This document shows positions 1 through 64,000 of a stretch of DNA of 64,000 bases, piece after piece. The DNA is from Crocinitomicaceae bacterium (lineage in GTDB: Bacteria > Bacteroidota > Bacteroidia > Flavobacteriales_D > Crocinitomicaceae): contig JAJTCM010000002.1 in the NCBI GenBank assembly GCA_021325675.1, forward strand, positions 248,001 to 312,000. The letters are read 5' to 3'. The notes under the pieces are model-generated. The model was not told the DNA's origin and ran no database searches. It was given only the letters and a program-made list of their open reading frames with translations. The position numbers and the translations under genes are program-made. Numbering within the stretch: the first letter of the stretch is position 1; each line of letters starts with the position of its first letter.

Positions 1-376
1 TCTTCTCGATAGACTGCACTTTCGGATATTCATCTCCGTTGTAGCCTACCATTTTGGATTTCCCGTTATCGTAAGAAATTTCAATGCCGAAATTGTTTTT
101 GTCCACGCTGAACGTACACGGCTGTTCCGGTAAGTTTTTGAGGATTTCGAGGAGCAATTTGGCCGGCACAGCGATTTTCCCGCCTTCCTTGGAATCGTCC
201 AGGTTCAATTTCGTGCGCATAGTCGTTTCCAGGTCTGAAGCCGAAACAGTCAGCTCATTGTTATCAATCTCGAAAAGGAAATTGTCTAAAATCGGAAGTG
301 TGTTGCTGGTGCTCAACACCCCGCTGATACTTTGTAAATGTCTGGATAAAGTTCCTGAAGAAACGACGAAATTCAT
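1..376 (-). CDS. dnaN: DNA polymerase III beta subunit (sliding clamp), N-terminal part
   Basis: Partial gene running off the left edge; 125 codons are visible from the ATG at 376. The translation begins MNFVVSSGTLSRHLQSISG and continues with NTLPILDNFLFEI and SASDLETTMRT, which are typical of the first domain of the beta clamp. The clamp is a ring-shaped dimer that tethers the replicative polymerase to DNA. It lies 93 bp downstream of the DUF4340 gene on the same strand, so it may be read from the gldF-gldG operon or from a promoter in that gap. The C-terminal two domains are outside the window. Confidence 0.95.
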   Translation of the reverse strand, partial: MNFVVSSGTLSRHLQSISGVLSTSNTLPILDNFLFEIDNNELTVSASDLETTMRTKLNLDDSKEGGKIAVPAKLLLEILKNLPEQPCTFSVDKNNFGIEISYDNGKSKMVGYNGDEYPKVQSIEK

Positions 377-469
377 ATATTTGGTACTATTTTTTAATGT
401 ACAATTTTACTCAAAATAATCCGATTTGAATCGAATTGTTAATAAGTTCAGTCAGCTGTTATTAAGTCC

Positions 470-1501
470 TTACATTTCGACTTCTTCCGGACGCGCCGCA
501 AAATAAATGTGGCCCATGATTAACGGGTTGAACACAAAATACTGGCATTTCACCAACTCACCGCTCGGTAAAACGCACCAGAAACGGTTTGCGTCATAAG
601 ATACGGAATCCCCGAAATCGTTCATTGTTTTGGTGCCGTTTCCTTTGAGACGGTACATTTTGAGTACATCAGACTCCCCGGAAACCTGCTTCACCGTGAG
701 CACACAAAAAGGTTTCGAGCGTTTCAGGCTGTCAACCTGCTTGTCCGTCAGGTCATAATTCACAAATTCGTAGTGAATTTTCTTATAGTTGTTCAGGTAG
801 CGGATAACCATGTTCGTATCCACTGCCGGAAGCGGCCTTCCCTGGTGTTTCACGGTGTAGTTTGTGCCTTCTTTAGCCACGGAAAAACTACGCGACGGAT
901 TATCGTAAAATTTCACGTCTACGTAAGCAATCTGGTCACGCTCAAGGGCAAAAACCTGCGTGCATTTCCATCTCCGTGCATCAGCAAAAAAACGTGGCTC
1001 GATGATCCCGTTAAAGCCTTTGATCTTCATAATAACCGGCAGGTCGCTTTTCTCATCCGGCGTTTCCAGCAGCATGTAAGTGCCGTAGTGGTCCTGGGTA
1101 GAAAAGCCCACATACCAGGTCTTCACCCATTCGCCGTTCTGAAAAATTTCCACTTTGGTGTGGGAGCTCGCCATGCGGTTCGTGATCGTTTTCCGGGAAT
1201 TTTCAGGCACGTAGCCCTTGAACTCCACATTTTTGAACGTTTCGAGCATCGTCAGGATTGGCGCCTGGATGATACAGTTGCCGTCTTTATCCACCCAAAC
1301 ACCGTTTTTACGCACAGCTTCAAATTTATTATTGAAAGCATCCGTAATCATGATCTTATCCACGGAAGCGGTGTCCTCAATACTGAATTCCAGCAGCTCG
1401 GTGTCTGATTTTCCGCTGTTCCGCACGAGGTTCGTAGCCATAAAGGCCAGGAATCCAAGGACAACAATTGCTGCAACTAAAATGATACTTTTCTTTTTCA
1501 T
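470..1501 (-). CDS. DUF4340-type membrane-anchored protein
   Basis: A 343-residue protein with an N-terminal membrane anchor (about residues 5-24) after a lysine-rich start, followed by a long extracytoplasmic region. The region with LPVIMKIKGFNG and PRFFADARRWKCTQVF fits the DUF4340 family, often found beside ABC-2 / GldG-type auxiliary proteins. It starts 11 bp after gldG and is probably cotranscribed with gldF and gldG. No catalytic motif is visible. By position it may be an accessory part of the GldF/GldG complex, but this is inference. The family assignment is from recognition, not a search. Confidence 0.75.
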   Translation of the reverse strand: MKKKSIILVAAIVVLGFLAFMATNLVRNSGKSDTELLEFSIEDTASVDKIMITDAFNNKFEAVRKNGVWVDKDGNCIIQAPILTMLETFKNVEFKGYVPENSRKTITNRMASSHTKVEIFQNGEWVKTWYVGFSTQDHYGTYMLLETPDEKSDLPVIMKIKGFNGIIEPRFFADARRWKCTQVFALERDQIAYVDVKFYDNPSRSFSVAKEGTNYTVKHQGRPLPAVDTNMVIRYLNNYKKIHYEFVNYDLTDKQVDSLKRSKPFCVLTVKQVSGESDVLKMYRLKGNGTKTMNDFGDSVSYDANRFWCVLPSGELVKCQYFVFNPLIMGHIYFAARPEEVEM

Positions 1502-1512
1502 ATCTGATGCGT

Positions 1513-3303
1513 TTAATTTCGGGTGTACCTCCGCCTTCTGAGGAAGAAAATAATAAAGGCAATGATAATGATCGTTAAGCTCGGCACTACCATGTTGACC
1601 ATTTTGTAAAAACCGGCTTCCCGCTTCACTTTTTCCTTATCGATTGCGTGTACGTCGATTTGCTTGCTGCGCAGGTCGAGCACGGAATTGTCGCCCATCA
1701 TGTAGTCCACGAGGTTTTGAAAAAATTCCTGGTTCCCGTAAACCAAAGGCTGCATCCCCTCGATTTTCGCCATGGTTTCGTCAAAGCGCAACCCGTTGAA
1801 AGCCGTCGGCCGGTAGAGCATTTTGCCGTTTTTGCCCGGCATGGAATCGTAGCTGTTTTCAATAAACGTTCCGTTACCGACAACCAGCACCTTTCCTTCT
1901 TTTATACTTTTTTCACTGAATTTTACTTCCGGGTTTTTGGCAAAGGCGTCAACGATCCTGTTTTTGTAATGGGATTCAAAATGTCCTTCCACCAAACCTG
2001 CCAGGCAAAGCTTATTATCTTCATCCTCCGGGTTTTGCGCCAGGATTGGGTTTGGCCCGTAATTCATCGGAAAAGCCAGGCTGATCAGCGGGGCGAGACC
2101 CGTCACGGAAGAATTCGTAGATGACGTCAGGATCGGTGAAGAAACATTGGTAGTGCTGTTGCCTACGAACTGTACTTCAGAAACATAGCGCAGCATCACC
2201 GGATCAAGGTTACGCGCAATCGGGTGGTTGGTTTGTGTAGCCCTCACGTCGAAGAACCAGGGGATCAGCGGCGTTTTGGAAGACGGGATCGCTTTTGGTG
2301 CACAGCGCACGTCGATCACGTAATTATCGTTTACCTTGATGCCGTAATCAAACAGCATTTTATCCAGCTCGAGGTTATAGCGCGTGGTATGCGCAATTCC
2401 CTTCATCGCCAGGGTATCCTTGTTGAGCTCCAGCTTGTCGAGGAAGCACATTAAGCGTCCGCCTTTCATCAGGAACTGGTCGATCAGGTATTTGTCCTTT
2501 TCGGAAAGCGGGCGTGTCGGGCGGGCAATGATCAAGCCTTTTACGCCTTTTAATGCATCCAGGGAATCGTTGAGGTAAATATCTTCTACTTTGTAGTAAG
2601 GCGAAATCAGGGAGCGTACGCGCTGCGTCTGCTGGTAGCTCAATTCTCCGTGTCCCTGCAGGAAAGCGATGCGCTGCTTTTCTTTCTGGGTGCTCCTTCT
2701 GAGCGCGCTGATGAGCATGTATTCCAGGTTGTTGATGGAATTCTGGATTTGCGCATCGAACTGTTCGCCAAGCGTGTAGTATTTTCCTTCAGGCGTGCCC
2801 GGCAGGAACTGGATATGGTTTACGGTGCTCCCGCCATATTCGATCCGTGCGCCCGGCCAAAGCAGCATTTGTGTCTGGGTACCGTCTTTCATGTAAGAAA
2901 GTCCCATCGGCATAATTCCTTTCGCTTTGGCATATAAATCTTCCCACAAAGCCCGCTTGTCCTCTTCTGAGCCTGCGTTCGGGTCAATGAATTCATACTC
3001 AAGGCGATTGCCGGCATATTGCTTAAATTCTTTCAGCTTGTCTTCCACTGCATTGCGGAAGCGTTTCAATTCGGCAGGAAGGTTCCCTTCGAGGTAAATT
3101 TTGAGAGACAAACGGTTATTGTAATCTTCATTTTCCGTCAGGAAGTCAATCGTTCCCTGTGAAAGCGAAAAGCGCTTGTCGGCCGTGGCATCGTAGCGGA
3201 AATAAAGATACGCGCCGATGATATTGACCAAAACAACCGCTGCAATGAAAATCAGCAGGAAAGTCCAGTTATAAACGCCTTTAAATAAGCTCTTTTTTTC
3301 CAT
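1513..3303 (-). CDS. gldG: Gliding motility ABC-type auxiliary protein GldG
   Basis: A 596-residue protein with a transmembrane helix near residues 14-36, a large extracytoplasmic part and a second helix near 567-588 followed by an arginine-rich tail. This architecture and the segments RYDATADKRFSLS and IAFLQGHGEL match GldG of the ABC_transp_aux family. GldG works with the permease GldF and the ATPase GldA in the envelope and is linked to gliding and T9SS in Flavobacteriia. The gene follows gldF by 3 bp. gldA is not in this window. Gliding itself cannot be inferred, since non-gliding relatives keep gldFG. Confidence 0.92.
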   Translation of the reverse strand: MEKKSLFKGVYNWTFLLIFIAAVVLVNIIGAYLYFRYDATADKRFSLSQGTIDFLTENEDYNNRLSLKIYLEGNLPAELKRFRNAVEDKLKEFKQYAGNRLEYEFIDPNAGSEEDKRALWEDLYAKAKGIMPMGLSYMKDGTQTQMLLWPGARIEYGGSTVNHIQFLPGTPEGKYYTLGEQFDAQIQNSINNLEYMLISALRRSTQKEKQRIAFLQGHGELSYQQTQRVRSLISPYYKVEDIYLNDSLDALKGVKGLIIARPTRPLSEKDKYLIDQFLMKGGRLMCFLDKLELNKDTLAMKGIAHTTRYNLELDKMLFDYGIKVNDNYVIDVRCAPKAIPSSKTPLIPWFFDVRATQTNHPIARNLDPVMLRYVSEVQFVGNSTTNVSSPILTSSTNSSVTGLAPLISLAFPMNYGPNPILAQNPEDEDNKLCLAGLVEGHFESHYKNRIVDAFAKNPEVKFSEKSIKEGKVLVVGNGTFIENSYDSMPGKNGKMLYRPTAFNGLRFDETMAKIEGMQPLVYGNQEFFQNLVDYMMGDNSVLDLRSKQIDVHAIDKEKVKREAGFYKMVNMVVPSLTIIIIAFIIFFLRRRRYTRN

Positions 3304-3306
3304 CGG

Positions 3307-4041
3307 TTATTTTTTAAGGGATTTGATCACGGTTAAGGCAGCAAAAATGAAAATGCTGATCACGCTCAGGAAATAAATGATATCGCTGGAATCGATCACG
3401 CCCCGCTTGATGGAATCATAATGGAAGCTGATGCCGCAGTATTTGATGATGTAATCAAAATCGCCCATGAGGTTGAAAGAGCCGAGAAGCGTGAGACCGT
3501 CGTAAAAAATCCAGCAGAAAAACATGGCGATAATGAAGGCCACGATCTGGCTGTTGGTGATGGAAGAAGCAAACAAACCGATGGCTACGAAAACCGAACC
3601 GAGCAAAATCAGCCCGATGTAAGAGGTGATCGTCGCACCGTGGTCGAAAGCTACCGTGTCATCGAGGGCAATGGTCGTCATGGAAATATAAAACACCAAA
3701 GTCGGGACCAGCGCGATAACCACGAGTGTAACCCCGGCCAGGTATTTTGCCAGTAAAATCTGTAAATCCGAAATCGGACGGGTAAAAAGCAGCTCAATGG
3801 TTCCCGTACGCCGCTCTTCGGCAATGGAACGCATGGTAATCGCCGGGATCAGGATCAAAAAAATCAGGGGCGACATGTTGAAAAAGGGGATCAGGTCCGC
3901 CTCCGACCCTTCCAGCAGGTTGGTGTTGTAGGAAATCACCCAGTGAAACAAACCGGAAGTTACCAGGAAGATCAGGATAAATGTATACCCGATCACGGAA
4001 CTTAAAAAACTTCGGATTTCCTTAAAATACAATGCTTTCAT
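3307..4041 (-). CDS. gldF: Gliding motility ABC transporter permease GldF
   Basis: An ABC-2 type permease of 244 residues with about six hydrophobic helices. The motif MRSIAEERRTGTIELLFTRP near residue 70 is characteristic of GldF-like permeases. The start was set at the ATG at 4041 (MKALYFKEIRSFLSS), which matches GldF N-termini; an upstream in-frame ATG at 4074 would add 11 residues and lies within a -7 promoter-like element. It is the first gene of a gldF-gldG-DUF4340 unit followed by dnaN. Confidence 0.92.
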   Translation of the reverse strand: MKALYFKEIRSFLSSVIGYTFILIFLVTSGLFHWVISYNTNLLEGSEADLIPFFNMSPLIFLILIPAITMRSIAEERRTGTIELLFTRPISDLQILLAKYLAGVTLVVIALVPTLVFYISMTTIALDDTVAFDHGATITSYIGLILLGSVFVAIGLFASSITNSQIVAFIIAMFFCWIFYDGLTLLGSFNLMGDFDYIIKYCGISFHYDSIKRGVIDSSDIIYFLSVISIFIFAALTVIKSLKK

Positions 4042-4071
4042 TGCGCGAACTGAATTTCGTTTAAAACTCGC

Positions 4072-4079
4072 CAAAAGTA
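4072..4079 (-). promoter_or_regulatory. Candidate -7 element for gldF
   Basis: On the minus strand this reads TACTTTTG, an exact match to the Bacteroidota -7 consensus TAnnTTTG, and lies about 30 bp before the gldF ATG at 4041. No TTG is seen at the expected -33 distance, so confidence is moderate. It favours 4041 over 4074 as the start. Confidence 0.45.
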
Positions 4080-4458
4080 CAAATAAAATTTGATTGTCAC
4101 CACAGGCCGCGGCTCAAAATTCGGAACTGTTTAGTAAAGCGGCTTAAGGGCTGAGCCTTTGTTGTCTTCCAACTTTTGAAAGGCAATTTTTTCGTTGCCA
4201 GGGAATAAGAGTATTTCTGAACTTACAAACTTTTGAGAATAATTTTAGTTCGGAGGAGCAGTTGTTATCCGTTATAATCTTAGCACGAGATTAGGTAAAG
4301 GATTTAGGCGATTACGATTTTTCAAATTGCTTTTCTTACACAAATCCGGTCTCAGATAAACGTTTATAACCGTCCTGAAAAATTAAAGGCAGTTAAAATT
4401 TTAAAAGCCATCGATGTAATTCGTGACTGCAAAAAACATAATCCGTATTTTTACACCC
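4080..4458. other. Intergenic region between divergent gldF and HAD gene, no gene seen
   Basis: About 380 bp of AT-rich DNA between the two divergent units. I see no open reading frame with coding character, no tRNA-like cloverleaf and no strong terminator. It presumably holds the promoter for the plus-strand HAD gene, but no exact TAnnTTTG was found there; TATTTTTA close to the HAD start is one base off. Confidence 0.5.
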
Positions 4459-5085
4459 ATGATCCACCAGGAAGTTGACGCCATCATTTTTGACCTCGGA
4501 GGGGTAATCCTTCACATCGATTACGATCTGACGAGGGATGCTTTCCGGGAATTGGGGCTTAAATCCTTTGATAAAATTTATTCCAAGGCGCAGCAAAGCG
4601 ATTTATTCGACCTCTTCGAAACGGGTAAAATCTCGGCGCAGCATTTTATCAATAATGTGCTCACCTTTTTGCCGGCGGGAATAACTGCAAATAAAGTGGT
4701 GAACGCCTGGAACAGTATGCTGCTGGAGTTTCCGCCGGAGACGATGGACTTTTTACGTGAGCTGAAAACCCGGAAACGTACCTTTTTACTGAGCAATACC
4801 AACGAAATTCATGTGCAGGCCTTCAAGCGCAAGCTCCGCAGCCAGATCGGCGAAGATTCCCTGGATCCTTTTTTCGAGCAGGTGTATTTTTCAAATGAGC
4901 TCGGGAAACGCAAGCCTTTTGCAGATACCTTTGACTATATTTGCAGACAAAACGGGCTCGTTCCTGAAAAAACATTGTTTATTGACGACAGCATCCAGCA
5001 CATCGAAGGAGCAGCGTCGATCGGTTTACAAACCTATCATTTTCAGACAAACGATTCACTTACGCATTTACTCGCCGGAATATGA
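4459..5085 (+). CDS. HAD superfamily hydrolase, subfamily IA
   Basis: A 208-residue predicted cytoplasmic phosphatase. Motif I is IIFDLGGV with the nucleophile Asp12, motif II is LLSNTN with Ser112, the motif III region has Lys150 and Lys152 in GKRKP, and motif IV is FIDDS with Asp176 and Asp177. An alpha-helical cap lies between motifs I and II. The DLGGV form of motif I is usual for YihX-like sugar phosphatases, but the substrate cannot be read from sequence. The ATG at 4459 was chosen because it places motif I at the usual distance; an upstream GTG at 4423 is less likely. It overlaps the next gene by 4 bp. Confidence 0.85.
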   Translation: MIHQEVDAIIFDLGGVILHIDYDLTRDAFRELGLKSFDKIYSKAQQSDLFDLFETGKISAQHFINNVLTFLPAGITANKVVNAWNSMLLEFPPETMDFLRELKTRKRTFLLSNTNEIHVQAFKRKLRSQIGEDSLDPFFEQVYFSNELGKRKPFADTFDYICRQNGLVPEKTLFIDDSIQHIEGAASIGLQTYHFQTNDSLTHLLAGI

Positions 5086-5384
5086 AACGCTATATTTTGA
5101 CTTTTTTCGCCTGTGCACTTGGAGTTGCCGCGATTTTCTTTTTAATTCCAATCAATCTTTTTGACGGTGAGATCGTCTTTGAAGTCAACGGGGTGGAATT
5201 CACTGAAAAGGCTAAAATAAGCCTGTCTTATTTCATTGGGATCGGCGCAAATGCAGAGCAAACGCAGGACGTAAAGGATTTCTACCTGCTGCCGATGGGA
5301 TACCTGATCGCTTTCCTGATGATTGGCGTTCTTCCGGCAATTATCACCTACCGGATTTATCTCAAGAACAAGCAAAAAGGCTGA
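5082..5384 (+). CDS. Small two-helix membrane protein of unknown function
   Basis: A 100-residue protein whose start codon overlaps the stop of the HAD hydrolase (ATGA), suggesting translational coupling. A hydrophobic segment spans about residues 4-24 and a second about 70-90, with a short polar region between. I do not recognise a family. Its stop codon lies directly against the end of the convergent gene that ends at 5385, so there is no intergenic space and no separate terminator. Confidence 0.6.
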   Translation: MKRYILTFFACALGVAAIFFLIPINLFDGEIVFEVNGVEFTEKAKISLSYFIGIGANAEQTQDVKDFYLLPMGYLIAFLMIGVLPAIITYRIYLKNKQKG

Positions 5385-5723
5385 TTATTTCCTGACAAAC
5401 TCAACCCGTACCAGCACCTGCTGAAATTTCGGGTAGTACGTTCCTGCTTCAAACTGCAATTGGCGCAATTCTTCTTCTGCAATCATTTTCGCCGGACTGG
5501 AAACAAAGCTGTCTTCCTTCACTTCTTCGCGAACGCCCGTAACTTTGCCTTCCCGGTTAACAGCCAGCTCAAAATACTTGATGCCTTTGTATTTTCCCTT
5601 GATCGTAAAAGTGTACGGCGTCACCAGCTTGCGGCCTTCGTCGAGCAACTCGCCGGAGATCAATTGGGCTTGTGAGAATTTCCCCGCAAGCAGGAACATA
5701 AAAAGGACCAGGATTTTTTTCAT
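5385..5723 (-). CDS. Small secreted protein with TonB-C-like fold, last gene of adhesin operon
   Basis: A 112-residue protein with a signal peptide (about residues 1-19, ending SQA). The mature part has ELAVNREGKVTGVREEV and a C-terminal VLVRVEFVRK, resembling the C-terminal domain of energy transducer TonB proteins, but without the membrane anchor and proline-rich arm, so it is not a normal TonB. The start overlaps the stop of the CPBP protease gene by 4 bp. The TonB-C resemblance is by eye and uncertain; a structure prediction would settle it. Confidence 0.6.
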   Translation of the reverse strand: MKKILVLFMFLLAGKFSQAQLISGELLDEGRKLVTPYTFTIKGKYKGIKYFELAVNREGKVTGVREEVKEDSFVSSPAKMIAEEELRQLQFEAGTYYPKFQQVLVRVEFVRK

Positions 5724-6622
5724 CGCTTCGTGTTTTTGGCAAATTTAGCAAATATCAATCCAAAATCCCAGCGAAAAATTTTGGCGTAAAGGAAAAGTAA
5801 AAGTGGGAACAGTACCAGCAAATTCAGCCAGATTTCCGGTGAAACGGACGGGGCGCTGTAATCCTTAAACAAAGCATCCGTCTGGAAAACCTGCCAGTTA
5901 TTCGTCAGGATCAGCGTAGCAAACAGGTTATTAGCCGCATGAAAACCCAGCGAAAGCTCCAGCCCGCGGTCCAGAACCGCCATCAGGGCCAGGAAAATTC
6001 CCGTTCCGAAGTAATACACCAGCACAATTTTGCCTAACAATCCGATTTCCGGGTTGCCCAGGTGCATCAGCCCAAAAAGCAGCGAGGTCAGCAGGATCGG
6101 CAGCCATGTGTTCGCTGAAGGAAAAGCATATTTAAACAGGTAGCCCCGGAAAAAAATTTCTTCGAAAGCCGTTTGCAAAGTCACCAAAACAAGCGAAAAA
6201 GCCAGCAGAGGCCAAAAAGAGGACGAATAATTCCAGCGCAGCTGATTTTCCTGCAGCAGCTCAAATAATAAAAAAACAAAAAGTACCAGCAGCCAGATAA
6301 AAAAGCTCAGGAGAGCACGTTTCCAGCGAAAAAAACCAGCTGATGTGATCATGGAAAGCGGCTTTTCGCGGTGCACAAAACGCACGCAAAGCAGCAAAGT
6401 AATTAACGTAAAAGCAAAAGGCAGCAATTGCAGGAAGAAAAAAAGATTTTTCCCGTAATAGCTCACCAAATCTGCTGTTTTGAACGTTTCTTCCCCGCTG
6501 GCTGATAAATAGATCAATCCTGGCACGGAAGAGCTCACCATGAGCGCCAGGGCAGAGAAAAGAACCGTTAAAAGTACCGGAACGAATTGATTTTTACCGG
6601 CAGCATGTTGTTCTGGCATCAA
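5720..6622 (-). CDS. CPBP family intramembrane metalloprotease
   Basis: A 300-residue polytopic membrane protein with about eight hydrophobic helices. The hallmark of the CPBP/Rce1 family is present: EEIFFRG with Glu154, Glu155 and Arg159, followed by the histidine motifs FGLMHLG and GFHAANN, which would form the metal site within the membrane. It overlaps both neighbours by 4 bp, between a PorP/SprF gene and a small secreted protein gene, which is an unusual place for this family. A role in processing or protecting the exported adhesin is possible but only inferred from the operon. Confidence 0.85.
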   Translation of the reverse strand: MMPEQHAAGKNQFVPVLLTVLFSALALMVSSSVPGLIYLSASGEETFKTADLVSYYGKNLFFFLQLLPFAFTLITLLLCVRFVHREKPLSMITSAGFFRWKRALLSFFIWLLVLFVFLLFELLQENQLRWNYSSSFWPLLAFSLVLVTLQTAFEEIFFRGYLFKYAFPSANTWLPILLTSLLFGLMHLGNPEIGLLGKIVLVYYFGTGIFLALMAVLDRGLELSLGFHAANNLFATLILTNNWQVFQTDALFKDYSAPSVSPEIWLNLLVLFPLLLFLYAKIFRWDFGLIFAKFAKNTKR

Positions 6623-7683
6623 TCAAATCCTTTAAAATCTTCCGGGCATTTGTATTTTTCACGCAAACGCTTCTGGTTCCTCATTTTGCGGAACATCACC
6701 CGGTCATCATAATCGATGATCAGACTGATTTCATGCGTCCCGATGGAAGACGTCCGCAAACGGGACATCGTCATATCGAAACTATAGGCAATGCGGTATG
6801 TTGTCTGGCGTTTCGGTGATAAATGCACGCCGGTCGTTACGATAAAAGAATCGTATTTTTTCGGAAGAAGCATATAATTCTGGTTCCTGAACCAAAAACC
6901 GGCAAAAAACGGCTTGTTGATCACGTTGAGACCCACCGTAAACGTTTCAAATTTGTTCTGACGTTCGTACACGACACCCGGTGCAAAAATGATTTTCCCA
7001 ATCAGGAAATTCATATTTCCGTGCGCAATCGATTTGATCGGCAAACGCTCCTGGTCTCCCAGGAAAGCATCCTTAGGAGTCGTCAGGTGATGAAACCCTG
7101 CACCGAAAGTCCCGGTAACCTTGCTGTAAAACCGGCGTCTCTTTTTCTGGCGGTTATTGAATTTCAAGGCCAGGCCCGTTCCGAAATCCGCATAAGAAAC
7201 CGATGAAAAGTTTGGCGTCCCGAAATTGGATTGGCGCACAACCCCGTGTACCTCATCCAGCTGATCGGAAAACACAAGCTTGCTCCAGTCAACGTATTTA
7301 TTGACAAAACCAGCGGAAAAACCGAGCTGCAAAAGGAAATTCTTCGATTCGATCGGGCGGTACATGTACTGGAAATTCGCTCCGCTCGTACGCAGGCTTC
7401 CTTCGCCCGCAACATCCGTATAAGCCTGTACCCCCAGACCGATTTTATTCACCGCTTCCGCCTCAAAGGAAACCGTGAGCGTATTGAATTTGCTTGGGAT
7501 TGGCGTCCAAAGGTTCCGCGTATTGGTGCGAAAGGTAAAGCCATTCCCGATAGCAACCATGCCCGGGTTATAATAAGTCGGATTATTATAAAACATCGAA
7601 AAATTCGGATCCTGCCCGAAAAGTAGTTTCGGAGTCCCCATCACAAGGCAAAGCGCTAAAATAAAAGTATAACGTTTTTCCAT
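6619..7683 (-). CDS. PorP/SprF family type IX secretion outer-membrane protein
   Basis: A 354-residue predicted outer-membrane beta-barrel. It has a signal peptide (about residues 1-23) followed by the family signature DPNFSMFYNNPTYYNPG, and later strands such as FGTGLALKFN. Proteins of this family work with T9SS cargo that carries type B C-terminal domains, as SprF does for SprB. The gene starts 3 bp after the stop of the giant adhesin, so it is very likely the dedicated partner of that protein. Confidence 0.92.
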   Translation of the reverse strand: MEKRYTFILALCLVMGTPKLLFGQDPNFSMFYNNPTYYNPGMVAIGNGFTFRTNTRNLWTPIPSKFNTLTVSFEAEAVNKIGLGVQAYTDVAGEGSLRTSGANFQYMYRPIESKNFLLQLGFSAGFVNKYVDWSKLVFSDQLDEVHGVVRQSNFGTPNFSSVSYADFGTGLALKFNNRQKKRRRFYSKVTGTFGAGFHHLTTPKDAFLGDQERLPIKSIAHGNMNFLIGKIIFAPGVVYERQNKFETFTVGLNVINKPFFAGFWFRNQNYMLLPKKYDSFIVTTGVHLSPKRQTTYRIAYSFDMTMSRLRTSSIGTHEISLIIDYDDRVMFRKMRNQKRLREKYKCPEDFKGFD

Positions 7684-7685
7684 AA

Positions 7686-10600
7686 TTACCTGATTACTGT
7701 TACTGTTCCCGCACGTTTAAAGCGTCCGTCCGGGTATTGTTTTCCGTCCCATTGATCTGACGTCATGAAAGTCGCTTCTATCTTCCACACATAGGCATCC
7801 TGCTGCACCGGAGCACCTTTATACGTTCCATCCCATCCTTCCGTCGGTCGGCCGTAACCATCCAGTGCCGTTGTTTCCCACAAGAGGTTGCCCCAGTCAT
7901 CGTAAATCGTCAGGCGGTAGCTGTACAAGCCTACCCCTTTCGGAATGAAATGTGAAACCTCAAAATCCGGGTGGCCCGGGTTCATGGCATTGGCTACGTG
8001 CAGGCCTTTGTAATAATCCACTGTGATAATACGCGAAATCGAGTCCACACAGCCGTTTTCATTTGTCGCAATAAGCGTAATCACTTCATTCCCGAAATGA
8101 TCGAACTGGTAACGCGGGTTCACGGCGGTAGAAGTTGAATCGCCCTCCAGTCTCCATAAATAAGAATGAGCGTATGCGGACATATTTATCAAATCAATCG
8201 TTCCGTTCACAAGATCTTCCTCTTCCACATTGATATAGTTGAAGTTAGCGATCGGCGTTACGTTGATCGTGATTGGCTGTGCGGCAAACATAGTATCGCT
8301 GCATCCTCCGTCCCCGTAGGCTACTACCGTTACGAAATAATCTCCCGGGTCTTCATATTCATAAAATACCACATTCCCGGAAAGCGTATTGCCGTCACCC
8401 ATAAACCAGCGCACGGAATCTGCCTGCGAGCTGATGGATGTTCCCGTAAAGCTTTCACCCACGCACATCACCATATCCGAAACCACGAAATTGGCGGCCG
8501 GCGGCTGGAAAATCGTTACATCCCGGATCAGGGAATCGGAGCATCCATATTGGTTCGTTGCTACAAGCTTGATGAAATAAGTTCCGGGCGCGTCGTAAAA
8601 TACACTTGGGTTCGTCAGCGTTGATGTAGCCGAGTTACCAAAATTCCAGTTGTATGAAATCGCCCCTGAAGACGTATTTCCAAAGAACGCCTGGCTCGGT
8701 AAATGACACGTATCTATGGAAAGAACATCGAAATTAGCCGTTGGTACCGGGAAAACCTGGACAAGCTGCTCCATGGAATCCTTACAGCCGATATTATTTT
8801 CCACCATCAGCTGCACCGTATAAACCCCTGGCTCAGTATAAATGTGGCTCGGGCTGGACAAACCGGAGAAATTATTGTCCCCGAAATCCCAGGAAACGAA
8901 ATTGAAGTTCGTACTTGAGTTTGTAAACGATGTTGTGGCAGGAATACAGCCGTCACCCGCAGTAATGGAAAAATCCGCAACAGGAGTGCTTGCCACCGTT
9001 ACCGGGTGGGTCACGCTCGCCTGGCAGGCAAACAAGCTGCTCACACCGCTCAGGGTTACATTGTATACGCCGCTCTGCGTAAAAATATGCGTTGGATTGC
9101 TCAATGCGGAATTGCTGCCGTCATCAAAATCCCAGGATAAGCTGGAAACGTCCGTAGATTGGTTGGTAAACTCAAAAGGCAGGCCGACGCACTGTGAATT
9201 CGGCGTAAAGGTGAAATCGATGTCAGGCTGCGGATGAACCGTAATTGTTGCAAATGACGTATCGCGGCTGCAGGCGTCGTTCACGATCAGGCGAACGTTA
9301 TATGTTCCGGCATCCGTAAACGTATTGGAAGTTTGCGCCGTATTGGAAACGTTTCCATCGTCAAAATTCCAGTTGAACTGCTCTGCGCCTGCCGAAATAC
9401 TTGTGAAATCAACCGTTAGCGGTGCACAGCCCTCGGTAATATTGGTGTTGAAGAAAGAATTAACACTCGTCGGAAGCACATGAATATCATGGAAAGCTGT
9501 GTCCGCGCCGCATTCGTTCGTTACGATCAGGCGGATTGTGAAAGTCGTATCTTCCAGTCCTGTGATGAAAATGCGGCTGAAAAGCGAATCTTCCGTATTG
9601 GACGTTGTCCCGTTGCCGAAATCCCAGCTGTAAGTATCAGGTAGACCTACGCTGATATTGGCAAAATCAACCGTAAAAGGAGAACAGCCTTCGTCAAATG
9701 CAGGCCCGAAAATCGCAGTCGGGTCAGGCATTACTTTCACGGAATCCGTTTTGCTCACTGTTCCGCAGAAATTCGTTACGTCGAGGGTAATGTAATATGT
9801 TGTATCGGCAATCACGCCGGCAGTATACGTTTGTGAGCCCGGGTTCTGGCTGGCTGAGCTTGCCCCGTTGCCAAAATCCCAGCTGAAAACCAAAGCGCCG
9901 ATCCCGGTAGAAGTATTCGTGAAATTCGCAGTCAGCGGCCCGCAGGCAGAATCCGGCAAAACGATGAAATTGGCTATCGGCGGTTCGCGCACTTCGATTG
10001 TCTGTGTCAGGGAATCCACACAGCCGAAAACTGTCGTTGCTACCAGCTGGATATCGAAAAACCCGGTGGATGAGTACGTATGGATCGGGCTGACGTTGTG
10101 ATTGATCGCTGTATTGTCGCCAAAGTCCCAGTCATAAGTGTCCCCCAGCAAGGTGTTGTTCGTAAAGCTTTCCGGGTTTCCTTCGCAGATTATCGGGCTG
10201 AAATCGAACATTACCGTTGGCAGCGGACGGATCGTGGCAATCACATCATCTGTATTGACACATTGTGTCACCGGATCGGTATAAGTATAGGTAATGGTAT
10301 TCGCACCGATCGGCGTTACCGAAGGGTCGAATGTTCCGAATGTAGCGTTGGTAATTCCGTTTCCTGACCAGCTTCCTCCTGAAGGTGTACCGATGAAATT
10401 AAAAGCAGGCTCGGATTCACAGAATTCAACATCATCACCCGCGTCAACGATCGGCAGGGCGTGAACGATCAATTCCATTGTGTCACGCGTCAAACAGTTT
10501 CCGCCCCCGAAGGAATAAACCATTTCATAAGTTCCCGGGTTATTTGGCGTATAATTCCCGTTTCCGGCAATTCCGGGGCCCGTCCATGTTCCGCCAGCAG

Positions 10601-13600
10601 GCAAACCTGTCAGCTGGGTCATTGTGTTGGAAAAACACATTTCGAGATCGCTACCGGCATTTGCCTGTGAAGGATCAACAACCGTCACCACCATACTGTC
10701 CGTTGCTGAACAGGAAGAAAGCGTAAACCCGTAATACAGGGTAAACGTTCCTACGCCCGAAGGTGTGAAAACACCACCAGCTGTGACATTCGGCCCGCTC
10801 CAGGTTCCACCCGCAGGCAAGCCGTTAAATTGTACCGGCAAAGGCTGGTTACATAAAGTCGTATCGTTACCCGCGTTTACCACCGGCAGCGGATTAACAT
10901 TCGCAATCACATCATCCGTATTGCTGCAGTTTGTTACCGGGTCAGTATAAGTATACGTTAAAGTATGCGCTCCGTTTCCTGCCACCTGGGGATCAAATGT
11001 ACCGTTCGGGTTAGTAATTCCATTACCTGTCCATGTTCCGCCCGTCAGGTTGGGGTTCGCCGAAAGATCAACCGTCCCGCCGTCAAAACAAATCGTAAAA
11101 TCATTGCCTGCGTCCACTACCGGTGCCGGGTTAACAATGAAATCCATCACATCGCTTGTCTGGCAGGTTCCGCTTCCGAAGCTGTAAGTCATCGTGAAAG
11201 TTCCTGGCACAGTCGGATCGTAAACGCCGCCCGGAGTGATTCCTGCACCGCTCCACGTTCCTCCGGCCGGTAAACCCGTCAGCTGAACATTCGCGCCGTT
11301 TTCACAAACCGTTGAATCGTCACCGGCATCAGCATTCGTTGGGTCGATTACCGTTACAATAATTGTATCCTCATTGAAGCAGCCGTTGCCGTCCGTAAAT
11401 GAATAATGTATTTCAAAGCTTCCCGTTCCGGAAGGTGTAAACTCGCCGTCGGGATCAGTAATTCCCGTTCCTGACCACACCCCGTTTGGCGGTGTCACCG
11501 GCGTTAAGGTATTAGCAATTGGCTGGTTACACAACGAAACATCTGCCCCTGCATTTACAACCGGCAAAGCGTTTACGGTAGCCAAAATATCGTCAGAATA
11601 AATACAGGATGTTCCCGGATCAACAAAAGTATACGTCAGCGTATGAACGCCTGCACCCGCAGCTGCCGGATCAAACAGGCCTGCCGCCGAGATTCCCGGC
11701 CCGGACCAGGTTCCCCCTGCCGGCGTGATTGCTGTTATGGTATAAGGATCATCGTCGACGCAATTGCTTACGTTTGGACCGGCATTCACCACCGTTATCG
11801 GTAAAACTACGAGGTCAACGCTTTGCGTCACACCTGAGCAGGAGCCAAAAGAAGCAAAAACGGTGTAAGTTCCTTCATCTGCGGCCGATGCATTCGGTAT
11901 AACGGGGTTTTGCTGGTTGGATGAAAAGCCGTTCGGGCCGCTCCAGTTATAGGTTGCACCAACAACAGTATCTGAGAAAAATTCAGCGTCGTAACCGGCA
12001 CACAAAGGAGAAACCGTAATCGGGTTCAGAGCCGGTGGAACATTATTTACAGTCAGTCCGGTAGTTGCCACATCAGATCCGCAGCCATTTGTAGCCGTCA
12101 GCGTGATGGTATACGAACCATTAGTCGGATAAGTAATGAAACCCGGCACCGGGTTGGTCGAAGATGTTGTTGACGCCCCGGGGAAATCCCACTGATACGT
12201 ATTGATCGATTCCTGGCAGTCGTTGTAAACAGCCGTTGGATTAATGTTTTGTCCGCCGCAAATACTGGATACGGCGTTAATGGCAATTTCCGGTGGCGCC
12301 TGGGCAACTACCTGTTCCGTATGCGTGATGTTCCCGCAACTGTTCGACAAGGTCAGGTGAACGCTGTAAATACCCGGTGAATTGAAAGCAAACTGCGGCT
12401 CTACTGTTTGGGCATTCGTCCCGTTGATGAAATTCCGCGAGCCGGAAGCCGGGTTACAGGTTGCCTGGTCAAAAGTCGTAGACCAGTTCCGCGTCACAGC
12501 ACAAATATCAACCGTGGAAGACAGATCGTCTGTAGTTACGTTAAACGGTACGCAGGAAGAAGCGGGGTTGAGATTGAAATCCGGTACAGGTGCAGCTTCC
12601 ACACAAACGAGGGCTGTATCCGTTGTTGTACCGCACGAGTTGGAAGTGCTGAGAACAACTTCGTAAATTCCCGGCGTCGTATAAACGTGGGTTACCCCCG
12701 TAGCCGTTGCCGAGTTGACCGTTTGTGTCTGTCCATCGCCGAAATCCCATAAGAAATTGGTAAACCGCGAGCAGGCACCGTTGTAGCCGAGGTCCGTATT
12801 GTTGAACATTGTCGCCGTCGTGTTGACACACAAGCTTGTAGGTGTAACGTTCAGATCAGCAATCGGCGGCGCCGTAATCCGGATCCCACCTACCGTGGCC
12901 AGCGTCGAGCTGCATAAGTTCACTGCTTCGATACTGAATGTATAAGCCTGGCCCGGAAGCGGACAGGAAGATTCCAGGTAAGTATGACAAATCTGGGCAG
13001 GCGGCGGGTGACTGAAGGTATCAACCGCTGAGCCGTCGCCGTAATCCACGAGGTAAGTTGTCGTATTGTGGTTTCCGGCAATACCGGTAATCTGGATACA
13101 GATTTCGAGCGGTGCGCAGCCAACAGTGTTCCCCAGGGAAATTAAACCAATGGACGGATTACTGGTACTCGCCACGGGGATAATCGTGGAGTCGCGGCAG
13201 CCGTTGCTTCCCGTTATCGCATAAATGAGGTCGAAAACACCTTCGGTTGAATACGTGTGGCTTACTCCCGCTCCCGGAAAAGTCGGGGCTGTAAAATCAC
13301 CTGTTCCGTCGCCCCATATAATCTGGAAATTGCTGTTGCCTGCCGTTCCTGAGTTATCAAAAACCTCCAGGCTAAACGTCGCGCCGTTACCGCAGTTGCG
13401 GAAGCTGGTCATCGGATCAACAAGGTCCGGCCCAGGAGTCTGGCGAACAGTGACGGTTTGTGTGCTCGTTGCCGTACAGCCGGCAGGACTCGTCGTTGTA
13501 AGCGTTACTGTAAAGTTTTGCGTAGCCGTACCAACAGCCGTGAAAATATGTGTCGGGTGCTGTAAAGTTGAAGTATTGGAAGCGCCGGAGCCCGGATCGC

Positions 13601-14042
13601 CAAAGTTCCAGGAATAAGTTGCCCCGCCCGTAGAAGTATTGGTAAACTGGATCGGCAGGTTGGCGCATTGGTTGTTCCCACCGGAAAAAGTAAAGGAAGA
13701 AGTCGGGTTGGGCGCGGCCGTTACCGTAACGTTGTCAGTTGCTACACAGCCGTTATCATCCGTAACCGTAACCGTATAGGTACGTGTTGTCGCTGTTGTT
13801 GAAGTTGGGTTCGCACAATCCGTACAGCTCAAAAAAGCTGCCGGCGTCCAGGCATACGTATAAGGCGCTGTTCCACCGCTGGCAGTCGGCGTCCAGCCGA
13901 GCTGAACAGATCCTGCAGGACAAATGAACAGATCAGCCCCTGCTTCAGCCTGGCACTGCGAAAACAAATTATTTTGCACAAAAAAGATGCACAAAAAGGC
14001 AAAGAAAAACGCGCTGAAAATTTTGGGTAATTGTATTTTCAT
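7686..14042 (-). CDS. Giant PKD-repeat adhesin with gliding-type (type B) C-terminal sorting domain
   Basis: A 2118-residue secreted protein. The start is set at the ATG at 14042 because it opens a clear signal peptide (MKIQLPKIFSAFFFAFL, cleavage near residue 29); the frame is open upstream to 14162, but that part is not signal-like. Residues about 30-745 hold PKD-like modules (motifs such as WNFGDPG and WDFGDGQ). Residues about 745-1275 hold seven tandem modules with the pattern AGxDxxxC...GGTWSGxGI. Residues about 1280-1990 hold more PKD modules (WDFGNG, WDFDDG, WNFGNS). The end (DDWGNLLWET...GWDGTYKG) is the CHU_C/TIGR04131 domain used for T9SS export. It heads the operon with PorP/SprF. 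Probable cell-surface adhesin; ligand unknown. Confidence 0.92.
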   Translation of the reverse strand: MKIQLPKIFSAFFFAFLCIFFVQNNLFSQCQAEAGADLFICPAGSVQLGWTPTASGGTAPYTYAWTPAAFLSCTDCANPTSTTATTRTYTVTVTDDNGCVATDNVTVTAAPNPTSSFTFSGGNNQCANLPIQFTNTSTGGATYSWNFGDPGSGASNTSTLQHPTHIFTAVGTATQNFTVTLTTTSPAGCTATSTQTVTVRQTPGPDLVDPMTSFRNCGNGATFSLEVFDNSGTAGNSNFQIIWGDGTGDFTAPTFPGAGVSHTYSTEGVFDLIYAITGSNGCRDSTIIPVASTSNPSIGLISLGNTVGCAPLEICIQITGIAGNHNTTTYLVDYGDGSAVDTFSHPPPAQICHTYLESSCPLPGQAYTFSIEAVNLCSSTLATVGGIRITAPPIADLNVTPTSLCVNTTATMFNNTDLGYNGACSRFTNFLWDFGDGQTQTVNSATATGVTHVYTTPGIYEVVLSTSNSCGTTTDTALVCVEAAPVPDFNLNPASSCVPFNVTTDDLSSTVDICAVTRNWSTTFDQATCNPASGSRNFINGTNAQTVEPQFAFNSPGIYSVHLTLSNSCGNITHTEQVVAQAPPEIAINAVSSICGGQNINPTAVYNDCQESINTYQWDFPGASTTSSTNPVPGFITYPTNGSYTITLTATNGCGSDVATTGLTVNNVPPALNPITVSPLCAGYDAEFFSDTVVGATYNWSGPNGFSSNQQNPVIPNASAADEGTYTVFASFGSCSGVTQSVDLVVLPITVVNAGPNVSNCVDDDPYTITAITPAGGTWSGPGISAAGLFDPAAAGAGVHTLTYTFVDPGTSCIYSDDILATVNALPVVNAGADVSLCNQPIANTLTPVTPPNGVWSGTGITDPDGEFTPSGTGSFEIHYSFTDGNGCFNEDTIIVTVIDPTNADAGDDSTVCENGANVQLTGLPAGGTWSGAGITPGGVYDPTVPGTFTMTYSFGSGTCQTSDVMDFIVNPAPVVDAGNDFTICFDGGTVDLSANPNLTGGTWTGNGITNPNGTFDPQVAGNGAHTLTYTYTDPVTNCSNTDDVIANVNPLPVVNAGNDTTLCNQPLPVQFNGLPAGGTWSGPNVTAGGVFTPSGVGTFTLYYGFTLSSCSATDSMVVTVVDPSQANAGSDLEMCFSNTMTQLTGLPAGGTWTGPGIAGNGNYTPNNPGTYEMVYSFGGGNCLTRDTMELIVHALPIVDAGDDVEFCESEPAFNFIGTPSGGSWSGNGITNATFGTFDPSVTPIGANTITYTYTDPVTQCVNTDDVIATIRPLPTVMFDFSPIICEGNPESFTNNTLLGDTYDWDFGDNTAINHNVSPIHTYSSTGFFDIQLVATTVFGCVDSLTQTIEVREPPIANFIVLPDSACGPLTANFTNTSTGIGALVFSWDFGNGASSASQNPGSQTYTAGVIADTTYYITLDVTNFCGTVSKTDSVKVMPDPTAIFGPAFDEGCSPFTVDFANISVGLPDTYSWDFGNGTTSNTEDSLFSRIFITGLEDTTFTIRLIVTNECGADTAFHDIHVLPTSVNSFFNTNITEGCAPLTVDFTSISAGAEQFNWNFDDGNVSNTAQTSNTFTDAGTYNVRLIVNDACSRDTSFATITVHPQPDIDFTFTPNSQCVGLPFEFTNQSTDVSSLSWDFDDGSNSALSNPTHIFTQSGVYNVTLSGVSSLFACQASVTHPVTVASTPVADFSITAGDGCIPATTSFTNSSTNFNFVSWDFGDNNFSGLSSPSHIYTEPGVYTVQLMVENNIGCKDSMEQLVQVFPVPTANFDVLSIDTCHLPSQAFFGNTSSGAISYNWNFGNSATSTLTNPSVFYDAPGTYFIKLVATNQYGCSDSLIRDVTIFQPPAANFVVSDMVMCVGESFTGTSISSQADSVRWFMGDGNTLSGNVVFYEYEDPGDYFVTVVAYGDGGCSDTMFAAQPITINVTPIANFNYINVEEEDLVNGTIDLINMSAYAHSYLWRLEGDSTSTAVNPRYQFDHFGNEVITLIATNENGCVDSISRIITVDYYKGLHVANAMNPGHPDFEVSHFIPKGVGLYSYRLTIYDDWGNLLWETTALDGYGRPTEGWDGTYKGAPVQQDAYVWKIEATFMTSDQWDGKQYPDGRFKRAGTVTVIR

Positions 14043-14089
14043 CAAAGTGCTTATGTTCTGGTGTTTATAACGACGACAATAAAGTGTGT

Positions 14090-14097
14090 CAAAGATA
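14090..14097 (-). promoter_or_regulatory. Candidate -7 element for the adhesin operon
   Basis: Minus strand TATCTTTG, an exact TAnnTTTG match, about 50 bp before the adhesin ATG at 14042. No TTG at -33 spacing was seen. It also supports the 14042 start, since the longer frame would begin upstream of this promoter. Confidence 0.5.
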
Positions 14098-14256
14098 ATA
14101 AAAGTACGTGAAAATCCCGAAATGGTTGGCTTAAATCTAACAATTAATTTGCACAAAGGCAAAAAATTACGGCATATAACTAATGCCCTGGAAATACTGT
14201 TCCCTCAAAGATTGTTAAACTTTAATAAAAAAGCCCTGAAAATTGTTAAAATTGCT

Positions 14257-14264
14257 TATCTTTG
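14257..14264 (+). promoter_or_regulatory. Candidate -7 element for the ALDH7 gene
   Basis: TATCTTTG matches TAnnTTTG and ends 26 bp before the ATG at 14291. The nearest upstream TTG (14243) is too close for a normal -33 box. Placing transcription start near 14270 excludes the longer reading frame that opens at 14243. Confidence 0.5.
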
Positions 14265-14290
14265 TGGCGTATTTTTTAAACGTTAAAAAC

Positions 14291-15847
14291 ATGGCTGAAA
14301 CGCTTTCTGGAATTGAGATCAACGAGATCTTGGAACAATTAGGGATCGAACAGGTAAACCGCGGTGCATCTACCGGAAGTTACTGGTTCAACACAAGAGG
14401 AACAAAAATCGACTCATACTCACCTGTGGACGGTAAATTAATCGCCTCAGTGAGCTCATGTTCCGAGTCAGATTATGAAGCCGTTGTTTTAAAAGCACAG
14501 GAAGCCTTCAAAGTGTGGAGAACTATTCCTGCCCCGAAAAGAGGGGAAATCGTTCGCCAGCTGGCTGAAAAATTAAGAGATTACAAAGAGCCGCTCGGTA
14601 AGCTTGTTTCTTACGAAATGGGTAAATCCCTGCAGGAAGGTTTGGGTGAGGTTCAGGAAATGATCGACATCTGCGACTTCGCCGTTGGTTTATCCCGTCA
14701 GCTGTACGGTTTGACAATGCATTCCGAAAGACCGGGCCACAGAATGTACGAGCAGTATCACCCGCTGGGAATCGTTGGGATTATTTCCGCATTCAACTTC
14801 CCTGTTGCCGTTTGGAACTGGAACACGGCTTTAGCCTGGGTTTGCGGTGACGTATGCATCTGGAAGCCATCCGAAAAAACTCCGCTGACAGCAATTGCCT
14901 GCCAGAAAATTACAGAAGAAGTGTTTACAGATAACGACGTTCCTGAAGGCGTTTCCTGCCTGGTAATCGGCGGCGCTGAAATCGGTAAGCTAATGACGGC
15001 TGATACACGCGTTCCTCTGATCTCCGCTACAGGGTCAACCCGCATGGGTAAATCCGTTGGTGAAGTAGTTGGCGCCCGTTTAGGAAAATCATTACTCGAA
15101 TTAGGCGGAAACAACGCCATCATCATTACACCTTCCGCAGACCTGAAAATGGTTGTTCCGGGAGCGGTATTCGGTGCAGTAGGAACGGCAGGACAGCGCT
15201 GTACTTCAACCCGAAGACTGATCATTCACGAAGAAATTTACGATAAGGTAAAAGACGCGTTAGTAAAAGCTTACAGCCAGATCAAAATCGGTAACCCGCT
15301 GGATGAAAACATGCACGTTGGGCCGCTGATTGATAAAGATGCAGTTGCAGCTTATGAAAAATCGCTGAAAGAAGTGGTTGCCGAAGGCGGTAAGATCATC
15401 GTAGAAGGCGGCGTGCTTTCAGGTGAAGGCTACGAATCCGGATGCTACGTTAAGCCGGCTATCGCTGAAGCTGAAAACCATTTCAAAATTGTTCAGCACG
15501 AAACTTTCGCACCAATCCTCTACCTCATGAAATATACAGGCGGAGTTGAAAATGCGATTGCAATCCAGAACGGTGTTCCGCAAGGACTTTCTTCTGCCAT
15601 CATGACAAACAACCTCAAAGAAGCTGAAGCATTTTTAGCGTCTTCCGGTTCAGACTGCGGTATCGCTAACGTAAACATCGGCACTTCCGGTGCTGAGATC
15701 GGCGGTGCATTCGGCGGTGAAAAAGAAACGGGCGGCGGCCGCGAATCCGGTTCCGATGCCTGGAAAGTGTACATGAGAAGACAAACAAACACAATCAACT
15801 ATTCCGACAGCCTTCCATTGGCGCAAGGGATCAAGTTTGAATTATAA
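14291..15847 (+). CDS. ALDH7 (antiquitin-like) aldehyde dehydrogenase, probable L-aminoadipate-semialdehyde dehydrogenase
   Basis: A 518-residue NAD(P)-dependent aldehyde dehydrogenase. Substrate binding starts with AFNFPVAVWNWNTALAWVCG, typical of the ALDH7/antiquitin branch; the general base is Glu270 in LLELGGNN and the catalytic cysteine is Cys304 in GTAGQRCTSTRR. ELGGNN rather than ELGGKS is a branch marker. The family oxidises alpha-aminoadipate semialdehyde / piperideine-6-carboxylate in lysine breakdown and also other aldehydes. No other lysine catabolism gene lies nearby. It is a single-gene unit with a strong terminator behind it. The start is the ATG at 14291; the track-long frame from 14243 overlaps the promoter. 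Confidence 0.88.
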   Translation: MAETLSGIEINEILEQLGIEQVNRGASTGSYWFNTRGTKIDSYSPVDGKLIASVSSCSESDYEAVVLKAQEAFKVWRTIPAPKRGEIVRQLAEKLRDYKEPLGKLVSYEMGKSLQEGLGEVQEMIDICDFAVGLSRQLYGLTMHSERPGHRMYEQYHPLGIVGIISAFNFPVAVWNWNTALAWVCGDVCIWKPSEKTPLTAIACQKITEEVFTDNDVPEGVSCLVIGGAEIGKLMTADTRVPLISATGSTRMGKSVGEVVGARLGKSLLELGGNNAIIITPSADLKMVVPGAVFGAVGTAGQRCTSTRRLIIHEEIYDKVKDALVKAYSQIKIGNPLDENMHVGPLIDKDAVAAYEKSLKEVVAEGGKIIVEGGVLSGEGYESGCYVKPAIAEAENHFKIVQHETFAPILYLMKYTGGVENAIAIQNGVPQGLSSAIMTNNLKEAEAFLASSGSDCGIANVNIGTSGAEIGGAFGGEKETGGGRESGSDAWKVYMRRQTNTINYSDSLPLAQGIKFEL

Positions 15848-15866
15848 TATTCCAATGCAATACAGG

Positions 15867-15894
15867 AAGCCGCTTCGAAAGGAGCGGCTTTTTT
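15867..15894 (+). terminator. Rho-independent terminator after ALDH7 gene
   Basis: Perfect 8-bp stem AAGCCGCT / AGCGGCTT with an 8-nt loop followed by a T-run, 20 bp after the ALDH7 stop codon. Confidence 0.9.
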
Positions 15895-16019
15895 GTTTCT
15901 TGCCGAACTGCGTACTTACTCCATAGTAACTCCATACCTGAAGCATACTTAAAGCATATTGAATGTATATATGAATTATGTTAAATAGACTAGTTAAAAG
16001 TGAATTTGGGGTTAAAGCA

Positions 16020-16089
16020 AAATACCCTATTTAAGGTATTTCGAAAGCCCTGAAAAAGGTATTATTTTGCAATTTAGAATTATTCTAAA
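16020..16089 (+). promoter_or_regulatory. Cluster of inverted and direct repeats upstream of the response regulator gene
   Basis: An inverted repeat AAATACC / GGTATTT with 8-bp spacer lies at 16020-16041. The half-site AAGGTATT occurs at 16033-16040 and again at 16056-16063, 23 bp apart (about two helical turns). A 17-bp palindrome TTTAGAAT-T-ATTCTAAA lies at 16073-16089, ending 16 bp before the ATG at 16106. The layout suggests binding sites for a dimeric regulator, possibly autoregulation by the NarL-type protein encoded downstream, and a leader hairpin. Confidence 0.5.
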
Positions 16090-16105
16090 TAATAACGCGC
16101 ACTTA

Positions 16106-16780
16106 ATGTCTAAAATCAGAATTCTTATTGCAGATTTTCACACCCTGACACGTGAAGGCATTAAATCGGTGCTTTCCCGGCGGGCAGACATTGAGCTTTG
16201 CAACGAGGTGAAAGACAGCAGGGAGCTGCGCGCAACGATTGGCGGAACTAACGCCCGGATCCTGGTAATCGATTTCCAGGTGGAAGGACAGTTCAGCATT
16301 GAGGACATTGCCTATGTGCGTAAGCATCATCCTGAAATCAGTATCCTCGTTATTTCAAACAACCACGACAAGCAGCTGGTGCTCAAAGCGCTGGATTACG
16401 GTATTCGCGGCTATTTGCTCAAGGAATGCGACGAGGAAGAAGTGCTCTCGGCAGTTTACGCGGCTGCCAAAAACGAAAAGTTCTTCTGCGGGCGCGTGAT
16501 GGATGCCATTTTGGAAAAGGTTACCCACAGCTGTGAGCCGGGATCCAACTGCGATCATTGCCAGCCGGTTTCGCTTACGGAACGCGAGGTGGAAATTATC
16601 GGACTGATCGCTGAAGGGCATACAACGAAGGATATCGCCGGGAAACTATTTTTAAGCTTCCATACGGTAGGAACGCACCGAAAAAACATTTTTAAAAAAC
16701 TGAGTATCCGCAATTCTTCGGAGCTCATCATTTATGCTTTAAAAAAAGGCCTGATCACACAACAAAATGAAAATCAATGA
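16106..16780 (+). CDS. NarL/FixJ-type response regulator with cysteine-rich linker
   Basis: A 224-residue regulator with an N-terminal receiver domain (phosphoacceptor Asp56 in LVIDFQ, Lys106 in YLLKE) and a C-terminal LuxR-type helix-turn-helix (LTEREVEIIGLIAEGHTTKD onward, about 157-215). The usual acidic pair after the first strand is reduced to one Asp (IADFH), which may alter phosphorylation. The linker holds His141, Cys143, Cys149 and Cys152 in an HxCx5CxxC pattern, with Cys108 and another Cys near 126; this could bind a metal or respond to redox. No histidine kinase is adjacent. The ATG at 16106 was chosen over a longer frame from 16067 because it starts directly at the receiver strand. 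A DUF6607-type gene follows after 3 bp. Confidence 0.88.
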   Translation: MSKIRILIADFHTLTREGIKSVLSRRADIELCNEVKDSRELRATIGGTNARILVIDFQVEGQFSIEDIAYVRKHHPEISILVISNNHDKQLVLKALDYGIRGYLLKECDEEEVLSAVYAAAKNEKFFCGRVMDAILEKVTHSCEPGSNCDHCQPVSLTEREVEIIGLIAEGHTTKDIAGKLFLSFHTVGTHRKNIFKKLSIRNSSELIIYALKKGLITQQNENQ

Positions 16781-16783
16781 GCC

Positions 16784-17704
16784 ATGAGTAAAATAATTGC
16801 TGCTACCTTCTTCCTGCTAATAAATTGCTCGCTCCTGGGGCAAAATAAGCTTCAGCAGGACCGTGAAACCATTCGCTCCATGGCGGGTTGCTACCGGGTA
16901 ACGTTTGAATTCGCCGAAACTTTCGCACCCGATACGGCTTACAAATACCACGAACGGAAGATCGAGGACGGGATCGAATTTGTCATCCTCGTGGAAGATA
17001 CCGAACACAAAATTTCGCTACAGCACCTCCTGCTTGTCGGGGACTCGATGATTATCAAACACTGGAGACAAGACTGGATCTACGAAAACCGCGATCTTTC
17101 TGTTTACTGGAAAGACAATACCTGGAAGAGTACACGGCTGTCAGCTGAGCAGGCAAAAGGCACATGGACCCAAAAAGTATTCCAGGTGGACGACAGCCCG
17201 CGCTACGAAGGTTACGGTACGTGGAACCATGTTGACGGACGGCATTTCTGGGAAAGTACAGCCGATGCGCCGCTTCCGAGGAGGGAATTTACCAAGCGCA
17301 GCGATTACAATGTTCTCAGGAGGCACAGCCGCATGGAATTGAAGCCGCAGGGCTGGATCCTTGAGCAGGACAACGAAAAAATCATCCGGGACGATGCCGG
17401 TAACGATAAATTGCTCTGCTGGGAAAAAGGTTTTGAAACGTTTACAAAAGGAAATTACAATTGCAGCTACGCCAACTGGTGGTGGACGCAAAATACGGCT
17501 TACTGGGCAGATGTCCGCCAGGTGTGGGAAGAAATTTTCAGGGAAAAAAGTATCATAAAGCTTGAAAAGAAAATCGATGGGCATTTCTTGTACGAAAAAC
17601 TCTTCGACCTGGAAGAAACGTACACTGGCAAAACAGATTTCAACCACAGCGAAGCCAAAACCGCGATCAAAAAAATTATTGAATCATACATAGCAAAAAG
17701 CTAA
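16784..17704 (+). CDS. DUF6607-type secreted protein
   Basis: A 306-residue protein with a signal peptide (about residues 1-19, ending LLGQ). The start of the mature part (RSMAGCYRVTFEFAETF) and the tryptophan- and tyrosine-rich segments (HWRQDWIYENR, YANWWWTQNTAYW) match what I recall of the DUF6607 family in Bacteroidota. Function is unknown. It begins 3 bp after the response regulator and is almost certainly cotranscribed with it, so the two may share a regulatory circuit. The family name is from memory, with moderate certainty. Confidence 0.72.
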   Translation: MSKIIAATFFLLINCSLLGQNKLQQDRETIRSMAGCYRVTFEFAETFAPDTAYKYHERKIEDGIEFVILVEDTEHKISLQHLLLVGDSMIIKHWRQDWIYENRDLSVYWKDNTWKSTRLSAEQAKGTWTQKVFQVDDSPRYEGYGTWNHVDGRHFWESTADAPLPRREFTKRSDYNVLRRHSRMELKPQGWILEQDNEKIIRDDAGNDKLLCWEKGFETFTKGNYNCSYANWWWTQNTAYWADVRQVWEEIFREKSIIKLEKKIDGHFLYEKLFDLEETYTGKTDFNHSEAKTAIKKIIESYIAKS

Positions 17705-17733
17705 AATAGAGTCAATGGGAGCGGCCTTAACCT

Positions 17734-17792
17734 GATTATTACACCTTGATTTTCGAATACCGTAATAATCGGAGCGGGCCTGCTCCTGTTTT
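17734..17792 (+). terminator. Inverted repeats and weak terminator-like hairpin after the DUF6607 gene
   Basis: A perfect 9-bp inverted repeat GATTATTAC / GTAATAATC (17734-17742 and 17762-17770) is followed at once by the stem GGAGC / GCTCC (17771-17786) and TGTTTT. The second hairpin could act as a terminator for the plus-strand pair, between convergent units. The T-run is short, so strength is doubtful. Confidence 0.4.
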
Positions 17793-17820
17793 CTGCCAAA
17801 AACATATGCTGGTATTTATC

Positions 17821-17838
17821 CAATTAGCACATTAAATC
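17821..17838. repeat. Intergenic repeat fragment (AATTAGCACATTA family)
   Basis: Contains CAATTAGCACATTAAAT, shared with copies near 53820 and 61869. Short and partly inside the 3' end of the neighbouring minus-strand gene. Confidence 0.4.
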
Positions 17839-19265
17839 CGTTTTTTCTGCCGGTTCTGGTAATCCAGTGTGACGAAAATCGCAGCAATCGCCCAGATCGG
17901 CATCGCAGCTTTGTCCGTATCGAGATAATTGTTGAGGATCCCGTGAAAAAAATAGGTTACGAGCGCCAGCACCATCCCAAGCACAAGCACGCGCATTTCG
18001 TGGTCCTTCCTGTCGAAGGAATTGTAGAGCGTAATTCCCAGGTAAAAAATAGCCGCCACGATCGCCAGAACACTTATAAGTCCAAAAACCCCCATTTCAG
18101 CCAGGGGGCCGAGGTATTCGCTGTGTGCATTTCCACCGTCACCGAAATTCGTTGAAATGATCGTCAGGTTTTCAGGTTCCTGGAAACGGGCATACTCAAA
18201 AGCGTAAGTACCCGGACCGAAACCAAAAACAGGCCTTTCGTTAAACATTTCCCAGGCACAGCTCCAGCGGTTAAGACGCTCCAGGTTGGAAGCATCCGTC
18301 GTTACGTTGGAAACACTTTCCAGGCGTTCTCCAAACTCTTCAGTGGTGTGTTCCGCGTCATTTTTTTCCAGCGCCTGCTGAATACTCGTCCAGGAGAAAA
18401 ACACAACAAGCCCGGCTATTGCCGTTGCCGTTAAAATCCACGAAAACTTGATCCTCAGCTTAATAAACGCCAGGACGATCAACGCAATAATGATACTGAG
18501 CCAGGCAGCGCGTGTATACGAAAAATACAAGGCTGTAACGTTAATCGCAAAAATGATGATGAGCAGAAACTGGACGATTGGCGGCTGTCTTTTCGAAAAA
18601 TACAGGGCTACTACCAATGGCAGGATAAAAGCAACGAGAGCCCCGTAAATCGTGTGGTCCTTGAACAGCGGGTTCATTACCCAGTGACCTTCTTCTTCCC
18701 CAAATTGATGAGAAGCATGAACAATGAGCGTATACGACATCGTAATTGTCATGCCGGCGATGAAAAGCCACAAGAAAAACAGGATATTTCTCCGCTGCTG
18801 AAAAACCTGTGACCCATACAAAAATACCGGTATAATAAACCAAAGCTTTGCCAGGAGAAATTTCAGGGAAACCACCTGGTCGGAGCTGGTAATCGAAGTC
18901 AGGAAAATCCAGAACAAATAAAACCCAATGGCCCAGCTCAGGTAGGAATGAAAGACGTAAACCGGGAAAACCCTTTTGTATAGATGCTGCGCAACAACAA
19001 GGATCATAATCCCGAAAAGCATGGGCTCGGTGGGAATAAACAAACCGAAGCTTTTCGTATATTCTTCAATATTAATGGAAACGGGCGTAAAGAAAAAAAG
19101 CAGCAGGAAAGTAAACTCCATGTGAAAAACCGCCCCGTAAACCGCCAGCAAAACTGCCGGGATCAGGAAAAAAAACCAGTTATCGTTCCAGGCAAAATAA
19201 AGCGACAAGGCGCAAAACACAGCACAGGAAAGAAACAGCCATTTATTTTCGCGGAGCGTCAGCAC
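17832..19265 (-). CDS. O-antigen ligase / polymerase family membrane protein
   Basis: A 477-residue protein with about 11-12 transmembrane helices and a large loop toward the C-terminus containing FGFGPGTYAFEYARF and NAHSEYLGPLAEMG. The glycine-rich GxGPGTY motif and the NxHSEYL motif are typical of the Wzy/WaaL (O-antigen ligase, PF04932) family, which polymerises or ligates lipid-linked glycans at the outer face of the inner membrane. Its start codon touches the stop of the Wzz-like gene at 19265, so the two form an operon for surface polysaccharide. Ligase and polymerase roles cannot be told apart here. Confidence 0.82.
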   Translation of the reverse strand: MLTLRENKWLFLSCAVFCALSLYFAWNDNWFFFLIPAVLLAVYGAVFHMEFTFLLLFFFTPVSINIEEYTKSFGLFIPTEPMLFGIMILVVAQHLYKRVFPVYVFHSYLSWAIGFYLFWIFLTSITSSDQVVSLKFLLAKLWFIIPVFLYGSQVFQQRRNILFFLWLFIAGMTITMSYTLIVHASHQFGEEEGHWVMNPLFKDHTIYGALVAFILPLVVALYFSKRQPPIVQFLLIIIFAINVTALYFSYTRAAWLSIIIALIVLAFIKLRIKFSWILTATAIAGLVVFFSWTSIQQALEKNDAEHTTEEFGERLESVSNVTTDASNLERLNRWSCAWEMFNERPVFGFGPGTYAFEYARFQEPENLTIISTNFGDGGNAHSEYLGPLAEMGVFGLISVLAIVAAIFYLGITLYNSFDRKDHEMRVLVLGMVLALVTYFFHGILNNYLDTDKAAMPIWAIAAIFVTLDYQNRQKKRI

Positions 19266-20251
19266 TAAGCAATTTTTCTGAGCTCTTTAACCCGATCCTG
19301 GACCAGCAAGCCGAAAATGGATAAAATAAAGGTCGCGAAAGTAACGACCAGGATGATTACCGCTTTTTTGGGTTTTTCCTTTTTATCGGCAACAACGGCA
19401 CGCTCCACGATAAACTTGTGCGGGAGCTCGGTATTCGCATCGGATTCCGCCTGTTCGTAGGTATCTTCGAATTTGGCAATGCTGATCAGCTTTTCATTGC
19501 GGACCATGGACAAACCGTCAAATTCCGCTCCGTGCTTGATGTTGATTTCCATTTGCTTTTTGAAATACGCCTTATCCTCCGCGTTATTTGCTTCGTTGTA
19601 AGCCTGCAGGATATTGGCACGGGTTTCTGTATGTACTACCCCGATTTTTGAAAGCGAATCAAGCTTGTTATTGATTTCTTTCAGGGAAACCCGCAGCAAC
19701 TGGAGCTTACGTTTGTTAATCCCAAAAGCCGGGAGCGTTCTTTCCTTCACCATCTGGTTTTTTACCGTATCAATCAGGTCAACGATTTTGTTGGCAATTT
19801 CTGCCGCCAGGAAACGGTCGCGGTCGAGTACGTCGATCTGGATGGAGCCGTATTTCGTGCGCTCAAAGTGGATATGCTCGCTGTAGGCCTGGTTTAACTT
19901 ATAATTCTTGTTGGCGTCGTTTTTCCCGATATTGTAATGTTCCATGAGGTTATAACGTCGCACCAGGAGGTCACGGATCCGCGAAGAAGATAAAATCTGG
20001 ACCAGCTGCTCGGCCTGCTCCTCCTCACCGAAGTCCATGGATGAAGCTTTCGGCATACCGGAAAAGGACACGGTACTTGTTGCTGCCGGGAAAACGATAG
20101 CTGTCGACAAAAACAAGGGCGTCATTAAAAAGGTATAAGCTGTTGTAATGATTGCAGCCGATAAAGTAATGATACTGATTATTTTACGCTTTTTCCAGAT
20201 AAACAATAAAAAGTCAATCCTCCCGGATTCCAAGTTTTCGTTTTTTTCCAT
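19265..20251 (-). CDS. Wzz-type polysaccharide chain-length determinant protein
   Basis: A 328-residue protein with a transmembrane helix near residues 24-46, a long periplasmic part predicted to be helical (residues about 60-290), and a second helix near 297-318 followed by a short basic tail. This is the polysaccharide co-polymerase (Wzz) layout. There is no C-terminal tyrosine kinase domain, so it is the Wzz rather than the Wzc form. It is coupled to the O-antigen ligase-like gene downstream. No promoter with an exact TAnnTTTG was found in the 60 bp before it. Confidence 0.8.
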   Translation of the reverse strand: MEKNENLESGRIDFLLFIWKKRKIISIITLSAAIITTAYTFLMTPLFLSTAIVFPAATSTVSFSGMPKASSMDFGEEEQAEQLVQILSSSRIRDLLVRRYNLMEHYNIGKNDANKNYKLNQAYSEHIHFERTKYGSIQIDVLDRDRFLAAEIANKIVDLIDTVKNQMVKERTLPAFGINKRKLQLLRVSLKEINNKLDSLSKIGVVHTETRANILQAYNEANNAEDKAYFKKQMEINIKHGAEFDGLSMVRNEKLISIAKFEDTYEQAESDANTELPHKFIVERAVVADKKEKPKKAVIILVVTFATFILSIFGLLVQDRVKELRKIA

Positions 20252-20313
20252 AAGTTAATTTTCCGTGCGAAGTTACTATTTTTTAAGTTTTACCACCTGA
20301 ACAGATGGAAATA

Positions 20314-20346
20314 AAAAAACCCAAACAGCTAACGTTTGGGTTTTTT
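20314..20346 (-). terminator. Rho-independent terminator between secreted protein gene and wzz-like gene
   Basis: Stem CCCAAAC / GTTTGGG with a 7-nt loop, flanked by A-run and T-run, so it can work in both directions. It ends transcription of the minus-strand gene stopping at 20363 and separates it from the polysaccharide operon. Confidence 0.88.
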
Positions 20347-20362
20347 ATATATTGCTTTTGGC

Positions 20363-20995
20363 TTACATTTTTGCCGCGTTCTCTTCTAAAAATTTAACGA
20401 AAGAATCAAATTCCTCCATTGTCATGGTTACAGTTGCAGAAGAGCTGTTGTTGTTCAAACGGATGAACGGCTCCCATTTTCCTGTGATTTCTTTAGCAGC
20501 TGTGCCTGTTACTTCTTTCCAGATATAAGAACCTGAAGCATCGTGGTTAACGATTTTTCCTTCGTAATACTTTTCTTTCGTCTCGATGTAGTACTTCTCT
20601 TTTTTGGTTGTCGGTGCAGTTGCTGCAGTTTTGTCCAATACAAACGTAGCCCCTATTTCGTGCCCTAAAGAGTTTGTAGAAGAAATCTCAATGCCTCCCG
20701 CTGTTGCAGGCGTCGCAAAATACTTGGATTTGATGTTTTTCATCGTTGCGATCATTTCTGTCGCAGCTTCTTTCGTCAGGTCCATTACCTTCACATCACT
20801 TGCAGCAAAACCTTTGCTCTCAAAAGTAAGGTGGTTTACAGTTGTGTTTGTAGACAGGTTTTTAACGGCTACCATAGTCGTTTTGAAATCCAGGACTTTG
20901 CCCATGTCTGTAAAGGTTTTCTCAACGAAAGCCCCGTTTTGCGCAAATGAAAGCGCGGAAATTGCCAATGTTACAAGTAAAATAAACTTTTTCAT
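20363..20995 (-). CDS. Secreted protein of unknown function
   Basis: A 210-residue protein starting at the ATG at 20995, which opens a clean signal peptide (MKKFILLVTLAISALSFAQ). A longer frame to 21046 is rejected because it adds a non-signal-like stretch. The mature part has no cysteines that I can see and no known motif; it contains MKNIKSKYFATPA, paired KEKYY segments (about residues 133-146) and ends with an acidic helix EEFDSFVKFLEENAAKM. It has its own promoter and terminator and so is a single-gene unit. No family recognised. Confidence 0.75.
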   Translation of the reverse strand: MKKFILLVTLAISALSFAQNGAFVEKTFTDMGKVLDFKTTMVAVKNLSTNTTVNHLTFESKGFAASDVKVMDLTKEAATEMIATMKNIKSKYFATPATAGGIEISSTNSLGHEIGATFVLDKTAATAPTTKKEKYYIETKEKYYEGKIVNHDASGSYIWKEVTGTAAKEITGKWEPFIRLNNNSSSATVTMTMEEFDSFVKFLEENAAKM

Positions 20996-21057
20996 ATGTT
21001 TTCGATTTAAATTTTTCTGCTTATACCAAATCCTGTACCAAAACAAAAAATGGCTAG

Positions 21058-21089
21058 CAAAATTACAATTTTAATGGATAAAATTGCAA
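21058..21089 (-). promoter_or_regulatory. Bacteroidota-type promoter for the secreted protein gene
   Basis: Minus strand TTG (21087-21089), 21-bp spacer, TAATTTTG (21058-21065). Both elements and the spacing fit the consensus TTG-N19-23-TAnnTTTG. The transcript would have a leader of about 55 nt before the ATG at 20995. Confidence 0.7.
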
Positions 21090-21101
21090 AAAACGGTAAA
21101 T

Positions 21102-22658
21102 TTATTTTTTCAAAGCGATCCTGAATGTCGTTCCTTTTCCTGTTTCCGATTCCAAGACGAAAACTTTTCCTTTATGATATTCGCTGATAATCCGCTTAAC
21201 GAGTGAAAGACCTAATCCCCAGCCACGCTTTTTGGTAGTAAATCCCGGCTTAAAAATGGAGTTAAACTGGCTTTTAGGCATCCCTTTTCCACTGTCGCGG
21301 ATATCGATCACCGCATGACCGTCGTCTTCAAAAAGGCTCACGTCAATGCTCCCGCTGCGATCAATGGAGTCGACCGCGTTTTTGATGATGTTTTCAAACA
21401 CCCATTCCATCAGCGGCGGGTTATGCCGGGCAATTACCGGTCCATCCGGCCTATGAAAACTCAGCTCGATCTTATTGGAAATACGCGTCCGCAGGTAGTC
21501 GCACACTTTGGCAATTGTTTCCGCCAGGTCGACCTGTTCCAGCTTGGCTTCGGACCCGATTTTTGAAAAGCGGTTCGTAACGGTTTCCAGGCGTTCTACG
21601 TCTTTTCGCATCTCAACCACCATACTCTGGTCAATATTCTCGTTTTCAAGCAGCTGCACCCAGGCCATCAGCGAAGAAAGCGGTGTCCCCAGCTGATGGG
21701 CAGTTTCTTTCGCCATCCCGGCCCAGACCTGGTTTTGCTCCGCCTTCCGGAAAGTAGAAAAAATGAGGTAACCGATGAAAATAAACAGGCCGATAATCAG
21801 GAACTGGATGTAGGGAAAATACTGCAATTGCTTCAGCTCAGCGCTGTTGTCATATAAAAGCAGGCTGTTCTGCCGGTTTGAAAAATTGATTTCAATCGGC
21901 TCGTTCTGCGAAAGGAAATAATTTTTTGTTTGTGCGAATTTTTCCGCTGAGATTTCCTTTTTAGGCAGGTTCGTTGCCAGGATACTATCCGTTTCTTTGT
22001 CAATGAGAATCACGGGAACAAGCCCCTCGTTGGAAATAAGCTCCTGGTTGAACGCCTGGATCAGGGAATCCCGTTCCCGCTCAAGCCTGAAAATTTCCCG
22101 CGAATCGTTGTAAACATAGGTCATGGACAAACCTTCGAACACTTCAATCGTAAAAGACTGGTTACGCAATTCCCAGGCCTTGGCTAAAACACGCAGCGAA
22201 TCTTCAAACATCCGGTTAATCTCGGCCCGGCTTTTTCCGGGATATGCTTTTTGCAGTGAAACCGTATCAAAGCCCAGGTTAACATTTCCTGAAATTGTTC
22301 CCTGGTTGTCAAACAGGATCACCGGAATGTCTTTGTTCTTATTGATAATATTCAACGGAAATTTATAATCGGGGAAAGCGTCACCGGCAACAGGCTTGGA
22401 AATTTCTTTCGTGGCTTCAATCCACATTTCCATCTCGCTGTGCTCCTTTTCACGCAGCTGCGAAAAAGTACGGTTGGTCAGGCGGACAAGCTCCGCTTTT
22501 TTCTTGATTGCATCAGCCCACTGCTTCACGCGGTTGCGTTCCTGCTCACTGACTTTCGTTACAATCCTGTTCGATACAAAAAGCGAAATTGCCACGAGGA
22601 CGAGTGCCACGAAAAGGAAGGCGATTTTCCATTTTTGTTTGTTCGAATAAAGATTCAT
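21102..22658 (-). CDS. Membrane sensor histidine kinase
   Basis: A 518-residue kinase with one transmembrane helix near residues 10-28, an extracytoplasmic sensor region of about 250 residues, and a second helix near 280-300. The DHp domain carries the phosphoacceptor His321 in MAKETAHQLGTPLSSL. The ATPase domain shows the N box (ENIIKNAVDSID), the G1 box (DSGKGMP) and the G2 box (GWGLGLSLV). There is no receiver domain and no response regulator gene next to it, so it is an orphan kinase. It lies on the same strand downstream of sufE, about 86 bp away. Stimulus unknown. Confidence 0.9.
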   Translation of the reverse strand: MNLYSNKQKWKIAFLFVALVLVAISLFVSNRIVTKVSEQERNRVKQWADAIKKKAELVRLTNRTFSQLREKEHSEMEMWIEATKEISKPVAGDAFPDYKFPLNIINKNKDIPVILFDNQGTISGNVNLGFDTVSLQKAYPGKSRAEINRMFEDSLRVLAKAWELRNQSFTIEVFEGLSMTYVYNDSREIFRLERERDSLIQAFNQELISNEGLVPVILIDKETDSILATNLPKKEISAEKFAQTKNYFLSQNEPIEINFSNRQNSLLLYDNSAELKQLQYFPYIQFLIIGLFIFIGYLIFSTFRKAEQNQVWAGMAKETAHQLGTPLSSLMAWVQLLENENIDQSMVVEMRKDVERLETVTNRFSKIGSEAKLEQVDLAETIAKVCDYLRTRISNKIELSFHRPDGPVIARHNPPLMEWVFENIIKNAVDSIDRSGSIDVSLFEDDGHAVIDIRDSGKGMPKSQFNSIFKPGFTTKKRGWGLGLSLVKRIISEYHKGKVFVLESETGKGTTFRIALKK

Positions 22659-22719
22659 GCTTTAAATGTAGGAAAAAAACGAAAAAAACGCGGAAATATT
22701 TTGGAGGACAGACATATCC

Positions 22720-22746
22720 TCATTAGTACATTAACCCATTATCCTC
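22720..22746. repeat. Possible degenerate copy of the CATTAGCACATTA repeat
   Basis: Contains CATTAGTACATTAACCCATTA, one base away from the core of the repeat family seen at 53781, 60721, 61684 and 61840. It lies between the histidine kinase and sufE. Confidence 0.35.
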
Positions 22747-23155
22747 AGCAATTCCGCAAAGCTTCCATTTTCATTTTCTTAACCATGCTGGCAAGACCAT
22801 TGGAGCGGGTGGGTGATAAATGTTCATGCAGGCCAATGTCATTGATAAAATGTAAATCGCTTTTCACAATGTCTTCCGGTTTTTCCTCGTCGAGCACCTG
22901 GATCAGCAAACCGATAATTCCTTTGGTGATAATAGCATCCGAATCGGCGCTGAATTTCATTTTGCCGTCCTCATAGCGGGCATCGAGCCACACTTTCGAC
23001 TGGCAGCCTTCAATAATCCGGTCTTCCGTCTTTTTGGAATCGTCAATTTTCGGGAGGTCCTTGCCCATTTCGATGAGATACTCGTATTTCTGCATCCAGT
23101 CATCAAACAGGGCGAATTCCTCTACTATGGCTTGTTGTTTATCTTCTAATGTCAT
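22745..23155 (-). CDS. sufE: SufE-type cysteine desulfuration protein
   Basis: A 136-residue SufE-family protein. It takes persulfide sulfur from SufS and passes it to the SufBCD scaffold. The acceptor Cys51 is present in IIEGCQSKVW, at the same position as in the E. coli protein, and the LIQVLDEEKPEDIV region fits the family. It follows sufS by about 86 bp, and that gap contains a degenerate repeat. It is the end of the second, smaller suf block. Confidence 0.92.
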   Translation of the reverse strand: MTLEDKQQAIVEEFALFDDWMQKYEYLIEMGKDLPKIDDSKKTEDRIIEGCQSKVWLDARYEDGKMKFSADSDAIITKGIIGLLIQVLDEEKPEDIVKSDLHFINDIGLHEHLSPTRSNGLASMVKKMKMEALRNC

Positions 23156-23161
23156 TTTTAT

Positions 23162-23240
23162 ACAGATGTTAGACTGGAAGACTTTAGACTAAAGGCACTC
23201 AATCTACTGTCTTTGTTCTCCTGTCTGGTGTCTTTTAGTA
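23162..23240. repeat. Degenerate GACTTTAGAC-type intergenic repeat
   Basis: The sufS-sufE gap is filled with TTAGACTGGAAGACTTTAG-like sequence and, further on, TGTCTTTGTTCTCCTGTCTG-like sequence, i.e. complementary motifs that could fold. The 17-bp stretch at 23178-23194 is repeated with one mismatch inside sufD at 32543-32559 on the other strand. It looks like a decayed member of the short intergenic repeats common in Bacteroidota. Confidence 0.55.
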
Positions 23241-23241
23241 T

Positions 23242-24477
23242 CTATTTAAGCATGGAAATGCCTTTTTCTACCGCTTCGATGAATTTATCTATTTCCTCAA
23301 CGGTATTGTAAAAAGCAAAGGAAGCGCGCACTGTTCCCGGAATTTTATAAAAATCCATCAGGGGCTGCGTACAATGATGTCCTGTCCGGACAGCGATTCC
23401 CTGCTTATCGAGCAAAGTGCCGAGGTCGAAAGGATGGATATCGTCCACAATAAAAGAAACAACGCTGGTTTTGTTTTTTGATTCCCCGATAATTTCCATA
23501 CCTTCAAAAGTCGACAGCAAATCCTGGGCGTAATCCGCCAGCATCAATTCATGTTTTTCAATATCTTCGATGTTAAACTGGCTGAGATATTCAAGCGCTT
23601 TGCCTAAACAGATCCCCCCGGCAATATGCGGTGTCCCGGCTTCGAATTTAAACGGCAGCTCGTTGTAAGTCGTTTTTTCAAAAGTAACTTTCTTGATCAT
23701 ATCGCCGCCGCCCTGGTATGGTGGCATTTTTTCCAACAGGTTTTCCTTACCGTATAATACCCCGATCCCCGTTGGTCCGAAAACCTTGTGGCTTGAAAAG
23801 GTGTAAAAATCACAATCCAGGTCTCTCACATCGATTTTCGTATGCTGTATGCTCTGCGCACCGTCAATCAGCACTTTAGCGCCAACAGCATGTGCTTTCT
23901 GGATCATTTCCTTGACCGGGTTGATTGTTCCTAAAGTATTGGAAATATGGGTTACGGCCACCAGCTTGGTTTTACTGGAAAGCAATTTTTCATATTCCGC
24001 CATGATCAGGTCTCCGCGCTGGTTGATCGGGATCACTTTCAGCACGCATTTTTTACGCTCGCAAAGCATTTGCCACGGAACAATGTTGGAATGGTGCTCC
24101 ATTGCCGAAATCAGGATCTCGTCGCCCTCTTTCAGTAATTCCCCGTAGGAATAAGCAACCAGGTTGATACTGTCTGTTGTCCCCTTCGTGAAAATGATTT
24201 CCTCGGAAACACCGGCATTAATATATTGAGCGATAAAACGGCGGGAAGCCTCGTATTCCGATGTTGCCTGCTGGCTCAGGTGATGGACCCCGCGGTGAAT
24301 ATTTGCGTTGTTTTTGGAGTAATACCTGTTGATGGCATCCAACACATACTGCGGTTTTTGTGAAGTGGCGCCATTGTCAAAATAAATCAGGTTTTTCCCA
24401 TAAATCAATTGACGAAGCGCCGGAAAATCTTCCCGGATTTCGCGTACACTGAACTTTCTTTTCGGCAACATTTCCAT
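23242..24477 (-). CDS. sufS: SufS-type cysteine desulfurase
   Basis: A 411-residue PLP enzyme that converts cysteine to alanine and a protein-bound persulfide. The PLP lysine is Lys231 in TFSSHKVFGPTG and the persulfide cysteine is Cys369 in RTGHHCTQPLMD; both are typical of group II SufS. The DNGATSQKP segment near the start is also conserved. The ATG at 24477 or the one two codons later (24471) may be used; a -7-like element lies only 5 bp upstream, so the mRNA leader would be very short. sufE follows, while sufABCD are 7 kb upstream on the same strand. Confidence 0.95.
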   Translation of the reverse strand: MEMLPKRKFSVREIREDFPALRQLIYGKNLIYFDNGATSQKPQYVLDAINRYYSKNNANIHRGVHHLSQQATSEYEASRRFIAQYINAGVSEEIIFTKGTTDSINLVAYSYGELLKEGDEILISAMEHHSNIVPWQMLCERKKCVLKVIPINQRGDLIMAEYEKLLSSKTKLVAVTHISNTLGTINPVKEMIQKAHAVGAKVLIDGAQSIQHTKIDVRDLDCDFYTFSSHKVFGPTGIGVLYGKENLLEKMPPYQGGGDMIKKVTFEKTTYNELPFKFEAGTPHIAGGICLGKALEYLSQFNIEDIEKHELMLADYAQDLLSTFEGMEIIGESKNKTSVVSFIVDDIHPFDLGTLLDKQGIAVRTGHHCTQPLMDFYKIPGTVRASFAFYNTVEEIDKFIEAVEKGISMLK

Positions 24478-24481
24478 ATTG

Positions 24482-24489
24482 CAAAAGTA
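24482..24489 (-). promoter_or_regulatory. Candidate -7 element very close to sufS
   Basis: Minus strand TACTTTTG, an exact TAnnTTTG, five bases before the ATG at 24477. Transcription would start at or near the start codon, giving a leaderless or near-leaderless mRNA. No TTG at -33 was seen, so this is tentative. Confidence 0.4.
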
Positions 24490-24521
24490 GTCATTTAGAA
24501 GCTATTCTAACAGGGTTACGG

Positions 24522-25253
24522 CTATTTTTTTACAAAGCCCTCAGGCGTAAGCAAAAATTCCTTTTTTTCGCTTGAATGCTCGATTTGCCGGTCTTCCTCA
24601 TCCACTGAGCTTTCGTATTTGTAAGTCAGTTTGCCCTGTGCAGAGATTTTGGCTTCCTGTAAAATCGTGGAAGACACCGGGGCATCGGCAGCAGATTCGT
24701 CAGCGCCCACCTGGATGGTCTGGACTACTTTTCCGTTGTAAACGGTGCTCAGCAGGTAATGCGAGCCTTGAAAATAGGGACAGGCTTCATACGAAGAAAA
24801 ATCGAGGCGCCAGAGCAAAGCGGCAATTGAGTCCCCGAATTCTATACGTGACAAAGCGTAACAATTAGCATCTTTCGTTTGACCGATATCAAGCTTTTCC
24901 AGGAACTCGTCATACTTTTTGTTTTTCTTGGCGCTCTCAATGCTGTAAAATTCTTTCAGATAATAAGCGTTCGGTTTTGTAAGCTCTTCATCCGCCAGGC
25001 TGGCAGCTAACATTTTTACAAGGTTCGGATCGAGTTTATATTGCTTATGATTGCGCGTACTATCAGAGAAAAAAGCCTTATCCAGCTTCAGTTCGCCTTC
25101 CACCAGCGGAAAAGAGCCCAGCCTGGCTTTAATTCCCGACGGGTATTCCACTTTTTTCGGCTTTTCAGTGTTTTCACCTGTCTCCTGCTCCACCCCTGAG
25201 CTGCAGGAATACACGGTCAGGCAAAGCAATAGCAGTAAATTAGTTATACGCAT
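24522..25253 (-). CDS. Lipoprotein of unknown function
   Basis: A 243-residue protein with a lipoprotein signal peptide: MRITNLLLLLCLTVYSCSS, with the lipobox cysteine at residue 17. The mature part begins with an acidic, low-complexity linker (EQETGENTEKPKK) and then a globular region with CYALSRIEFGDSIAALLW and ACPYFQGSHYLLS. I do not recognise the family. It sits 12 bp after the giant IgGFc-domain protein on the same strand, so it may be read with it, and 44 bp before sufS. Confidence 0.72.
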   Translation of the reverse strand: MRITNLLLLLCLTVYSCSSGVEQETGENTEKPKKVEYPSGIKARLGSFPLVEGELKLDKAFFSDSTRNHKQYKLDPNLVKMLAASLADEELTKPNAYYLKEFYSIESAKKNKKYDEFLEKLDIGQTKDANCYALSRIEFGDSIAALLWRLDFSSYEACPYFQGSHYLLSTVYNGKVVQTIQVGADESAADAPVSSTILQEAKISAQGKLTYKYESSVDEEDRQIEHSSEKKEFLLTPEGFVKK

Positions 25254-25265
25254 ACATAAGTTTGA

Positions 25266-28200
25266 TTATCTTAAAACATTGATTGTTCCACTGTCATTTA
25301 CAGTGGTATGGTCTTCCACATTTTCCTGGGTGCGGTATGTCATCATCCAGCTGTAAAGCCCATCCTGAACTGGTGAACCGTCCGGGTTGCGTGCGTCCCA
25401 CATAAATCCGGGATCAGTGGTGTGGAATATTTCCTCTCCCCAGCGGTTAAAGATCGTCATTTCAAAAGACACAAAATCGCAGAGGTGCGTGATGGAAAAC
25501 CCATTGTTGAAATCGTTTCCGTCCGGCGTAAATGTATTCGGAACATAGAGAATACAATGACAGTTTTCCACGTAAACGGAAATCGTATCCGTAACCTGGC
25601 CGCAGCCGATAGCTGTCGCTGTGAGATGAACGGAATCGAACATGATGATATTCTCATTATAGTGATATGGAACGCCGGTCTGACCGTCAGACCAGATTAG
25701 CGAATCGTAATTCAGCAAAACATCCGGAACAATCGTAATGTTTTCATCCGGGCAAATCGTAAAGCCTGTTCCCAGTTCAAGCAATGGCGTCAGCTTAGGG
25801 AAAATCGTGATTGTATCGTAAATCGGGCAATTGTTGTAAATCGCCTGTACGTTATAGTTTCCGGGCGAAACGAAAATCACCGGCGAATTCTGTCCTGTGT
25901 TCCAGGAGTAACTCGTTGCCCCCGTAACCAAAGCATTCAGCTGGGTGAGGTCATCCGGACAAATGGAATAATCAGCCCCGAGGTCAAGGTCCGGAAGCGG
26001 AATTTCGCTAATATAAACCGAGTCATATCCAAAGCAATTGAATTGGTCCCTTACCTGCACAAAAACCAGGTCATTCGGCGCTCCGACAGTAATCGTTGGC
26101 GTGGCGTCACCGGTCGACCAGTGATAATCGGCATAAGATCCCGTAAGTCCCAAACTGGTTGTTGATCCCGGGCAATACTCAAGTGAGCCTGTGATGATCG
26201 GGAAAGGCGCAACAATTTCATCTACAAAAATCGTATCTACATAAGCGCAGCTGTTGCCATCCATGACCAGGAGCCCGTAATTGCCCTGCTGCTCCACCGT
26301 AAGGGTTGTTGTTGTAGCGCCCGTGCTCCAGATATAAGAAACAATGGCCGGGTTATTTATCGACAATTCGACATTATCGTAGCTACAGAAAGTAACATCC
26401 GGACCAAGGCTGACTACCTGGACAAAATACTGGCTGATAACAAGTGTATCGCGGGTAATGCAGCTGTTGGTGTCCGTAACAGCAATAGAAAGCGTCAGTG
26501 GTCCTTGAACGGTTTGTGAAGCCGACAGGTTACCGTTGCTCCATACAAAGCTGCTTGTCGGGTCCATATTTTGAGGCGTAACGGTCAATGTCTGGTAATA
26601 ACACAAAGACGTATCTGCACCTAAGTAAACCTGGTCAACGCCGTAATTGAGCACCCTAACGGAATCACGTGTCGTTCTGCAGGCATTCGTTCCGTCAATG
26701 TAATAAAACATTGGTGCAGTAACAGAAATTGTTGCTGTTGAGGCTGATGTGCTCCAAAGTATATCATCAATATTAGCCAAAACCGGCGCGAGTGTGATCG
26801 GGGTTCCCGGACATTTTATCAAGGTGTCTTCCAGCGAAATAGAAGGCGGGGAAATCACATCAATTTCAATGGAATCCGAATGTGAACACCCGTCGCCATA
26901 TTCATAATCAACTATAAAAAGTGTAAGCGATGAAGGGAAAAACTTCGGATTGGCTGTCGTTTCATCCTCCATCAGTGATGTATTGTCCCACGTATAATTG
27001 CTTCCTCCGGCCAGGTTCAGGTCAAAAGTATCCGGGCTGCAAATAGTAACCTGGCTTGTTGGGATCAGGTTCGGATACATGTAATAATCAATGAAGACGG
27101 AGTCTGTAGCCGTACACGTTCCCTCTGTAACAGAAAGCCTGTAATATTGTGAAATATCCTGAACCGTCGTTGGCGTCATTGTATTGGCATTGGTCAGGTT
27201 ATTGCTGTTAGACCAGGTAATCACCCCGTTTTGCAGGGATGTTTCGCCCTCTAGCTGGTAAGCTGTCCCGGAGCATAAAATTGTATCGTTTCCTGCATCT
27301 ATCGTAACATCTCTTACAGTAATGAAAACCGAATCCTGGTAAACGCAAATACCCGAAGTAATTGTCGCCACATACATCGTAGACTGGCTTGGATATGCTC
27401 TCGGATTAACAATTGTCGGATCAGACAAGCCTGCCGCAGGTGTCCAGGTGATGTTCAGCCCGCTTGCAGAGGACGAAGACAAAGAAACGTTATCCAATGC
27501 CCAGATATCCTGGTCAGCAGCCGAAAAAGCCAGCTGTCTCCAGCGAAAACGGGTTGCTGTTGTTTGTGCCGCTGGTGGTATTACAGCATTCACCTGGGTG
27601 AAATTAGGATATAAATTCTCAAAATAGGTTCCCAGGATCGTCCAGTTTGCACCACCGTTGATGGAGTATTCCAAAACAACGTGCTCTCCCGGGTCGGCAT
27701 TGTCACAAGGCGCAATACCTGTCGCAATTTTCAGGTAAAATTCCAGCTCGCCGCCACTTGAAAAGTCCATATCAAGCGTTTCAGCAAAACGCGCCGGAGG
27801 CGCACCATTGAAATATAAAGCATCACCGGCAACAGAGCTGCAGGTATCCGTATTGAGCGCTCCCGTAACGTTTGCCCAAAGCAGCGGGTTATTTCCCCCG
27901 TCAAAATCATCGAACTGGATTATTTGCAAAACATCGAGATTGAGCTGCGCGGTGTCCGGTAAACAAAGCATAGGCAGATCGCTCATGGCATCTACATTTT
28001 TTACCGCTCCCAAACCGCCACCGGAAACTACGAGGTAGACACTGTCTGTTGCATTGGAACAGCCCGTTAAGCTCGAAGCCGTAAGTGTATACCAGCCGGT
28101 ATTCTGCACTTGTATTGTTGGGGTTGCGCCGGATTGTCCACCAAATAAATAAGATGGCCCCCACTGATACACATAGTTAGGCGAAGCAGGTGTGACATCG

Positions 28201-29792
28201 GCATTAAACTGAACACTTTCCAGGAAGCAAACCGTGTCCTCATTGGAAGTCAGGGTCAGGAAAATCGGCTCCGGTGATTCTACTGAAAACGTTTTTTCAA
28301 AATAACATCCGGATACAAGAGATGTTCCCGCTACTTTATAGACTTCATTTACAATCGGGGGATGCAGCACGAGCACATATCCTTCGAGGATCGTATCGTT
28401 GGGTGCATTAACTGTTGACCACCACGGATCAAAAATTCCGATTACTGAGAGAACAACGGAATCGTTGGTACAATAAGCCGTATCCACCGGTATTTGTGTT
28501 TGCGGTAAAAATGATCCAACACCATAAGCGTAGCTTTCTGCTTCACCCGTACCATAAGCATAAGCCGTAAAGCCGCTCGGAAGCTGGATGCTATGGCTTC
28601 CTTGCGGTATATCAATTTGCGCATAGGATGTTGCCGGGTCGGAATCGAAAGGAAAAAACGATGCAGCCGGAACAGGAACGCCGTCGAGCATAACGTTGTT
28701 GATTGAATTGGATTCAACGATCAGGTTTACGGAATGGTTGGTAATGACACTGGAAGTCACCGTACTGAAAGTGATGTCATCGATCTTCCGCTCCTCCGAG
28801 TTGAGGATCAGCATCGCAGGGTCACCCCCGCCGGAACAAGCCAGTCCTTCCATGTATTGAATAACAGCGATGGGCTGGTCAGCAGAAATCACCTGGTTGT
28901 CCGGAACAGTGTTATAAGTTGTGAATTCACCGGCATTCAGCGTGATCGTCGAACCGTCATTCAAGGTCACGGTAGTATTGTTCTCCCGGGCCAGGATACG
29001 AAAAGTATAAGACGTTGACTCAAGAAAAGGAACAATGTAATATTTTTTTCCCCAGCCGTCGACCGGGTAATTCTGATCGTAAATGTGGTCGCAGTAACCG
29101 CAACCGTTTGGAATGTTGGCGCAGTCTACACCCGAAAAAACGGCAAAAGGCCGGCAATCCCCATTAGCCGGTGTTCCCTGGACCTTTGTCCCGGTTAGAT
29201 CGCCGCTTGACTTGATTTGATAGGTTTCTCCCTCACTTAGCTGAATGACATAGGGAACATTGGCCGCATGTCCACCGGTTGTCCCGGCTGAAGGGGTGAT
29301 CTCTACTTCCGTGCCGTCCGTTGTGGCAACAATCACAAGCTCACTCATTCCGAATTCCCCCTGGTAGCTGGAAACGAGGTATTCCGTCCCTAATGATTTG
29401 ATGGGCAAAACCAAAGTTCCGTCGGCTGTATAAGATTTGAAATTAATTGCAAAAACACTGATCGTGTCATTGGAAACAATATGGATCCCGCGGCCTGAAA
29501 CAACATCGTCTTCATAATTCCCGCCAACACCTTCCGGCACGGTAATCGTCGTTGTCAATCCGGGTGTAACGGTAAAAGGCACCGTCCATCCCTGCAGGGG
29601 ACAGGATATCGTTCCGCTTGTTGGCTGGGTGCCGGATAAAAATAAATCAAGGGATTCACTCGAACCACTGTAATTTGACAAAAAGCCCATCCAAAAATCA
29701 GTACCGACAGTCGGAATTGGCCCTTGTGCGCTAAGCTGAAAGCCCGCGAATATAAATAGGATTAAAAGCTTAATCTTTACCAGTGTTCTCAT
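25266..29792 (-). CDS. Giant adhesin with IgGFc-binding-type N-terminal domain and gliding-type C-terminal domain
   Basis: A 1508-residue secreted protein with a signal peptide (about residues 1-23, MRTLVKIKLLILFIFAGFQ). Residues about 30-430 (GTDFWMGFLSNYSG...GRGIHIVSNDTISVFAINF) match the IgGFc_binding N-terminal domain. A long middle part holds Ig/PKD-like modules with W-S/D-x-G motifs and many paired cysteines, including a segment (about 640-760) with LWANVTGALNTDTC that looks like a jelly-roll or MAM-like module. The last 100 residues (VPNTFTPDGNDFNNGF...FNRWGEEIFHT) are the CHU_C/TIGR04131 type B T9SS sorting domain. Unlike the adhesin at 7686-14042 it has no PorP/SprF gene next to it. 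Confidence 0.9.
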   Translation of the reverse strand: MRTLVKIKLLILFIFAGFQLSAQGPIPTVGTDFWMGFLSNYSGSSESLDLFLSGTQPTSGTISCPLQGWTVPFTVTPGLTTTITVPEGVGGNYEDDVVSGRGIHIVSNDTISVFAINFKSYTADGTLVLPIKSLGTEYLVSSYQGEFGMSELVIVATTDGTEVEITPSAGTTGGHAANVPYVIQLSEGETYQIKSSGDLTGTKVQGTPANGDCRPFAVFSGVDCANIPNGCGYCDHIYDQNYPVDGWGKKYYIVPFLESTSYTFRILARENNTTVTLNDGSTITLNAGEFTTYNTVPDNQVISADQPIAVIQYMEGLACSGGGDPAMLILNSEERKIDDITFSTVTSSVITNHSVNLIVESNSINNVMLDGVPVPAASFFPFDSDPATSYAQIDIPQGSHSIQLPSGFTAYAYGTGEAESYAYGVGSFLPQTQIPVDTAYCTNDSVVLSVIGIFDPWWSTVNAPNDTILEGYVLVLHPPIVNEVYKVAGTSLVSGCYFEKTFSVESPEPIFLTLTSNEDTVCFLESVQFNADVTPASPNYVYQWGPSYLFGGQSGATPTIQVQNTGWYTLTASSLTGCSNATDSVYLVVSGGGLGAVKNVDAMSDLPMLCLPDTAQLNLDVLQIIQFDDFDGGNNPLLWANVTGALNTDTCSSVAGDALYFNGAPPARFAETLDMDFSSGGELEFYLKIATGIAPCDNADPGEHVVLEYSINGGANWTILGTYFENLYPNFTQVNAVIPPAAQTTATRFRWRQLAFSAADQDIWALDNVSLSSSSASGLNITWTPAAGLSDPTIVNPRAYPSQSTMYVATITSGICVYQDSVFITVRDVTIDAGNDTILCSGTAYQLEGETSLQNGVITWSNSNNLTNANTMTPTTVQDISQYYRLSVTEGTCTATDSVFIDYYMYPNLIPTSQVTICSPDTFDLNLAGGSNYTWDNTSLMEDETTANPKFFPSSLTLFIVDYEYGDGCSHSDSIEIDVISPPSISLEDTLIKCPGTPITLAPVLANIDDILWSTSASTATISVTAPMFYYIDGTNACRTTRDSVRVLNYGVDQVYLGADTSLCYYQTLTVTPQNMDPTSSFVWSNGNLSASQTVQGPLTLSIAVTDTNSCITRDTLVISQYFVQVVSLGPDVTFCSYDNVELSINNPAIVSYIWSTGATTTTLTVEQQGNYGLLVMDGNSCAYVDTIFVDEIVAPFPIITGSLEYCPGSTTSLGLTGSYADYHWSTGDATPTITVGAPNDLVFVQVRDQFNCFGYDSVYISEIPLPDLDLGADYSICPDDLTQLNALVTGATSYSWNTGQNSPVIFVSPGNYNVQAIYNNCPIYDTITIFPKLTPLLELGTGFTICPDENITIVPDVLLNYDSLIWSDGQTGVPYHYNENIIMFDSVHLTATAIGCGQVTDTISVYVENCHCILYVPNTFTPDGNDFNNGFSITHLCDFVSFEMTIFNRWGEEIFHTTDPGFMWDARNPDGSPVQDGLYSWMMTYRTQENVEDHTTVNDSGTINVLR

Positions 29793-29850
29793 AAGTAATC
29801 GTATGTTAGTCCTAAGACGCTGAAAACTTAAAAAAGTTGCCAGCAGCTAA

Positions 29851-29880
29851 CAAAATTAGAATTTAAATTGACAAATCCAA
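29851..29880 (-). promoter_or_regulatory. Bacteroidota-type promoter for the IgGFc-domain adhesin
   Basis: Minus strand TTG (29878-29880), 19-bp spacer, TAATTTTG (29851-29858). The promoter overlaps the last codons of tlyA. The leader before the ATG at 29792 would be about 50 nt. Confidence 0.7.
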
Positions 29881-30612
29881 ATTTTTACGGAGCAGCATCA
29901 GGAATTCCATATTGCCGTCACCACCCAGGATCGGAGATTCAATATGGGCAATGTACCCGAGATTGTTCCGCTGTGCTTCCTCGCGGATTGTCTCAATAAC
30001 CTGCGTATAAAGGGATTTGTTTTTAACGATCCCGCCTTTTTCAATATGTTCCTTTCCTACTTCAAACTGGGGCTTAATGAGAGCAACAACAAGAGCCCCA
30101 TCATTCAGAAAAGTATGGAAAAAAGGGAAAATTTTAGTCAGGGAAATAAAGGAAACGTCTATCACACAGATATCAACCGGATCCGGAATAATTTTGGGGG
30201 TGATTTCACGGACATGCGTTTTCTCCAGGTTGATAACCCGCTCATCTGAACTAAGCTTTGGATGCAGCTGCTTTGAGCCGACATCGAGCGCATACACTTT
30301 GCTGGCTCCGTGATGAAGGGCGACTTCTGTAAAACCTCCGGTCGAAGCGCCGATATCCAGCACCGTTTTACCGGCAAAATCGAGCTTCCAGGCATCAATG
30401 GCTTTCAGTAATTTCAACGCGCCGCGCGAAACCCAGGGAATCTCTTCTTCCAGCAGGATGATTTCCGCATCTACGGGAACTTTTTTGCCGGGCTTATTGA
30501 ACAGCTTACCGTTAACCAGCACGCCTGACTCATGGATGATTTTTTCGGCCCGGACACGCGAGGAAACAAGGTTTCTCTGCATTATAAGTTTATCTAAGCG
30601 CTCTTCTTCCAT
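29863..30612 (-). CDS. tlyA: TlyA-family rRNA 2'-O-methyltransferase / hemolysin A family
   Basis: A 249-residue protein with an N-terminal S4 RNA-binding domain (residues about 1-60, RLDKLIMQRNLVSSRVRAEK) and an FtsJ-like methyltransferase domain. The SAM motif is VLDIGASTGGFTE (84-96); likely catalytic residues are Lys67 in RGALKLL, the Asp in VIDVSFIS, the Lys in LIKPQFE and the Glu in DGNMEFLM, the K-D-K-E set of this family. TlyA methylates cytidine 2'-OH groups in 16S and 23S rRNA. It has its own promoter in the 3' end of radC. Confidence 0.92.
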   Translation of the reverse strand: MEEERLDKLIMQRNLVSSRVRAEKIIHESGVLVNGKLFNKPGKKVPVDAEIILLEEEIPWVSRGALKLLKAIDAWKLDFAGKTVLDIGASTGGFTEVALHHGASKVYALDVGSKQLHPKLSSDERVINLEKTHVREITPKIIPDPVDICVIDVSFISLTKIFPFFHTFLNDGALVVALIKPQFEVGKEHIEKGGIVKNKSLYTQVIETIREEAQRNNLGYIAHIESPILGGDGNMEFLMLLRKNLDLSI

Positions 30613-30629
30613 GATTTCAAATATAGATA

Positions 30630-30660
30630 CAAAGGTATTATATTATTCCGGCATCAGCAA
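30630..30660 (-). promoter_or_regulatory. Bacteroidota-type promoter for tlyA
   Basis: Minus strand TTG (30658-30660), 20-bp spacer, TACCTTTG (30630-30637). It overlaps the 3' end of radC and lies about 18 bp before the tlyA ATG at 30612. A second TAnnTTTG (TATATTTG, 30618-30625) is closer but lacks a -33 partner. Confidence 0.7.
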
Positions 30661-31330
30661 AACTATAATAGGAATCAGCGCCAATGATCAGGTGATCGAG
30701 CACGAAAATCTCCATCAGGTTCCCGATTTCCACGAGCTTAAGCGTGAGCTTTTTATCCTGGTCACTGGGGTTAATCCGGCCGCTGGGATGGTTGTGCGCC
30801 AGGATGATGCCGGTTGCGTAGCAATCCAGGGCTTCTTTGAAGATCAGCCGCTTATCCACGATCGTTCCGGAAATACCGCCAACGGATAGGCGTTTGATCT
30901 GCTGGACCTGATTCCCGCCGTTGAGGTAAAGCACATAAAACTCTTCATGCCGGAGATCATCCAGGTACGAACGCACGAGCTCAAAAGCCAGCTTGGAGCT
31001 GTTGATTTTAAGACGGCGGGGAACTTCGATCTCTTTCCTGCGCTTGCCGAGCTCTATGGCAGCGATAAGCTTAATGGCCTTGGCTGTTCCGATTCCTTTT
31101 ACCTGGCAGAAATCCTGGATCGTTTTGTTGGAAAACTCCACGAGGGAATTCCCGCAAAGCGCCAGTATTTCTTTGGCAATATCCAATGCAGTTCTGTTAC
31201 GGGTGCCGTTCTGGAGCAAAATAGCAATCAATTCCGAATCGGTCAGCTGCTTGCGGCCTTTTTGAAGGAGTTTTTCACGCGGACGGTCATCCTCCGCCCA
31301 ATACTTGATGGTGTGATTTTGTTGCAACAT
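30638..31330 (-). CDS. radC: RadC family JAB-domain protein
   Basis: A 230-residue RadC-type protein: an N-terminal helix-hairpin-helix region (GIGTAKAIKLIAAIELGKR, about 80-100) and a C-terminal JAB1/MPN-like metalloprotein domain with the motif AHNHPSGRINPSDQD that would bind zinc. The family was once linked to DNA repair, but its true role is unsettled. It sits between sufD and tlyA on the same strand, after a 137-bp gap with no terminator, so some read-through from the suf operon is possible. Confidence 0.92.
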   Translation of the reverse strand: MLQQNHTIKYWAEDDRPREKLLQKGRKQLTDSELIAILLQNGTRNRTALDIAKEILALCGNSLVEFSNKTIQDFCQVKGIGTAKAIKLIAAIELGKRRKEIEVPRRLKINSSKLAFELVRSYLDDLRHEEFYVLYLNGGNQVQQIKRLSVGGISGTIVDKRLIFKEALDCYATGIILAHNHPSGRINPSDQDKKLTLKLVEIGNLMEIFVLDHLIIGADSYYSFADAGII

Positions 31331-31467
31331 AGTAAATTAAATCAGGTTCTGAAAACTAAGTTACAAAACTTTCCCGGATTTAAATCACCCTGTTCAAAAC
31401 TTTAAAAACAATTTCATACGAAATGTTCAGGATCCTTGCCGCGACGTGTTACAAGAATATCCGGTAT

Positions 31468-32742
31468 TTACTTTACCCAGCCGAATTTCTCTTCGATCAG
31501 CGCGTCAACATATTCCCGCACGGCGTCGTTTTCGATTTTTTCGATCACATCGCCGATAAAAGCGGAAACCATCAAAGCACGGGCTGATTTTTCAGACAAA
31601 CCGCGGGCACGCAGGTAAAATACAGCTTCTTCATCCAGCTGGCCGGTCGTTGATCCGTGCGAGCATTTCACGTCATCTGCATAAATTTCAAGCTCCGGCT
31701 TGGAGTTTGCTGTGGCGGAATCACTCAGCAAAACGTTTCCGTTGGACTGAAATGCATTAATTTTCTGGGCGTCTTTGCGGACAAATACTTTCCCGTTGAA
31801 AACAGCTGTTGACTGGTCGTCGATCACGCCCTTGTATAATTCATTGGAGAGGCAATGTGCTACTTTATGGTCAACAACGGTGTGGTTATCCACGTGCTGC
31901 TTTCCTTTAAGGATATAAGCGCCTGACAGGTTTGTCTCGCAATTTTGTCCTTCCACGTTAATTGTCAGGTTATTGCGCACCAAACCGCCATCCAGCGTAA
32001 TGGTATTGATCGTGAAAACGGAATCTTTCGCCTGATCTACGAATTCGCTGAGAATATTGAAATTGGAAACCGATTCCTGCTGAATTTTATCGATTTTCAA
32101 ATGAGCGTTTGTTCCTGTGTAAATTTCGCTGATACTGTTCGTAAAGCACGTTTCGGCATTCAGGGAAACATAATTGAAAACCACATGTGCCGAAGCAAAA
32201 TCTTCGCAAATAATTAAGTTGCGGTTTCCGCTGTAAGCCTGCGCACCGGTATTGATGAAAATCACCTGTACACTTTGCTCAACCACAGCCTTTTTAGCGA
32301 TCCGGATAGCAACACCATCCTGCGCGTATAAGGTATTGAGTGAAGAAAAAACCTCATTTTCCAAGGGAACAAGTTTCCCTAATTCAGCCTGTAACGCCGT
32401 GTTTTCGCTTAAAGCTGAAACTTCCAGCCCGTTTTCAGCTTTGATCCGGGAAAGCTCAGAAGCGTAAAAGCCGTTTACAAAGACAAGTACGGAACCTGTC
32501 AGGCCGGGAACTAAAAAAGGAGATAAGTCTTGAATCTTCCGACTTTCGTCTAAAGTCTTAAAAGAAGTATTCTTAATCTTCGCAACACGGGTGTATTTCC
32601 AGGCTTCGGTGCGGGAAGTCGGAAAATCCGTGGTTTCAAGCACGTGTTTCGCCTCGTCACGCTGTGAAGATGGTAAAATGTATGTTCTTGCAGAGTTTTC
32701 TTCCGCTATCGTATAAGGTGCTGCCACTAAGGTTTCACTCAT
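31468..32742 (-). CDS. sufD: Fe-S assembly scaffold subunit SufD
   Basis: A 424-residue SufD protein, partner of SufB and SufC in the cytoplasmic SufBC2D scaffold. The beta-helix core and the C-terminal region with KCSHGSTTGQ-type sequence (here DDVKCSHGSTTGQLDEEAV) and YLRARGLSEKSARALM are typical. It is 10 bp after sufC. Residues about 62-74 (KTLDESRKIQDLS) are encoded by sequence that matches the intergenic GACTTTAGAC repeat, suggesting a repeat inserted in frame near the N-terminus. Confidence 0.94.
   Translation of the reverse strand: MSETLVAAPYTIAEENSARTYILPSSQRDEAKHVLETTDFPTSRTEAWKYTRVAKIKNTSFKTLDESRKIQDLSPFLVPGLTGSVLVFVNGFYASELSRIKAENGLEVSALSENTALQAELGKLVPLENEVFSSLNTLYAQDGVAIRIAKKAVVEQSVQVIFINTGAQAYSGNRNLIICEDFASAHVVFNYVSLNAETCFTNSISEIYTGTNAHLKIDKIQQESVSNFNILSEFVDQAKDSVFTINTITLDGGLVRNNLTINVEGQNCETNLSGAYILKGKQHVDNHTVVDHKVAHCLSNELYKGVIDDQSTAVFNGKVFVRKDAQKINAFQSNGNVLLSDSATANSKPELEIYADDVKCSHGSTTGQLDEEAVFYLRARGLSEKSARALMVSAFIGDVIEKIENDAVREYVDALIEEKFGWVK
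32530..32575. repeat. GACTTTAGAC-type repeat inside sufD coding sequence
   Basis: Read on the minus strand this segment contains AAGACTTTAGACGAAAG (32543-32559), which matches 16 of 17 bases of the intergenic stretch at 23178-23194. It also has GTCGGAAGATTCAAGACTT, of the same composition. It is in frame and adds about a dozen residues to SufD. Confidence 0.5.
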
Positions 32743-32752
32743 GATTTCAGTA

Positions 32753-33502
32753 TTATGCTAATTCGGCTTTGATCCAGTCGTAGCCTCTTTCTTCCAGCTC
32801 AAGCGCCAGCTCTTTCGTTCCTGTTTTTACGATTTTACCGTCAAAAAGCACGTGTACAAAATCCGGAACGATATAATCCAGCAAACGCTGGTAATGTGTA
32901 ATGACAACAGTCGCGTTGTCTTTGGATTTCAGCTTGTTTACGCCGTTGGCTACAATGCGGAGCGCATCAATATCCAAACCGGAATCCGTTTCATCGAGGA
33001 TCGCCAGTTTTGGCTCAAGCATTGCCATCTGGAAAATCTCGTTGCGTTTTTTCTCTCCTCCTGAAAAGCCCTCGTTCACTGAACGCGAAGCCAGCTTGGA
33101 GTCCAGCTCAACAATCTGCGATTTTTCACGTACCAATGCCATGAAATCCTTAGCGGAAATCTGCTCTTGTCCGCGGTATTCGCGAATTTCATTCAGGGCT
33201 GTGCGCAAAAAGTTTACGTTTGAAACGCCCGGGATTTCTACCGGGTACTGAAATGCGAGAAACAAACCTTCGCGGGCGCGGTCTTCCGTTGCCATTTCCA
33301 GCAAGTCTTTGGTATCAAACTCAACCGAGCCTTCCGTGATCTCGTATTCTTCACGGCCTGCCAAAACAGAAGCGAGCGTACTTTTCCCGGCACCGTTCGG
33401 CCCCATGATTGCGTGTACTTCGCCGGCTTTAACTTCGAGGTTAAGTCCTTTTAAAATTTCTTTGCCGTCGATTGAGGCGTGTAAATTGTTTATTTTTAAC
33501 AT
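32753..33502 (-). CDS. sufC: Fe-S assembly ATPase SufC
   Basis: A 249-residue ABC-type ATPase without membrane domain. Walker A is GPNGAGKST (34-42), the ABC signature is FSGGEKKR and Walker B is LAILDETDSGLD; the insertion of Asp-Ser-Gly after the Walker B Glu is characteristic of SufC. It powers conformational change in the SufBC2D scaffold. Gap to sufB is 44 bp. Confidence 0.96.
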   Translation of the reverse strand: MLKINNLHASIDGKEILKGLNLEVKAGEVHAIMGPNGAGKSTLASVLAGREEYEITEGSVEFDTKDLLEMATEDRAREGLFLAFQYPVEIPGVSNVNFLRTALNEIREYRGQEQISAKDFMALVREKSQIVELDSKLASRSVNEGFSGGEKKRNEIFQMAMLEPKLAILDETDSGLDIDALRIVANGVNKLKSKDNATVVITHYQRLLDYIVPDFVHVLFDGKIVKTGTKELALELEERGYDWIKAELA

Positions 33503-33546
33503 CTATATTGTTTTTTCTGGCGGATAAATTATGCGGTGCAGGGGAT

Positions 33547-34995
33547 TTATCCAACCGATCCTTCTAAGCTTATCGCCAATAATTTTTGTGCTTCAACGGC
33601 GAACTCCATTGGCAACTGGTTCAACACTTCCTTGCAGTAGCCGTTTACAATCAGGCTGATCGCTTTTTCTTCACTGATTCCGCGCTGCAGGCAGTAAAAA
33701 ATCTGGTCTTCACCAATTTTGGAAGTGGTTGCTTCGTGCTCGATTTTGGCCGTGCTGTTTTTACATTCGATATAAGGGAAAGTATGTGCGCCGCATTCGT
33801 CGGTCATTAGCAGGGAATCACATTGTGAGAAGTTCCGGGCATTTTCCGCCGATTTATGTATTTGCACCAACCCGCGGTAAGAATTCTGCGATTTACCCGC
33901 TGAAATCCCCTTGGAAATGATCGTACTTTTTGTGTTTTTTCCTAAATGCACCATTTTCGTGCCTGTATCGGCTTGCTGGTAATTATTGGTCACCGCCACG
34001 GAGTAAAACTCACCGATGGAGTTGTCCCCTTTCAGTATACAGGAAGGGTATTTCCACGTTACTGCGGAGCCGGTTTCAACCTGGGTCCAGGAAATTTTAG
34101 CATTGCGCTCGCAAATCCCGCGTTTGGTAACGAAATTGAAAATCCCGCCTTTCCCTTCTTTATCACCCGGGTACCAGTTTTGTACCGTCGAATATTTGAT
34201 TTCGGCATTGTCTAAAGCTACCAGCTCAACTACCGCGGCATGCAGCTGGTTTTCATCGCGCTGCGGGGCTGTACAGCCCTCGAGGTAAGAAACATAAGCT
34301 CCTTCGTCGGCCACCACAAGCGTACGCTCAAACTGGCCTGTTCCACCTTCGTTGATGCGGAAATAAGTCGATAATTCCATCGGGCAGCGAACGCCTTTCG
34401 GAATGTAGCAGAACGAACCATCGGTAAAAACCGCGCTGTTCAGGGCTGCGTAAAAATTATCTGTGGTCGGGACAACAGTTCCCATGTATTTTTTCACCAG
34501 CTCCGGGTGTTCCTGCACCGCCTCGGAGAAGGAGCAGAAAATGATCCCCAGCTCAGCCAGCTTAGCTTTAAAAGAAGTTGCCACGGAAACGGAGTCCATG
34601 ACGAAATCCACCGCAACGCCCGTCAAGCGCTTTTGTTCTTCAAGGGAAATCCCAAGCTTGGCCATCGTTTCCTTCATTTCCGGATCAACGTCGTCCCAGC
34701 TTTCGTATTTTTTGCTTTGTTTAGGCGCCGAATAATAGGTGATGTCCTGGAAGTCCGGTTTTTGGTAATGTACATGGGCCCAGGTTGGCTCAGTCATTTC
34801 TTTCCAGGCAGCAAAGGCGCGCAGGCGGTAATCCAGCATCCACTCCGGCTCATTTTTTTTGGCCGAAATAAAGCGAATAATACCTTCGTTAAGACCTTTA
34901 GGCGCTTTGTCTGATTCAATATTTGTAACGAAACCGAACTTATATTCCTGGTTTTCCAGGTCTTTAGCTAATTCGTTCTCTGTGTAATTTGCCAT
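33547..34995 (-). CDS. sufB: Fe-S assembly scaffold subunit SufB
   Basis: A 482-residue SufB protein, the main cluster-building scaffold. Conserved family segments are seen: [39 protein letters not shown] and [19 protein letters not shown]. It lies 10 bp after sufA and before sufC, as expected for a Bacteroidota suf operon. Confidence 0.96.
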
Positions 34996-35005
34996 ACAAT
35001 TTTAT

Positions 35006-35329
35006 TTATAACGAAAAGCTTTCGCCGCAGCCGCATGTACGGTTAGCGTTCGGGTTCTGGAACACAAAGCCTTTCCCATTCAGTCCGCCTGAAAAATCCA
35101 GGGTCGTACCAATTAAATACAGGAAGCTTTTTTTGTCAACCACCACCTTGATTCCGTTATCTTCAAATGATTTGTCGCCTTCTTTTTCTTCATTATCGAA
35201 GGTCAGCTGGTACATCAGCCCGGAGCAACCTCCACCATCAACACCGACACGAATGAAATAACCATCTTTGCCGTCCTCGTGCATTAAGCGGACTGCCTGG
35301 TTTTTTGCCGATTCTGTTACTGTAATCAT
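35006..35329 (-). CDS. sufA: A-type Fe-S carrier protein (SufA/IscA/HesB family)
   Basis: A 107-residue A-type carrier with the three conserved cysteines: Cys35 in DGGGCSGL and Cys99 and Cys101 in CGCGESF. It accepts or delivers iron-sulfur clusters. The start is set at the ATG at 35329 (MITVTESAKNQAVRL) rather than 35344, as this matches the family. It is the first gene of the sufA-sufB-sufC-sufD operon and is preceded by a consensus promoter with a palindrome. Confidence 0.94.
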   Translation of the reverse strand: MITVTESAKNQAVRLMHEDGKDGYFIRVGVDGGGCSGLMYQLTFDNEEKEGDKSFEDNGIKVVVDKKSFLYLIGTTLDFSGGLNGKGFVFQNPNANRTCGCGESFSL

Positions 35330-35399
35330 AGCTTGTCTAAACAATTAAATGGAACTAAAACTTATTTAGATTAATTTTAAATAAGAATTAAATCTCTTG

Positions 35400-35430
35400 C
35401 AAAATTACCATTTTTATGGTATTGTTGCAA
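35400..35430 (-). promoter_or_regulatory. Promoter of the sufABCD operon
   Basis: Minus strand TTG (35428-35430), 20-bp spacer, TAATTTTG (35400-35407), an exact fit to the Bacteroidota vegetative promoter. The leader to the sufA ATG would be about 64 nt. Confidence 0.75.
35406..35421. promoter_or_regulatory. Candidate operator: palindrome within the suf promoter
   Basis: Perfect inverted repeat TACCAT-TTTT-ATGGTA covering most of the spacer and touching the -7 box of the sufA promoter. A protein bound here would block RNA polymerase. It is also upstream of the divergent lipoprotein gene at 35446. No IscR/SufR-type regulator is encoded in the window. Confidence 0.55.
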
Positions 35431-35445
35431 ATAAAATAATTGATT

Positions 35446-35673
35446 ATGAATAAAATTTACCTTTTTTTAGCGTTAAGCCTTTTAGTTTTAGCTTGTAACC
35501 AAAAAACGGTTGAGCAGGAAATGGATGAATATTGTTCATGCAAGCAAACCCACCGCCAAACCGACCAGGATTTCAAGGAATGCAATAATATGATACAGGC
35601 CATTTCAGAAAAATATGAATTTGATCCGGGCGCTGCAGATTTTATACAGGAAAGATTAAAAACCTGCGACTAA
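35446..35673 (+). CDS. Small lipoprotein
   Basis: A 75-residue protein with a lipoprotein signal (MNKIYLFLALSLLVLACNQ, lipobox cysteine at residue 17). The mature part has CSCKQ and two further cysteines, CNNMIQAI and the final KTCD, so up to four cysteines could form disulfides. The start is the ATG at 35446; an ATG two codons upstream is also possible. It is divergent from the suf operon and shares the intergenic region with the palindrome. Function unknown. Confidence 0.68.
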   Translation: MNKIYLFLALSLLVLACNQKTVEQEMDEYCSCKQTHRQTDQDFKECNNMIQAISEKYEFDPGAADFIQERLKTCD

Positions 35674-35766
35674 ATAAACAGGCCCCCATCCTGATAGCAT
35701 CGCTGTTCCACAATTAAGATACAACAGAAAACCTAATCTGTGTAAACAGAGCCCTGTAGTTTATTT

Positions 35767-35774
35767 TATTTTTG
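35767..35774 (+). promoter_or_regulatory. Candidate -7 element for the PPOX-type gene
   Basis: TATTTTTG matches TAnnTTTG and lies 40 bp before the ATG at 35814. It excludes the longer frame starting at 35772. No -33 TTG seen. Confidence 0.4.
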
Positions 35775-35813
35775 ATAAAAGATAATATTAACTATAATCT
35801 AATTGAATTTTTT

Positions 35814-36317
35814 ATGAGCACAGAGAATTTAAACCAACAGGAAGCTTTGGAGAAGTTAAAAGCAATGGTTGATAAAATAGATATAGGCATGCTTTGTACT
35901 TACCCTGAAGATGGCTATGTTCATTCAGTACCAATGAGCAGGCAGGAAATAGATGAAGAAGGAAATATCCGCTTTCTTTTTTCTTCGGAAAGTGAAACGT
36001 TTAAACATTTGCAACACGAAAAGAAGATAAGCCTGTTATATTCAGATATTTCCAATTACAATTTTCTCAGCATAAACGGAGTGGCCGAAATATCGAAAGA
36101 CCAGGCACTTATTGACAAATACTGGAATAAGATGATGGAAGCCTGGTTCGAAAAAGGACAGCAGGACCCGCATATCAGGATTTTAAAAGTTATCCCTTCA
36201 CAGGCTCATTACTGGGATAATAAGACTAATAAGCTTGTCACTTTGTTTAAAGTGGCTTTAAGTGCAATTTCAGGAAAAAAGATGGATATCGGCCGGGAAG
36301 GTGATTTGAATTTATAA
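35814..36317 (+). CDS. Pyridoxamine 5'-phosphate oxidase-like flavoprotein (general stress protein 26 type)
   Basis: A 167-residue protein with the FMN-binding split-barrel pattern: strand LCTYPEDGYVHSVPMSRQEI, then IRFLFSSESETFKHLQ and ISLLYSDISNYNFLSINGVA, then a C-terminal part IRILKVIPSQAHYWDNKTNK. This fits the general stress protein 26 (YdaG-like) branch of the PPOX superfamily, which binds flavin; the substrate is unknown. The ATG at 35814 was taken rather than an upstream frame. It appears to be a single gene. Confidence 0.82.
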   Translation: MSTENLNQQEALEKLKAMVDKIDIGMLCTYPEDGYVHSVPMSRQEIDEEGNIRFLFSSESETFKHLQHEKKISLLYSDISNYNFLSINGVAEISKDQALIDKYWNKMMEAWFEKGQQDPHIRILKVIPSQAHYWDNKTNKLVTLFKVALSAISGKKMDIGREGDLNL

Positions 36318-36453
36318 CGTATTGTGCCTTAAATTTCCAAAAACAGGGTTTGATCGATGAGATATAGTAAATATTCGAATAACTGCTAAATCGATTCATT
36401 ATTAACAACTTTGTTCCCTAAAGTTAATTTTTTAAGTTTTTTCAGATAAATAT

Positions 36454-36484
36454 TTGTTTTTTACCGTTGAATGCTTTAGATTTG
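36454..36484 (+). promoter_or_regulatory. Bacteroidota-type promoter for the M43 metalloprotease
   Basis: TTG (36454-36456), 20-bp spacer, TAGATTTG (36477-36484), an exact fit. The leader before the ATG at 36516 is about 25 nt. Confidence 0.72.
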
Positions 36485-36515
36485 CCATTGAACTATAAAA
36501 AACTAATAAAACTCT

Positions 36516-38885
36516 ATGAAGAAAACCATGCTAATGCTAGGCTTCGGCCTGGTGTTGTCCGTGAATGGTATTTACGGCCAGCGAAAATGCGCAACGATGG
36601 AACATCATGCCGCACTTGTACAACAAAACCCTTCCGTTCAGCTTAATTTAGACCAGATCAATCAGCTTACCCAGGAAATGATTGAAAGCGGCGCCGTTGA
36701 TATGAACAAAGCGGTAGTTAACATCCCTGTGGTTGTTCACGTTTTGTACAACACAAGCTCGCAGAACATTTCTGACGCACAGATTTTATCCCAGTTAACG
36801 GTATTGAACAAAGATTTCCGTAAGCTGAACACAGACTGGTCAAACACACCATCTGTTTATCAAAGCCTCGTGGCTGACTGCGAAATCAACTTTTGCCTTG
36901 CTACAAAGGACCCTAGCGGAAATGCCCATACGGGGATCAACCGGAAAAGCACCACCAAAACCGTATTCGATGCGGAGCTGGATGATGCAAAATCCACTTC
37001 CACCGGCGGTTATGCTGCGTGGCCTGCCAGCTCTTACCTGAATATCTGGGTAGTGCCAAGCATTAAGTCGGGAACCAACACCGGCATCCTTGGTTACGCA
37101 CAGTTTCCGGGCGGACCGGCTGCTACGGACGGACTCGTGATCTGCCACAACTATTTCGGTACAACCGGAACCGTGAGCGCTCCTTTTAACAAAGGAAGAA
37201 CAGCAACACACGAAATCGGTCACTGGCTGAACCTTTACCACATCTGGGGTGATGACGGCACAAGCTGCACCGGCTCCGACCAGTGTTCAGATACGCCAAA
37301 CCAGGCCGATGAAAACTACGGCTGCCCGAGCTTCCCGCAAGCTTCCTGCAGCAATTCAGGCGATATGCACATGAACTACATGGACTATGTTGATGATGGG
37401 TGCATGTACATGTTTACTGCCGGACAAAAAGCAAGAATGCAGGCTTTGTTCGCAACAGGCGGCTCTCGTGCCAGCTTATTGAACTCCACGGGCTGCGGTT
37501 CGGGAACGGTTACACCGCAATACTGCGCGGCGGCCGGATCCAACGTACAGTACGAATGGATCAACAATGTTACCCTGGGAACAATCAACAACACAACAGC
37601 TGCGAATGCAGGTTATGGCAATTTCACCAGCCTTTCCACCAACCTGGTAGTGGGCACGTCAAATTCCATCTCCGTTAAGCCTGGCTTTGCGAGCTCAACG
37701 TATACAGAATATTTCAACGTATACATTGACTACAATAAAGACCTCGACTTTGCGGACGCGGGCGAATTGGTTTACTCCGGTTCGGGAACTTCAACACTGA
37801 CAGGATCGTTTACTGTGCCGTCGGGAACAGCAACAGGAACAACACGCATGCGTGTCGTTATGAAAGATGGCGCAATTTCCAGCTCTTGTGAAAGCTACAC
37901 ATACGGTGAAGTGGAAGACTATACGGTAAACTTTACAGGTTCAGCACAGGTATGCAACGCACCGGCAGGATTAGCCGCAGGATCTGTTACAGCAAGCTCT
38001 GCCAATCTTTCATGGACTGCCGTTTCAGGCGCAACGAACTATACCGTACAAGTGAAGCCTTCAAGCTCCGCTACGTGGACGAGCTACACGGCTACTTCCA
38101 ATTCCCTTGCTTTAACCGGCTTAACTGCCAGCACAGCATATAACTGGCAGGTGAGAACAAACTGTTCTTCCGGAAGCAGCGCATACACAAGCGGCACAAA
38201 CTTTACAACTTCCGCATCCGGATGTTCAGACGCTTATGAAACAAATAACACGCTGGCCGCTGCCAAAACTATTGCCGTGAACACGAACATTAACGCGACA
38301 ATCGGAACGGGCACAGATGCAGACTGGTTTAAATTCACCAACACATCTACTTCCAGAAATATCAAGGTTACCCTGACAACCCTTCCGGGCGATTATGAAC
38401 TGTACCTCTACAACAGTGCGGGCACTTTGCTCTACAGCAGCGAGAACGGCAGTACTACTTCGGAAGCCATCACGTATAACAATGCCCCGGTTGCAACATA
38501 CTATATCAAAGTTGTAGGCTATAATGGTGTTTTCAGTGCAAGCTCCTGCTACACGTTGAAAGCCCAGATCAGCAGCATCGCATTGAAGGAAATGGAAGAA
38601 ACCGTGGTATCGACAGCGAAAGTTGACGAAACGATCTTCACGGTAATGCCAAACCCTTCCGTGGACGGTAAATTTACCTTCAACCTGTCTAATTCTTTCA
38701 CAGGCAAAGTGAATGTAGTAGTTTACGACGAAGCCGGAAGGATGGTTATCCAGCATGAAATTAATAAAGGGGAAGAATTCCTCAAAGAAGCTATAGACCT
38801 GTCGGACAAAAACAGGGGAATGTACATTGTAAAAATTTACAACGATGCTTTCCATGTTACCGAACGGATCCTGTATGTAAAATAA
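36516..38885 (+). CDS. Secreted M43 zinc metalloprotease with GEVED, FnIII and PPC domains and T9SS type A tail
   Basis: A 789-residue multidomain protein. The signal peptide covers about residues 1-21 and a propeptide region follows. The catalytic domain has HEIGHWLNLYH (His232, His236, His242, catalytic Glu233) and a Met-turn region MNYMDYVDDGCMYMF, typical of pappalysin-type M43 enzymes. Then come a GEVED domain (ending GEVEDYTVNF near 470), a fibronectin type III domain (about 483-567), a pre-peptidase C-terminal type domain (about 575-690), and a type A sorting domain (MPNPSVDGKF to the end). It is secreted by T9SS and probably surface-attached or released; substrate unknown. It has its own promoter and terminator. 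Confidence 0.93.
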   Translation: MKKTMLMLGFGLVLSVNGIYGQRKCATMEHHAALVQQNPSVQLNLDQINQLTQEMIESGAVDMNKAVVNIPVVVHVLYNTSSQNISDAQILSQLTVLNKDFRKLNTDWSNTPSVYQSLVADCEINFCLATKDPSGNAHTGINRKSTTKTVFDAELDDAKSTSTGGYAAWPASSYLNIWVVPSIKSGTNTGILGYAQFPGGPAATDGLVICHNYFGTTGTVSAPFNKGRTATHEIGHWLNLYHIWGDDGTSCTGSDQCSDTPNQADENYGCPSFPQASCSNSGDMHMNYMDYVDDGCMYMFTAGQKARMQALFATGGSRASLLNSTGCGSGTVTPQYCAAAGSNVQYEWINNVTLGTINNTTAANAGYGNFTSLSTNLVVGTSNSISVKPGFASSTYTEYFNVYIDYNKDLDFADAGELVYSGSGTSTLTGSFTVPSGTATGTTRMRVVMKDGAISSSCESYTYGEVEDYTVNFTGSAQVCNAPAGLAAGSVTASSANLSWTAVSGATNYTVQVKPSSSATWTSYTATSNSLALTGLTASTAYNWQVRTNCSSGSSAYTSGTNFTTSASGCSDAYETNNTLAAAKTIAVNTNINATIGTGTDADWFKFTNTSTSRNIKVTLTTLPGDYELYLYNSAGTLLYSSENGSTTSEAITYNNAPVATYYIKVVGYNGVFSASSCYTLKAQISSIALKEMEETVVSTAKVDETIFTVMPNPSVDGKFTFNLSNSFTGKVNVVVYDEAGRMVIQHEINKGEEFLKEAIDLSDKNRGMYIVKIYNDAFHVTERILYVK

Positions 38886-38910
38886 TAATTTGAACAAAAC
38901 TAGACCGGAA

Positions 38911-38938
38911 AAGGCTGTTCGCAAGGACAGCCTTTTTT
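38911..38938 (+). terminator. Rho-independent terminator after the metalloprotease
   Basis: Perfect 8-bp stem AAGGCTGT / ACAGCCTT with an 8-nt loop and a T-run, 25 bp after the stop codon. Confidence 0.9.
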
Positions 38939-39035
38939 GTTTACTGACTTTTTGGGGGTAAAAGCTGTTTTTCCTGTCTTAATTACAGAGTCATGGCCTA
39001 CCGCTAAATTCTGCCAAATTTCTGAGTTAAAGGTT

Positions 39036-39060
39036 AAAGGGAGATTCGTCTCCCTTTTTT
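39036..39060 (+). terminator. Second, orphan terminator with TTCG loop
   Basis: A perfect 9-bp stem AAAGGGAGA / TCTCCCTTT closed by a TTCG loop and followed by T-run. It lies about 100 bp beyond the terminator of the metalloprotease and before the metH promoter, with no gene in between. It may back up the first terminator or end a small RNA. Confidence 0.8.
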
Positions 39061-39147
39061 AATGCGATAATTTGCTAATTCCTCCGCGAACTTACTCAGT
39101 TTACCACTGAGGTAACTTTTGCGTACTTTGCGAAAAACTTTGCCCCT

Positions 39148-39181
39148 TTGCGTTCCAATAAAACTAATTTGCTTAACTTTG
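39148..39181 (+). promoter_or_regulatory. Promoter of the SAM riboswitch-metH unit
   Basis: TTG (39148-39150), 23-bp spacer, TAACTTTG (39174-39181). Transcription would start near 39188, about 15 nt before the riboswitch P1 stem. Confidence 0.65.
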
Positions 39182-39202
39182 TGCCCAAGTTCTTTAAAAT
39201 AA

Positions 39203-39309
39203 ACTTATTCAGAAAGGTGGAGGGATAGGCCCGATGATACCTTGGCAACCTCATCGTTATGCGATAAAGGTGCCAATTCCTATCGCGGCTGAGCCGTGAG
39301 AAGATAAGT
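39203..39309 (+). ncRNA. SAM-I (S-box) riboswitch
   Basis: The P1 stem is formed by ACTTAT (39203-39208) and ATAAGT (39304-39309). Inside are the conserved core segments GAAAGGTGGAGGGATAGGCC, CCGATGATACCTTGGCAACC and GGTGCCAATTCC, and the GA-rich GTGAGAAGATAAG end, all hallmarks of the SAM-I class. It senses S-adenosylmethionine and should switch off methionine synthase when SAM is abundant. No terminator hairpin with T-run lies between it and the metH ATG at 39354, so control is more likely at translation initiation, as the leader after P1 is only about 45 nt. Confidence 0.93.
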
Positions 39310-39353
39310 GTGGTTCATACAGCCTTTTGAAAATAAGTTATTAAGTAAAATGT

Positions 39354-40370
39354 ATGAACAAAATAGAAGAAATCCTCCAAAAGAGAATCCTTGTTTTAGA
39401 CGGTGCAATGGGCACCATGATCCAGCGTTATGGCCTGACGGAAGACGATTTCCGCAAAGGCTGGTTTGAAAACCACCCCCACAAGCTGAAGGGCGACAAC
39501 GATATCCTCGTGCTGACCCGACCGGACATTATCAAAGAAATCCATGCGCAATACCTGGAAGCCGGGGCGGATATTATCGAAACCAATACTTTTGGCGCCA
39601 CAACTGTTGCACAAGCAGATTACGGTCTCGAATCCGCGGTATATGATATCAATTTCCACGGGGCGAAAATCGCGCGCGAAGTCTGCGACGAATTCACAGC
39701 TAAAAACCCGGATAAACCCCGTTTTGTAGCAGGATCTATCGGACCTACCACCAAGCTGGCGTCTATGTCCCCGGATGTGAATGATGCCGGCTTGCGCTCC
39801 ATCACGTTTAATGAGCTTGTTGTTGCCTTTAAGCAGCAGGCCGAAGGTTTGATCGACGGCGGATCAGATATTTTACTGGTAGAAACAATTACTGATACAC
39901 TGAACGCCAAAGCCTGCTTGTTCGCTATTGACGAAATTTTTGAAGAGCGCGGAATCAGGCTGCCGATCATGGTTTCGGGCACAATTACCGACCAAAGCGG
40001 CCGCACGCTGACAGGGCAAACCACCGAAGCATTTCTAGTTTCCGTTTCGCATATTCCTTTGCTGAGTATAGGCTTGAACTGCGCGCTGGGGGCTTCCATG
40101 ATGCGTCCTTACCTGCAAATCCTTGACCGTGAAGCTCCTTTTGGTGTCTCTGCCCACCCGAACGCAGGCTTGCCAAACGAATTCGGCCAATATGATGAAA
40201 CACCCGAAATGATGGGCGAACAGATCAAAGCTTTCCTGGACGAAGGCCTGATCAACATTATCGGCGGCTGCTGCGGTACAACCCCGGAACACATTAAAGT
40301 AATCGCTGATTTGGCGAAGCAATACGAACCACGGAAAATTAAAAATGGAGAATTGAAAATGGAGAAATAA
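39354..40370 (+). CDS. metH: Methionine synthase, homocysteine-binding part (split MetH, first half)
   Basis: A 338-residue protein equal to the first domain of cobalamin-dependent methionine synthase. It opens with [18 protein letters not shown] and carries the zinc-binding cysteines Cys243 (GLNCALG) and Cys306-Cys307 ([10 protein letters not shown]). It transfers a methyl group from methylcobalamin to homocysteine together with the next gene product. The split into two genes is common in Bacteroidota. The last 11 residues ([11 protein letters not shown]) are encoded by an intergenic-type repeat, so the true conserved domain ends about residue 327. It is under a SAM-I riboswitch. Confidence 0.94.
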
Positions 40371-40416
40371 ACCCATTCATTCTCAATTCTGTATTTTTCC
40401 ATTCTCAATTAAAAAT
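40335..40416. repeat. Hairpin-forming AATGGAGAATT repeat between the metH halves
   Basis: Two units like AAAATGGAGAA, then about 15 bases, then the complementary units ATTCTCAATT and TCCATTCTCAATT. The left half encodes the last 11 residues and the stop of the first metH gene; the right half ends at the start of the second. A second copy lies at 63481-63572. In the mRNA this would fold as an imperfect stem between the two cistrons. Confidence 0.65.
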
Positions 40417-43086
40417 ATGTTACCCCCATTAAAACTTTCCGGCCTCGAGCCGCTTGTCGTTACGGCAGAATCCAATTTTATAAATATCGGTGAACGTACA
40501 AACGTGACCGGCTCACGTGCTTTTTTGCGCATGATCCAGGAAAACCGCTTTGAAGATGCACTTTCCGTTGCCCTTGAACAGGTACAGGGCGGCGCGCAGG
40601 TGATCGACGTCAACATGGACGAAGGCATGATCGACGGCAAGGAAGCCATGGTTAAATTCCTCAACCTGATGGCGTCCGAACCCGATATTTCGCGGATTCC
40701 CGTGATGATCGACAGCTCGAAATGGGAAATCATTGAAGCCGGACTGCAATGCATCCAGGGAAAAGGGATTGTGAACTCCATTTCGCTTAAGGAAGGCGAG
40801 GAAAACTTCATTGCGCAGGCTAAAAAGATCAAGCGTTACGGCGCAGCAGTGATCGTGATGGCTTTCGACGAAAAAGGACAGGCCGATTCTTACGAGCGCC
40901 GCATTGAAATCTGTGAGCGTTCTTACCGGGTTTTGGTAGATAAAGTCAAATTCCCGGCACAAGATATCATTTTCGACCCCAATATTTTCCCGGTTGCAAC
41001 GGGAATGGAAGAACACAACAACAATGCACTGGACTTTTTCCGTGCTGCAAAATGGATCCGTGAAAACCTGCCCGGGGCACATGTGAGCGGCGGCGTTTCG
41101 AATGTTTCTTTTTCTTTCCGCGGAAACAACAAAGTGCGCGAAGCAATGCACTCTGTATTTTTATATCACGGCATTAAGCACGGGATGGATATGGGAATTG
41201 TGAACCCTTCCATGCTGGAGATTTACGACGATATTCCGAAAGATTTGCTTGAACACGTGGAAGACGTGATGCTCAACCGCCGGCCGGATGCTACTGAGCG
41301 CCTGCTTGAATTTGCAGAAACGGTTAAAGGCGATGCCACGAAAAAAGAGATCGATCTTTCCTGGCGCGATGTTCCCGTGCAGAAGCGCCTTTCTCACGCC
41401 CTGGTCAAAGGAATCGTAGAATTCATTGAGGACGATGTGGAAGAATGCCGGAAATTATACGCCCGGCCTATTGAAGTTATCGAAGGCCCGCTGATGGACG
41501 GAATGAATATCGTTGGCGACCTATTCGGAAGCGGAAAAATGTTCCTGCCGCAGGTGGTAAAATCCGCCCGTGTAATGAAAAAAGCCGTAGCTGTTTTGCT
41601 GCCTTACATCGAAGAAGAAAAATCAGGGGCTGGCTCATCTGCCGGTAAAGTACTGATGGCTACCGTAAAAGGCGACGTACACGACATCGGAAAAAACATC
41701 GTTGGCGTAGTTCTGGGCTGCAACAATTACGAAGTTGTCGATATGGGCGTGATGGTGCCGACTGAAAAAATTATTGAAGCGGCGATCCGGGAAAAAGTAG
41801 ACGTCATCGGACTCAGCGGATTGATTACGCCTTCCCTGGACGAGATGGTGCACGTAGCCAAAGAAATGGAGCGCGCCGGATTGCAAATCCCGCTGATGAT
41901 TGGCGGGGCAACGACTTCACGCGTTCATACCGCTGTTAAAATCGAACAAAATTATACGAAAGGCCAAACCGTTCATGTGCTGGACGCTTCCCGCGCTGTT
42001 ACGGTTGTGGAAAGTTTGCTCGGACATAAAAAAACAGATTTCGTGGCCGACTTAAAGGCTGAGTATCAAAAACTGCGTGAGCACCACGAAAAGCACCGTT
42101 CGCAGAAACAATTGCTTTCACTGGAAAAAGCCCGGGAAAATAAATTAAAGATCGGGTGGAAGCCCGAAGACCTCGCCCAGCCTAAGAGACCCGGTAAGCA
42201 CATTTTAAAAGATTACCCGCTGGAGAACCTGCTGCCTTACATCGACTGGACGCCTTTTTTCCAGACCTGGGAGCTGCACGGCCGCTACCCGAATATCCTG
42301 GAAGATTCCGTTGTTGGTTCCGAGGCTAAAAAGCTTTTCGCTGACGCACAGGAAATGCTGGAGAAAATCGTGGCTGAAAAATGGCTACAGGCCAATGCTG
42401 TTTTCGGTATTTTTCCGGCAAATACGGTCAACGAAGACGATATTGAAATTTACAGCGACGAAAGCCGCAGCCAGGTTTTACATATTCAACGGAGCCTGCG
42501 CCAGCAAAGCCAGAAAGCTGCCAACATCCCAAACATCGCCCTGGCGGACTTCATCGCACCGAAAGAAACGCTTCTCACTGACCATATCGGCGCTTTCGTT
42601 GTAACGACAGGGATCGGGCTGGACGAGAAAGTGGCGGAATTTGAAAAAGACCACGACGATTATTCTTCGATCCTCCTCAAAGCTTTGTCTGACCGCCTGG
42701 CGGAAGCATTTGCTGAACATTTGCATGAGCTGGTGCGCAAGGATTACTGGGGATATGCTTCTGATGAAACATTTTCGAACGAAGACCTCATCAGGGAAAA
42801 ATACCGCGGCATCCGCCCTGCCCCAGGATACCCGGCCTGCCCCGACCATACGGAAAAAACGGGCCTGTTCGGGCTGCTCAACGCTACGGAGTTAAGCGGG
42901 GTTTCCCTCACTGAAAGCCTGGCAATGCTCCCGACGGCTTCCGTAAGCGGCTGGTATTTCGCACATCCGCAGGCCAAATATTTCGGTTTGGGTAAAATAA
43001 ATGAAGAACAGGTAAAATCCGTCGCGGAACGCAAAGGCAAAACGTTTGAAGAAATGGAACGCTGGCTGGGAAGTGTGATTTTATAA
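40417..43086 (+). CDS. metH: Methionine synthase, folate-, cobalamin- and activation-domain part (split MetH, second half)
   Basis: An 889-residue protein with the remaining MetH domains: the pterin-binding domain (about 15-280, [15 protein letters not shown] and [11 protein letters not shown]), the cobalamin cap and cobalamin-binding domains (about 310-560) with the base-off ligand motif DVHDIGKN (His422), and the SAM-dependent activation domain (about 570-889, [12 protein letters not shown]). It makes methionine from methyltetrahydrofolate with the product of the preceding gene. The gap between the two is 46 bp. Its stop overlaps the convergent DUF2461 gene by 6 bp. Confidence 0.95.
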
Positions 43087-43767
43087 TTGATTCCCGTTCA
43101 AATCCGTCGTCAGCACATCGCTCATGTAATCAAAAAACGGGCGCAGGGCTTGAAATGTTTCATTGAGCTTTTGAACGAAATCAGGCGCCAGGACTTCTTC
43201 ATCAGTAAAGGGGTGCTTGAAAAAGAATTGTTTATGGCGAAGCAGATCAATTGCCGGATGGTCCTGTGAAAATCCTTTTGGCGCTGTGCTCAATTTTTCG
43301 CCTGCAAAGCTCCCGAATGTTTGAGCAATTTCAGGCTGGTTCAAAAGCTCCCTCCAATCTTCGTGGTTCAGCTCAATATCCTGGCGAATGCGTTTGAGAT
43401 CATCCGGTGACGGACTGAAAAAGCCACCGGCTGCAAAGGAATTTCCCGGCTGCAGATGAAAATAATATCCTCCCCGCAAGTGTTTCGTAGCGCGCTTGAA
43501 GTTGCCCGACCAGTTTGTTTTATAAGGCGTTTTGTCTTTTGAAAACCGGGTATCTTTGTAAATGCGGTGCAAGCTCGCCTTTCCGGAAGCCGTTTCAAGC
43601 GTATCGTGCTGCTGCATCAGCCGGAGCAACTCATCTGCAAATAAAACAATGCTCCCGTGTTCCTTGAGATAACGCTCTTTATGCTGGTTAAACCAGTCGC
43701 GGTCATTGTGCTGTGAAAGATCTTTCAGAAATTCAAAAGAGCTGGCGGGAATGGTTGCTTGTTTCAT
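43081..43767 (-). CDS. DUF2461 family protein, copy 1
   Basis: A 228-residue protein of the DUF2461 (TIGR02453) family, recognised by [20 protein letters not shown], the segment [15 protein letters not shown] and [10 protein letters not shown]. Function unknown. The start was set at the ATG at 43767 ([14 protein letters not shown]) rather than 43797. It ends inside the last codons of metH (6-bp overlap, convergent). A second, diverged member is at 51684-52358. Confidence 0.88.
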
Positions 43768-43892
43768 ATTAACGCTTGAATGTAAGCAAAAGTACATTTT
43801 TAAGACGCGTTAAGCAAATTCCGCGAAATTCAAAAACCGTCGGCAAAAAATAAGCGCTCGAATTATTAAGTCAGATTATGCATTAAATTCCA

Positions 43893-43900
43893 TATCTTTG
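43893..43900 (+). promoter_or_regulatory. Candidate -7 element for the 553-residue secreted protein
   Basis: TATCTTTG, exact TAnnTTTG, ends 20 bp before the ATG at 43921. No TTG at the expected -33 distance. Confidence 0.5.
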
Positions 43901-43920
43901 ATTTTCTAACACCACTTATT

Positions 43921-45582
43921 ATGAAAAATTTCTCCTTTTTATTTTTTATCCTGGCAGCTTGGAACGCCACAGCGCAAAATGCTGTCATTACCTCACCGGC
44001 TTCCACGGTTTGTATCGGTCAAAGCGTTACGCTCAGCAGCTCGGCATCAGATGCCGGAAACAGTGTGGTCGTAAGCTCCGACTGGCATATTTTCGGCCCG
44101 GACAACTTTGTATTAACCGGCTTTACGACCCCCGGAAATGATTTTACCTTTACTCCCGAATTGCCCGGCAGCTATTCCGTGACACTCATCAACCAGCACG
44201 AAGACATGACGAATGCCGCCAGCAATACGGCCAACTTTATTACGGTTTATGCTTTGCCGGAAGCACATTTTACCTTGAGTGATGCGATCGGCTGCACGGG
44301 AATAACACTTTCTTCTAACGCCACAAACACATCCATACACCCGGTGGGCAGCTACATGGAAGGAAACAACACGAACGGCTGGTCACCCAACGGTTTTCAA
44401 TGGACCGTTAACGGGCAAATTTCAACAACAAGCACTTACAACCAAACGCTTCCACTTTCAGCCAACGGGCATACAATCATTTTACTCTCTGTAACCGATG
44501 CTTTTGGCTGCATATCAATACCTTATGTTGACAGCATTATTTTTGAGGATCTTGTAGCCAATATTTCAGTTCCCGTAAATCTCTGCAATGAAGGTGATAT
44601 CCTGATTTCTTCCATAAGCCATGGAGCTAACCTGTCATACACCTGGACCGTCGACGGTGTTCAGCTACCGGTTTCAACCGACTCCACTATTTTCCCCAAT
44701 TGGGAGATCCAAAACCCGAACACGCTTGCCGAGCAGCACACCGTTTCCCTGATCGTAACGAACAATGGCGGATGTGCGGATACCACATCACAAATCTTTA
44801 CCGTACATAAGCCCGGCGCAAATTTCATAGCTGAGGTTAACGGTACAGTTTTACAAAGCAATTCTACGTTTATTTGTCCCCCTCAACTTATCAATTTTAC
44901 CAGTACTTCTCAATCTTTCTCAGGATTCACTTCCTGGAGCTGGCAATTCCGCGACCAGGACCATCCGTCACACTCTGCCACTTCCAGTCAGCAAAATCCT
45001 GTCCTCCAGGCTATATTTCCGGGAACTTATGATATCATGTTTTCTGTTATGGACCAGCATGGTTGTACCGATACGATATTCATAGATAACTTTTTTACTA
45101 TTCACGGGCCTGCAGCAGATGTTTCGGTCAATCAAACAGGAAACCTGGGTTTCATGGAATACAGCTTCAATATTTCCAACCTGGATAACGTTGCAACGAT
45201 AACATGGAATATGGGCAATGGAGTTACGATCACAGATGACATGGATGGATTCATTTACGCTTATCCGCAGAGCGGCATTTATAACCCAACAGTAACCCTG
45301 GCGGATCAGAATGGCTGTAGTGTTTCATATAATTTAGGCCCGGTCCAGGCAGGGGTAAATGGTTTAGCGGAAAATACAGGCAATCCCGGAAGGATTTACC
45401 CGAACCCGGCGCATGATTTTATTGAATTCCCGCTGGAGAAAGGAACGAGCATACAAATCAGGGATATGAACGGCAAGCTGCTGCTGGAAAGTGAGACAGA
45501 AAAAACCGACATTTCAGGCCTGCAAAACGGAATTTATTTTCTGTATGCTGACGGCAAAGTACAGCGTTTTCAAAAAATCTGA
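43921..45582 (+). CDS. Secreted PKD-like protein with T9SS type A sorting domain
   Basis: A 553-residue protein with signal peptide (about residues 1-18, ending ATAQ). Four or so Ig/PKD-like modules follow, with motifs such as WHIFGPDNF, YTWTVDGVQL, WSWQFRDQDH and ITWNMGNGVT and regular cysteines. The last 75 residues (RIYPNPAHDFIEF, IQIRDMNGKLLLES, GIYFLYADGKVQRFQKI) form a type A T9SS C-terminal domain. No catalytic motif is seen; it is probably a surface-attached binding protein. Confidence 0.88.
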   Translation: MKNFSFLFFILAAWNATAQNAVITSPASTVCIGQSVTLSSSASDAGNSVVVSSDWHIFGPDNFVLTGFTTPGNDFTFTPELPGSYSVTLINQHEDMTNAASNTANFITVYALPEAHFTLSDAIGCTGITLSSNATNTSIHPVGSYMEGNNTNGWSPNGFQWTVNGQISTTSTYNQTLPLSANGHTIILLSVTDAFGCISIPYVDSIIFEDLVANISVPVNLCNEGDILISSISHGANLSYTWTVDGVQLPVSTDSTIFPNWEIQNPNTLAEQHTVSLIVTNNGGCADTTSQIFTVHKPGANFIAEVNGTVLQSNSTFICPPQLINFTSTSQSFSGFTSWSWQFRDQDHPSHSATSSQQNPVLQAIFPGTYDIMFSVMDQHGCTDTIFIDNFFTIHGPAADVSVNQTGNLGFMEYSFNISNLDNVATITWNMGNGVTITDDMDGFIYAYPQSGIYNPTVTLADQNGCSVSYNLGPVQAGVNGLAENTGNPGRIYPNPAHDFIEFPLEKGTSIQIRDMNGKLLLESETEKTDISGLQNGIYFLYADGKVQRFQKI

Positions 45583-45584
45583 TT

Positions 45585-45618
45585 TTGCACTGCAATTAAA
45601 ATCAAAGCCTTATATTTG
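45585..45618 (+). promoter_or_regulatory. Bacteroidota-type promoter for the beta-barrel protein
   Basis: TTG (45585-45587), 23-bp spacer, TATATTTG (45611-45618). It starts just after the stop of the preceding gene and ends 23 bp before the ATG at 45642. Confidence 0.65.
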
Positions 45619-45641
45619 GTGAAAATTAAAACTTAACAAAT

Positions 45642-46301
45642 ATGAAAAAAACAACCCTGTTCATCGCTGCTTTGGCTTTGTCCCTCAGCGCTTCGGCTCA
45701 ATTTGCATTTAGCGTCAGCCCTGGCTTACAACTGAGCGGTACGCAATTTGGCTACAAAGTGCAAAAATTTGTTCCTTATATAGGAATTCAAATGTTTATG
45801 GCAAAAGGCGAAATGATTGACAAAGGCACGCAAAATGACCCGGAAACAGGTGAAATCGAATCTTTTGAAGATACATATTCAGCTAAAATCAGCATGATTT
45901 TGCCAACAATCGGTTTGAAATACTTCTTCCTGGAGTCTAATAAACTGAAAGCTTACGCAAACGCTAATTTCTCCAAGCTGATCCTCGGTGGAAAAATCGA
46001 AGACAGCACCGATCCTTTAAACGAAGCTGATGATATGTTCCAGGACATCGTGAAAAACACGAAAGTTTCTGCATTCCAGGTTGGTTTCGGAACAGAGTAT
46101 TTCTTCGATAACAATTTCAGCCTTGGCGGTGAGTTTGGACTGAATATGGTTAGCTTTAAGTCAGAAAATGAATACCAGGCTATCGTTACCGACCCGGTTA
46201 CCTTCGAAGATTATGAAGTAACAAACAAAAATTTATTCAGCGCGAAGTTCAACCCGACTTACGCTAAAATTTCCCTGAACTTTTACTTCGGAAAAGAGTA
46301 A
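45642..46301 (+). CDS. Outer-membrane beta-barrel protein
   Basis: A 219-residue protein with signal peptide (about residues 1-19, MKKTTLFIAALALSLSASAQ). The mature part shows alternating hydrophobic strands with aromatic ends (VGFGTEYFFDNNFSLGGEFGLN) and ends in ISLNFYFGKE, a beta-signal-like strand with a terminal aromatic stretch. This fits a small OmpW/OmpA-like eight-stranded barrel. Precise family not assigned. Single gene with own promoter and terminator. Confidence 0.8.
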   Translation: MKKTTLFIAALALSLSASAQFAFSVSPGLQLSGTQFGYKVQKFVPYIGIQMFMAKGEMIDKGTQNDPETGEIESFEDTYSAKISMILPTIGLKYFFLESNKLKAYANANFSKLILGGKIEDSTDPLNEADDMFQDIVKNTKVSAFQVGFGTEYFFDNNFSLGGEFGLNMVSFKSENEYQAIVTDPVTFEDYEVTNKNLFSAKFNPTYAKISLNFYFGKE

Positions 46302-46321
46302 TCTTTTTAAAAAATACAACG

Positions 46322-46355
46322 AAAGGGCTGTCTCAAAAGGGCGGCTCTTTTTTTT
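46322..46355 (+). terminator. Rho-independent terminator after the beta-barrel gene
   Basis: Stem AAAGGGCTGTC paired with GGGCGGCTCTTT through G-U pairs, followed by a run of T. Located about 20 bp after the stop at 46301. Confidence 0.8.
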
Positions 46356-46360
46356 GCTGA

Positions 46361-46906
46361 TTATTCCCCGTTTACACGCTCTTCTTCGATCATCACTTCG
46401 CCTAAAACCTGGGGTTCTATAACAACTTCGCCTTTTTCGAATTCCGGGTTTGCCGGTGCGCAGGTTCTGGTGTTTTTCTTCTTCACTGATTTTTTGGACG
46501 GAATACTATCCTGTACTTTAACCTTACCGATCTTTGGCTGGTCGGACATTTCAACAACATCACCTTTCACATGTTCCACGTTTGGCTCTCCGATAGTAGC
46601 GGATTTATCTGCGCAGGAAAAAAGCAAAGTCCCGAACACCATATAAAGCGCCCAGGCAAATTTACCGATATGTTTCACGGGGTAAGTATATGCTAACGCT
46701 GGCACGGATTTTTTGTCCAGCTGGTTTACAGAAAAACGGCCGCACACTTTACCGCTTGCTTCACGAAAAAAATCTGTGATCTCCTTTTTGCTTTTGACTG
46801 AAAAATCGACTACGGTTTTGGTACACTTCAAACAAAAACGTCCTTGTTCTTCCGGAAGCATGTCGTTCCAGCTCTCGTGACAGGGTTTTGGAATGGAAAT
46901 TTTCAT
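46361..46906 (-). CDS. CxxC-type single-span membrane protein
   Basis: A 181-residue protein with an N-terminal module MKISIPKPCHESWNDMLPEE, then GRFCLKCTKTVVDFSV and KVCGRFS. Cys9, Cys25, Cys28 and Cys55 could form a small metal site or disulfides. One hydrophobic segment lies about residues 82-98, followed by an acidic and lysine-rich tail. Similar N-terminal modules (PCxExWxxM...GRxCxxCxKxVVDF) are frequent in Bacteroidota, but I know of no function. The ATG directly abuts a perfect hairpin. It lies downstream of the secreted protein gene at 46960. Confidence 0.72.
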   Translation of the reverse strand: MKISIPKPCHESWNDMLPEEQGRFCLKCTKTVVDFSVKSKKEITDFFREASGKVCGRFSVNQLDKKSVPALAYTYPVKHIGKFAWALYMVFGTLLFSCADKSATIGEPNVEHVKGDVVEMSDQPKIGKVKVQDSIPSKKSVKKKNTRTCAPANPEFEKGEVVIEPQVLGEVMIEEERVNGE

Positions 46907-46937
46907 AGGGCTTGTATTTCCGTTTAATACAAGCCCT
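46907..46937 (-). promoter_or_regulatory. Perfect 12-bp hairpin touching the start codon
   Basis: Minus strand AGGGCTTGTATT and AATACAAGCCCT form a 12-bp perfect stem with a 7-nt loop, and the ATG of the CxxC gene follows with no gap. There is no T-run on either side, so it is not a usual terminator. It should hide the ribosome landing site or limit read-through. Confidence 0.65.
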
Positions 46938-46959
46938 GTTGAAAAAAGTTCAAATTGGT

Positions 46960-48780
46960 CTAATATTGTGCCCGCTTGATGGTTGATCCGTCAGAGTACA
47001 CCTCGATCACCATGCCTTTGTAGTCTTCTTTAACTTCCTGGCCGAGCTGGTTGACACGTTTCACGAGGATAACATCTGTTGACGAATTATCGATCAGGAT
47101 GATATTGTGCACCCGTTTTGTGCCGTTATAATCAAATTGCGTCAGGCGGTAATAATTCACTACGCGTTTTACGTCCTTATCCAAAAAGCTGTAATTTTTC
47201 TTCGCTGTCGTATTTCCGCTGCCGTCAACTTCTGCAATTTGTTCCCACATATTGCCGTCGATGCTCTTTTCCAGGATGAAATAATCGTTATTGATTTCAG
47301 TCATGGTGGACCATTTAACGAGGTTGCCCGTTTGTTTTTCGTACACGCTGAAATCTACCAGCTCAATTGGCAAAGGCGCACAGTTCAAACCGCAGGTCAG
47401 TGTAAAATCAATCCCGAAAGGCGTTGAGTTGGACGAGAAGTTGTCGATCAGCATGATATAATACTTGTTGACATTCGCCGCAGCTACCGTAATCGGTGAA
47501 GTCCAGCCATCGAGATCATCTGTCCCGGTGCCATCTGTAGCCCCAAGCGTATTCCCTGAACCGCCCGGCACAACTGCTGCCAGCCCGGTACTGTAGGAGC
47601 CCGTTTCAAAATCGGATGTAAAACCGGAGGCGAAAGAACATCTGAGCGGCGTTGTATTCACAGGGCAGTTCATGGTATTGTAAGGCCCCCAGATCGCATA
47701 GTCATAATCGACACCGTTTGCCGGGTTGATTGCCATCGAAATCGATCCGGTGGTGGTAGGTGAAAAATAATACCAGGAAGACTGATGCTCGGTCGACAAA
47801 CAACCCTGGTTGGTTGCATTCAGCTCCTGTGTTCCGTTACCGTTACTGTTTCCGGTAAACGAAGCATCCGAGCAGATTTGCGTTCCGGTAGCGCAGTTCT
47901 GGTTTCCGGTTGTAGCTGTTCCGGCTGTGGCGCAAATCCCAAAAGTTCCGTTGGCGTTTCCGCCATATTCCCAGAAGCGGACCCTTAATGTAGAGCCTGG
48001 CGTAAGCCCGCTCGCCGATATTGCCGGCATCAGGCCGTTTCCACTGTCATCATCACAATCAATGAGGTTGAGCGCTGCACAGGCACCGGTATAAATCGCC
48101 ATTCCTCCATCCGTTAAACTGTTGGCAAACGTTTCAACGTTAACTGAGCCGGAAGCCGGCACGACTACGGAATACCACACATCTCCGCCGCTGTAGCTCG
48201 CGCATCCCGGTGCAGGTATGCCTGCACTATTGGTTGCATTGAGGTTCGTTGTGGGAACTGAAGTACAGGTAGCTCCGGCTGTGAGCACTGTAGCGCCCGG
48301 GCAATTGTCGTTTGCCGGTGCCGCAGAAGATATGGAAGTGGCACAGATATCACCGCTCATATTGGCGTTATTTCCACCGCTTCTCCGCTGGATCGAAATG
48401 TAATAGGTAGTAGCTGCCGCAGTCGGAAAAATAATGGAGCCGGACTGCGTACTAGAGATCATTACACAGCCAATCTGGGTTGTAGCCGGACAATTGGACC
48501 ACACTGAAAGACAGGCATTCCGGGTAGCGTTGCTTAATGTTACCTGGACATTGCCCCCGGTCCCGGTGATAGAGTACCAGACATCGGAAGAGGCAGTCCC
48601 GGTAGCGCATGAAGCATTGACCGCTCCTGGTTCAGGCTGGCCGTTTTCATTGTTCGTAAAGCCTGTATTTGTACATGTAGCGTTAACAGCCAAAGCCACA
48701 GCAGCGCCACAGGCATCTCCCTGGGCAAAGGTGGAAATAGAAAACAGTGAACAGGCAAAGAGTAGAAGTTGTTTCATCAC
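46960..48780 (-). CDS. Secreted multidomain protein with T9SS-like tail
   Basis: A 606-residue protein with signal peptide (about residues 1-20, FACSLFSISTFAQ). It holds three or four repeated modules of about 110-140 residues with the pattern CxxAxxL...G...DVWYS...V (for example ASSDVWYSITGTGG, GGDVWYSVVVPASG, QSSWYYFSPTTTG), resembling the PPC-like/DVWYSF modules of Bacteroidota. The C-terminal part (LPIELVDFSVYEKQTGNLVKW region, then VNQLGQEVKEDYKGMVIEVY) looks like a T9SS-related tail. The start codon overlaps the stop of the small gene at 48777 (ATGA), giving coupling. Confidence 0.82.
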   Translation of the reverse strand: MMKQLLLFACSLFSISTFAQGDACGAAVALAVNATCTNTGFTNNENGQPEPGAVNASCATGTASSDVWYSITGTGGNVQVTLSNATRNACLSVWSNCPATTQIGCVMISSTQSGSIIFPTAAATTYYISIQRRSGGNNANMSGDICATSISSAAPANDNCPGATVLTAGATCTSVPTTNLNATNSAGIPAPGCASYSGGDVWYSVVVPASGSVNVETFANSLTDGGMAIYTGACAALNLIDCDDDSGNGLMPAISASGLTPGSTLRVRFWEYGGNANGTFGICATAGTATTGNQNCATGTQICSDASFTGNSNGNGTQELNATNQGCLSTEHQSSWYYFSPTTTGSISMAINPANGVDYDYAIWGPYNTMNCPVNTTPLRCSFASGFTSDFETGSYSTGLAAVVPGGSGNTLGATDGTGTDDLDGWTSPITVAAANVNKYYIMLIDNFSSNSTPFGIDFTLTCGLNCAPLPIELVDFSVYEKQTGNLVKWSTMTEINNDYFILEKSIDGNMWEQIAEVDGSGNTTAKKNYSFLDKDVKRVVNYYRLTQFDYNGTKRVHNIILIDNSSTDVILVKRVNQLGQEVKEDYKGMVIEVYSDGSTIKRAQY

Positions 48781-49076
48781 TTAGTCTTATTAAAAGTGTT
48801 AATACTATACTGGTGTTTTTGAAGCACGATATCCAGCTCTTCACGTGTAATGTCTATTTCAGAAGCGATGCTGAATGTCCGGCTGTCATAGTCGAAATTC
48901 AACACGTTCTGAAACGGGTTGGTAAAGTTGTTAAACGTTTGCCTGATTGGGTCATAAACCAGCTTCACATAATCTGCCGAAACATTCTCATTCAGTTTAA
49001 AACTGTAATTGTATTTTTGAGAAAAGCATGAAGTTGATATAAAGAAAAAAACTCCATAGATAAGTAATGTCTTCAT
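48777..49076 (-). CDS. Small secreted protein of unknown function
   Basis: A 99-residue protein starting at the ATG at 49076 with signal peptide MKTLLIYGVFFFISTSCFSQ. The mature part is short (FKLNENVSADYVKLVYDPIR and ITREELDIVLQKHQYSI), with no known motif. Its stop overlaps the start of the large secreted protein gene by 4 bp, so it is read together with it. The longer frame from 49112 is unlikely. Not recognised. Confidence 0.65.
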   Translation of the reverse strand: MKTLLIYGVFFFISTSCFSQKYNYSFKLNENVSADYVKLVYDPIRQTFNNFTNPFQNVLNFDYDSRTFSIASEIDITREELDIVLQKHQYSINTFNKTK

Positions 49077-49415
49077 AGTCGCATAGAATTTTAAAGTCAG
49101 GAAGAAAATCAATTTTAATACACCTGATTAACTTCATACCCAAGTTATAACATTGTGCGAACACAATATGCCCAAATGAATAAACCCATCCTTTTTTTGA
49201 AAATTTAGTACGATTCCATTGAATATTTATTTTCCAACCTTTTAAAAAAACGCAATCTTATAAAATGCCCAATTTCCAAACAGCTCTTACTAGAAGGATT
49301 TAGTATTGATTTTGATAAATATCTTATCGATGATTTTTTGTGTTTAGTCGTATAAGTTGAGCTTTTTATGAAATTTATTTAAGTTGTTCCGGGTAAAAGC
49401 GGAGTAAAATTTCAC
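49077..49415. other. AT-rich intergenic region, no gene seen
   Basis: About 340 bp between the small secreted protein gene (start at 49076) and the terminator of the S9 peptidase. It contains a perfect inverted repeat ATTGTG-CGAA-CACAAT at 49152-49167, about 75 bp upstream of the minus-strand gene, which may be an operator or leader hairpin. No exact TAnnTTTG on the minus strand was found. Confidence 0.5.
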
Positions 49416-49448
49416 AAAAAAAGGCACACATTTTCATGCATGCCTTTT
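49416..49448 (-). terminator. Rho-independent terminator after the S9 peptidase gene
   Basis: On the minus strand AAAAGGCA pairs with TGCCTTTT around a 14-nt loop, followed by a T-run. It starts about 20 bp after the peptidase stop codon. Confidence 0.78.
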
Positions 49449-49468
49449 CCGTATTCGGAATATAAATC

Positions 49469-51598
49469 TTACTTATTTTCCTCAATAATATAATTCAAAA
49501 CTTTTTCAATCAAATGTACGCGGTCTTTTCCTGTTACATTATGCAAATGCATCGGGTAAGGGAAAAAATCCATCTGGATGCCGAGGTCAACGAATTTCTT
49601 AACCAGGGCGAGGTTGTGCTGCATTACCACAACGTCATCGGATGTTCCGTGGATGAGCAGTAAATCGCCTTTGAGGTTTTGTGCATGGTTCAGCAAGCTG
49701 GATTGTTTATAGCCTTCCGGGTTTTCTTCCGGGCGATCCATGTAACGCTCGCCGTACATCACCTCGTAGAATTTCCAGTCGGTTACCGGGCCACCGGCCA
49801 CACCTACCTGGAACGTTCCCGGCTGGCGCAGCATCAGGGAAGTTGTCATAAAGCCCCCGAAGGACCATCCATGAACAGCCAGGCGGTTTCCGTCTACATA
49901 AGGTAAAGACTTAAGATATTCTACCCCGGTCATCTGGTCTTCCATTTCGAGATTTCCAAGCTGGCGGTGAATACCGCTTTCAAAAGCAAATCCGCGCTCG
50001 CCTGAGCCCCGGTTGTCGAGTGTATAAACAAGGTAACCCTGCTCAGCCATCCAGTGCATCCACAAGTTTGCGCCGTCGAGCCAGGAGTTGGTGATCATTT
50101 GTGCATGCGGCCCGCCGTAAACGTAAACCATTACAGGATATTTTTTGTTCGGGTCAAAATTGCTCGGCTTGATTAAGCGCGTATACAAATCTGTACCGTC
50201 TTTTCCTTTAATTACTTTAATTTCCGTTTCACCGAGTGCATAATCTTTGAGCTTGTTATCCGAAACCAGCAGGGTTTTCTTCTCAGTCCCGTTTCCGTCA
50301 AGCAGCAAGGATTTGGAAGGAACGCTGTGACTGCTGAATTCATCAAAAATCCATTTGGCATCGGAAGAAACCGTAATATGGTGTGTTCCCTCATTCTTCG
50401 TCAGCAAACGCTGTTTTCCGTCCAGGCTAACTGCATAATAAAGGTTATTCGTCGGGTTCTCGCCCGTAGCGCAAAAAACGATTTCTTTTCCTTTATTGAT
50501 GGACTGTACGATTTCTTTGGTCACAAATTTATTCATCGTCAGCTGCCTGATGAGCTTGCCGTCAATATCATAATAATATAAGTTATTGAAACCGTCACGC
50601 TCGCTGATCCAAACGAAATTGTTGGAAGCATCGGACGGGAAAAAAGCCGGGTGCTCCGGTTCGATCCACTTGTCGTTTTGCTCTTCGAAAAGCGTTTTTA
50701 CGAAATTCCCGGATTCGGCATTGTAGAGGTTCATCCACATGTGGTTTTGTCCGCGGTTAACTTCGGCAATCAGGATAAATTTTTCATCCGGCGTCCAGGA
50801 AACGTTCGTCAGGTAACTGTCGGCACCACTTTTCGGCAAAATAAAAGACGTATATTTCGTTTTGAAGTTGAAAATCCCGATGCGCGGTTTTTCAGAATCC
50901 TGTCCGGCCATCGGATATTTGATATTTTTCAGCTTACCCGGTGTTTCGTTGATATCAAGGATCGGGTAATCGTGCACTTCGCTTTCATCTTTCTGCGCAA
51001 AAGCCAGGTAATTGCCGTTCGGTGACCAGAAGATACCTCCTGTGATCCCAAATTCGCTGCGGGCATACGTTTGTCCGGAAACAATGTTGAGGTCAGGGTT
51101 GTTTGTTACCACCACTGTTTTACCGTCGCTGGTGCGCACCTGCAGGTTGTTGGCAATTGTATACGCCAGGCATTCCGTGTTTTTCTGATACGTCTGGTTC
51201 TCAGCATCCGCGTTAGATTCCAGGATCAGGCGGCCTTCTTTTTTCTTGGTATCGTAACTGTAATACTTCGTTCCGTCATTCACCAGGAACACAAACTGGT
51301 CTTTCCACTCAAAGCCGGAAAACCAGCTCAGCTTGGCATTCAACACCTTGTTCAGCTCCTCGATAGTCATTAAAACTTCCGCCGTAGCAGTTTTTACATT
51401 CCCTTTCTTCAGGATTGTATAGCCTTCCAGGTACGTATATTCCGTGGTATTTGGGATCCACTGGAACATCATCATCCTGTCGGCTGCAAAATTCCGGTAC
51501 TGCTGGCTTACCGCGTCTTTCAGTGTCAGCTGCTTTTTTTGGGCAAAAGTGAATATACTCAAGCCGATAAATAAACATGTCGTGATTTTTTTCATCAT
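49469..51598 (-). CDS. S9 family prolyl oligopeptidase / dipeptidyl peptidase IV-like protein
   Basis: A 709-residue secreted or periplasmic peptidase. It has a signal peptide (about residues 1-20, ending FTFAQ), a DPP IV-type beta-propeller (about 60-450) and an alpha/beta hydrolase domain at the C-terminus. The serine is Ser579 in VHGWSFGGFM; the Asp lies in HGTSDDVVVM and the His in YPMHLHNVTG. It probably releases dipeptides from peptide N-termini. The start is one of two ATG codons in a row. It is followed by a terminator and stands alone. Confidence 0.92.
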   Translation of the reverse strand: MMKKITTCLFIGLSIFTFAQKKQLTLKDAVSQQYRNFAADRMMMFQWIPNTTEYTYLEGYTILKKGNVKTATAEVLMTIEELNKVLNAKLSWFSGFEWKDQFVFLVNDGTKYYSYDTKKKEGRLILESNADAENQTYQKNTECLAYTIANNLQVRTSDGKTVVVTNNPDLNIVSGQTYARSEFGITGGIFWSPNGNYLAFAQKDESEVHDYPILDINETPGKLKNIKYPMAGQDSEKPRIGIFNFKTKYTSFILPKSGADSYLTNVSWTPDEKFILIAEVNRGQNHMWMNLYNAESGNFVKTLFEEQNDKWIEPEHPAFFPSDASNNFVWISERDGFNNLYYYDIDGKLIRQLTMNKFVTKEIVQSINKGKEIVFCATGENPTNNLYYAVSLDGKQRLLTKNEGTHHITVSSDAKWIFDEFSSHSVPSKSLLLDGNGTEKKTLLVSDNKLKDYALGETEIKVIKGKDGTDLYTRLIKPSNFDPNKKYPVMVYVYGGPHAQMITNSWLDGANLWMHWMAEQGYLVYTLDNRGSGERGFAFESGIHRQLGNLEMEDQMTGVEYLKSLPYVDGNRLAVHGWSFGGFMTTSLMLRQPGTFQVGVAGGPVTDWKFYEVMYGERYMDRPEENPEGYKQSSLLNHAQNLKGDLLLIHGTSDDVVVMQHNLALVKKFVDLGIQMDFFPYPMHLHNVTGKDRVHLIEKVLNYIIEENK

Positions 51599-51683
51599 CT
51601 TTTTAAGGTTTCAATCTGGTATTTTGGAGAACATACACACCCTTCCCTCTCCCAATAGTTATCAGGATCTCCACATGGGGAAG

Positions 51684-52358
51684 CTAGTTTCTGCGGATCA
51701 ATTCGTTGAAGTAGTTTTCAACCGGGCGCCCGGCATCGAAGCAGTCTAAAATTAATTTATCGAGCTTGCTGTCGAGTATTTTTTCAGCTGGGAATTCGGC
51801 ATAGAAATACCATTGCTTGTTGAAGAGCAACGGTTCCTTTTCACCTGCATCTTTTAATTCTTTCGGAAGTGTTTTGTTTTTTTCACCGCGGATTTCACCA
51901 AATACAGATGTGAAGCCCGGATCGCTGTAAGCTTTTTTGAATTTTGCAGGATCAGCTGCTATGCCTTCACGCACGAGCTGTAAATCTTCTTTTTCAATTT
52001 CGTACACCCCGCCGTACACGCGAACATGCTCAGGAGTAAGCTCAAAATATACGCCATTCACCGCTTTGCTTTTTTTGCCGTTCGGAGCGATAACAGCAGA
52101 CATCATCAGCTTGTAAGGGCTTTTATCCTTAGCAAAACGGATATCTCGGTTGATCCGGAAAATACAGTCTTTGGCTTCAACGTCCTTAAACGCTTTGTCT
52201 TTTTTGGTGATCTCGGAAATAAGGTGCTGTACAAAATCCTGGAAAGGCTTTTTAACGCTTTTTTCGTAGCGTTTGCGGTTCGCGTCAAACCAGTCTTTGT
52301 TATTATTTGGCGCGAGCTCCTTGAAAAAATCAAGATAGTCCTGGGTGAAAAATGACAT
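51684..52358 (-). CDS. DUF2461 family protein, copy 2
   Basis: A 224-residue DUF2461 protein: FFKELAPNNNKDWFDANRKR, NRDIRFAKDKSPYKLMMSAV and GVYFELTPEHVRVYGGVYE. It shares the core D(I/T)RF(A/S)KDK(S/T)PYK with copy 1 at 43081-43767 but otherwise is well diverged, so this is an old duplication or separate acquisition. Function unknown. The gap to the S9 peptidase start is about 85 bp and shows no promoter of the TAnnTTTG type. Confidence 0.88.
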   Translation of the reverse strand: MSFFTQDYLDFFKELAPNNNKDWFDANRKRYEKSVKKPFQDFVQHLISEITKKDKAFKDVEAKDCIFRINRDIRFAKDKSPYKLMMSAVIAPNGKKSKAVNGVYFELTPEHVRVYGGVYEIEKEDLQLVREGIAADPAKFKKAYSDPGFTSVFGEIRGEKNKTLPKELKDAGEKEPLLFNKQWYFYAEFPAEKILDSKLDKLILDCFDAGRPVENYFNELIRRN

Positions 52359-52468
52359 TTAAATCAATTTGGTCGCTAAAAGTAGAATAAAAAGCGATAG
52401 TATCCAAATCAAAATAGATAAACGGTTAATAAGTTTTTTGAACCTGTTTATTTCTATGCCAGGCGACT

Positions 52469-53410
52469 TTATTCCGCGCTGCAGGAAAAGAGCTTTTCGC
52501 AGTCATTGCCCACAAGATCACTGAGGATCAGCTGGGAAGCCAGTACAAGCTGCGTATAGTTCTGGGAAGAATTACCGAAAGCCCCGGCCTCAGTTTTCCA
52601 CATTTTCATGATCAGCTCCTGGCCGCCTTCCGTCGGGTTGATTTTGTTGACAACAGCCTTCACATTTCCTGCCCCGGCATGGTAAACGTGCATCACAAAC
52701 AAACGAAACCACAAATCGTTCTCATTGTAGGTGATGTGTTTTTCATCCAGGATCCTGCGGGCTGCCGGAATACAGATTTTATTGATCAGGGAAGCCGCCG
52801 CATAAGCAGAACGGTTAAAATCCTTGCGCTCATCCACATATTTATTGACTTTCAGTCCATAGCTGCGCGCAACAGCCGGCATCAGCTGAAAAGCTCCGTA
52901 AGCGCCCACATTGGATTTAGCCAATTTTCCGGGACTCTCGATCAGGAGGATGGATTGTGCATACCACGGATCAACATCCATGTTTTCAAAAGCGAGAATC
53001 CCTTTGGTAAGACTTGGATAGACGTCTTCAAAACGGTAGAAATCACTTTTACCGGAAGTACAGAGTATTTTTTCCCCTGGCGGAAGATTGTTCGCAATCC
53101 GCAAGCTGTCCTTGAAGCGGGTGCGCCCGGCTTCGCCTTTCAGGTTCCACATTTTCGTAGAGATTGTACACAAGATTTTACGGTTCGAAGCTACATTCAC
53201 GAGACTGGAATCCGGGTGCAAACGCATGATTTTCTTCCAGAAAAGCGGTTGCTGGAGATAGTTCCATTTTTCATCGTAAATTGCCTGGGGGCTCATTAAA
53301 ACACCTGATTTTTCAGGGCTTTTAACTTCTACCATTTCGTGGTCCCAATTTTCAGCCGGGTACTGTGCGTATATAGGTGCAAAAAATACGCAAAAGATGA
53401 GTGATTTCAT
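52469..53410 (-). CDS. Secreted lytic transglycosylase (SLT domain)
   Basis: A 313-residue protein with signal peptide (about residues 1-15) and a C-terminal SLT domain. The catalytic Glu is in LLIESPGKLAKSNVGAYGAF, followed by the GAYGAFQLMP motif and YAAASLIN; the usual ESxF form is ESPG here. It would cleave peptidoglycan glycan strands to 1,6-anhydro products in the periplasm. The region before the domain (MRLHPDSSLVNVASN, KILCTSGKSDFYRFEDV) is not recognised. Confidence 0.85.
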   Translation of the reverse strand: MKSLIFCVFFAPIYAQYPAENWDHEMVEVKSPEKSGVLMSPQAIYDEKWNYLQQPLFWKKIMRLHPDSSLVNVASNRKILCTISTKMWNLKGEAGRTRFKDSLRIANNLPPGEKILCTSGKSDFYRFEDVYPSLTKGILAFENMDVDPWYAQSILLIESPGKLAKSNVGAYGAFQLMPAVARSYGLKVNKYVDERKDFNRSAYAAASLINKICIPAARRILDEKHITYNENDLWFRLFVMHVYHAGAGNVKAVVNKINPTEGGQELIMKMWKTEAGAFGNSSQNYTQLVLASQLILSDLVGNDCEKLFSCSAE

Positions 53411-53521
53411 TCTTGATCCGAGTTTTTAAAATGTATTTAGCTGATAGTTTGGAGCAAATTACGTAAAATTTTTTAAGCCGGGCAAAAAAAAGAAGTAATT
53501 TTAGCCTAAAATTGAGGTAAA

Positions 53522-53758
53522 TTGGGGATAATTAACAAAATACTGGCTTTTCCGTTCCTGGTCCTGGTCAAAATCTACCAGTGGATCATTAGTCCTATAT
53601 TTCCCGCGGCCTGCCGGTATAACCCTACCTGCTCGCATTATATGACGGAAGCAATCCGCGTTTGGGGGCCGTTCAAAGGCGTGTACCTCGGGATCCACAG
53701 GATTATGCGCTGCCATCCCTGGGGAGGGTTCGGGGATGATCCGGTTCCAAAAAAATGA
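53522..53758 (+). CDS. yidD: Membrane protein insertion efficiency factor YidD
   Basis: A 78-residue YidD protein with the family signatures [20 protein letters not shown] and [14 protein letters not shown] and [16 protein letters not shown]. It supports insertion of membrane proteins by YidC. The start is a TTG at 53522 preceded by GAGG 4 bp upstream, a Shine-Dalgarno-like site, which is notable because most genes here show none. It is transcribed away from the lytic transglycosylase. Confidence 0.9.
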
Positions 53759-53780
53759 TGTGCTGGTATACTTATAAAGT

Positions 53781-53835
53781 AATGTGCTATTCAATTAACT
53801 AATTAGCATATTATCGCATTTAGCACATTAAATTA
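53781..53835. repeat. ATTAGCATATTA/TTAGCACATTA intergenic repeat
   Basis: Sequence of the type AATGTGCTA...AACTAATTAGCATATTA...GCATTTAGCACATTAAATTA. Other copies: 60721-60782, 61684-61727, 61840-61884, with shorter matches at 17821 and 22720. It has internal symmetry (GTGCTA / TAGCAC) and lies between yidD and the XRE gene. Confidence 0.65.
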
Positions 53836-54249
53836 CATTTTCTTCAGCCGTTCCAGCTCAATCTTAATCAGGCGGATCTCTTCTTCCAAACGGGAATTAT
53901 CAGGCGGATTGGTGTTGTAGCTTCCCTTATGATCGAGGAAAGCACGCTTGAAATCGGATTTTTCGAGGTTGAGGTTTTCGAAAAAAGCAACAACATCTAC
54001 GGTTAAAACTCCCAGGATCTGGTATAAGCGCGCCACGGTCATTTCTGTTTCACCCCGTTCGAGGTTAGACAAAGTTGATACTGAAATTTCTAACTCATCA
54101 GCCAGGGCTTCCTGACTTAAATTACTGCTCAAACGAAGAATGCGAATGTGTTCTCCAACCCGCTTATTTATTGCCTTATCTTTCACAAGTGTAAAATTAT
54201 TTTCATTCGCGGAATTTTGTTTTTCACAATAACACATATTTTTTACCAA
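53833..54249 (-). CDS. XRE-family helix-turn-helix regulator with coiled-coil tail
   Basis: A DNA-binding protein of up to 138 residues with a Cro/C1-type HTH (RVGEHIRILRLSSNLSQEAL, ADELEISVSTLSNLERGE; about 30-85) and a C-terminal predicted coiled coil (LEEEIRLIKIELERLKK). Such stand-alone regulators are common in Flavobacteriales. The start is uncertain: ATG at 54249, ATG at 54237 or GTG at 54186 (just before KDKAINKRVGEH) are possible. A CYC motif falls in the optional N-terminal part. Its target is unknown. Confidence 0.8.
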   Translation of the reverse strand: MVKNMCYCEKQNSANENNFTLVKDKAINKRVGEHIRILRLSSNLSQEALADELEISVSTLSNLERGETEMTVARLYQILGVLTVDVVAFFENLNLEKSDFKRAFLDHKGSYNTNPPDNSRLEEEIRLIKIELERLKKM

Positions 54250-54352
54250 AAAGAAATTTTTTTTATCAATCGTGCGGTAACCGGGAAAAATTCAGGAAAA
54301 TAGCGGTAAATATGCCCGCTGGATTTAGAAAAAATAAAAAAACAGCAGGAAT

Positions 54353-54925
54353 TTAAAATACTTTCCGGCGAATGCGGCTTAAGGATTCAGGTTGAATGCC
54401 AAGATAAGATGCCAGGTATTGCACAGGAATATTTTGGGCCAGCTCAGGACGCTGTTCCAGCAGGATTGCATAACGTTCTTTCGCTGAATAAGAAATTTGC
54501 TGAATAATCCGCTTTTCTTTTTCGAGCACAGTTAATTCCATTACTTTCCGGCCGAATTCCTGCCATTTAGCCCCCGAAGCATATAAAAACTCCAGCTTTT
54601 CCCTGCTGATACGCAATAGGCTGCAATCCGTCACGGCAGCCAGGTTTTCACCGGATGCTTTCCCGGAAATGAAGCTTTGGAGCGAAGTGGCAAATTCTTC
54701 CGGGCCAAGCAAGTGGATCGTTTGCTCAGTCCCCAAATCCGTGTTCGAGTAATAACGCAGGTAACCGGAAACAACGAAATACACATGGCTGCAAACGGTG
54801 TCTTCCGCTTCGATGACCGTTTCTTTTTTCACTTCAACCATTTCGAAAAGCTCCGCCAGCAAAGGGATTTCTGTGTCATCCAGTGCAACTAAACTGCGGA
54901 TCAGCGTGAGGAGTGAATCGAACAT
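54353..54925 (-). CDS. Crp/Fnr-type transcriptional regulator
   Basis: A 190-residue protein with a cyclic-nucleotide-binding-like beta roll (about residues 20-120, VYFVVSGYLRYYSNTDLGTE, EFATSLQSFISGKAS) and a short winged-helix region (about 145-190, QYLASYLGIQPESLSRIRRK). Such Crp-like proteins in Bacteroidota often do not bind cAMP. The start was set at ATG 54925, one base after the bioA stop; the longer open frame reads into bioA and is an artefact. It is translationally coupled to bioA. Confidence 0.85.
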   Translation of the reverse strand: MFDSLLTLIRSLVALDDTEIPLLAELFEMVEVKKETVIEAEDTVCSHVYFVVSGYLRYYSNTDLGTEQTIHLLGPEEFATSLQSFISGKASGENLAAVTDCSLLRISREKLEFLYASGAKWQEFGRKVMELTVLEKEKRIIQQISYSAKERYAILLEQRPELAQNIPVQYLASYLGIQPESLSRIRRKVF

Positions 54926-54926
54926 C

Positions 54927-56201
54927 TCAGAGGGTTTCGAGGAAATTTTCAATGGTTTGGTACATGTATTCCAATTCCTCGTCCGTGGTGCAATACGGCG
55001 GATTGAGGAAAAGAACATTGCCCAGCGGCCGCAGCAGCATGCCGTGCTCCAGGAAATAAGCATAAGCCTTATCGCGGATCCCTGAAAAATACGAGCTTCC
55101 TTCGCCTTCGCGGATTTCGAGCGCAATGATCGTTCCTGTCTGGCGGACATCACTCAATTTGGAATGCTGGCGCACGCGGTTGAAAAAATGGGTATGCTGG
55201 CGTGAAATCCGGTCGATATCATCAAAAAAGCCCGGGTCTTCCATCAGATCCAGGTTGGCGCACGCAACAGCACAGGCAAGCGCATTGCCCGTAAACGAAT
55301 GTCCATGCAGCAAAGCCCGGGTTTTTTCAGGCGCTAAAAACGCTTCGTAAACGGCATGCGTAGCAACCGTCAGCCCCAAAGGCAAAATTCCGCCCGTCAG
55401 GCCTTTCGACAAACAAACAATATCGGGTGTTTCCCGAACGTAATTGAGCGCAAACAATTTCCCCGTCCGGCCCCAGCCTGTCATGATCTCATCAAAAATG
55501 AGCAGTACGCCGTATTTTTTCGCCAGGGAACATAAATCATCGAGAAAACGTGGCCGGTACATCCGCATTCCTGCCGAACCCTGCACAAGCGGCTCCACGA
55601 TCAGCGCTGCGAATTCGCCCGTTTGAAACAATTCTTCAGCTCTTTCAAGGCATATTTGTTCCTTCTCCTGCGCCGGAAAATCAAGGAAATCAATTTCAAA
55701 AAGCAAATGTTCAAAGGCCTGGTTGAATACTCCGCGCTGGCTCACGGACATTGATCCGAAAGTATCGCCATGGTAAGCGCCATCAAGCGCCAGGATACGC
55801 TTTTTGGGCTCGTTTTTATTGTACCAGTATTGGAAAACCATTTTAAGGGCCACTTCAACAGCCGTCGAACCATCATCCGAGAAAAACACTTTTTCCAGGT
55901 CACCCGGCAGCAGCTGCGCAATCCGTGTTGCTAATTCCACGGCTTTGGGATGCGTTGCCCCCGCAAAAATGATGTGATCGATTTCCCCAAATTGTGCTGT
56001 TAAGGCTTCCTGCAAATACGGATTCCCGTGCCCGTGGATATTCACCCACCAGGACGAATTGCAGTCGAGGTACGTTTTCCCGTCTTCAGCAAATAAGGTG
56101 CTGTCCTGTGCTTTTACAATCACCAGGGGATCGGGCGCTGTCTGCATTTGCGTGAAGGGGTGCCAGACATGTTTTTTGTCGTATTTGAGAATTTCGGACA
56201 T
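54927..56201 (-). CDS. bioA: Adenosylmethionine-8-amino-7-oxononanoate aminotransferase
   Basis: A 424-residue PLP enzyme of biotin synthesis that uses SAM as amino donor. Family signatures include VWHPFTQM near the start, NIHGHGNPYLQEAL, the glycine-rich FFSDDGSTAVEVALKM and the PLP Lys266 in LSKGLTGG. The start is ATG 56201 (MSEILKYDKKHVWHPF); a longer frame to 56264 runs into repeat sequence. It is followed by a Crp/Fnr-type gene with a 1-bp gap. No other biotin gene lies in the window. Confidence 0.93.
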   Translation of the reverse strand: MSEILKYDKKHVWHPFTQMQTAPDPLVIVKAQDSTLFAEDGKTYLDCNSSWWVNIHGHGNPYLQEALTAQFGEIDHIIFAGATHPKAVELATRIAQLLPGDLEKVFFSDDGSTAVEVALKMVFQYWYNKNEPKKRILALDGAYHGDTFGSMSVSQRGVFNQAFEHLLFEIDFLDFPAQEKEQICLERAEELFQTGEFAALIVEPLVQGSAGMRMYRPRFLDDLCSLAKKYGVLLIFDEIMTGWGRTGKLFALNYVRETPDIVCLSKGLTGGILPLGLTVATHAVYEAFLAPEKTRALLHGHSFTGNALACAVACANLDLMEDPGFFDDIDRISRQHTHFFNRVRQHSKLSDVRQTGTIIALEIREGEGSSYFSGIRDKAYAYFLEHGMLLRPLGNVLFLNPPYCTTDEELEYMYQTIENFLETL

Positions 56202-56219
56202 GGGGCAAAGGTAAATAAA

Positions 56220-56337
56220 AACCACATAGGGTACATAGTTTATATCTAGGAATCCTCCCCCCATAGCCCCCCTCCAAAGAGGGAAATCTCATCCCAAAAA
56301 CTTGGTGCATCCTTGTAGCTCCGTGTCTTAGTGGCAT
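56220..56337. repeat. Composite degenerate repeat between bioA and the Omp85-like gene
   Basis: Minus strand contains GCCACTAAGACACGGAGCTA...GGATGCACCAAG, then TTTCCCTCTTTGGAGGGG and GGGGGGAGGATTCC. These are the kinds of non-coding text found repeatedly in Bacteroidota intergenic regions. It fills the whole gap and touches the stop codon of the upstream gene at 56338. Confidence 0.5.
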
Positions 56338-58023
56338 TCAAAAATAAGCGATATACCCGAAATGCACCTTTCCATCCCGGAACAGTACCGGGTTGCCGAA
56401 TTGTGAGCCGAGTGCATACGAAACGGAAAAATTACCGATGGTTGTTCCAAAAGCAAAGCCGCCGCCGAAGCCGAAAGGCGTGTCCGTCACAAAACTAACG
56501 GCTTTGTTTTCATACCAGCCCTGGTCGTAGAAGGCAAATAAAAAAGAATTCCGGTCCAGTAAAAAGCGGTATTCCAATGTGCTGACACTTCGCGATGTAG
56601 CGAGGATTTCTTCTTCGTTAAAACCCCGGAGGGAAATCTGGCCGCCGAAGCGAAAAAGCTCATTTTCAAAATATGCCGGCGCGAAATAAAGCTCCGTAAA
56701 GTTGGCAAATTTCAGGATATGCCGTTTCGCCAGCGGCAGGTAATACTGGACCTGGATTTCTCCGCGGTAGGTGGTTTCTACGATCGGGATGGAATCTTTT
56801 GTTGTCCGGGTACCAACAGTTGCTTCAAGGAGAAATATCGTTCCCTTGCGCGGGCTGGGCAGGTAATCCACATTTTGGCGGGAAAGTGAAAGTCCGTAAT
56901 AGTTCGTCTCAACTGAGCGCAGGTTACTGAAGCTTGTGCTGTTTGCGCCACCCGCCAGCACATTGGATGAATAACGCCGGTAAATCCCCTTCAGGAAATT
57001 TCCTTGTTTTAAGGCGTATTGAACGGCGAGCGTACTTTTGAGCTCCAGGAAAGTCGAATCGCGGCGGTACAGCTGAAACTGCCCGTCGAAACCGAAAGGA
57101 GTCTGGAAAAGGTTCGGGAGATTGGCCTGGAGCTTCAGTGACGATGTTTGTTCCTGGATGCTTCGCCAGTTCAGCTCAAATAATTCCGCTTTTTTGAGTG
57201 TATTCACCAGCTTCAGGCGCAGCTCACCGGTAAGCGACATTTTGCCTTTTACGGGATCAGGCTGCAAACCAACGACGCCGTTCGCGAGACTGACCGGTTT
57301 TGCTTTTAAATACAGGAACAGCTCCACCCCTTCCGGCGTAAAAAGAAGCTCGCAGGGTTTTATCTCATCAATAAAAGGGATCAGCCTGAGCTTAGAGGAA
57401 ATCTCGTTGATTTTTTCCTGGCTGAACAGGTCGCCTTCCCGGATTTGTATGTAGCTGGAAATGAGCTTTACAGAAACGACCGGGTTTCCGGGGAGATTGA
57501 TTTTGGTAATTTTGGAGACCTGGCTTTTTTCGATTTTCAGGTCGGCGCGAAGCTGTCCTCCAACGATTTCGAGGTTATCAAGGTATACTTTACAGAAAGG
57601 ATAACCGTTGTTTTCATATGTTTCGAGACATTGCCGCAGCAGCTGGCTGATCTCCCGCGGGTTGAAAGGCAGTTTGCGCAGGGTTTTTTCAGTGAGGTTT
57701 CCTTTCAGGCGAAGAAATTTAAGCTCTTCCTGTGGTAAATGGATTTCCGCCGATCCGAACTTTTGCCCGGCGTAGAAACGTACCGTCAGCTCATTTTTCC
57801 GGAAGCGCAGACTGTCATTGGAAGCCAGCAGGTAGCCCTTTTTGATGGCATATAAACGGAAATCGCGCACGTAATTCAGGGCTTCAAGGCTGTCGCGAAA
57901 CTCGCTGTGGACTTTCTTTTTAATCACTTTATAACTGTCGTCCGAAAAGCGCAGGCGATACTCTTTCTGGCTTAAAGTAAACAAGGGGATGAACAGTAAA
58001 AAATGTAACCAAAAACGGAGCAT
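56338..58023 (-). CDS. Omp85-superfamily (BamA/TamA-like) outer-membrane protein
   Basis: A 561-residue protein with signal peptide (about residues 1-19, MLRFWLHFLLFIPLFTLSQ), a periplasmic region (about 20-260) containing POTRA-like units (for example PFNPREISQLLRQCLETYEN followed by NGYPF), and a C-terminal beta-barrel (about 270-561) ending in an aromatic strand (GKVHFGYIAYF). The motif FRFGGQISLRGFNEEE is the typical (V/I)RG(Y/F) lid-loop motif of Omp85 proteins. The start is ATG 58023. It is not BamA itself, which is longer. Role in export or assembly unknown. Confidence 0.82.
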   Translation of the reverse strand: MLRFWLHFLLFIPLFTLSQKEYRLRFSDDSYKVIKKKVHSEFRDSLEALNYVRDFRLYAIKKGYLLASNDSLRFRKNELTVRFYAGQKFGSAEIHLPQEELKFLRLKGNLTEKTLRKLPFNPREISQLLRQCLETYENNGYPFCKVYLDNLEIVGGQLRADLKIEKSQVSKITKINLPGNPVVSVKLISSYIQIREGDLFSQEKINEISSKLRLIPFIDEIKPCELLFTPEGVELFLYLKAKPVSLANGVVGLQPDPVKGKMSLTGELRLKLVNTLKKAELFELNWRSIQEQTSSLKLQANLPNLFQTPFGFDGQFQLYRRDSTFLELKSTLAVQYALKQGNFLKGIYRRYSSNVLAGGANSTSFSNLRSVETNYYGLSLSRQNVDYLPSPRKGTIFLLEATVGTRTTKDSIPIVETTYRGEIQVQYYLPLAKRHILKFANFTELYFAPAYFENELFRFGGQISLRGFNEEEILATSRSVSTLEYRFLLDRNSFLFAFYDQGWYENKAVSFVTDTPFGFGGGFAFGTTIGNFSVSYALGSQFGNPVLFRDGKVHFGYIAYF

Positions 58024-58113
58024 AGCATTATAAACGCAACGCAATTTAGTTTATTTTGAAGATTGAAACACAAAATTGTGGATAAAATAATTTTTTCGTA
58101 GGATATTTTTTAC

Positions 58114-58121
58114 TAACTTTG
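58114..58121 (+). promoter_or_regulatory. Candidate -7 element for the 45-residue lipoprotein
   Basis: TAACTTTG, an exact TAnnTTTG, about 30 bp before the ATG at 58152. No TTG at -33 spacing. Confidence 0.5.
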
Positions 58122-58151
58122 AAGCTTAATTCTTAATAAACCAACAACACC

Positions 58152-58289
58152 ATGAAGAAACTTGTGACCTTGACTTTGATTGGCGCGTTATTTACACTTG
58201 TGCTTGCGTCTTGTGGCTCCTCCAAAGGAAACTGCGATGCATACGGAAGTGTTAACACACAAGAGAGCTCTGATTTGGCTTCCAGATAA
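58152..58289 (+). CDS. Tiny lipoprotein (45 residues)
   Basis: A short gene encoding a lipoprotein signal (MKKLVTLTLIGALFTLVLAS) with the lipobox cysteine at residue 21, and a mature part of only about 25 residues containing GNCDAYG. It has a -7 promoter element upstream and a strong terminator 20 bp downstream, so it is an independent transcript. It would sit in the outer or inner membrane as an acylated peptide. Similar tiny lipoproteins occur in Bacteroidota; function unknown. Confidence 0.75.
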   Translation: MKKLVTLTLIGALFTLVLASCGSSKGNCDAYGSVNTQESSDLASR

Positions 58290-58310
58290 CCCGGATCCAA
58301 TCTGTCGTTC

Positions 58311-58336
58311 AAGGTCATCTCGTATGGCCTTTTTTT
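58311..58336 (+). terminator. Rho-independent terminator after the tiny lipoprotein
   Basis: Stem AAGGTCAT / ATGGCCTT (one G-U pair) with a 5-nt loop, followed by T-run. Confidence 0.85.
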
Positions 58337-58390
58337 ATGTAGTTTTGTAACCAAACTTCAAGTTTGTGTTATTTTCAAAAACCAGATAAG

Positions 58391-59167
58391 ATGCGTAATT
58401 TCATTTTTCTTTCCCTCCTTTTTTTAGCGGCTTGCTCAGGCGAAGAAGCCAAAACAGACGACAAAACCACCGGCAAAAAACTGGCCAATGAAGGTTCGCT
58501 GGAATCTGAAATGAAGGCCATTGATTCGGAGATCCAAAGCAGCGGACAGCAGGCAACCTCCATGCGTTACACGAAAGAAAACGGCGCTTTCATCGTGGTG
58601 AACGCCCATCTGAACGAAGCCGGAAAAATCATTAAAATAGAAGAAGATTACAGCGATGGAGATGGCGCCAACAGCGGCCGGAACTCCTTTTACCTGAAAG
58701 ACGAAAAAGTTTTTGCTTCCCGTGAATATTACAGTGACATGAGCGCCCACCCGGCGTCTTTTGTTGACCGGCTTTCCTACTACGACAAAAATCAGAAAGT
58801 AGTGAAAACACAGGAAAAGCGCGTGGAATTTGAGGAAGAGCTCGACCGGGTTGAATACCAGGATGTAGCTTTGAAAGGAATCACCATGGACCGCGCTAAA
58901 AAAGTGCTTGATCAAAGCGGCGAGTTTGAAACTTTCTTCCAGGGCTTTGTGAATGTCCAGGCTTTGAACTACATCATTATTGGTTCCAAAAACTCCGAAA
59001 GCTGGGTTTCTTCTGTCCGTGTCGATTATGAAGACAGCTTCATTAAAACCTTGCTGAGCGACCCGAAAAAATACCTGAACAGGAAAGTTTTTGTAGCTTT
59101 TGAGAACATCACCGACCCGACTAATTTTCAATACCAGTCTTATTTAAGCGGGAAATTTGTAGATTGA
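58391..59167 (+). CDS. Lipoprotein of unknown function
   Basis: A 258-residue lipoprotein starting at ATG 58391 (MRNFIFLSLLFLAACSGEE; lipobox cysteine at residue 15). A linker rich in Lys, Thr and Glu leads to a domain with INLNEAGKI-type strands (AHLNEAGKIIKIEEDYSDG) and KNSESWVSSVRVDY. TAGTTTTG at 58340-58347 may be its -7 box, within the T-run of the preceding terminator. An upstream GTG at 58364 is less likely. Family not recognised. Confidence 0.75.
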   Translation: MRNFIFLSLLFLAACSGEEAKTDDKTTGKKLANEGSLESEMKAIDSEIQSSGQQATSMRYTKENGAFIVVNAHLNEAGKIIKIEEDYSDGDGANSGRNSFYLKDEKVFASREYYSDMSAHPASFVDRLSYYDKNQKVVKTQEKRVEFEEELDRVEYQDVALKGITMDRAKKVLDQSGEFETFFQGFVNVQALNYIIIGSKNSESWVSSVRVDYEDSFIKTLLSDPKKYLNRKVFVAFENITDPTNFQYQSYLSGKFVD

Positions 59168-59247
59168 TTTGTATCGCAAGGTTAACTAAAGCAAAGACAG
59201 TTATGCTAAACCTTTGTAGACCTGCGAATCCGCGCGGCTTTCAATAA

Positions 59248-60684
59248 TTATCTCTTCGTTTTAAGCAACTCTAAAAAAGATTTCCAATCGAAAAGACGGG
59301 TTGCCAGCGCAGTAGCGAAAGCAGCGATCAGCATCACCAGGCTCCGGTTCCAATCCAATTTGGCGGCGTTTAACCCAAGGGGAACGAGGATCAAAACCCC
59401 GATCAGCGCAGCATATTTCAGTACAATCGCAGTATTTGCCTGCATTTGAAACAAGCGAATGGTGAAGAACAATTGCACCGAAGCGACGGCTACCTGCGTA
59501 AAAAGCGTGGCGTAAGTTGTTCCCAGCGCTCCGTATTTCGGGATCAGGATGAAATTCAGCCCGACATTGACCCAAATCCCCGCAAAAGAAACCCAGTTCA
59601 GGAACCTCAGGTTGCCGTTTACAGTGAGCAGCGTCCCAAAAAGCAGCGTAAAGCACACGGGAATGAAGCTGAACATCAGGATGCGGAAAACAGCGCCGGC
59701 TTCTTCGATATCCTGGTGATAGATGAGATCAAGGATAAAACGCCAGTCAACAAAGCAAACCGCCGCCAGGATCATGGCACCCGGGAGCAGGATATTTCCC
59801 GCCGTCCCCAGCAAAGGCTTAACGTCTTTTCCGTCTTTGAGCATGCGCGCCAGCAAAGGAAACAGCAAACTCGAAAACAGCGTAGCAAACATGAAAAAGG
59901 CATCCAGTAAACGGTAAGCCTGGGCATAAATTCCCGCCTGGTACTGACCGTCCGGAAGCATGCGCTCCAGCATGATCGAATCGACGCGGTTATAAAGCAT
60001 CATCAGCACAATCAACAGGGCATAAGGAAAGCTTTTTCGGAGTAAAAACCGGTTGAAGCTCAGGTTCCATCTGATGACCGGGAAACCAACTTTCGACAAC
60101 AGTAAAACCAAAGCGATCAACAGCGTTAAGCCCAGCGAGCAGGTTTGCAGCCAGACGAAGAAGGTCACCGTCATCGGGGAAGCCGTTTCTATGTACAGGA
60201 AATAGCCCGCCATCAGGATCAGCAGGAATTTATCCATCACTGAAAGCAAAATGTCTATTTTCAAAAACAATAAACCCGAAAAATAACTGCGGAAATACAG
60301 GATCACACTGATAATAAACTGGTTCAGGATGAGAATGTACAACACCTCAAACTGCTTTTGGCTGTAACCCAGGGACAAAGCCAGGATCAGGGTCAGCGCC
60401 ACGTAAATCAGCAGCAAAGCGATGCGCAAAGGCAGGATTTTACCGATATATTGCCGGGCCAGGTGCGGATATTGCGCCATATACTTCGTATTGAAGTTGG
60501 TGATCCCGAAATCCAGCACAATGTTGAATAAATACGTGAAATTCAGCAGGGAAAAATAAAAGCCGTATTCGCTTGCCCCCACTTCGTTTTGAACCTGGGC
60601 ATCAATCCCGAAAATAGCCAGCGGTTTGATCAGCAAATTGAGCAAAACCATCAGGGCTAAATGGACTAAAAAGGTAAAACGCAT
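59248..60684 (-). CDS. Polysaccharide flippase (Wzx/MurJ-like, MVF/MATE superfamily)
   Basis: A 478-residue protein with about 12-14 transmembrane helices and the N-terminal pattern of polysaccharide transporters (QNEVGASEYGFYFSLLNFTY). It probably flips undecaprenyl-linked glycan units across the inner membrane. No glycosyltransferase lies nearby; a Wzz/ligase pair is 40 kb away in this window. Single gene in the minus direction. An alternative role as lipid II flippase cannot be ruled out from sequence. Confidence 0.82.
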   Translation of the reverse strand: MRFTFLVHLALMVLLNLLIKPLAIFGIDAQVQNEVGASEYGFYFSLLNFTYLFNIVLDFGITNFNTKYMAQYPHLARQYIGKILPLRIALLLIYVALTLILALSLGYSQKQFEVLYILILNQFIISVILYFRSYFSGLLFLKIDILLSVMDKFLLILMAGYFLYIETASPMTVTFFVWLQTCSLGLTLLIALVLLLSKVGFPVIRWNLSFNRFLLRKSFPYALLIVLMMLYNRVDSIMLERMLPDGQYQAGIYAQAYRLLDAFFMFATLFSSLLFPLLARMLKDGKDVKPLLGTAGNILLPGAMILAAVCFVDWRFILDLIYHQDIEEAGAVFRILMFSFIPVCFTLLFGTLLTVNGNLRFLNWVSFAGIWVNVGLNFILIPKYGALGTTYATLFTQVAVASVQLFFTIRLFQMQANTAIVLKYAALIGVLILVPLGLNAAKLDWNRSLVMLIAAFATALATRLFDWKSFLELLKTKR

Positions 60685-60720
60685 CTTTATTTAATACGGC
60701 AAAAGTGCACAATTATTTTA

Positions 60721-60782
60721 ATGTGGTAATACGATAATGCTAATGTGTTAATTAACCGGCATATTATCACATGAACTAATTC
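60721..60782. repeat. CTAATGTGTTAATTA intergenic repeat copy
   Basis: Contains AATGCTAATGTGTTAATTAA and GGCATATTATCACATGAACT, matching the family at 53781-53835. It lies between the epimerase gene and the flippase start and makes up most of that gap. Confidence 0.6.
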
Positions 60783-60795
60783 GCGCTTAAATTCG

Positions 60796-61680
60796 TCAAT
60801 CCCGGATGGCTTCTCCCAGTTCAGTTCGTTCAAACCTAAAACCCGCATTCCTTATTTTTTCATTCGAAATTTGCACGCCTTCGATCACCAGTGAAGCCAT
60901 TTCACCCAAAATCAAGCGCAGCACGAAGGCAGAAACGGCAGGCATCCACAGTTTTTTGCCATTCTTTTTCGCCAGCTCTTCTGTCAGCTCACGGTTCGTA
61001 GTATTTGCGGCAACCGCATGATAAACGCCTTCCAATTGGGTATCAACTACGAAAGCAAAAATCCGCACCAAATCATGTAAATGAATCCACGGCATCGCCT
61101 GTTCACCGGAAGCCAGCGCCGAGCCAAAACCCATTTTGACAGGCTTTTCGATTTTCGCCAGTCCGCCGCCCTTTGCGCTGATCACAAAGCCGATGCGGAT
61201 TTTAGTGACTTTGCATAAACCCGAAAACTGGCCGGCGCCTTTTTCCCAATCGGCCACAAGCTGCGACAAAAAATCCGTTGCCATCGGATCATCTTCAGTA
61301 TATATTTTGGTCTTCTTGTTCCAGTCGAAGCAATTCACGCCCGAAGCGCTGATGTAATGTTCCAAAGCAGTAAACAGCTCCTTTTTGGAATAAAGAAAGT
61401 CCGCCGGCTTCACCCGCGAATCGTGCAATTCCTGCTTGCGTTTGGCCGTCCAGCGTTTATCCGCAATTCCCGCTCCACAGAGATTGATGATATGTGTCAC
61501 ACCATTTGCTGCCTTTTCATCGATTTCGCCCAAATCCGGGTCCCAGAAGAAAAACTTCCCGCCGCATTTCTTTTTGTCGCGCGTCAAAACACGTATTTCG
61601 TGTATTTTTTCCAGCAAGGCGATGAGTTCTTTCCCAATGAAACCTGTGCCCCCGGCAATAAGAATGATTTTTTTATCCAT
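60796..61680 (-). CDS. TIGR01777-family NAD(P)-dependent epimerase/oxidoreductase
   Basis: A 294-residue short-chain (extended) reductase of the TIGR01777 family. It has an N-terminal nucleotide motif IAGGTGFIG (8-16), NLCGAGIADKRWTAKRKQEL, and the C-terminal domain starting near PAVSAFVLRLILGEMA. Family members are annotated as sugar-nucleotide epimerases or cell division inhibitors, but reactions are uncertain. Its start codon lies 3 bp from a copy of the intergenic repeat. Confidence 0.85.
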   Translation of the reverse strand: MDKKIILIAGGTGFIGKELIALLEKIHEIRVLTRDKKKCGGKFFFWDPDLGEIDEKAANGVTHIINLCGAGIADKRWTAKRKQELHDSRVKPADFLYSKKELFTALEHYISASGVNCFDWNKKTKIYTEDDPMATDFLSQLVADWEKGAGQFSGLCKVTKIRIGFVISAKGGGLAKIEKPVKMGFGSALASGEQAMPWIHLHDLVRIFAFVVDTQLEGVYHAVAANTTNRELTEELAKKNGKKLWMPAVSAFVLRLILGEMASLVIEGVQISNEKIRNAGFRFERTELGEAIRD

Positions 61681-61683
61681 TTG

Positions 61684-61727
61684 TGAATGTGCTAATGGGT
61701 TGAATACGCTAATGTGCTAATTAAATG
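61684..61727. repeat. CTAATGTGCTAATTA intergenic repeat copy
   Basis: Contains GAATGTGCTAATGGGTTGAA and CGCTAATGTGCTAATTAAAT. It directly precedes the start codon of the epimerase gene on the minus strand, thus forming its leader. Confidence 0.6.
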
Positions 61728-61839
61728 TATGCGAAAAAATTAATTAACGATTTATTAGCACTTGTGGATGGATCGAAGGATACAAAGTTATCGCAAGGGC
61801 GCGAAGTTTAAAGTTGGACAACTAATTCATTGCTGCTAC

Positions 61840-61884
61840 TCATTAGCATATTATCTCATTTAGAAAATTAGCACATTAAATTAA
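61840..61884. repeat. ATTAGCATATTA/AATTAGCACATTA intergenic repeat copy
   Basis: Contains CATTAGCATATTATCTCATT and AAATTAGCACATTAAATTAA, nearly identical to the 53781-53835 copy. It lies just upstream of the promoter of the ECF sigma factor gene. Confidence 0.65.
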
Positions 61885-61886
61885 AC

Positions 61887-61894
61887 TATCTTTG
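61887..61894 (+). promoter_or_regulatory. Candidate -7 element for the ECF sigma operon
   Basis: TATCTTTG, exact TAnnTTTG, ends 23 bp before the ATG at 61918. The -33 region falls in the repeat copy and has no TTG. Confidence 0.55.
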
Positions 61895-61917
61895 GTTTAA
61901 CTTGTCTAAGCACACAC

Positions 61918-62493
61918 ATGGCGAAAACCAACATATCCGACAACGAGCTGATTGCCTTATTCAGGGAGGACAAGCGCCATGCCGAAAAGGTGTTTTCGCT
62001 TCTGATGCAGAAATACGCCGAGCCGCTTTATTATCAAATCCGGAAAATCACGCGCAACCACGAGGAGACGAACGATATTATGCAAAACGTGTGGATCAAA
62101 GTGTGGAAAAACCTCGAAGATTTTAAGCAGGAATCTTCGCTTTTCACCTGGCTTTTCCGGATTGCGCGCAACGAAAGCCTGAATTTTCTGCAGAAAGAAA
62201 AACGTCACCGCTCCGTGGAAGCAGACGACAGTTTGATTGAAATCCTGGCCGGACATCACGTGCTCGATAATTTTTCCGAAGATGAAGTGCTGGATTCTTT
62301 GATGCAAGCTATTGCTTCCCTGCCGGAAAAGCAGGCTTTGGTGTTTAACCTCAAATTTTTCGACGACCTGAAATATTCCGAAATGTCGCAGCAGCTCAAC
62401 ACTTCCGAAGGGGCTTTGAAAGCAAGCTATCACATTGCCGTTCAAAAAATCCAGGAAATTTTGCTGCGTAAATTAAACCTGCAAGCTTATTAA
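61918..62493 (+). CDS. ECF-type RNA polymerase sigma factor
   Basis: A 191-residue sigma-70 family factor with region 2 (about 20-95; SLLMQKYAEPLYYQIRKITR, TNDIMQNVWIKVWKNLEDF, SLFTWLFRIARNES) and region 4 (about 130-185; SLPEKQALVFNLKFFDDLKY, MSQQLNTSEGALKASYHIAV). It lacks regions 1 and 3, as in ECF factors. It is followed by a membrane protein gene after 17 bp and a Spy-like gene, together an envelope-stress-type operon. Confidence 0.92.
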   Translation: MAKTNISDNELIALFREDKRHAEKVFSLLMQKYAEPLYYQIRKITRNHEETNDIMQNVWIKVWKNLEDFKQESSLFTWLFRIARNESLNFLQKEKRHRSVEADDSLIEILAGHHVLDNFSEDEVLDSLMQAIASLPEKQALVFNLKFFDDLKYSEMSQQLNTSEGALKASYHIAVQKIQEILLRKLNLQAY

Positions 62494-62510
62494 TTGTCAA
62501 AACAACGTAT

Positions 62511-63023
62511 ATGGAACCGAATAAAGACATATTAAAACACATTAAAGCGAAACAAAAACCCGCCGTTGACCCGGCTTATTTTGAGCAATTCCAGGCAAAA
62601 ATGATGGAAGAGATCAAAAAGCAGCCCAAAGCCAAAGTGATTTATATGAAACCGCTTTTCTGGCTTTCAGGCGCCGCGGCAGTTGCATTGATCATTTTTG
62701 GGATCAGCATGTTCAGCAATGGGCCTGAAACGAATTTTGCTTCTGTTTCGCAAGAGGAAATTGAGCATTACCTGGATGAAACGCAAGATGAAAAGGCCTG
62801 GGAAGTGATCGAAGACGAACCGGAAGAAAAAACGGAGCTTGTTTCCCCGGGCAAAAATGAAAATCCAAAAGTGGAAGCGGAAGACAAAAACATCGAAATT
62901 GCCTCAACCGAAGATTTTGTAAGCTCAGCCCAACTGCTGGAAGAGATCACCACGGATGACATTTATCAATACATCGAAAGCGAGGAATTCGACCTCGAAG
63001 AACTGGAATATTCACAATTTTAA
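62511..63023 (+). CDS. Probable anti-sigma protein, single-span membrane protein
   Basis: A 170-residue protein: a cytoplasmic N-terminal part of about 47 residues (DILKHIKAKQKPAVDPAYFE), one transmembrane helix (about residues 48-68, PLFWLSGAAAVALIIFGISM) and a very acidic extracytoplasmic tail rich in Glu and Asp (LDETQDEKAWEVIEDEPEE). The layout and position directly behind an ECF sigma gene suggest an anti-sigma factor, but no ZAS zinc motif is seen, so this is inference. Confidence 0.68.
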   Translation: MEPNKDILKHIKAKQKPAVDPAYFEQFQAKMMEEIKKQPKAKVIYMKPLFWLSGAAAVALIIFGISMFSNGPETNFASVSQEEIEHYLDETQDEKAWEVIEDEPEEKTELVSPGKNENPKVEAEDKNIEIASTEDFVSSAQLLEEITTDDIYQYIESEEFDLEELEYSQF

Positions 63024-63034
63024 ATTTTACAGAC

Positions 63035-63484
63035 ATGAAACGTATTTTGTATCTCCTCATTATCCTTTCTGCTTCTCATTCTGTCTTCAGCCAGGACGGC
63101 GAAATGAAGCGCGGCGAAAAGGTAAAGCAGCTGAAAATTGCTTACATCACCGAAGAATTGAACCTCACCGTTGCTGAGAGCGAAAAATTCTGGCCGCTCT
63201 ACAACGAAATGGAGGAAAAAATCAAGGTCAAGCGCAGGGAAAACCGCCGTACCGCCGAAGAAATGACGAAAAACAGTGAAACTTACAGCGACGACGATTT
63301 CAAAAAAAGTGTCAACAAGCTATTTGACAACGAAATTGCTGAAACAAACCTCAAAAAGGAATATTACGGTAAAATCGCCGGGGTGATCGGCTACAAAAAA
63401 GCCACGCGCCTGCTGAAAATCGAAAAGGAATTCAAGAAAAAACTGGTCAAAGAGCTCAAACAGCGCAAAGGCGGCAGACATTGA
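63035..63484 (+). CDS. Spy/CpxP-like (LTxxQ-type) periplasmic protein
   Basis: A 149-residue protein with signal peptide (about residues 1-20, ending VFSQ) and a helical, Lys- and Glu-rich mature part. The motif LNLTVAESEKFWPLYNEMEE resembles the LTxxQ(x)xxW repeats of Spy/CpxP proteins, which bind unfolded proteins or sense metal and envelope stress. It is the third gene after the sigma factor and probable anti-sigma gene, 11 bp downstream. The stop codon falls at the start of an intergenic repeat copy. Confidence 0.75.
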   Translation: MKRILYLLIILSASHSVFSQDGEMKRGEKVKQLKIAYITEELNLTVAESEKFWPLYNEMEEKIKVKRRENRRTAEEMTKNSETYSDDDFKKSVNKLFDNEIAETNLKKEYYGKIAGVIGYKKATRLLKIEKEFKKKLVKELKQRKGGRH

Positions 63485-63572
63485 AAATGGAGAGTTAAAA
63501 ATGGAGAATATAGAATTAAACCACGTAGAATAAAATAATTCTCAATTCTACATTTTCCGTTCTTCATTTTTA
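63481..63572. repeat. Second copy of the AATGGAGAATT hairpin repeat
   Basis: TTGAAAATGGAGAGTTAAAA, then AATGGAGAATATAGAATT on the left and ATTCTCAATTCTACATTTTC, CGTTCTTCATTTTT on the right. The TGA stop codon of the Spy-like gene lies within the first bases. Same family as 40335-40416. Confidence 0.65.
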
Positions 63573-63598
63573 TATACCTTTAGCTGAAATATTGGTAT

Positions 63599-64000
63599 AT
63601 GAAAATGAAATTAACCCTTTTGTCATTTGTTCTTTCGGCAGTTTCACTCGCACAGGGTGATATCAAAGTTTCGGAAGAAAACCACAGCTTCAGCACCGGC
63701 TCCAAAAATGCCCTCGTGGTCAATATTCCTTACGGGAACAAAGATCTCGTGGAAAAAGAGCTTCGCAAAGAGCTTAAAGACTGGAATGGCAAATACGATT
63801 CCAAAGGAGACGAGATGTTTACCCTCCAGGCGACAAGTAAATTCATGGGCGACAAGCCTTTCGATACCTATGCGAAGATCATTTCGAGTCAAAACAATGA
63901 GATAAAAGTCGCTTTTGCAACCGATCTCGGCGGGGCTTACCTGAGCAGCCGCGAACACAGCCAGCTATTTAAGTCCATGTCCGACGAGATCAAAGATTTT
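63599..64000 (+). CDS. Secreted protein, 5' part only
   Basis: The frame is open from ATG 63599 to the right edge (134 codons seen). It begins with a signal peptide (MKMKLTLLSFVLSAVSLAQ) and continues with SFSTGSKNALVVNIPYGNKD, LVEKELRKELKDWNGKYDSK and ATDLGGAYLSSREHSQLF. I do not recognise the family. The repeat copy separates it from the sigma operon, so it probably has its own promoter. Confidence 0.75.
   Translation, partial: MKMKLTLLSFVLSAVSLAQGDIKVSEENHSFSTGSKNALVVNIPYGNKDLVEKELRKELKDWNGKYDSKGDEMFTLQATSKFMGDKPFDTYAKIISSQNNEIKVAFATDLGGAYLSSREHSQLFKSMSDEIKDF

Follow-up and report, generated by a model that had tools for sequence, protein, structure and literature searches.

Four adjacent genes of a Crocinitomicaceae bacterium, encoding a giant adhesin, a PorP/SprF-family outer-membrane carrier, a CPBP/Rce1-like intramembrane protease, and a small secreted TonB-C-like protein, probably represent two modules (adhesin with carrier, and protease with small protein) and not one four-part machine. 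The first-pass annotation of the window (the whole 64,000-nucleotide stretch analyzed here) had read their tight coupling as a sign of a task shared by all four. This proposal was not sustained by the relatives; the full four-gene order was present in three of the five genomes of the window genus (g1) and was not found outside that genus among the genomes examined, and the protease and small-protein genes were located at other, mostly housekeeping, sites elsewhere. Tight packing in an operon can thus point to a common task for which the gene order of relatives gives no support. The solid part of this block is an SprB/SprF-like adhesin with its carrier, and the local arrangement is one of two core genes placed behind them. 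Genus (g) and family labels are used as handles, and several of the compared genomes are draft MAGs.

Positions 5385 to 14042 of the window were occupied by four co-directional open reading frames, arranged head to tail on the minus strand; the gene calls of the first pass were confirmed, coordinates unchanged, by the reading frames and by domain matches. Two 4-bp overlaps had been described, of which that between the CPBP gene and the small gene was a true ATGA overlap; that between PorP and CPBP measured 4 bp only with a TTG start and 1 bp (TGATG) with an ATG start. The adhesin and PorP genes were separated by 2 bp. This spacing fits a single transcript for the four genes in the window genome, and the CPBP and small genes probably share the adhesin-carrier transcript. 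The overlaps and spacing of the window were not conserved among relatives. With ATG starts, the PorP-CPBP gap was 2 bp in genome G061 and 21 bp in G034, and the CPBP-small junction was a 19-bp gap in G061 and an 8-bp overlap in G034; 8 bp separated CPBP and the small gene in G014, and PorP-CPBP gaps in genus g15 were 63 to 69 bp, with about 520 bp in G015. The small gene converged, with adjacent stops, on a plus-strand gene encoding a 100-aa membrane protein that belongs to no known family, the start of which was overlapped by a HAD-family phosphatase gene (window 4423 to 5384, plus strand).

Adhesin and PorP/SprF carrier

The adhesin (7686 to 14042, minus strand; 2,118 aa, with a signal peptide and many PKD domains) matched PF18911 in 14 stretches (E = 3.6e-121) and PF00801 in 12 stretches. 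Its last 110 aa (7689 to 8018, minus strand) carried a putative, divergent type IX secretion system (T9SS) type B C-terminal signal, scoring 24.8 bits against TIGR04131, under the curated cut-off of 35; the same profile was matched by 10/10 adhesin orthologue C-termini scanned (best E = 3.2e-6). The carrier (6619 to 7683, minus strand; 354 aa) matched PF11751 (E = 1.4e-36) and TIGR03519 (E = 6.9e-49; 166.9 bits, above the cut-off of 90.55) and is a confident member of the PorP/SprF family, to which 11 matches were found in the window genome. Orthologues of this PorP were found in 37 of 150 family genomes, spanning nine genera (g1, g2, g8, g10, g11, g14, g15, g17, and g18). At 35 loci, an adhesin with a closely related, type B-like C-terminus stood immediately before PorP, and the junction measured −4 to +12 bp at almost every one of them, bearing out the first-pass expectation of a T9SS pair. 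SprA and GldJ were also found in the window genome, and homologues of GldG and GldF (1513 to 4074, minus strand; TIGR03521, 378.7 bits, and TIGR03518, 274 bits, both slightly under cut-off) sit a few kilobases from the adhesin block. Two loci of G049 (L078 and L077) contained an apparent adhesin-PorP tandem, in which two PorP ends on a single contig flank a 3,177-aa adhesin.

In Flavobacterium johnsoniae, SprB is bound by SprF, and the current view is that a type B cargo protein has a dedicated PorP-like protein as its anchor (PMC9143113). The window pair resembled SprB-SprF in its giant repeat adhesin, type B-like C-terminus, directly adjoining PorP/SprF-family carrier gene, and carrier C-tail cysteine, and in the presence of SprA and GldJ in the genome; it differed in the divergence of its type B signal and in the CPBP and small genes that follow the carrier. 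Adhesin and carrier are a known, ordinary kind of functional pair, of the SprB/SprF type. Using its type B signal, the adhesin would cross the outer membrane via the T9SS and would then be kept on the surface by its own carrier, as SprB is by SprF; it is most likely a carrier-held surface adhesin, possibly one for gliding.

One cysteine was present in the last nine residues of the carrier (KYKCPEDFKGFD) at all 38 loci holding a PorP C-terminus (the window and 37 others); in the window, its codon lies at 6646 to 6648 (minus strand). The SprF-GldK disulfide of F. johnsoniae runs through a Cys-Xaa-Cys tail of SprF; in Porphyromonas gingivalis, the tail of PorG likewise carries just one cysteine, and this residue is essential (PMC12635249). 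Compared with SprF, the window carrier has one C-tail cysteine (CPxDF), through which it may be attached to the GldK track. With its single invariant cysteine, this carrier family allows the recent disulfide-attachment model of gliding to be tested in a distantly related family. Two cysteines, at positions −16 and −4, are retained by a PorP paralogue encoded close to the recG-small region (g10, g17, g18, and others).

CPBP protease and its genomic sites

The third gene (5720 to 6619, or to 6622 with the TTG start; minus strand) encodes a 299-aa protein matching PF02517 (E = 6.9e-16), with intact CPBP motifs EExxxR, FxxxH, and HxxxN, of which E153, E154, R158, F182, H186, H227, and N231 were invariant in seven CPBP orthologues. 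Judged by domain and motifs, it is a predicted CPBP/Rce1-like protease, sharing these motifs and the Rce1-like Pfam domain with the CPBP glutamic intramembrane proteases Rce1, MmRce1, and myxosortase MrtX (PMC11980579). Myxosortase sorts Myxococcus surface proteins; the present gene differs from these proteases in that its counterpart in most relatives follows dnaJ, with no evident tagged cargo gene. Assignment to the sorting enzymes MrtS, MrtJ, or MrtP was set aside because scores were far under the cut-offs. A Riemerella mutant of a CPBP protein (225 aa) has a lipopolysaccharide defect (PMC6142336), so proteases of this type can affect the envelope.

CPBP was detected in 187/240 family genomes, nearly always as a single gene. 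Outside g1 and g15, dnaJ lay directly upstream of CPBP at 27 of the 32 loci inspected, usually with grpE before dnaJ (flanking genes other than these two were named by eye), and this arrangement extended over five genera (g10, g11, g17, g18, and g22). At three g2 loci, CPBP stood without dnaJ and preceded the same ABC-type pair that follows CPBP in g11 and g17; at two g8 loci, it was at other sites. No CPBP gene was found after dnaJ any more in g1 or g15. CPBP is followed in g15 by another, shorter gene of the PorP/SprF family, so that the order becomes adhesin-PorP-CPBP-PorP2 (L044, 2043 to 2900; L045, 3252 to 4118; L046, 5887 to 6744). The small gene followed recG in many genera and preceded DUF4290-murA in g15 and g19, with grpE-dnaJ further along.

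Gene order in relatives and alternative readings

CPBP adjoined the small gene in all five g1 genomes, in two of which (G014 and G049) the adhesin pair was missing from in front of them. The three genomes with the complete block (the window genome, G061, and G034) shared only 43 to 51% protease identity; the search across relatives that the first pass had proposed found the order confined to one genus, though not to close strains, and its retention at this divergence is more than chance. In g15, four of five genomes had adhesin-PorP-CPBP without the small gene, so that the three genes were adjacent in 7/10 genomes of these two related genera. Pair and CPBP were far apart in g11, g17, and g18, where CPBP followed dnaJ.

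Two empty sites were identified. G014 had the order porE-like gene, CPBP, small gene, DUF4290, murA, and G034 had porE-like gene, adhesin, PorP, CPBP, small gene, DUF4290, murA, with 67% (PorE-like), 73% (DUF4290), and 84% (MurA) identity between the shared genes. At the second site, a flanking gene that we take to be paaA-like (82 to 84% identical between G050 and G035/G015) was followed by CPBP in G050, and the adhesin and PorP genes intervened in G035 and G015. CPBP can therefore occur with or without the adhesin pair ahead of it; in G014, the persistence of the porE-like gene would be consistent with loss of the pair. In G049, CPBP, the small gene, and a YceI gene lay behind a serine peptidase gene, with adhesin-PorP copies on other contigs; its close relative G061 had adhesin-PorP at the site of the peptidase.

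Among the 150 genomes, CPBP was found in 35/37 with a PorP orthologue and in 76/113 without (Fisher P = 5e-4, uncorrected for phylogeny), and by genus in 9/9 with PorP versus 3/15 without; the two PorP genomes lacking CPBP were incomplete or fragmented. The small family was present in 30/37 and 78/113 genomes, respectively, an association with no statistical support (P = 0.21); five of the seven PorP genomes without a detected member belonged to g2. In a DnaN tree (built without G014 and G012), the PorP-bearing genera fell in one clade, which also held g22, where CPBP was present in most genomes and this PorP was absent. Phylogeny thus confounds the co-occurrence of adhesin and CPBP. The first-pass suggestion that CPBP processes the cargo or its partner accordingly gains from the 35/37 count and loses from the fact that both genes mark one clade.

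A single four-part unit, in which the protease and the TonB-C-like protein act on the adhesin or its carrier, by processing it or by assisting its export, would account for the tight spacing in the window genome, for the same order in G061 and G034 at such low protease identity, for adhesin-PorP-CPBP in most g15 genomes, and for CPBP in nearly all genomes with the pair's PorP, and myxosortase offers a CPBP precedent for sorting surface proteins (PMC11980579). We nevertheless regard it as very improbable, because CPBP and the small gene remain neighbors without the pair in G014 and G049, both are at other sites in other genera, seven genomes keep PorP without the small family, and the adhesin C-terminus is T9SS type B-like and not a membrane-anchored tag of the kind cut by myxosortase. 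The adjacency in two related genera and the genus-level co-occurrence of PorP and CPBP also agree with a smaller unit made up of adhesin, PorP, and CPBP, in which the protease serves the adhesin and the small protein is a bystander; such a unit would have arisen in the last ancestor shared by g1 and g15 and would since have been disrupted in three genomes. This reading too is unlikely: in g15, PorP and CPBP are widely spaced (63 to about 520 bp) and CPBP has a second PorP-like gene behind it, G014 retains CPBP in the absence of the pair, G049 and G050 retain it with the pair located elsewhere, pair and CPBP are apart in the dnaJ-linked genera, and g22 has CPBP without this PorP. There is likewise a small chance that in the g1/g15 lineage CPBP (in g1 together with the TonB-C-like protein) took on the maturation or release of the giant type B adhesin or its carrier; if true, this would constitute a display unit of the T9SS that has an intramembrane protease of its own.

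The reading as two modules has its own difficulties, namely that adjacency in 7 of 10 genomes exceeds the expectation for a neutral recent arrangement, that CPBP is commoner in genomes with the adhesin's PorP than in those without (35/37 against 76/113), and that the type B signal in the window is under curated cut-offs. According to this two-module reading, CPBP and the small TonB-C-like protein are core genes whose roles in the envelope would not depend on the adhesin. In the window genus, they would have left their usual sites (CPBP after grpE-dnaJ; the small gene after recG or before DUF4290-murA) and become neighbors, and in some species they lie behind the adhesin-carrier pair, probably on the same transcript.

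The small TonB-C-like protein

The last gene (5385 to 5723, minus strand) encodes a 112-aa protein with a predicted TonB/TolA C-terminal domain fold, its layout being a signal peptide with the domain immediately after it, and neither a transmembrane anchor nor a periplasm-spanning linker. The protein alone had no match in single-sequence Pfam and NCBIfam scans; among 33 members of its family, 12 matched TIGR01352 (best E = 8.9e-6), 10 matched PF03544, and 21 matched NF033768 (AgmX/PglI tail). In other families of the same order, a profile of the small family matched the C-termini of TonB-like proteins that are 250 to 290 aa long and have a hydrophobic segment at the N terminus (E = 4e-12 to 1e-6); outside the bacterial family, these longer TonB-like proteins were its only matches, and far weaker ones. 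An AlphaFold2 model built from two sequences had a mean pLDDT of 72.5 (core, about 74 to 91), and its best 24 structural matches were all TonB/TolA C-domain chains (Z = 3.7 to 5.6; next, unrelated, 2.5). Structural Z scores under 8 are middling and the Foldseek E values exceeded 0.2, so the fold was read jointly with the profile evidence. A profile-profile alignment to four TonB domains encoded by the window genome covered mainly the signal peptide plus one domain stretch and was not taken as evidence.

By profile homology and predicted fold, the protein is a TonB/TolA C-domain, as the first-pass annotation had recognized in describing it as TonB-C-like and unanchored. It differs from TonB and TolA proteins in lacking anchor and linker, and for this reason should be unable to transduce energy as TonB does; the earlier idea that it energizes export is therefore unlikely. 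A second unanchored TonB-C protein was present in the window genome (locus L159), so the lack of an anchor is not unique to the small protein. As a by-product of this analysis, an unanchored TonB/TolA C-domain protein was found to be spread across the whole family (126/240 genomes and 21/24 genera, nearly always once per genome). Two tandem members followed recG in G004 (L151, 9188 to 9906).
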